Shown: positions 1-20,351 of the stretch, one piece after another
Layout: the number at the start of each line of letters is the position of its first letter
Numbering within the stretch: the first letter of the stretch is position 1
Source of the DNA: a virus
Direction: 5' to 3' (one strand)
IMG/VR virus record: IMGVR_UViG_3300017731_000084
Coordinates: 1-20,351 of that record
Length of the DNA: 20,351 nt
Program-made: the position numbers and the translations under genes
The notes under the pieces: generated by a model
Seen by the model: the letters and a program-made list of their open reading frames with translations, nothing else
Databases searched by the model: none
What the model was told of the DNA's origin: nothing

Positions 1-258
1 GACAGAACTATAGTGCAACCAGTTATGCCTAGAGAAATTGACCTAAAAGAACCTATGTGGATTGTTGTTACTCCTGACAATTGGGAAGAACAACTTGCTA
101 GAATAGAAAAACAAGAAGGTGAACTAGTTTTCTTAGCTATGACAATACCTGATTACGAGGTAATGGCTTACAATATGCAAGAACTTAAAAGGTATATAAA
201 TGAACTTAAAGAAGTTGTTGTCTATTATAGGACAGTTACTACAAATAACGAGGAATAG
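1..258 (+). CDS. 3' end of a small phage protein, possibly an outer-spanin-like lipoprotein (partial)
   Basis: The frame is open from the first base of the window to TAG at 256-258, so this is most likely the C-terminal part of a gene that starts upstream. A GTG at 13 and an ATG at 25 are possible internal starts, but neither has a clear Shine-Dalgarno. The visible part has a Pro/Glu-rich lead (PREIDLKEP), then MWIVVTPDNWEEQLARI, and a helical end containing YNMQELKRYI. I recall proteins of this pattern beside lysozymes in podophages, where an N-terminal lipobox lies upstream of such a domain. That position, four bases before a lysozyme gene, suggests a lysis role such as an outer-membrane spanin. 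The lipobox would lie outside the window and cannot be seen, so the spanin idea is inference. That the frame is coding is fairly sure. Confidence 0.6.
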   Translation, partial: DRTIVQPVMPREIDLKEPMWIVVTPDNWEEQLARIEKQEGELVFLAMTIPDYEVMAYNMQELKRYINELKEVVVYYRTVTTNNEE

Positions 259-262
259 AAAT

Positions 263-736
263 ATGAATATATCACAAGAAGGTTTATCTCTTATTAAAAA
301 ATTTGAAGGTTGTCCTACAGACAATGATGGTAATGCAGTTTCTTATAGATGTGCAGCAAATAAAGCAACAATTGGATATGGCAGCCTAAAATATAAAGGT
401 AAGCCAGTAGAAGATGGTATGAAAATTACTATGCAAGAAGCAGAAGATTTACTCTTACATGAAATGAATGAGTATGAAGGTTATATTAATGACATGGTAA
501 AAGTAGAATTAAATCAAAATCAATTTGATGCTTTAGTAGCATGGGTATTTAATCTCGGTCCTTCTAATTTAAAATCTTCAACTTTATTAAAACTTTTAAA
601 TGCTGGTGATTATCACACTACTCCTAGTCAAATAAAACGCTGGAATAAAGCTGGAGGAAAAGTTTTACAAGGTTTAATAAGACGCAGAGAAGCAGAAGCT
701 TTATTGTTTGAAGGCAAAGAATGGTATGAGGTGTAG
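263..736 (+). CDS. Endolysin: T4-type lysozyme, glycoside hydrolase family 24
   Basis: This 157-residue protein is a muramidase that would cleave the MurNAc-GlcNAc bonds of host peptidoglycan at lysis. The N-terminus has the GH24 signature GLSLIKKFEG with catalytic Glu15, then YRCAANKATIGYG, which supplies Cys30 (the position that is Asp in T4 lysozyme and Cys in the P21/P1-type branch) and Thr36. NQFDALVAWVFNLG (about 95-108) and RRREAEALLFEG near the C-terminus are the other family signatures. The length is normal for the family. The frame is open further upstream to an ATG at 200, but ATG 263 is preferred: GAGG at 250-253 sits at good spacing, and the preceding gene stops at 256-258. No SAR or signal peptide is visible at this start, so release would need a holin, which is not in the window. 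The loop between Glu15 and Cys30 is longer than usual. Confidence 0.93.
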   Translation: MNISQEGLSLIKKFEGCPTDNDGNAVSYRCAANKATIGYGSLKYKGKPVEDGMKITMQEAEDLLLHEMNEYEGYINDMVKVELNQNQFDALVAWVFNLGPSNLKSSTLLKLLNAGDYHTTPSQIKRWNKAGGKVLQGLIRRREAEALLFEGKEWYEV

Positions 737-739
737 CCA

Positions 740-2605
740 ATGCCATTAATGAAGTATGTATTTAAACCTGGCATAAATAAAGAAGGTACTAATTATAGTA
801 ATGAAGGTGGCTGGTTTGATGCAGATAAAGTTAGATTTAGAAAAGGAAAGCCTGAAAGAATAGGAGGCTGGACTAAATTTAGTGAGAATGGTTTTATTGG
901 CACGGCAAGAAAGATACATCCATATAGAGCAGCAAGTGGTGATACTTATATTGGTTTAGGAACACATCAAAAATTATATAATTTAACTGGTAATGTTTTT
1001 TACGATATAACTCCTATAAGGGCTACTACTACGAATGGTATTGTCTTTTCTGCTACTAATGGTTCAAGCACATTAACTGTAACAGACGATGCTCATGGAG
1101 CACTTACAGGAGATTTTGTTACAATTTCAGGTGCAGTTACTTTAGGCGGTTTAATTACTGCTGATGTATTAAATCAAGAATATCAAATAGAAACAGTAAC
1201 AAGCGAAGATACTTATACTATTATTGCAAAAGATACATCTGGTGATGAAGTAACAGCAAATAGTTCTGATTCAGGTAATGGTGGTTCTGGTGTTGATGGT
1301 GCATATCAAATAAATACAGGACTAGATGTCTATGTAAGAGGTACTGGTTGGGGTGTAAATACATGGGGTGCTGGAACATTTGGTTCAGCAGGTGATTTAA
1401 CATCTACTAATCAATTAAGATTATGGTCAATAGATAATTTTGGTGACGATATAATTGCAGCACCAAGAGCAGACCAAATATATTTTTGGGATAAATCATC
1501 TGGTACTGGCGATAGAGCAACTTTATTATCTGCAGAATCAGGTGCTAGCGATGTGCCTACAAAAGTATTGCAAATAATGATGTCTGATGTTGACAAGCAT
1601 GTTATAGCTTTTGGTTGTAATCCAATAGGTTCTTCTGAACTTGACCCTTTATTAGTTAGATTTTCAGATACAGAAAGTGCAGTAGACTGGACTCCAACAG
1701 CAACAAACCAAGCTGGCGGTGTTCAACTATCAACAGGCTCTATAATTATTGGAGCACTTAGAACAAGACAAGAAATACTTATATGGACTGATGCAGGTAT
1801 TGTTTCTATGCGTTTTGTTGGAGAACCATTTATATTTTCATTTACAGAAGTAGCTGAAGGTCCAAGTTTGATATCTCCTAATGCAGCAGTTAGTGCAAAC
1901 AATAGAGTATATTTTATGGATAGAGATGGCTTTCATGTTTATTCAGGTTCTACGCAAAGATTACCATGTACAGTATTAGATTATGTTTTATCTGATTTAA
2001 ACCAAGACCAGGCATTTAAAGTATTTGCAGCAGCTAATGAAGGAGTAAACGAAATAATGTTTTTCTATCCTTCTGGCACAAATAAAGAAATAGACAAATA
2101 TGTTTTATATAACTATTTAGAAGGCACATGGTCTATAGGTACAACTACTGATAATTTTGTAAGAACAGCCTGGGATGAAGCATCTGTATATGAAAATCCT
2201 TTAGCTAGCAGTAAAAATGATAGCACTAATACTAATTACATTTACAGACATGAAGTTGGTCATGGCGATGGAGCAGATAATTTTACAGCTTTTATAGAAT
2301 CAAGTGACTTTGACTTAAATCCAGATGGAGAAAAATTTACATTTATATCTAGATTAATACCTGATGTAGAGTTTAGAGACCAACAAACTACTTCAGACAC
2401 AGTTACATTTACTATAAAAGGTAGAGATTATCCATTACAAGACTTGTCTACTTTGCAAACAATTAATGTTACTCCTCAATCTACATTTGCAAATACAAGA
2501 GCAAGAAGCAGACAAGCAGCAGTTAGAATATCAAGCGAAGCTAGTGATTATGGATGGCGATTAGGTGATATTAGATTAGATATTAGACCAGATGGTAAAA
2601 GATAA
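740..2605 (+). CDS. Tail/neck structural protein of podophage type
   Basis: This is a 621-aa soluble, Ser/Thr/Asp-rich, beta-type protein with no signal peptide or membrane segment. Residues about 7-46 carry a pattern I recognise from many marine podophage structural proteins: FKPGINKEGTNYSNEGGW, then FDADKVRFRKG and PERIGGW. Residues about 95-175 (DDAHGALTGDFVTISG from 116) look like an inserted beta-sandwich domain, followed by a Gly/Ser linker. The central and C-terminal parts have repeated beta strands with W/G turns. By position it could be a tail-hub or head-tail joining protein comparable to P22 gp10, but I see no direct sequence signature for gp10. GAGGTG at 728-733 supports ATG 740, three bases after the lysozyme stop. 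The stop overlaps the next start (TAATG). Confidence 0.75.
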   Translation: MPLMKYVFKPGINKEGTNYSNEGGWFDADKVRFRKGKPERIGGWTKFSENGFIGTARKIHPYRAASGDTYIGLGTHQKLYNLTGNVFYDITPIRATTTNGIVFSATNGSSTLTVTDDAHGALTGDFVTISGAVTLGGLITADVLNQEYQIETVTSEDTYTIIAKDTSGDEVTANSSDSGNGGSGVDGAYQINTGLDVYVRGTGWGVNTWGAGTFGSAGDLTSTNQLRLWSIDNFGDDIIAAPRADQIYFWDKSSGTGDRATLLSAESGASDVPTKVLQIMMSDVDKHVIAFGCNPIGSSELDPLLVRFSDTESAVDWTPTATNQAGGVQLSTGSIIIGALRTRQEILIWTDAGIVSMRFVGEPFIFSFTEVAEGPSLISPNAAVSANNRVYFMDRDGFHVYSGSTQRLPCTVLDYVLSDLNQDQAFKVFAAANEGVNEIMFFYPSGTNKEIDKYVLYNYLEGTWSIGTTTDNFVRTAWDEASVYENPLASSKNDSTNTNYIYRHEVGHGDGADNFTAFIESSDFDLNPDGEKFTFISRLIPDVEFRDQQTTSDTVTFTIKGRDYPLQDLSTLQTINVTPQSTFANTRARSRQAAVRISSEASDYGWRLGDIRLDIRPDGKR

Positions 2606-2808
2606 TGGCTGATATCAAAACGATAGCATTACCATTGCCTAATATGCAATATGACTCTGATAATGAGGCATTAACTAGAAGGTCTATTGAAATAGCAATA
2701 GAAGATTTAAACAATAAAATTGTTACTATACAAAGGATGCAATCAACAACTACAAGCAAAGCATCTAAACGACATCAATTTTTATTAATGGGAATGAAGC
2801 ATGGCTGA
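2605..2808 (+). CDS. Small conserved-type phage protein, function unknown (67 aa)
   Basis: This 67-aa protein starts with MADIKTIALPLPNMQYDSD. It then has a short helix rich in Glu/Ile (RRSIEIAIEDLNNKI) and a basic, Ser/Thr-rich end. The ATG shares its A with the TAA of the upstream structural gene (TAATG at 2603-2607), so it is probably translated by termination-reinitiation. Its end overlaps the next gene by eight bases. The N-terminal pattern is one I have seen in short proteins next to tail/neck genes of marine podophages, but no function is known to me. No signal peptide or transmembrane segment is present. It may be a small virion component or an assembly factor. Confidence 0.7.
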   Translation: MADIKTIALPLPNMQYDSDNEALTRRSIEIAIEDLNNKIVTIQRMQSTTTSKASKRHQFLLMGMKHG

Positions 2809-3139
2809 TAATCTTAAAGTATTAGGTCAACTAGACCCAGCAGCAACTACCACAACTGTTCTTTATACTGTGCCTAACATGACACAAACAACTGTTAGCT
2901 CAATAGTTGCAGCTAATAGAACAGGTTCTGCAATAACATTTAGATTAAGTGTTCATGTAGCTGGTGCAGGTGCAGATGATAAACAATATATATATTACGA
3001 TAAATCAGTTGCTGCAAATGATTCCTTGGCAATTGTTTTAGGTATAACATTAAACCAAACAGATGTTGTAAAAGTTTATACAAGTGCAGTAGATATGAGT
3101 TTTAATATGTTTGGATGCGAAACTAAAGAGGATAGATAA
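2801..3139 (+). CDS. Small beta-rich virion protein (112 aa), probable structural
   Basis: This 112-aa protein is almost entirely predicted beta strand: NLKVLGQLDP, TVLYTVPN, SIVAANRTGSAITFRLSVHV, QYIYYDKSVAANDSLAIVLG, DVVKVYTS. The alternating Thr/Val/Ser pattern and the AANRTGSAITFRLSV stretch resemble a compact beta-sandwich of the kind used for capsid decoration or tail-tip proteins. That assignment is inferred from composition and position only. It begins inside the last codons of the 67-aa gene and has GGGA at about 2790-2793 as Shine-Dalgarno. Its TAA overlaps the ATG of the LysM gene (TAATG at 3137-3141). No membrane segment is seen. Confidence 0.7.
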   Translation: MADNLKVLGQLDPAATTTTVLYTVPNMTQTTVSSIVAANRTGSAITFRLSVHVAGAGADDKQYIYYDKSVAANDSLAIVLGITLNQTDVVKVYTSAVDMSFNMFGCETKEDR

Positions 3140-6100
3140 TGCAATATAAAATTAAAAAGGGAGATACTCTTAGTGCTATATCTAGAAAACTAGGTATATC
3201 TGTAAAAGATTTAGCAGAAGCTAATAATATAAAAGATGTTAATAAGATACAAGCTGGTGCAAGTTTAACTATACCTCAACCAAAAAAAAAGAAAGCATCT
3301 ACTGTAGAAAGAGTTATACCTGAAGAAAAAAAAGAAGTAATTAAACCAAAGAAAAAAAAGAAACAAAAGAAAATAGTAGAAAAAAAAAGAGAACCTATAT
3401 TACCAATTAATGTAAGACAATTTTTAAATCCTTATGAAGATAGAACTGCAGAAGATTTATCAACAAAAGAATTAGATGCTTTAAAAGAAGTTGTAGCTCG
3501 TAGTCAAACATCAGAAAGAATTGCAGAAAAAAAAGCTCAAGGACTAGACCCTAATCTTATTGAATATAAAGATTATGAAACAACCTCTGAAGGTAGCCAA
3601 TATACAGATGTTGATAAGACAAGCAATATGTCTGTTCGAGATTTAGCAAGTAAAATACAAAATCCTTACTACAATCTAAAAACATTTTTAGGACAAGCTA
3701 CAGTTGTACCACAAGAAGGTGGTGGCTATCGTGTTGTAGATACTTTTGATTTTGCACCTGAAACACAAGCAACAGGATTGCAAAAAATAAAAGAATATTA
3801 TTCAACAATTCCTGAAGCTGGTTTTAATCCATATGCACAACTAAGAAATTTTATGGGTTATTTTGGACCTCAAGAAGGAACAGGACAAGGTGGAAGAAGT
3901 AATATAAATCTTTCGGCTATAGGTGGACAAACAAGATATAATTTTAATAAAGGTGGAAGTATGAACATTCAAGAACAAACTAAAAATGTAGCAGCACAAG
4001 GTCGCTATGGCGATTCTATGCTACTGCATGTAAATCCTGCAGAAGTTAAAGGCTTGGCACAAGCAATGCCTATAACTGTAAATCCACAAACAGGACAACC
4101 TGAAGCTTTTCTACCTTTTATAGCACCTATAGCAGGTTCTTTGATTGGTAGTAGTTTAGCTGGTGGAGCAGCAGCAAGTGCACTTGGATTAGGTGGGTTA
4201 AGTTCTCTTGCTATGGGTGCTTTAGGCTCAGGACTAGCACAAACAGCAGTAACAGGAGACCTCAAACAAGGTATGTTAGCTGGTTTAACTGGTTATGGAA
4301 TAGGTTCTGCATTACAAGGTGCTGCAGGTGCAGCAGGTGCAGGAGTTGGTAGTGATATAGCAACTAAAGGAGTTACAGAAGCAGGCAGGATGGGTACTGA
4401 AGCTGGTGCTAATGCAATTGCCAGAGCTACTCAACAAGCAGGTGCAGAAGCAGCAGCAACAGCAGCACAATCTTCAGGTATTCAAAATTTATCAACTGCA
4501 TTTGGAAACCCAACAGTAAGTTCTAATGTAGTTAATCCATTAGTAGAATCAGCACTCGCTCCAGCAAGTTTTGGTGGAGAAATGTTAAGTGCTAATGCCT
4601 TTACTGGTGCTCCTGTTGGCGGAGCTAGCACACAATTTGGCTCAGGAATGGGTAATTTAATGCAAGGATTAACTCAACCTAGTGCTTATATTCCAATGGG
4701 AATAGGTATGGGTGGTACATCTATAATTCAATCTCAAGAAGAATTTGCTCGTCAAGAAGCGGAAAGGCAAGCACAATATGATGCAGATAGAGCAGAAATG
4801 TATAGAAATGCACCAGAACCAATTCTTTATTCTGCAAATGGCGGAGTAACAAATTTTAGACGAGGCGGTAGGTCTGAAGATGATGATTATACAGGCGGAA
4901 ATCTTCCACAAATATTTGCACCTGATAGACAAGCTTATCAAGTAAATCCAGACTTTATGGCTGGTTTTGCACCAGAAACAATGTATTTTAATCCATCTAC
5001 TGTAAGTGCTCCTGCTAGTAACTTAACTAGAGGTGGACCACCAGCAGGTGTTGATACTTATGAAGGCTCTAAAGGAGGCTTTGGAGGCATGCAAGCATCT
5101 ATTGCACCACAAGTATCTATTGACCCATTTGCAGCATACACAGGACCAGCACCAGAAGGTATGAAATTTACTGATGTTGCACCACCACCACCAACAATTA
5201 CACCACCAATCACACCTCCAGATGGACCACCAATCACACCACCAATAGTTCCACCATATGACCCACCATTTGATTTTCCAATTAATATTCCAGGAATAGG
5301 TGGAATAGGCGGAGGATTTGGAGGTTTAGGTAATATAAATTTAAGTGGATTAGCTGATTTAGATTTTAGTGGAATAGACTTTTCACAGTTTAATCCAAAT
5401 ATTAAAGAACAAATAGATACAGGAATAGGTCAAGACTTTATGATTAAACCTCCTTTAGATGTTCCTGGTGGTGGATTATTAAACGAAATTCCTGATGGTA
5501 GAAATTTTTCTATACAAAGACCAGATGAAATGATTTCACCTATTGCAGAACCTGATTTTGGAATGATTAATATGCCTGCACCAGGAGAAATTAATGAACC
5601 ATTTATTAAAGATACACCACCACCAGTTTTAGGTGGAGGTCCTGCTTTAGACATATCTGCAATACCTGAAAGAGAAATATTGCAAAAACCAATTATGCCA
5701 CCAAGGCGTGAAGATTTTATGTCTATAGATAGATTGCCAGATGATAGAATTGAATCTATAGGTATGCCTGTTGCACCAATAGATACAGGAATACCACCTA
5801 TGCCAAATGAAATAGGTGTTCCATTTACACCTCCAGTATCTATAGCACCTCCAGCAATGCAAGAACCTATGCCTGTTTTGGATGCACCTCAACCAATGCC
5901 TATAGCACCGCAACCAATAATGCAGCAACCAATGCCTGATGCAGGAATGATAGTTGATGATAGAGACTTTCGAGATAGTGTAGGGATTACACCTCCACCA
6001 GTAAATATTACAGGTAGAGATGAATTAATACAGGGTGGATTTATGCCACAACCAGTATTGCCTCAACTTGAATTGCCAACTACTCCAGTTAGTATTCCAG

Positions 6101-6756
6101 CAATAACAAGTCCTGTAATGCCACAAATGCCTGTTGACTTAGGAATGATACCTGCTCCATCTGTTAATTTACCATTACCACAAACAAGAATAGCAGGAAG
6201 ACCTTCTCCTAGAGCAATGGCAAGAGGTAGAGCAGAAGGTGGTGACACACTTAAAGATATACCAGCAGACAATAAAGGATTGCCTAATCTGCCTGAATCA
6301 GTAAGAAATGAAATGGGCTTCAAACAAGCAGGTGGTGAAACAGAAGTAGACCCACTTATTACTGAAGTAACTGCATTTATTTTAGGAGAATCTGATAATA
6401 ATGAAGCTCTTAATGCCTTTATACAAAAATATGGTAATGAAGCATTTATGCAATTAAGAGAACAAATACTACAAAGTCTAGTTCCTAATGCACAAACAGA
6501 AGGACAGATACAAGGCGATGGTAATGGCGGAATGGATGATGACTTATTTGGTCGTATTGGCAATAAAGAAAGAATAGCCGTATCACAAGATGAGTTTATT
6601 GTTCCTGCTGATGTAGTATCAATGTTAGGAGATGGCAGTTCAGATGCTGGTTCTAAAGAACTTTATGACATGATGGATAGAGTTCGTAAAGAAAAAACAG
6701 GAACTACAAAGCAAGCACCTAGGTTAGCTAATGCAGGAGGGCTACTACCAGCATGA
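3139..6756 (+). CDS. LysM-containing large virion/ejection protein with glycine zipper and proline-rich stalk
   Basis: This is a 1205-aa modular protein. Residues 1-46 form a LysM domain (YKIKKGDTLSAISRKLG, then NKIQAGASLTIP), a peptidoglycan-binding fold. Residues about 48-88 are extremely Lys-rich. At about 285-320 comes a segment I recognise from phage internal/tail proteins (YGDSMLLHVNPAEVKGL, M294 onward). It is followed at 326-404 by a long Gly/Ala-rich hydrophobic glycine-zipper stretch that could insert in a membrane. Residues about 565-578 hold a short GG motif (ANGGVTNFRRGG). From about 680 to 1030 the chain is Pro-rich, with a PPPP/TPP cluster at 681-710 and then a Gly-rich patch. 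The C-terminus has a conserved-looking module, RIAVSQDEFIVPADVVSMLG (from R1145), ending in DMMDRVRK. The likely role is cell-wall contact and genome delivery, or a tape-measure-like function. It starts by TAATG coupling and ends in an ATGA overlap. Confidence 0.75.
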   Translation: MQYKIKKGDTLSAISRKLGISVKDLAEANNIKDVNKIQAGASLTIPQPKKKKASTVERVIPEEKKEVIKPKKKKKQKKIVEKKREPILPINVRQFLNPYEDRTAEDLSTKELDALKEVVARSQTSERIAEKKAQGLDPNLIEYKDYETTSEGSQYTDVDKTSNMSVRDLASKIQNPYYNLKTFLGQATVVPQEGGGYRVVDTFDFAPETQATGLQKIKEYYSTIPEAGFNPYAQLRNFMGYFGPQEGTGQGGRSNINLSAIGGQTRYNFNKGGSMNIQEQTKNVAAQGRYGDSMLLHVNPAEVKGLAQAMPITVNPQTGQPEAFLPFIAPIAGSLIGSSLAGGAAASALGLGGLSSLAMGALGSGLAQTAVTGDLKQGMLAGLTGYGIGSALQGAAGAAGAGVGSDIATKGVTEAGRMGTEAGANAIARATQQAGAEAAATAAQSSGIQNLSTAFGNPTVSSNVVNPLVESALAPASFGGEMLSANAFTGAPVGGASTQFGSGMGNLMQGLTQPSAYIPMGIGMGGTSIIQSQEEFARQEAERQAQYDADRAEMYRNAPEPILYSANGGVTNFRRGGRSEDDDYTGGNLPQIFAPDRQAYQVNPDFMAGFAPETMYFNPSTVSAPASNLTRGGPPAGVDTYEGSKGGFGGMQASIAPQVSIDPFAAYTGPAPEGMKFTDVAPPPPTITPPITPPDGPPITPPIVPPYDPPFDFPINIPGIGGIGGGFGGLGNINLSGLADLDFSGIDFSQFNPNIKEQIDTGIGQDFMIKPPLDVPGGGLLNEIPDGRNFSIQRPDEMISPIAEPDFGMINMPAPGEINEPFIKDTPPPVLGGGPALDISAIPEREILQKPIMPPRREDFMSIDRLPDDRIESIGMPVAPIDTGIPPMPNEIGVPFTPPVSIAPPAMQEPMPVLDAPQPMPIAPQPIMQQPMPDAGMIVDDRDFRDSVGITPPPVNITGRDELIQGGFMPQPVLPQLELPTTPVSIPAITSPVMPQMPVDLGMIPAPSVNLPLPQTRIAGRPSPRAMARGRAEGGDTLKDIPADNKGLPNLPESVRNEMGFKQAGGETEVDPLITEVTAFILGESDNNEALNAFIQKYGNEAFMQLREQILQSLVPNAQTEGQIQGDGNGGMDDDLFGRIGNKERIAVSQDEFIVPADVVSMLGDGSSDAGSKELYDMMDRVRKEKTGTTKQAPRLANAGGLLPA

Positions 6757-7232
6757 ATGAAACAGCAGTAAAACCAGAAACTAAAACAGGAGAGTATAGT
6801 TTATCATTGGTAACTTCTGATAAATTATCTTTAGTATGGGATGATTGTGAAAAGTATTTAAAAAAATCTGCAAATCGTTCTGGAAATAGAATAAGAGTAC
6901 AAGACATTTTTTATGACTGTTTAAATAACAGATGTAATTTATGGATTATCTTTGACAAAGGTAGTTTAGAAATTTCTGGTGTCTTAATAACTATGTTTAA
7001 TACTTATCCCACAGGAAAGAAAATGTTAAACCTTGAGCATACTTCTGGAAATAACATGCAAAACTGGGTAGAAATAGGATTAGATGTAATTATTAAGTTT
7101 GCTAAAGAAACAGAATGTGATGGCATTGAAGGCATGGGTAGACATGGACAATGGAATTGGGTAAAGAATAGAAAAGGCTGGAAGAAGCCAGCTACTTTTT
7201 ATGAATATAATTTTAAGGATGCAGAAGAATGA
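6753..7232 (+). CDS. GNAT-like (N-acetyltransferase fold) phage protein
   Basis: This 159-aa protein matches a phage family I recall as GNAT-like, seen beside structural genes. The N-terminal helix carries VWDDCEKYLKKSA. Next comes RVQDIFYDCLNNRCNLWIIF, in which an acidic/aromatic strand leads into GSLEISGVLITMFNTYPTGKKMLNL, the central antiparallel sheet. NWVEIGLDVIIKFAKETECDGIEGMGR follows, then WNWVKNRKGWKKPATFYEYNF at the end. The canonical acetyl-CoA pyrophosphate loop (Q/RxxGxG/A) is not obvious, so catalysis is uncertain. The start ATG at 6753 overlaps the stop of the LysM gene (ATGA), with AGGAGGG at about 6735-6741 upstream; ATG 6757 in the same frame is an alternative. It ends in an ATGA overlap with the next gene. 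Its role inside a virion operon is not clear. Confidence 0.65.
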   Translation: MNETAVKPETKTGEYSLSLVTSDKLSLVWDDCEKYLKKSANRSGNRIRVQDIFYDCLNNRCNLWIIFDKGSLEISGVLITMFNTYPTGKKMLNLEHTSGNNMQNWVEIGLDVIIKFAKETECDGIEGMGRHGQWNWVKNRKGWKKPATFYEYNFKDAEE

Positions 7233-8821
7233 GATATTATAAAGGAGGCGGTAGTTCCGCACCAACAGAAACAACTGTAACTAATACTGATTTACCAGAT
7301 TATGTAGAGCCGTATTTTAAGCGACTGCTACAAAGAGGTGAAGCAGAAAGTCTTCAAGGCTATGACCCATATGGAGGTCAAAGACTAGCTTATTTTTCTC
7401 CTGATGAATTAACATCACAGGCAATGACTAGAGGTTTTGCTACCTCTGGAACTCCACAAGCTTATACAGATGCACAAAGTAGACTTAATATGCAAGGTAC
7501 TATTGGCGGAGAATATACTGCTGGTCAAGCACAAGCAGGCTATCAACCACGAGAAATGGGTGCTACTTATCAAGCTGGTCAAGTAGGACCAACATATCAA
7601 GCTGGTGAGTTTTCTCCACAATATCAAGCAGGACAGTTTAGTCCAGGATATCAAGCAAGAGATATTACATCAGGCTATGACCCAACTATAAGACAGTCTA
7701 CATATCAAGCAGGTTCTATGGGTGATGCCTATACACCTCTAGGCTATGAAGAAAACTTACAAAGGTTTATGTCTCCATATCAACAAAATGTTACTGATAT
7801 AGAAAAGCGTGAAGCTAGAAGACAATCTGAAATATCAGGTAAAAGCATACAAGATGCAGCTACTCAATCAGGTGGATTAGGCGGTTATCGTGAAGCTATT
7901 ATGCAATCAGAAAGAGAGCGTAATCTTGGTCAACAACTAGGTGATATACAAGCTAGAGGTAGTCAAGCAGCATTTGAATCTGCACAACAACAACTTGAAA
8001 GAGAAAGAGCTGGCGGATTAGGTGCAGCACAACTTGGATTACAAAGATTTACTGCTGGTGAAGGTGCAAGACAAACACAAGAACAGTTATCACAAGCAGC
8101 ATTTCAACAAGCTGAACAATCAAGACAACAAAAAGAATCGTTTGCTCAAGCAGCATATGGTGCTGGTGAATCAGCAAGACAAAGAGCTGCTGAGTTAGGA
8201 TTAAATGCACAGCAACAAGAAGAAGCAGCTAAACAAGCTCAAGAAAAATTTAGTCAGTCTGGATTCCAAATGCAACAGCAAGCCTTACAACAACAAGGTG
8301 CACAAGGATTAGATGCTTTTAGAGCACAGCAATCAGCATTGCAACAGCAGGGTGCACAAGGAATACAAGCTTATCAAGCAGGTGAAGCTGCAAGACAACA
8401 AGCAGCTAGGCTTGGTTTAACAGCGTCACAACAAAATGAGGCAGCTAGACAAGCTCAAGAGAAGTTTAGACAAAGCGGATTTGATTTATCTAGTCGTTAT
8501 AACTTAGCTGCTGCAGAAGGCTTACAAGGATTAGGAAGTGCACAACAAGCAGATGCACTTTCTAGAATACAAGCACTTCAAGGTATCGGCTCACAACAGC
8601 GTGCTTTACAACAAGCAAGTTTAGATATGGGTTATGAAGATTTCTTACGACAACAAAACTATGCTAAACAACAACTTAGTGACTTTGGTGGTCTATTAAG
8701 AGGTGTGCCAGTAACACCAACAGCTATGAGAAGCACATATCAACAACAACCAGGATTATTCCAAACTGCCGTAGGTGCAGGACTAAGTGGTCTTGGTCTA
8801 TATAGAGGAATGGGAGGCTAA
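7229..8821 (+). CDS. Gln-rich repeat virion protein, probable ejection/tail protein
   Basis: This is a 530-aa soluble, Gln/Ala/Gly-rich protein. The N-terminus (GGGSSAPTETTVTNTDLPDY, then VEPYFKRLLQRGEAES) is a pattern I know from podophage structural genes. Residues 95-166 are eight exact-length 9-residue repeats centred on YQAG. Residues about 176-256 contain MSPYQQNVTDIEKREARRQ, then GGLGGYREAIMQSERERNLG and QLGDIQARGSQAAFESAQQQ, a segment also familiar from marine podophages. From about 256 to 460 the protein is a Gln-rich helical region with an internal 72-residue repeat, probably coiled coil. The C-terminus returns to DFLRQQNYAKQQLSDFGGLL and a Gly-rich tail. The position between the LysM protein and the large internal protein suggests an internal core or tail-tube protein. 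AAGGA at about 7214-7218 and ATGA coupling support the start. Confidence 0.72.
   Translation: MRYYKGGGSSAPTETTVTNTDLPDYVEPYFKRLLQRGEAESLQGYDPYGGQRLAYFSPDELTSQAMTRGFATSGTPQAYTDAQSRLNMQGTIGGEYTAGQAQAGYQPREMGATYQAGQVGPTYQAGEFSPQYQAGQFSPGYQARDITSGYDPTIRQSTYQAGSMGDAYTPLGYEENLQRFMSPYQQNVTDIEKREARRQSEISGKSIQDAATQSGGLGGYREAIMQSERERNLGQQLGDIQARGSQAAFESAQQQLERERAGGLGAAQLGLQRFTAGEGARQTQEQLSQAAFQQAEQSRQQKESFAQAAYGAGESARQRAAELGLNAQQQEEAAKQAQEKFSQSGFQMQQQALQQQGAQGLDAFRAQQSALQQQGAQGIQAYQAGEAARQQAARLGLTASQQNEAARQAQEKFRQSGFDLSSRYNLAAAEGLQGLGSAQQADALSRIQALQGIGSQQRALQQASLDMGYEDFLRQQNYAKQQLSDFGGLLRGVPVTPTAMRSTYQQQPGLFQTAVGAGLSGLGLYRGMGG
7511..7726 (+). repeat. Eight tandem 27-bp units encoding a 9-residue YQAG repeat
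   Basis: The 216-bp stretch encodes eight consecutive 9-residue units with a Tyr at position 2 of each: EYTAGQAQA, GYQPREMGA, TYQAGQVGP, TYQAGEFSP, QYQAGQFSP, GYQARDITS, GYDPTIRQS, TYQAGSMGD. Four units hold YQAG exactly. The DNA units are diverged and use different codons, so this is an old protein-level repeat, not a recent DNA duplication. It lies at residues 95-166 of the 530-aa protein. Confidence 0.9.
8174..8482 (+). repeat. Internal 72-residue repeat in the Gln-rich protein
   Basis: A segment reading ARQRAAELGL...EEAAKQAQEKFSQSGF at about 8174-8266 recurs as ARQQAARLGL...NEAARQAQEKFRQSGF at about 8390-8482. The offset is exactly 216 bp (72 residues). Between them sit two copies of an 18-residue unit containing ALQQQGAQG. 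Codons differ between copies, so the duplication is not recent. Confidence 0.8.
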
Positions 8822-8822
8822 T

Positions 8823-10343
8823 ATGAATTTAGTACAAATAGCAAATGAACTAGAGTATGTGCCTAAACAGCAATTGGCTGAAATGTCACAAAACCCTGAC
8901 TCTCGTTATCCACAATATTTGGTTATATCAGAAATACAAAGAAGAACAAAGAATGAAAAAGCTTATGCAGCAATGAAACAACAGCCTACTACTACAGTAG
9001 CTGAAGAAGTTGTTAATGAGTTTATTCAACCTAAAGGTTTGCAAGCAGGTATGCCATCTGGGTCAGCTCCAACTGATGTTTTCTCACCAGAGTCTAGTGG
9101 TATGCCTGCCTCTGCTCCTATGCAAATGGCAGCAAGTGGTGGCAGAACTGGATATTATGGTGGTGGATATAGTGCATTTGGTGAATCAGGTTTTGGTCCA
9201 GGAAGTTTTAGTTCTGGATATGGTGGTGGTTATAGTGTTAAACCAAACTCATCACAAGGATTAAATCAAATGGTAAATAATCCAATTGAACTTGGTGGAC
9301 CATTTTCAAAAACAAATTCAAGTGACACTATTCCAATAGAATCTTTATCTGAAAGTGATAGAGCAGAAATAGTAGAAAAGTCTGAAGGTTTAAGTCCAGG
9401 ACAAAAAGCAATACTTGGCTTAGATGCTTTGGCATTAGCTCTTTTAGTTACACCTGCACCAGGAGCAAGGATTGCAGCAGGAGTTACTAAATTATTAGCA
9501 TTAGGTGGTAGAGGTATTAGTGCATTAAGCAAAATGAATCAAGCTCGTAGGGCAAATAAGTTTTTAAAAGCTGGTCAAAATGAATTGGCTAGAAAAGGTG
9601 GTGTACCAGCTACAGTACCATATAACCCACAAATGGTAAGAGACCTTGGTCAAAAAGCAGTAAGGAGAGATTTACCTGTTAAGTTAGGAGCAGGTACTCT
9701 TGCAGCAGGTTCAACATATGCTTTAATAGACCCAGAATCTCCATTAGGTTTAACAAATCAAGGCGAAGCACCTGAAACAGAAGAACAAAGAAACTTAAGA
9801 TTAGCAGCCGAAGCAGAAGGAGAAAGATTAGCTAAGATACAAGCTGCTAGAGATGAAGATGCTAGAATCGTATCGCTTACAGATTTTGTAAATGCTAAGG
9901 ATGCTAGAGGCAAAGCAGAAAGAAGAAAGGCTGGTCTTGATATAGCACAACTAGGTGGAGTTATATTAGGCTCTAGAAACTTAACTGAAATGGGTAAAGG
10001 TATTGCTGGTCTAGCTAGTAACATACAAACTAGAGATGCAACACAAGATTTATCTGAAGCACAACAACAATACTATCAAGCACAAACAGGTAAGATTCAA
10101 GCTGAAACAGCAATGATGCCTGCTAAACAATTGAGAACAGAAATAGATACTTATGCAAAATATCTTAAAACATTAATTGAACAAAATGATGGTAGTGAAC
10201 AAAGTGTTGCACAAATAACACAAGTGCAAGAATATATAAATTCTTTAAGTGCACAGTTAGCAAAAATACAAGGTTATGCCTCAGTAGATAAAGAAGAAGA
10301 AAGGCAAAGAAGATTACGAGAAAGTGGAATATCTGTTACCTAA
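8823..10343 (+). CDS. Internal virion protein with a membrane segment and coiled-coil tail
   Basis: This is a 506-aa protein. The N-terminal 60 residues (ELEYVPKQQLAEMSQNP, then YPQYLVISEIQRRTKNEKAY) resemble a leader seen in podophage internal proteins, followed by TTTVAEEVV. Residues about 104-142 are Gly/Tyr-rich and begin ASGGRTGYYGGG. A hydrophobic stretch at about 193-230 (ILGLDALALALLVTP onward) could span or associate with a membrane, followed by a basic helix. The last 170 residues are charged, helical and coiled-coil-like. The frame is open upstream to an ATG at 8787 inside the previous gene, but ATG 8823 is chosen: GGGAGG at 8813-8818 has good spacing and lies at the end of the previous gene. 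The next gene starts 10 bases after this stop. The likely role is a core protein ejected with the DNA; this is inference. Confidence 0.72.
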   Translation: MNLVQIANELEYVPKQQLAEMSQNPDSRYPQYLVISEIQRRTKNEKAYAAMKQQPTTTVAEEVVNEFIQPKGLQAGMPSGSAPTDVFSPESSGMPASAPMQMAASGGRTGYYGGGYSAFGESGFGPGSFSSGYGGGYSVKPNSSQGLNQMVNNPIELGGPFSKTNSSDTIPIESLSESDRAEIVEKSEGLSPGQKAILGLDALALALLVTPAPGARIAAGVTKLLALGGRGISALSKMNQARRANKFLKAGQNELARKGGVPATVPYNPQMVRDLGQKAVRRDLPVKLGAGTLAAGSTYALIDPESPLGLTNQGEAPETEEQRNLRLAAEAEGERLAKIQAARDEDARIVSLTDFVNAKDARGKAERRKAGLDIAQLGGVILGSRNLTEMGKGIAGLASNIQTRDATQDLSEAQQQYYQAQTGKIQAETAMMPAKQLRTEIDTYAKYLKTLIEQNDGSEQSVAQITQVQEYINSLSAQLAKIQGYASVDKEEERQRRLRESGISVT

Positions 10344-10353
10344 AGGATAAATA

Positions 10354-13300
10354 ATGCCTCAATATCAATTAGAAAATGGTCAAACTTTAAATGTTCCAGA
10401 TAATTTAGACCCTGACAAAAGAGCACAAATAGCAGAAGACATTAAAGCTGCTTATGGTGTTGATATAAATCAATCTACTTTTTTAGAAAGTGCTGCTGAT
10501 AAAGTTAAATCAGTAGGTAGAGGTACTATAGGAATAGCAACAAGAGAACTTCTAGGTTTAGCTGCTTTATTTGATATGGGCAATGACAGCGAATTAGTTG
10601 AAGATTTGCAAGAGTACCAAGACTATCTTAGAACAGATTCTCCTTTTGCTTCAGACCCAAAGTTTAAAGATACATATGGTACTGCTTTAGCAGAAGGTGC
10701 TGGGTCATTTATACCTTTTTTAGGTGCTGGTTTAGCTGGTAGAGCATTAGCTAGTAGAGGAATTGTAAGTCCAACTGTAGGAACATATGGTATTCCTATG
10801 TCTTTGGCTATTCCTGTAGGTGTCTCTGGACAGGTTGATAGAATGTCAATGGCTAGAGAAATGGGTGAAGATGTTGGACCAGTAGCTGAAGTATTTGCTG
10901 AACTATTTGGTGGAGCTATAGGTGCTACAGAAGTATTACCTATTGCTAGATTCTTACAAAATGTACCTAAGTCTGCTTTAAAAAATCCTACTACTAGAGA
11001 GAGCATAGTTAATTCATTAAAACAATTTGGTACTGGTGCTGTGACTGAAGGTAGTCAAGAATTACTAGCAAGTCTTGCACAAGATTTAACTGCTAGAGGT
11101 TTATATAGTGATGAGTTACCAATAGGAGAAAGTTGGTTTGATGAGTTTACTATTGGCGGTATCATTGGTGGTAGTGCTAATGTGCTTCTTAGTGCTATGG
11201 GTGGCAAGCGTTCATATCGTAATGCCTATCACAGAGACAGAGAAGCTAAAGCTAGAGAAAATAAACTCTATTTACAAGAGCAAGGTAAGTTTGAAAGAGC
11301 TTTAGACCAAGGAGAAGTAACCGAATATCAACAACCTATATCAGTAGCCAAACCAGATATACCTGTGCCTGGAGTTTCAGGAGCAGAACCACAATTAGAA
11401 ATCGTACAACTTGCTGATGGCTCTTATGGAGTTATTGATACACAAGCAACAGAAAATCCTGTTATTGCATCAGCACCCACCGAAACAGAAGCTCTAGTTC
11501 TTAGAGACAAACAACAAAACCAATACCAAAGAGATAAGTTAAAGTCTAGATTAGATAATGATTTATATAGCATGGGCTTAAGCGAAAGTGATACAGCTCA
11601 GAAGATTGGTGCAACTGTTCTTGACCCAAACAATACACAAGTTAATTTACAAACACTTCTTAACTTTGACCCTAAATATAAAGGAGCAAAGAAAAAGAAA
11701 AGAATAGATACATCTGGCAATCAAGATGATTTAATAGATATAAAAAATTATGTAGAGAATACTCGTAAGTTACCATTCAAAACAACTTACTCTATGGCAG
11801 AAGCTAAAAAGTTTTTATCTGCTAAAGCATTTAATGAACTTAATGCTGATATGTCAAAAACTGTATTTACAGAATCTGAAAAAAGAGGCGAGCCTTCTAT
11901 TCGTGCAGATAAAGAACAATTAGATATTTCATTAAAATATTTAAAAGAATTAGCTGGTTCTAAAAATATAGATTTAGATATTGATAGCGTAGCTTTTAGT
12001 AGATTCAATGAAATGCTTACTGGCTCAAGCTCATTCAAAGGAATGAGTCGTGGTCAAAGAGAATTATTATTAGCAAGAATACATTCACTACCTAAATTTA
12101 ATTCATTAACACCTTTACCTGATTTTAGAATTAGAGAATACACAGCACAAGATATGGCTGACTTTGTAGGTGGTGTAGGTAAACAAACTTTTACATATGA
12201 TGACATTGCAACATATTTAAAAGATAGATTTACAGGTAGACAATCAAAATATTATAAAGATATTTATGGACTTACTAATACTTTAGACATAGAAATAGGA
12301 CTTAATGAAGGAATCTTAGATGAGCAAGTTGCTACCTTTGGTTCTGACTTAAGAACAAGTGGTAGAGCCGAAAGACCTAATAAAGATAATCCTAGAATAT
12401 TAAGAATTAGAGATAACTTTGAGTTTGATATAGCTAGAAAAGCAGAAGCATTTGGAGAAACACCAGATGAATTTGGAGCTAGGCTGCGTCAAGAAAATAT
12501 TTTACCAGAAGAAACTATTAACCAGTTAATAGAATCTGAGCGTGTGCGACAAGAAAAAGTATTACCACCTGCTGAAATAGAACCAAAAATATTAAACTTT
12601 AATGAAGTTGTAGAAGAAGGCAGAACTAATAAGTTTGCTAAAGAGTTAAAGAAAAGATTAAATAAATTAGGACTTGCAGAAACAGGAGTCATTGTTAGTA
12701 ATGACATACTATCTTCAGAAAATTTAGTAGCAGGTCAAACAGGTGAAGTAGTATTTGACCCTACAAAAACTAGACAAGAAAAAACTGAAGCACAATATGA
12801 TGCCGATACAGATACTATTCTTCTATCTCTAAATGCTGTAAATCCTACAGGAACATCTTCAGATGCAGAAATACAAGCAAGATTAAACTCTATTATAGAT
12901 GGGCAAGTTATACATGCGTTTCGTGCTAAAGATTTAATTAATGAAAAAGAATATAAATATTTAAGAAATCAAGTTAAGAGCAGAAAAGTACCTTTTGAAT
13001 TTGATGAAAATTTTAAAGGCAGAACTTTTTATGATAGAAGTAAAGCAATCAATTCTACTAGAGCAGAACAACTTATATCAGAAGGTAGAGGTACAGACTA
13101 TGTTGAGGAGATGTATGTAGAAAATGCTATAGCAGATTTATATAGAGCTAAAGATATTAAGCCTGATATACCACCAAAAGCTAAAGGTATATTTAGTAAA
13201 TTTATTGATTTCTTTAGAGGCATGGGAACAGCTATGCGTTCTTCTGGCTATAAAAAATCAGCATATATCTTTCGTGATATAGAGTCTGGCAAGATTGGTA

Positions 13301-16300
13301 GTAGACAAAGAGACAAAATAAGAACTTTAAGAGAACTAGATAGATTGCCAATAGCAGCAGAGCTAGCACCTATAGCAGAGGTAGATGAAACTGTAGATGA
13401 AACTATTGAAGAAACTTCAGAAATTACACAAGAAGAAATAGATGAGTTTGATATTGCTGGTGCAACATTTAGTGATACAAAGAATACAAACTTTAAAGCT
13501 GCAAAAAATGAACCTATACAAGGTAGAATTATTGCACCACCTAAAGGAACAAAGACTACCAGAACTGTTAGCCAAGATGGTTTGTATGATTCAAGAAAAT
13601 TAACTGAAGCAGAAAAATTAGAAGATGCAGAGTTTATTTTAAACAACACAGAAAATAAAAACTTAATTGGTGTTATGGAGTGGTTTGTTAAAAATGCACC
13701 AAGTAAAGACTATGGGTTTATAGCACAAGCTGTATTAAAACAACTTAAAATGTTGAACACAAAGTTTGGTTTAAACTTTGATTATACTGTTGCTGATGAA
13801 TCTTTCTTGGCACAAAAAACAACTGATGATGTAATTCGTAGAGATATTGGTTATCTAAAAAGAAATAAAATGAAAATAGGTGGTGTATCTATGTACCCTA
13901 GAAGGGGTGCTTCTGGATATGATGGACAATTCAGAGTTTACATAATGAATGTAAATGGAAACAATAGTGTAGATTTTGAAACAATACTTCATGAAGCTAT
14001 TCATTCTGCAACACAAGCAGCAACGACAGTAGGAGACCCCAAAAATTCATTTTTCTTTCCTAATATTAAAGATTCTAAATTAGAAAGTAACTTTAAAAAT
14101 TTAGAAAAATTAAGAAAACGAGTACAAAGTGAAATAAGAAAAAAAGGTTCACCAGACTTTATGGTTAAGTATGGTGTAAAAAATGTTGATGAACTATTAG
14201 CTGTTGGTTTAACTAATAGACAATTCCAAAAATTTATGGAAAACATTGAGTACAATCAACAAGGACAAAAAACTTTATGGGATGCGTTTGTAAATAGTGT
14301 AAGACAATTACTAGGACTGCGTGCAAAACAAGGAACAGCTTTATCTGTATTCTTAAAAGAGTCAAGCGGTATGCTTTCATTAGAAGCAGATGCTGCTAAA
14401 CAGATAGCTGATTACTTTACACCTAATCAAAATCAATCTCCTGGTCCTGAATTAGAACCTCTTACTAATCGTGGTCCACCACAAAGACAAGCAATTGAAA
14501 CACAAATTCGTGAATTAGAAAGTAGACTATATGACTTAAATAATGTTCGTAATAGAGAAGGCGGAGTAATGAGTAATGCCAATCTCAATAGACTAAACAA
14601 TCAAATAAGTCAGGTTGAAAATCAAATACAAGCATTAGAAAATGAATTAAATAATTTACCTCCAGAACAAAGAGATTTATTTAGTCCTTTCCAATCTGCT
14701 GTGCGTTCTCCTAATCCTAATATTGGATTACAAAAAGCAGTAGAAAGTGCAGAAGAACTTAGTAGAAAAACACCAAGAGGTGATATACCTCCATACAATA
14801 CAAATGCTTCTGATGTAGCCTTAGAAGCTGCACAAGACTTTGTTAAAGATTTATCTGCTCCTGCTATTAAATTGCCTGAACTTAAAATGGAAGTTCCTGC
14901 AGAATTTGAAAAACAAGCTGCACAAAGTGGACATAGAAGTTCAACACTTACATCTGGTGAGCGTTTAATAGATATAGTTTCTGACCCTATAACTAATATA
15001 AAGAAATCATTCAATGGATTTAGGCAAGCTATTGTTGATAGTTTAGACCCTATACAAAAAGCTATAGTTAATGGTATAGAAACTAATGAAGAAGTAAGAC
15101 TAGCAAATAGTTTAGTGTCTACTTCTACAATGGCTTCTTTAAGATTGGCTGATAGAGCAAGAGGTATCTTTGCACAAATGCTTACAAGAGGCATACCTGT
15201 TGGTCAAATTAATGGTGTAGATGCTTTAACTTCAGTAGAAGAACTAGAAATAGATACTAAATACAATCCATTTATAGATGGAAATAAAGGCAAAGGTGGT
15301 TTTGTACAGTTTACTGCACCACTATATGCAGACCCTACAGTAGATTTAGAATATGTATTTGGTCTTTATGCAAAACTTAAAAGAATAAAAACATTACAAG
15401 ATAATGGTGTCGAGATAGACACACCTCCCTCATTAAAAGATTTAGAACAAATAAAACAAATAGAAAATAATTACAAAAGTGTAGTAGAAGTCTATAACAA
15501 TTATCAAAAATGGAATAATGGACTTATTAAGTTTGCTGAATCTAAAGGTTTATTGAGCAAAGAACAATCTGCACAATGGAGAGAACATTCATCTTACTAT
15601 CCATTCTATAGAGAAATGATAGATGATGAAGGTAGAATAGCACCTGCTATAGGTGGTGGTTACTTACCTAACAATCCTTTATCTATAAAAATGAAAGGCT
15701 CAGAAAAAGAAATTACTGTGCCTCCATTAGAAGCTATAGCTAGAAACTCTTTATCTATTCTTACAGCATCCATGAAAAACGATGGTGTTAGTAAATTAGT
15801 AAGAGACATGCAATCTTTAGATTTAGCACAAGAAATTGCTGCTAAAGATACACCTGGATTAAATACAGTATTTGTATTTGAAGACGGCATTAAAAAACAT
15901 TTCTTACTAGAAGACCCAGAAATATATTATGCAATACAAACAGTAGGTGGTATTAAAACAGATGCCTTAACTAAATTTTTTGCTATGCCAGCAGGGTTTT
16001 TAAGAGATACAGTTACAAGAGACCCTGGGTTTGTTGTTGTAAACATACTTAGAGATACCTTATCTTCTGCTGTCACATCAGGAGTAGAGTTAGGTATAGA
16101 TTCAGATAGCTATACACCAATTATAGATTCAGTTAAGAATATGTTTGGTAGCATGGAAGACTTAGAAAAGTTTGGAATCATAGGTGGTTATGACTTTGCT
16201 AATGATGAAGGCGATATTGTTAAGTTCATGGCTAGAACTAGGAGACAGCAAGGACTCTCACCAGAAAACGGAATATCTGTAGAAAGTGCTTTCTTTAAAC

Positions 16301-17625
16301 TATGGGATGGACTTGGTGGATTAACCACTAAATCTGATGGTGCAACTCGTAAAGCTGTATATGATTCAGTATATAAAAATGCAATCAAGAATGGACAAAC
16401 AGAAGCTGAAGCTCAATCAGCAGCAGCTTATCAAGCATTAGAAATTATTAACTTTGGTCGTAGAGGAAGCTCACCGACTTTCAAACTTATTACTTCTGCA
16501 ATACCATTTTTAAACGCAAGAATACAAGGTCTTGATGTTCTATATAGAAGTTTTGGTTCAAGAGAATATTCTGCAACAGAGAGTCTACAAAAAGGCGAAA
16601 CCATGCAGGATGTCAAAGCTAGAATATTTAGAACAGCTATGCTCAGAGGTTTGAGCTTGATGGGAATAACGGCATTATATTATTTACTGGTAAGTGATAC
16701 TGAAGATTACAAAGAAGCCAAGCGAGAAATAAGAGATGACAACTGGTTAATACCTACACCTTGGGATTACACAGTTAAGATACCTATACCTTTTGAAGTA
16801 GGTATGATATTTAAAGCTTTACCTGAAAGAGTAATAGATATGGCTTGGGGACAAGTAGAAAAAGACCCATTCAAATCTATACAAAGACAAGTAGCCACAT
16901 CTACTAAGATACCAATTCTAGGTGGAGACATAAGTATTCAAGCAGTAAAACCTTTATTTGAGGCTATCACTAATAGAAGTGCTTTTACAGGCACAGAGAT
17001 AGTTCCTTACTACAAGTTAGGTCAACAGCCTGGGTATCAAGCCAATCCTCAAACAAACGAGTTAGCGAGGCTTTTAGGAGAGTTTCTTAACATATCACCT
17101 ATTAAGATAGAATATGTCTTAAAAGGCTACACAGGAACTCTAGGAGGCTATGCTTTATCTGTTGCTGATAGTGTGACTAGAACTGCTACAGGAACTCCAT
17201 ACATACCTAACAACGCTTTTAACAATCCTACCAACTGGTCACAACTACCAGTCTTTAAGAGACTCTTTGTTGACACTAAGAAAATGGGAGGACTGCAACA
17301 ACAGTTTTATGAGTTAAGAGGAGAAGTCAATAAGGTCACACAGACCATGAACAGACTAAGAAAAGACAAACGATTTGATGAACTGGCAACTTATAGAGCC
17401 AACTATCAAGGTGTTCTAAATGTTAAGAGTCAAGTAAGAGCATTAGAAAGATACTTAGAGAACTGGAGAAGAAAAAGAGATGCCATTATGAGAAGGGATG
17501 ATATTTCTGTTGTAGTTAAATCAGACTTAATTAGAGAACTTGAACTACAAAGAGACCAACGATTAGCCTTTGTGCCTGAATTGAGGAAGAAAGCTAATGT
17601 TCCTGTGCTCCAAGGAGGACTGTAA
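10354..17625 (+). CDS. Giant polyvalent internal virion protein: two zincin-like modules and C-terminal LPD38-like region
   Basis: This is a 2423-aa protein. The N-terminus (MPQYQLENGQTLNVPDNL, then AQIAEDIKAAYGVDIN) and hydrophobic patches at about 110-165 and 264-285 resemble phage ejection proteins. Residues about 745-985 look like a zincin module: YDADTDTILLSLNAV (from Y815), then GQVIHAFR at 850-857 where HExxH is expected, VENAIADLYR with E923, and IFRDIESGKIGSR. A second module has an intact HEAIH at 1213-1217 and a candidate third ligand, E1280, in VDELLAVGLTN, so it is a probable gluzincin-type metallopeptidase. Coiled coil runs from about 1381 to 1445. The C-terminal third includes IPFLNARIQGL (2050-2060), a signature I associate with LPD38 of phage polyvalent proteins, one membrane-like helix at about 2097-2113, and coiled coil from about 2316. 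AAGGA at 10343-10347 supports the start. It probably travels in the capsid and enters the host with the DNA. Confidence 0.8.
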   Translation: MPQYQLENGQTLNVPDNLDPDKRAQIAEDIKAAYGVDINQSTFLESAADKVKSVGRGTIGIATRELLGLAALFDMGNDSELVEDLQEYQDYLRTDSPFASDPKFKDTYGTALAEGAGSFIPFLGAGLAGRALASRGIVSPTVGTYGIPMSLAIPVGVSGQVDRMSMAREMGEDVGPVAEVFAELFGGAIGATEVLPIARFLQNVPKSALKNPTTRESIVNSLKQFGTGAVTEGSQELLASLAQDLTARGLYSDELPIGESWFDEFTIGGIIGGSANVLLSAMGGKRSYRNAYHRDREAKARENKLYLQEQGKFERALDQGEVTEYQQPISVAKPDIPVPGVSGAEPQLEIVQLADGSYGVIDTQATENPVIASAPTETEALVLRDKQQNQYQRDKLKSRLDNDLYSMGLSESDTAQKIGATVLDPNNTQVNLQTLLNFDPKYKGAKKKKRIDTSGNQDDLIDIKNYVENTRKLPFKTTYSMAEAKKFLSAKAFNELNADMSKTVFTESEKRGEPSIRADKEQLDISLKYLKELAGSKNIDLDIDSVAFSRFNEMLTGSSSFKGMSRGQRELLLARIHSLPKFNSLTPLPDFRIREYTAQDMADFVGGVGKQTFTYDDIATYLKDRFTGRQSKYYKDIYGLTNTLDIEIGLNEGILDEQVATFGSDLRTSGRAERPNKDNPRILRIRDNFEFDIARKAEAFGETPDEFGARLRQENILPEETINQLIESERVRQEKVLPPAEIEPKILNFNEVVEEGRTNKFAKELKKRLNKLGLAETGVIVSNDILSSENLVAGQTGEVVFDPTKTRQEKTEAQYDADTDTILLSLNAVNPTGTSSDAEIQARLNSIIDGQVIHAFRAKDLINEKEYKYLRNQVKSRKVPFEFDENFKGRTFYDRSKAINSTRAEQLISEGRGTDYVEEMYVENAIADLYRAKDIKPDIPPKAKGIFSKFIDFFRGMGTAMRSSGYKKSAYIFRDIESGKIGSRQRDKIRTLRELDRLPIAAELAPIAEVDETVDETIEETSEITQEEIDEFDIAGATFSDTKNTNFKAAKNEPIQGRIIAPPKGTKTTRTVSQDGLYDSRKLTEAEKLEDAEFILNNTENKNLIGVMEWFVKNAPSKDYGFIAQAVLKQLKMLNTKFGLNFDYTVADESFLAQKTTDDVIRRDIGYLKRNKMKIGGVSMYPRRGASGYDGQFRVYIMNVNGNNSVDFETILHEAIHSATQAATTVGDPKNSFFFPNIKDSKLESNFKNLEKLRKRVQSEIRKKGSPDFMVKYGVKNVDELLAVGLTNRQFQKFMENIEYNQQGQKTLWDAFVNSVRQLLGLRAKQGTALSVFLKESSGMLSLEADAAKQIADYFTPNQNQSPGPELEPLTNRGPPQRQAIETQIRELESRLYDLNNVRNREGGVMSNANLNRLNNQISQVENQIQALENELNNLPPEQRDLFSPFQSAVRSPNPNIGLQKAVESAEELSRKTPRGDIPPYNTNASDVALEAAQDFVKDLSAPAIKLPELKMEVPAEFEKQAAQSGHRSSTLTSGERLIDIVSDPITNIKKSFNGFRQAIVDSLDPIQKAIVNGIETNEEVRLANSLVSTSTMASLRLADRARGIFAQMLTRGIPVGQINGVDALTSVEELEIDTKYNPFIDGNKGKGGFVQFTAPLYADPTVDLEYVFGLYAKLKRIKTLQDNGVEIDTPPSLKDLEQIKQIENNYKSVVEVYNNYQKWNNGLIKFAESKGLLSKEQSAQWREHSSYYPFYREMIDDEGRIAPAIGGGYLPNNPLSIKMKGSEKEITVPPLEAIARNSLSILTASMKNDGVSKLVRDMQSLDLAQEIAAKDTPGLNTVFVFEDGIKKHFLLEDPEIYYAIQTVGGIKTDALTKFFAMPAGFLRDTVTRDPGFVVVNILRDTLSSAVTSGVELGIDSDSYTPIIDSVKNMFGSMEDLEKFGIIGGYDFANDEGDIVKFMARTRRQQGLSPENGISVESAFFKLWDGLGGLTTKSDGATRKAVYDSVYKNAIKNGQTEAEAQSAAAYQALEIINFGRRGSSPTFKLITSAIPFLNARIQGLDVLYRSFGSREYSATESLQKGETMQDVKARIFRTAMLRGLSLMGITALYYLLVSDTEDYKEAKREIRDDNWLIPTPWDYTVKIPIPFEVGMIFKALPERVIDMAWGQVEKDPFKSIQRQVATSTKIPILGGDISIQAVKPLFEAITNRSAFTGTEIVPYYKLGQQPGYQANPQTNELARLLGEFLNISPIKIEYVLKGYTGTLGGYALSVADSVTRTATGTPYIPNNAFNNPTNWSQLPVFKRLFVDTKKMGGLQQQFYELRGEVNKVTQTMNRLRKDKRFDELATYRANYQGVLNVKSQVRALERYLENWRRKRDAIMRRDDISVVVKSDLIRELELQRDQRLAFVPELRKKANVPVLQGGL
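17563..17625. other. Tail-to-tail coding overlap of the two operons
   Basis: The last 63 bp of the rightward giant gene (ending TAA 17623-17625) also encode the last residues of the leftward 127-aa gene (stop at 17563-17565). I see no hairpin with a following U-tract on either strand here; CTCCAAGGAG at about 17609 has only a two-base loop. Read-through transcripts from both sides would be complementary in this zone. Confidence 0.75.
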
Positions 17626-17946
17626 TTCGTCTATCATCTTTTCTTCTTTCAACTGCTTTAGTCTAAAGAAGTCTTTATGCTCAGGATAACGAGCATGAAA
17701 CAACCTAGCATAGAAACAGATGTAGTCATTACTAATCTTGAACTCTCCACCGCTTGTTTCTATCTCACTATGCCAACGAATCCTGTTGATAATCGCCCAA
17801 TGCGAGTAGTTTTTTCTACCTGACTTGATTGCTTCAAGGGTATATTCCTCAAACTTCAACCAAACTTCAGGGTTTGCTTTGTGCCACTCCCACCAAACTT
17901 CTTTCCTTTCTTGTAAATCCTCTTGTAATTGTTTTACTAATTCCAT
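17563..17946 (-). CDS. Conserved phage protein of unknown function (127 aa)
   Basis: Residues about 22-102 match a small family I recognise in many phages and prophages, often next to recombination genes: HKANPEVWLKFEEYTLEA, then GRKNYSHWAIINRIRWHSEI, then ETSGGEFKISNDYICFYARL and FHARYPEHKDFFRLKQL. No function is established to my knowledge. The mixed helix and strand pattern with conserved Trp, Arg and Asn would suit a nucleic-acid-associated protein, but that is a guess. A strong Shine-Dalgarno (GGGAGG, minus strand, about 17952-17957) lies just upstream of the ATG at 17946. It is the last leftward gene; its final 20 or so residues, after the conserved part, overlap the end of the giant late gene. 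The upstream 17961-17990 element may drive or control it. Confidence 0.82.
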   Translation of the reverse strand: MELVKQLQEDLQERKEVWWEWHKANPEVWLKFEEYTLEAIKSGRKNYSHWAIINRIRWHSEIETSGGEFKISNDYICFYARLFHARYPEHKDFFRLKQLKEEKMIDELQSSLEHRNISFLPQFRHKG

Positions 17947-17960
17947 AATTTCCTCCCAGG

Positions 17961-17990
17961 AATTTCTATTTACCAGTTAAATATTTTTTA
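17961..17990 (-). promoter_or_regulatory. AT-rich intergenic element, copy A
   Basis: Read on the minus strand, the core is TATTTAACTGGTAAATAG, preceded by six A and followed by a GGGAGG Shine-Dalgarno and the ATG at 17946. It overlaps the last codons of the RusA-like gene (residues YLTGK and the stop). It aligns with copies B and C, and its arms ATTTA/TAAAT form a dyad around the centre. A candidate promoter or operator. Confidence 0.45.
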
Positions 17991-18370
17991 TCCTTGATGG
18001 TATCTATCACTAACACACATCTAGGGTTATCTTTCTCCACCCCACCAAACTTATAAACCACTTCTTTGATTTGCTCAGAACTATCATCCACCAAAACTTC
18101 TGCTTTAACTAAAGCATCGCAAGTAAACTTATCTATTATTGAACAAGGATTACTAACATCTAATCTCCTATTGCTTTTAGCATAATAGGTGTATGTCAAA
18201 CGAACAGGTTCTTGATAGGTCGGATGACTGATTCTGCTGACAAGATTTTCAGAGTATATCTTTTTAGAATTAGACAACACTCGGTAATGAGCATTACGAT
18301 AGTTGTTTAAGTTCAAGATAAACTTCTTGTTCTTGGAATAGTAAACTTCTAATGGTAAATCAATCTTCAT
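17966..18370 (-). CDS. rusA: RusA-like Holliday-junction resolvase
   Basis: This 134-aa protein has the RusA-family layout: an N-terminal LNNYRNAHYRVLSNSKK substrate/dimer region, then RRLDVSNPCSIIDKFTCDAL and EVLVDDSSEQI. RusA is a small dimeric endonuclease that resolves four-way DNA junctions with Mg2+ using aspartates. Here Asp71 matches RusA Asp70 and Asp95/Asp96 match the second acidic site, but the position of RusA Asp72 is Ser73. That DxSN form is, as I recall, common in a phage subgroup. In phages such enzymes process recombination or replication branches, perhaps before packaging. The ATG at 18370 lies inside the end of the 40-aa gene (11-bp overlap) and has no strong Shine-Dalgarno of its own, so coupling is likely. 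The symbol marks the family only. Confidence 0.85.
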   Translation of the reverse strand: MKIDLPLEVYYSKNKKFILNLNNYRNAHYRVLSNSKKIYSENLVSRISHPTYQEPVRLTYTYYAKSNRRLDVSNPCSIIDKFTCDALVKAEVLVDDSSEQIKEVVYKFGGVEKDNPRCVLVIDTIKDKKYLTGK

Positions 18371-18482
18371 TTTTTGGAGGACTAATTAATTCATACCAAA
18401 ACTTATCGCTCTTGATAACATCAATAACTTCTTGTCTTGTAGGTTCTTTTTCAAATTCTAACTCTATCTTTACTTCATACAT
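18360..18482 (-). CDS. Small protein of 40 aa, function unknown
   Basis: Reading the minus strand from ATG at 18482 gives 40 residues: MYEVKIELEF, EKEPTRQEVI, DVIKSDKFWY, ELISPPKNED, then TGA at 18360-18362. A short strand (YEVKIELEFE) followed by a helix (TRQEVIDVIKSD) suggests a small alpha/beta fold. GGGGA on the minus strand lies about ten bases upstream of the ATG, and the end overlaps the RusA start by 11 bp, as expected for a real gene in this compact operon. I recall similarly short phage proteins with this strand-helix layout, but no function. It fills what would otherwise be a gap between the Ref-like and RusA-like genes. Confidence 0.6.
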   Translation of the reverse strand: MYEVKIELEFEKEPTRQEVIDVIKSDKFWYELISPPKNED

Positions 18483-18493
18483 CCTGCTTCCCC

Positions 18494-18523
18494 GAAATAT
18501 CTATAACCAGTAAATATTTTTTA
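18494..18523 (-). promoter_or_regulatory. AT-rich intergenic element, copy B
   Basis: On the minus strand the core is TATTTACTGGTTATAGAT, preceded by six A and followed by GGGGA and the ATG at 18482. Of the three copies only this one lies wholly outside coding sequence, in the 59-bp gap 18483-18541. A weak sigma70-like pair (CTGCAA, 18 bp, TATAGA) can be drawn over it. One base is missing relative to copy A. Confidence 0.45.
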
Positions 18524-18541
18524 TTGCAGCTCCAGGCTGCG

Positions 18542-18865
18542 TCAAAATGGTAGGTCATCATAATAGTTATTTTCCTTTAATAATTTGTTTACTTGCTCTA
18601 ATAATTCTTGTTCAGTTCCATATGCCTTTACGAATCTAGCTTTATATGGATGTCTGCTTATAGGCTCTTTATCACTTCCCATGCGATGATGTTCAAAACA
18701 TAATGGTAATACTTTGAAGTGTGAATCCTTTTTGGTTTTCCCTTCGATGTGATGAATCTCACAGGGAACATAGAATCTACCTTGATTCCTACAGACAATA
18801 CATCCTAACTGACTAACTCTATCCATGTGCTTAGACTCTGCCTTGTTAGGATTTCTGCCTTTCAT
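18542..18865 (-). CDS. Ref-family HNH nuclease (RecA-dependent nuclease-like)
   Basis: This 107-aa protein has the pattern of the phage P1 Ref family: AESKHMDRVSQLGCIVC at the N-terminus with Cys22-x2-Cys25, then EIHHIEGKTKKDSHF with His38-His39, LPLCFEHHRMGS with Cys56 and His59-His60, and KAYGTEQELLEQVNKLL at the end. The Cys/His residues fit a zinc-stabilised HNH nuclease core. P1 Ref cuts DNA at RecA-bound displacement loops; by analogy this protein may act with host RecA in phage recombination, but RecA dependence is not shown by sequence. The C-terminus ends in acidic/hydrophobic YYDDLPF, like an SSB-type tip. The ATG at 18865 overlaps the stop of the upstream gene (ATGA). Confidence 0.8.
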   Translation of the reverse strand: MKGRNPNKAESKHMDRVSQLGCIVCRNQGRFYVPCEIHHIEGKTKKDSHFKVLPLCFEHHRMGSDKEPISRHPYKARFVKAYGTEQELLEQVNKLLKENNYYDDLPF

Positions 18866-19014
18866 TTTTGCATTTCTTTTATAAGTTCTGTTGCTTCTTT
18901 ACTTGATATATCTGTAAGCGTAGAAGCGATTAATAATAATGCTAACTGCTTCCTTTGATATTCAGGAAACTGCAATAGTTTATTTAATAATGCCTTGGTT
19001 ATCTTACGCTCCAT
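18862..19014 (-). CDS. Small helical protein (50 aa), function unknown
   Basis: From ATG at 19014 the frame gives 50 residues, mostly helical: RKITKALLNKLLQFPEYQRK, QLALLLIAST, SKEATELIKEMQK. The frame is open to an ATG at 19071, which would add 19 residues and overlap the upstream gene by 68 bp. The shorter start is preferred because AAGGA on the minus strand lies about 11 bases before it and the overlap falls to 11 bp, like neighbouring junctions. It ends in an ATGA overlap with the Ref-like nuclease gene, so the two are probably made together. No domain is recognised. Confidence 0.6.
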   Translation of the reverse strand: MERKITKALLNKLLQFPEYQRKQLALLLIASTLTDISSKEATELIKEMQK

Positions 19015-19339
19015 ACCTAGCTTGTTCCTTCCTCGCTGATACTTGTTCAGTTCGCCATTGCTCAAAGCCAATCTCCAATGCCCTCAACTCAACCTTTAAG
19101 GCACTTAATCCACTCTTATAACTAGCAACTTTTAGTCTAGCATCAAACAATTCTTCTTTGCTTTCAGCATAAGTATCTTGTGCAGAAGTAGTTTTAATGC
19201 CCTCTCCCAAAGCTTTTACCTTTAACAACGCTTGTGTTTTCTTTACTAATGCTTCTGACTTTAAAACTTCATACTCTGTTTTCTCTATAAGAGGAGCAAG
19301 TTCCCTTATCTTGTGCATCCAATTCTCAACCTCAATCAT
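19004..19339 (-). CDS. Coiled-coil phage protein (111 aa)
   Basis: This 111-aa protein is almost wholly helical and charged: IEVENWMHKIRELAPLIEK, YEVLKSEALVKKTQALLKVK, TYAESKEELFDARLKVASYK, then ALKVELRALEIGFEQWRTEQ and a basic end. The C-terminal pattern ALEIGFEQWRT with a following Arg/Lys tail recalls a small family near recombination genes of podophages; the function is unknown to me. AAGGGA on the minus strand lies about nine bases upstream of the ATG. The start overlaps the stop of the 58-aa gene (ATGA). No membrane segment is seen. It could be a structural or adaptor protein in the replication module. Confidence 0.75.
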   Translation of the reverse strand: MIEVENWMHKIRELAPLIEKTEYEVLKSEALVKKTQALLKVKALGEGIKTTSAQDTYAESKEELFDARLKVASYKSGLSALKVELRALEIGFEQWRTEQVSARKEQARYGA

Positions 19340-19512
19340 TTTGTTTTTCCCTTTTTACTAGATGTTTCTTCCCAAACATTTTTAAGTTTGGTTATATCTG
19401 TTTCTTTTTTAGTATTTCTGTCCTTGCGAAAAATCCTATCAAAGTTTTCATCAAACTTATCTTTATCATAAGGTCTAGTTCTACTGCCTTTGCCTCCATG
19501 CCACTTAGTCAT
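19336..19512 (-). CDS. Small basic phage protein of the HGGKGS type (58 aa)
   Basis: The minus strand from ATG 19512 reads MTKWHGGKGSRTRPYDKDKF, DENFDRIFRKDRNTKK, ETDITKLKNVWEET and a Lys-rich end, then TGA at 19336-19338. The pattern of an N-terminal H/K-GGKGS-x-x-RP followed by F-x-x-N(F/W)D-x-IF is one I recognise from many short phage proteins, whose function I do not know. Both ends are ATGA overlaps, with the 31-aa gene upstream and the 111-aa gene downstream, which supports that it is translated. It has no strong Shine-Dalgarno of its own. Confidence 0.75.
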   Translation of the reverse strand: MTKWHGGKGSRTRPYDKDKFDENFDRIFRKDRNTKKETDITKLKNVWEETSSKKGKTK

Positions 19513-19604
19513 TTCTTGTGTCTATTTCTAAATAGCTTGTCTGCTTTTCTCTGAAAAGACTTCTCCAAAAATCTATTCCAAAGATTACTTAAAAATTTTC
19601 TCAT
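19509..19604 (-). CDS. Basic amphipathic peptide (31 aa), function unknown
   Basis: ATG at 19604 opens a 31-residue frame: MRKFLSNLWNRFLEKSFQRK, then ADKLFRNRHKK and TGA at 19509-19511. Twelve of 31 residues are Lys, Arg or His beyond the two acidic ones, and Leu/Phe/Trp recur every three to four residues, so an amphipathic helix is likely. Evidence that it is a gene: its ATG overlaps the upstream stop (ATGA), its TGA overlaps the next ATG (ATGA), and GAGGGA lies about five bases before its start. No family is recognised. It could bind nucleic acid or a membrane surface, but that is only composition. Confidence 0.6.
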   Translation of the reverse strand: MRKFLSNLWNRFLEKSFQRKADKLFRNRHKK

Positions 19605-19810
19605 TCTTCCCTCTCTATATTCCACGCAAAAGGTTTTAAGACTGCTTTCTTAAAAGACTTTCTTCCGTATTGTTCATTGAAGATTCTCATAGCAACTTCT
19701 TCGCTATATGGTTCTTCATCGTGTTGTCGTTTTTCTCTTGTGTTCATATCAAACCAAACTCCAAAGTTTGTCTCGTAATCTGATTCATCATCGTATTTGA
19801 ATACTTCCAT
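19601..19810 (-). CDS. Small acidic/aromatic phage protein (69 aa), function unknown
   Basis: This 69-aa protein starts MEVFKYDDESDYETNFGVWF. A charged middle (TREKRQHDEEPYSEEVAMRI) and an RKSFKKAVLKPFAWNIEREE end follow. It is acidic at the N-terminus and basic near the C-terminus. GGAGAG on the minus strand lies about seven bases upstream of the ATG at 19810, and copy C of the AT-rich element lies just upstream of that, so this may be the first gene of a transcription unit. The stop overlaps the 31-aa gene start (ATGA). No domain is recognised. Confidence 0.7.
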   Translation of the reverse strand: MEVFKYDDESDYETNFGVWFDMNTREKRQHDEEPYSEEVAMRIFNEQYGRKSFKKAVLKPFAWNIEREE

Positions 19811-19821
19811 CCCAGCTCTCC

Positions 19822-19853
19822 AAAATATTATTTACTAGTTATTAGATTTTTTA
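19822..19853 (-). promoter_or_regulatory. AT-rich intergenic element, copy C
   Basis: On the minus strand the core is TCTAATAACTAGTAAATAAT, preceded by six A and followed by ATTTTGGAGAG and the ATG at 19810. It overlaps the last codons of the 74-aa gene (residues NLITSK and the stop). ACTAGT is a short palindrome at its centre. It is more diverged than copies A and B. Confidence 0.4.
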
Positions 19854-20052
19854 CCTTGTCGCTAAGTTCATACATAACCATTTTATAACTTTGAACATTA
19901 ACTTCTTGGTTGTTATCATTTGCACTTTCAAAATGCACAATACATTCTTCAAGTCTTTTGTGTATTTCTTCAAGTCCTTGCAGATAAGAACACTTATCGT
20001 TCTTATCCGCAATCTTGACTACTGAAGTTTTATTAGAATGGGATGTCGTCAT
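19828..20052 (-). CDS. Small helical phage protein (74 aa), function unknown
   Basis: This 74-aa protein has a Ser/Thr/Lys-rich lead, then two helices: YLQGLEEIHKRLEECIVHFE and QSYKMVMYELSDKVKNLITSK, separated by a polar loop. The ATG at 20052 overlaps the end of the SSB-like gene by 20 bp and has only a weak TGAG upstream, so translation is probably coupled. No domain, signal or membrane segment is seen. Its last codons fall within element copy C. Confidence 0.65.
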   Translation of the reverse strand: MTTSHSNKTSVVKIADKNDKCSYLQGLEEIHKRLEECIVHFESANDNNQEVNVQSYKMVMYELSDKVKNLITSK

Positions 20053-20332
20053 CGCTCAACTCAGGTTTGTTTTCTTGAACAGGAGGCGTAGGTCTTGGGT
20101 CTGCCTGTTGTGTTTGCTTTTGTGGAATGTCTAAACGAGCATACTTATAATCGTTGCCATTCTTAGACCTCCTATCCCAAAGAGCAACACGCATTTCTGC
20201 TTCCTCGCCACTCTTTACTTTCTCTACTAAAGCTTTTAGTAGGTTCTTATCAAGAACAACTTTGCCTGTCCAATCAGGTTGTTTGTCATTCTGTTTATAG
20301 TTATTAGTGTAGATTGCTCCGTCACTTTGCAT
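20033..20332 (-). CDS. SSB-like phage protein with acidic C-terminal tip
   Basis: From ATG 20332 this is 99 aa: MQSDGAIYTNNYKQNDKQPD, then WTGKVVL, an inserted helix (NLLKALVEKVKSGEEAEM) and RVALWDRRSKNGNDYKYARL. A Gln/Pro-rich linker follows, ending in LSDDDIPF. The small beta-barrel-like pattern and the DDDIPF tip resemble single-stranded-DNA-binding proteins, whose acidic tip recruits partner enzymes. Short phage proteins of this build are common, and calling it a true SSB is inference. An ATG at 20344 in frame would add four residues, but GGAAG just before 20332 fits a Shine-Dalgarno, and the sequence before 20344 (TAAGTAA) does not. It heads the visible leftward module; anything further upstream is off the window. 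Confidence 0.65.
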   Translation of the reverse strand: MQSDGAIYTNNYKQNDKQPDWTGKVVLDKNLLKALVEKVKSGEEAEMRVALWDRRSKNGNDYKYARLDIPQKQTQQADPRPTPPVQENKPELSDDDIPF

Positions 20333-20351
20333 CCTTTCTTCCATTTACTTA

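Follow-up and report, generated by a model that had tools for sequence, protein, structure and literature searches.

The element and its copies in the window

A short AT-rich element stands upstream of genes at three places in a leftward operon of an uncultured virus, and the question is whether it serves as a promoter or as an operator. We analyzed a fragment of 20,351 bases of this virus, here called the window, whose rightward genes are structural and lysis genes. The features of the window to which we refer are as follows.

17966–18370, leftward: RusA-like resolvase gene
18542–18865, leftward: Ref-like nuclease gene
20033–20344, leftward: gene of an SSB-like protein
17959–17990, plus strand: putative operator copy A, near-palindromic TATTTACCAGTTAAATA, on the minus strand TATTTAACTGGTAAATA
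18494–18524, minus strand: putative operator copy B, AAAAAATATTTACTGGTTATAGATATTT, in the gap 18483–18541
19821–19853, plus strand: putative operator copy C, AAAATATTATTTACTAGTTATTAGATTTTTT
16673–16703, plus strand: weaker copy inside the 2423-aa gene, 17.0 bits
12508–12538, plus strand: weaker copy within the 2423-aa gene, palindromic TATTAACCAGTTAATA, 14.2 bits, perfect dyad

An earlier reading of the letters of the window (the sequence-only reading) had placed minus-strand elements at 17961–17990, 18494–18523 and 19822–19853, and the sequences are indeed found there. Each is preceded by AAAAAA and followed by a G-rich Shine-Dalgarno sequence and an ATG. It is also correct that between 17947 and 20052 the gaps 17947–17965, 18483–18541 and 19811–19827 are the sole junctions without overlap, all remaining neighbors overlapping. 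Copies A and C each overlap a gene end, copy A the final codons of the rusA-like gene together with the gap that separates it from the next one, copy C the final codons of the open reading frame 19828–20052 together with the gap 19811–19827. The two copies code, as had been read, for the C-terminal ends YLTGK of the RusA-like protein and LITSK of a small protein without assigned function.

We built a matrix from 60 non-redundant copies of relatives, the window and its two nearest relatives being excluded. In the window the three top sites of the matrix scan are copy B with 28.8 bits, copy C with 24.5 bits and copy A with 22.4 bits. In 100 simulated sequences the same matrix gave a best score of 7.5 bits on average and 21.7 bits at most, and the third best score never exceeded 8.3. 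The three copies are real and stand well above chance. Only copy B is oriented with the leftward genes; the other two score better on the plus strand, opposite to these genes (copy A 22.4 bits against 7.5 on the minus strand, copy C 24.5 against 15.4).

The stretch 16673–16703 is found with the same sequence in the clade A relatives G001, G009 and G026, a recurrence that is perhaps due only to protein conservation, and a function of the copy at 12508–12538 is doubtful. A giant protein of 2010–3103 residues closes the structural block in the window (10354–17625) and in its relatives; it has weak relatives in named phages for the last third only.

Distribution in related genomes

A search with the RusA protein retrieved 79 related viral loci. 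These phages are uncultured and mostly marine. The nucleotide comparison with named phages gave no match. The closest terminases among named phages are those of HTVC027P and DSL-LC04, in which the replication region, judged from annotation, differs.

The core TATTTA(A)CYRGT occurs 5–19 times per genome, on both strands, in 17 related records of 24–63 kb, with an expectation of at most 0.6 per genome under an order-3 Markov model. The fullest copies are dyads TATTTACYRGTAAATA flanked by an A-tract and a T-tract, and TATTTACYRGTAAATA was recovered blind from over-represented words and counts of 16-base dyads. The dyad is conserved independently of coding, which bears out the suggestion that conservation acts on the DNA level, and with core matches in 17 genomes the element is conserved in related phages as well.

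The copies are distributed over the whole genome and favor intergenic gaps. Among 146 one-sided copies, 108 lie between genes and 38 inside genes at a coding fraction of about 78%; the expected excess between genes is seen, and copies within genes are few, as had also been asked for. For this preference p is about 3e-40, a value which is indicative only as the related genomes were treated as independent. Genes were called with a simple ORF caller and kept if they were long or conserved in at least four genomes. A few in-gene copies occupy the same place in many relatives, for instance G005:15437 and G005:39348, both on the minus strand. At the site corresponding to G005:39348 the group B genomes (see below) have a B-version counterpart, TATTCACTAGT, a hint that some of the copies within genes may be functional.

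Clade-specific versions of the site

Depending on the clade the half-site reads TATTTAC, TATTCAC, TATTAAC or TATTTTCC. The complete sites are the following.

Group A: TATTTACYRGTAAATA
Group B (G020, G024): TATTC[AG]CYRGTGAATA
Group C (G014, G018, G019): TATTAACNNGTTAATA, centre freer
Group D (G027 and several loci with the RHH gene described below): roughly AAAAAATATTTTCCTAGT

Each group carries its own version almost exclusively. Sites of the own version amount to 21.2 per 100 kb in A, 16.4 in B and 16.5 in C genomes, and foreign versions among these three groups to 0–2.6. The D pattern is weaker, with 5.0 sites per 100 kb in D against 1.3–2.2 elsewhere. Between A and B the sites at shared gene boundaries (the rusA end and the AAA/DUF3150 gap) have switched along with the rest. 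Such genome-wide switching is the trace that would be expected from a sequence-specific protein which changes its preference.

Candidate regulators

Groups A, B and D have in common a small protein of about 66–107 residues with the consensus MKSLFIRCSEETYELAHALAKKESRSLNKQIIHMIH and a variable tail; it was not found in group C. It appears to be of the Arc-like ribbon-helix-helix (RHH) type. Its gene, the RHH gene, occurs in each of the 17 site-bearing A genomes and also in B and D genomes. It is absent from G014, G018, G019, G030 and G031, and G032 has three site matches, yet the gene was not found in its 48 kb. The structure model has helices at residues 13–25 and 30–45 with a core pLDDT of 80–85, the strand not being drawn in the monomer model. 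A short N-terminal strand followed by two helices, as in Arc-like RHH proteins, is the predicted arrangement. Compared with the PDB the predicted fold matches the Arc repressor best (probability 1.00, target TM 0.81), with E-values above 0.1 as the protein is tiny. On the sequence level 24 of 26 members match weakly to an Arc-like repressor PHROG and 17 of 26 to the HicB family; a search of PDB sequences with the RHH profile returned nothing.

Sites of A or B type lie within 3 kb in 68 of 77 RHH loci; eight loci are of D type and one is only 498 bases long. In most loci sites flank the RHH gene, about 380–470 nt upstream and about 405–490 nt downstream of its start. Group C carries in place of RHH an 84-residue LexA-type DNA-binding domain (PF01726, 5.7e-11), and a C-type site is located about 700–730 nt upstream of the LexA-like gene in all three group C genomes. 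The site version tracks the RHH and the LexA-like clades; the DNA-contacting segment of the RHH protein does not account for the D version. The RHH protein is likely the binder, although the D proteins share the contact segment with some A proteins while the sites differ, and Asn at the strand position is found with both A and B sites. On the same two observations the RHH beta-strand is not supported as the sole determinant of specificity.

Promoter, operator or replication site

Relative to the next gene, 45 one-sided intergenic copies are on the same strand and 62 on the opposite strand (p = 0.12). The prediction of one strand per module is not borne out. A T7-like single-subunit RNA polymerase (PF00940) was not found in 34 related records, many of them not complete, and the search might overlook a highly diverged enzyme; as a control the T7 enzyme was recovered at 9.9e-110. 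Outside the element we found no conserved −10/−35 columns. Promoter-like matches near the elements are raised only diffusely, which probably stems from AT-rich intergenic DNA. A sigma-70-like promoter within the element or at a fixed distance from it was rejected on account of the missing conserved columns and the diffuse matches. By eye, a TATAAT box is seen in several loci directly before the start codon of the gene pair with the candidate regulator, and points to use of the host polymerase.

The sequence-only reading had favored a promoter specific to the phage, possibly served by an RNA polymerase of its own, so that a transcript would begin at every copy and run toward the gene that follows. 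The copies do stand before genes, and some one-sided copies end with C(T)ATAG or TATTG after ATTTA, endings which we take to resemble loosely the promoters of SP6/T7 type. However, the orientation is random with respect to the next gene, in the window two copies out of three score best on the wrong strand, the site has dyad symmetry, the polymerase gene was not found in the 34 related records, and the hairpins in the sense RNA (see below) require transcription across the site. A promoter is therefore very improbable, and the operator, which had been named as the alternative, is supported. We give the least credence of all to a replication or DNA-organizing site of the iteron or centromere kind instead of a transcription operator. 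Several copies cluster by DnaA-box-like TGTGGATAA words near the RHH gene, and RHH proteins (match to PHROG 795) are also at work in the partition and copy control of plasmids. But the copies are spread genome-wide and prefer intergenic gaps, and an integrase was not found in 20 records (control positive in 14 of 14 genomes), so that no prophage or plasmid stage is indicated.

An operator might also be bound by a protein other than RHH. The Ref-like nuclease and two proteins of unknown function have a distribution nearly identical to that of the RHH gene, and one could therefore assign the operator to the product of the gene before RHH, to a 112-aa protein or to the nuclease. We consider this quite improbable, since the two unknown proteins have no match to a DNA-binding family and the family of the Ref-like nuclease is RecA-dependent and is not known to act in regulation. 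Somewhat less remote, although still unlikely, is the operator of a host transcription factor exploited by the phage, the clade differences then reflecting different hosts. Dense CtrA sites, clustered in the intergenic DNA of phages of Alphaproteobacteria, set a precedent (PMC9437464), and the RHH beta-strand segment alone does not explain the D sites. The CtrA sites, which are bound by the host factor, differ from ours in reading TTAA-N7-TTAA. Against a host factor argue the site version, which accompanies the phage's own RHH or LexA-like gene, and the fixed places at which the sites flank the RHH gene.

DnaA-box-like TGTGGATAA words adjoin the operator copy near the RHH operon in L172, L176, L185, L191 and in G005 at about 10405–10480. 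These words suggest a replication origin which would use the host DnaA.

Proposed mode of action

With moderate confidence we suggest that the copies of the element make up an operator set which spans the genome and serves a small regulator encoded by the phage, the predicted binder being probably the Arc-like RHH protein. The dyad would be a short operator of two-fold symmetry, present in many copies per genome and bound by the phage's own small DNA-binding protein. In the clade of the window the RHH gene is expected about 8 kb from rusA, past the right end of the contig, by comparison with G001, the nearest relative. The two half-sites could be occupied by two RHH dimers, and copies with one good half might bind more weakly or cooperatively. 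With rising amounts of the regulator, paired dimers would bind the dyads, and tightest where both halves are good. Bound in short intergenic gaps, the protein could repress transcription by the host RNA polymerase, or else pause or space it. Orientation would be irrelevant, because bound protein would hinder the host RNA polymerase from either direction. The operon of the regulator itself is flanked by sites and may be tuned by it as well. We infer RHH as binder, which would repress or pause rather than activate, although in places it may activate.

Comparison with known systems

Cluster A mycobacteriophages such as L5 and Bxb1 have stoperators, many short sites at which one phage repressor binds and halts elongation, and stoperator and repressor co-diverge between related phages (PMC6550527). 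The stoperators are asymmetric 13-bp sites of temperate phages and mostly follow the direction of transcription. Our element resembles them in its many copies over the genome, mostly between genes, but has a dyad, random orientation and an RHH candidate, in phages for which an integrase was not found in the records searched. The element SPBRE of the Bacillus phage SPbeta is an intergenic repeat which was found in silico and later turned out to be the recognition site of the master repressor MrpR, a protein with a tyrosine-recombinase fold that maintains lysogeny (PMC10516654). Here too a repeated intergenic element was first seen by an in silico search, but the candidate is Arc-like and a lysogeny gene was not found in our records. 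Among solved folds, the closest to that predicted for the candidate regulator is the fold of Arc, the repressor of phage P22. Two Arc dimers occupy a dyad operator, and Arc works at one immunity region, whereas in the phages studied here there are many sites genome-wide, and the sequence similarity to Arc is weak. The site set is distinguished from stoperators and SPBRE by its symmetry and random orientation, by the predicted fold of its candidate regulator and by the context of RNA hairpins and ribozyme motifs.

A viral control circuit with its sites and a likely regulator can thus be proposed from sequence alone, and it concerns mostly marine phages without a close relative in the collection of named phages searched. 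With at least three clear operator versions in otherwise similar genomes they offer a natural series. Two regulator folds apparently share one role, and self-cleaving RNA motifs appear at the same gene starts. The coevolution of operator and regulator is directly approachable with small synthetic DNAs and small proteins.

RNA hairpins and hammerhead-like motifs

The AAA-ATPase, DUF3150 and VWA genes of group A are each followed by a gap of the same layout: the stop codon is followed after about 25–30 nt by a full dyad, then by a hammerhead-like motif, the Shine-Dalgarno sequence and the ATG. In these early gaps the dyad caps a longer hairpin, and the pairing of its arms favors the sense RNA (70 wobbles of the sense type against 29 of the antisense type, p about 5e-5). 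Transcription seems to cross the dyad in these early cassettes, because both arms pair in the sense RNA.

Searching by structure, we obtained 54 type III hammerhead-like matches; reversed sequences yielded none. Of the 54, 49 (with one counted twice) fall between genes, most of these 49 at 68–91 nt before a gene start. The match at G017:37485–37540 scores 47.5 bits against Rfam Hammerhead_3 (E 4.9e-11), the gathering score being 48.5. At gathering scores Rfam returned nothing; the remaining hammerhead-like motifs diverge and are missed by Rfam. Series of up to four motifs per record stand upstream of early genes in G005 (L081:5700–9450), G013, G008, G012, G011, G029 and others. The window has no cassettes of hairpin and hammerhead.

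Hammerheads were known before in phage genomes (PMC3088659; PMC6155905). In the literature examined we met no precedent for a hammerhead series behind an operator hairpin in one early operon. We regard it as possible, although rather doubtful, that the dyad has a dual use, serving genome-wide as a DNA operator and, in the early operon, capping an RNA hairpin that directly precedes a hammerhead. Self-cleavage would then cut the polycistronic early RNA into single-gene messages, each upstream piece would end in the dyad hairpin, and the bound regulator would set the amount of RNA. In related phages this layout would have been built anew around a LexA-like regulator and the palindrome that belongs to it.

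In clade C apparent type I hammerhead motifs (CTGATGA ... GAAA, stem I open) are seen by eye in G018 (L120:4480–4600) and G019 (L132:12000–12150 and 14140–14250), in the same gene neighborhood and beside the clade's own TATTAACNNGTTAATA palindromes. The AAA/DUF3150 gap of G027 (clade D), upstream of 55358, contains a GC-rich hairpin, a T-run and then a hammerhead-like motif. Hairpin and T-run resemble an ordinary intrinsic terminator and hold the place of the clade A dyad hairpin.

A candidate small RNA is located about 550–800 nt upstream of the RHH gene in L171, L176, L177, L180, L181, L190 and L194, among others. It consists of a promoter-like stretch, the anti-Shine-Dalgarno-like word ACCTCCAT, a hairpin and a T run, in this order, and the word is found in 27 of 74 RHH loci. 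The TGGAGGT ribosome sites of early genes are possible pairing partners of such an RNA.
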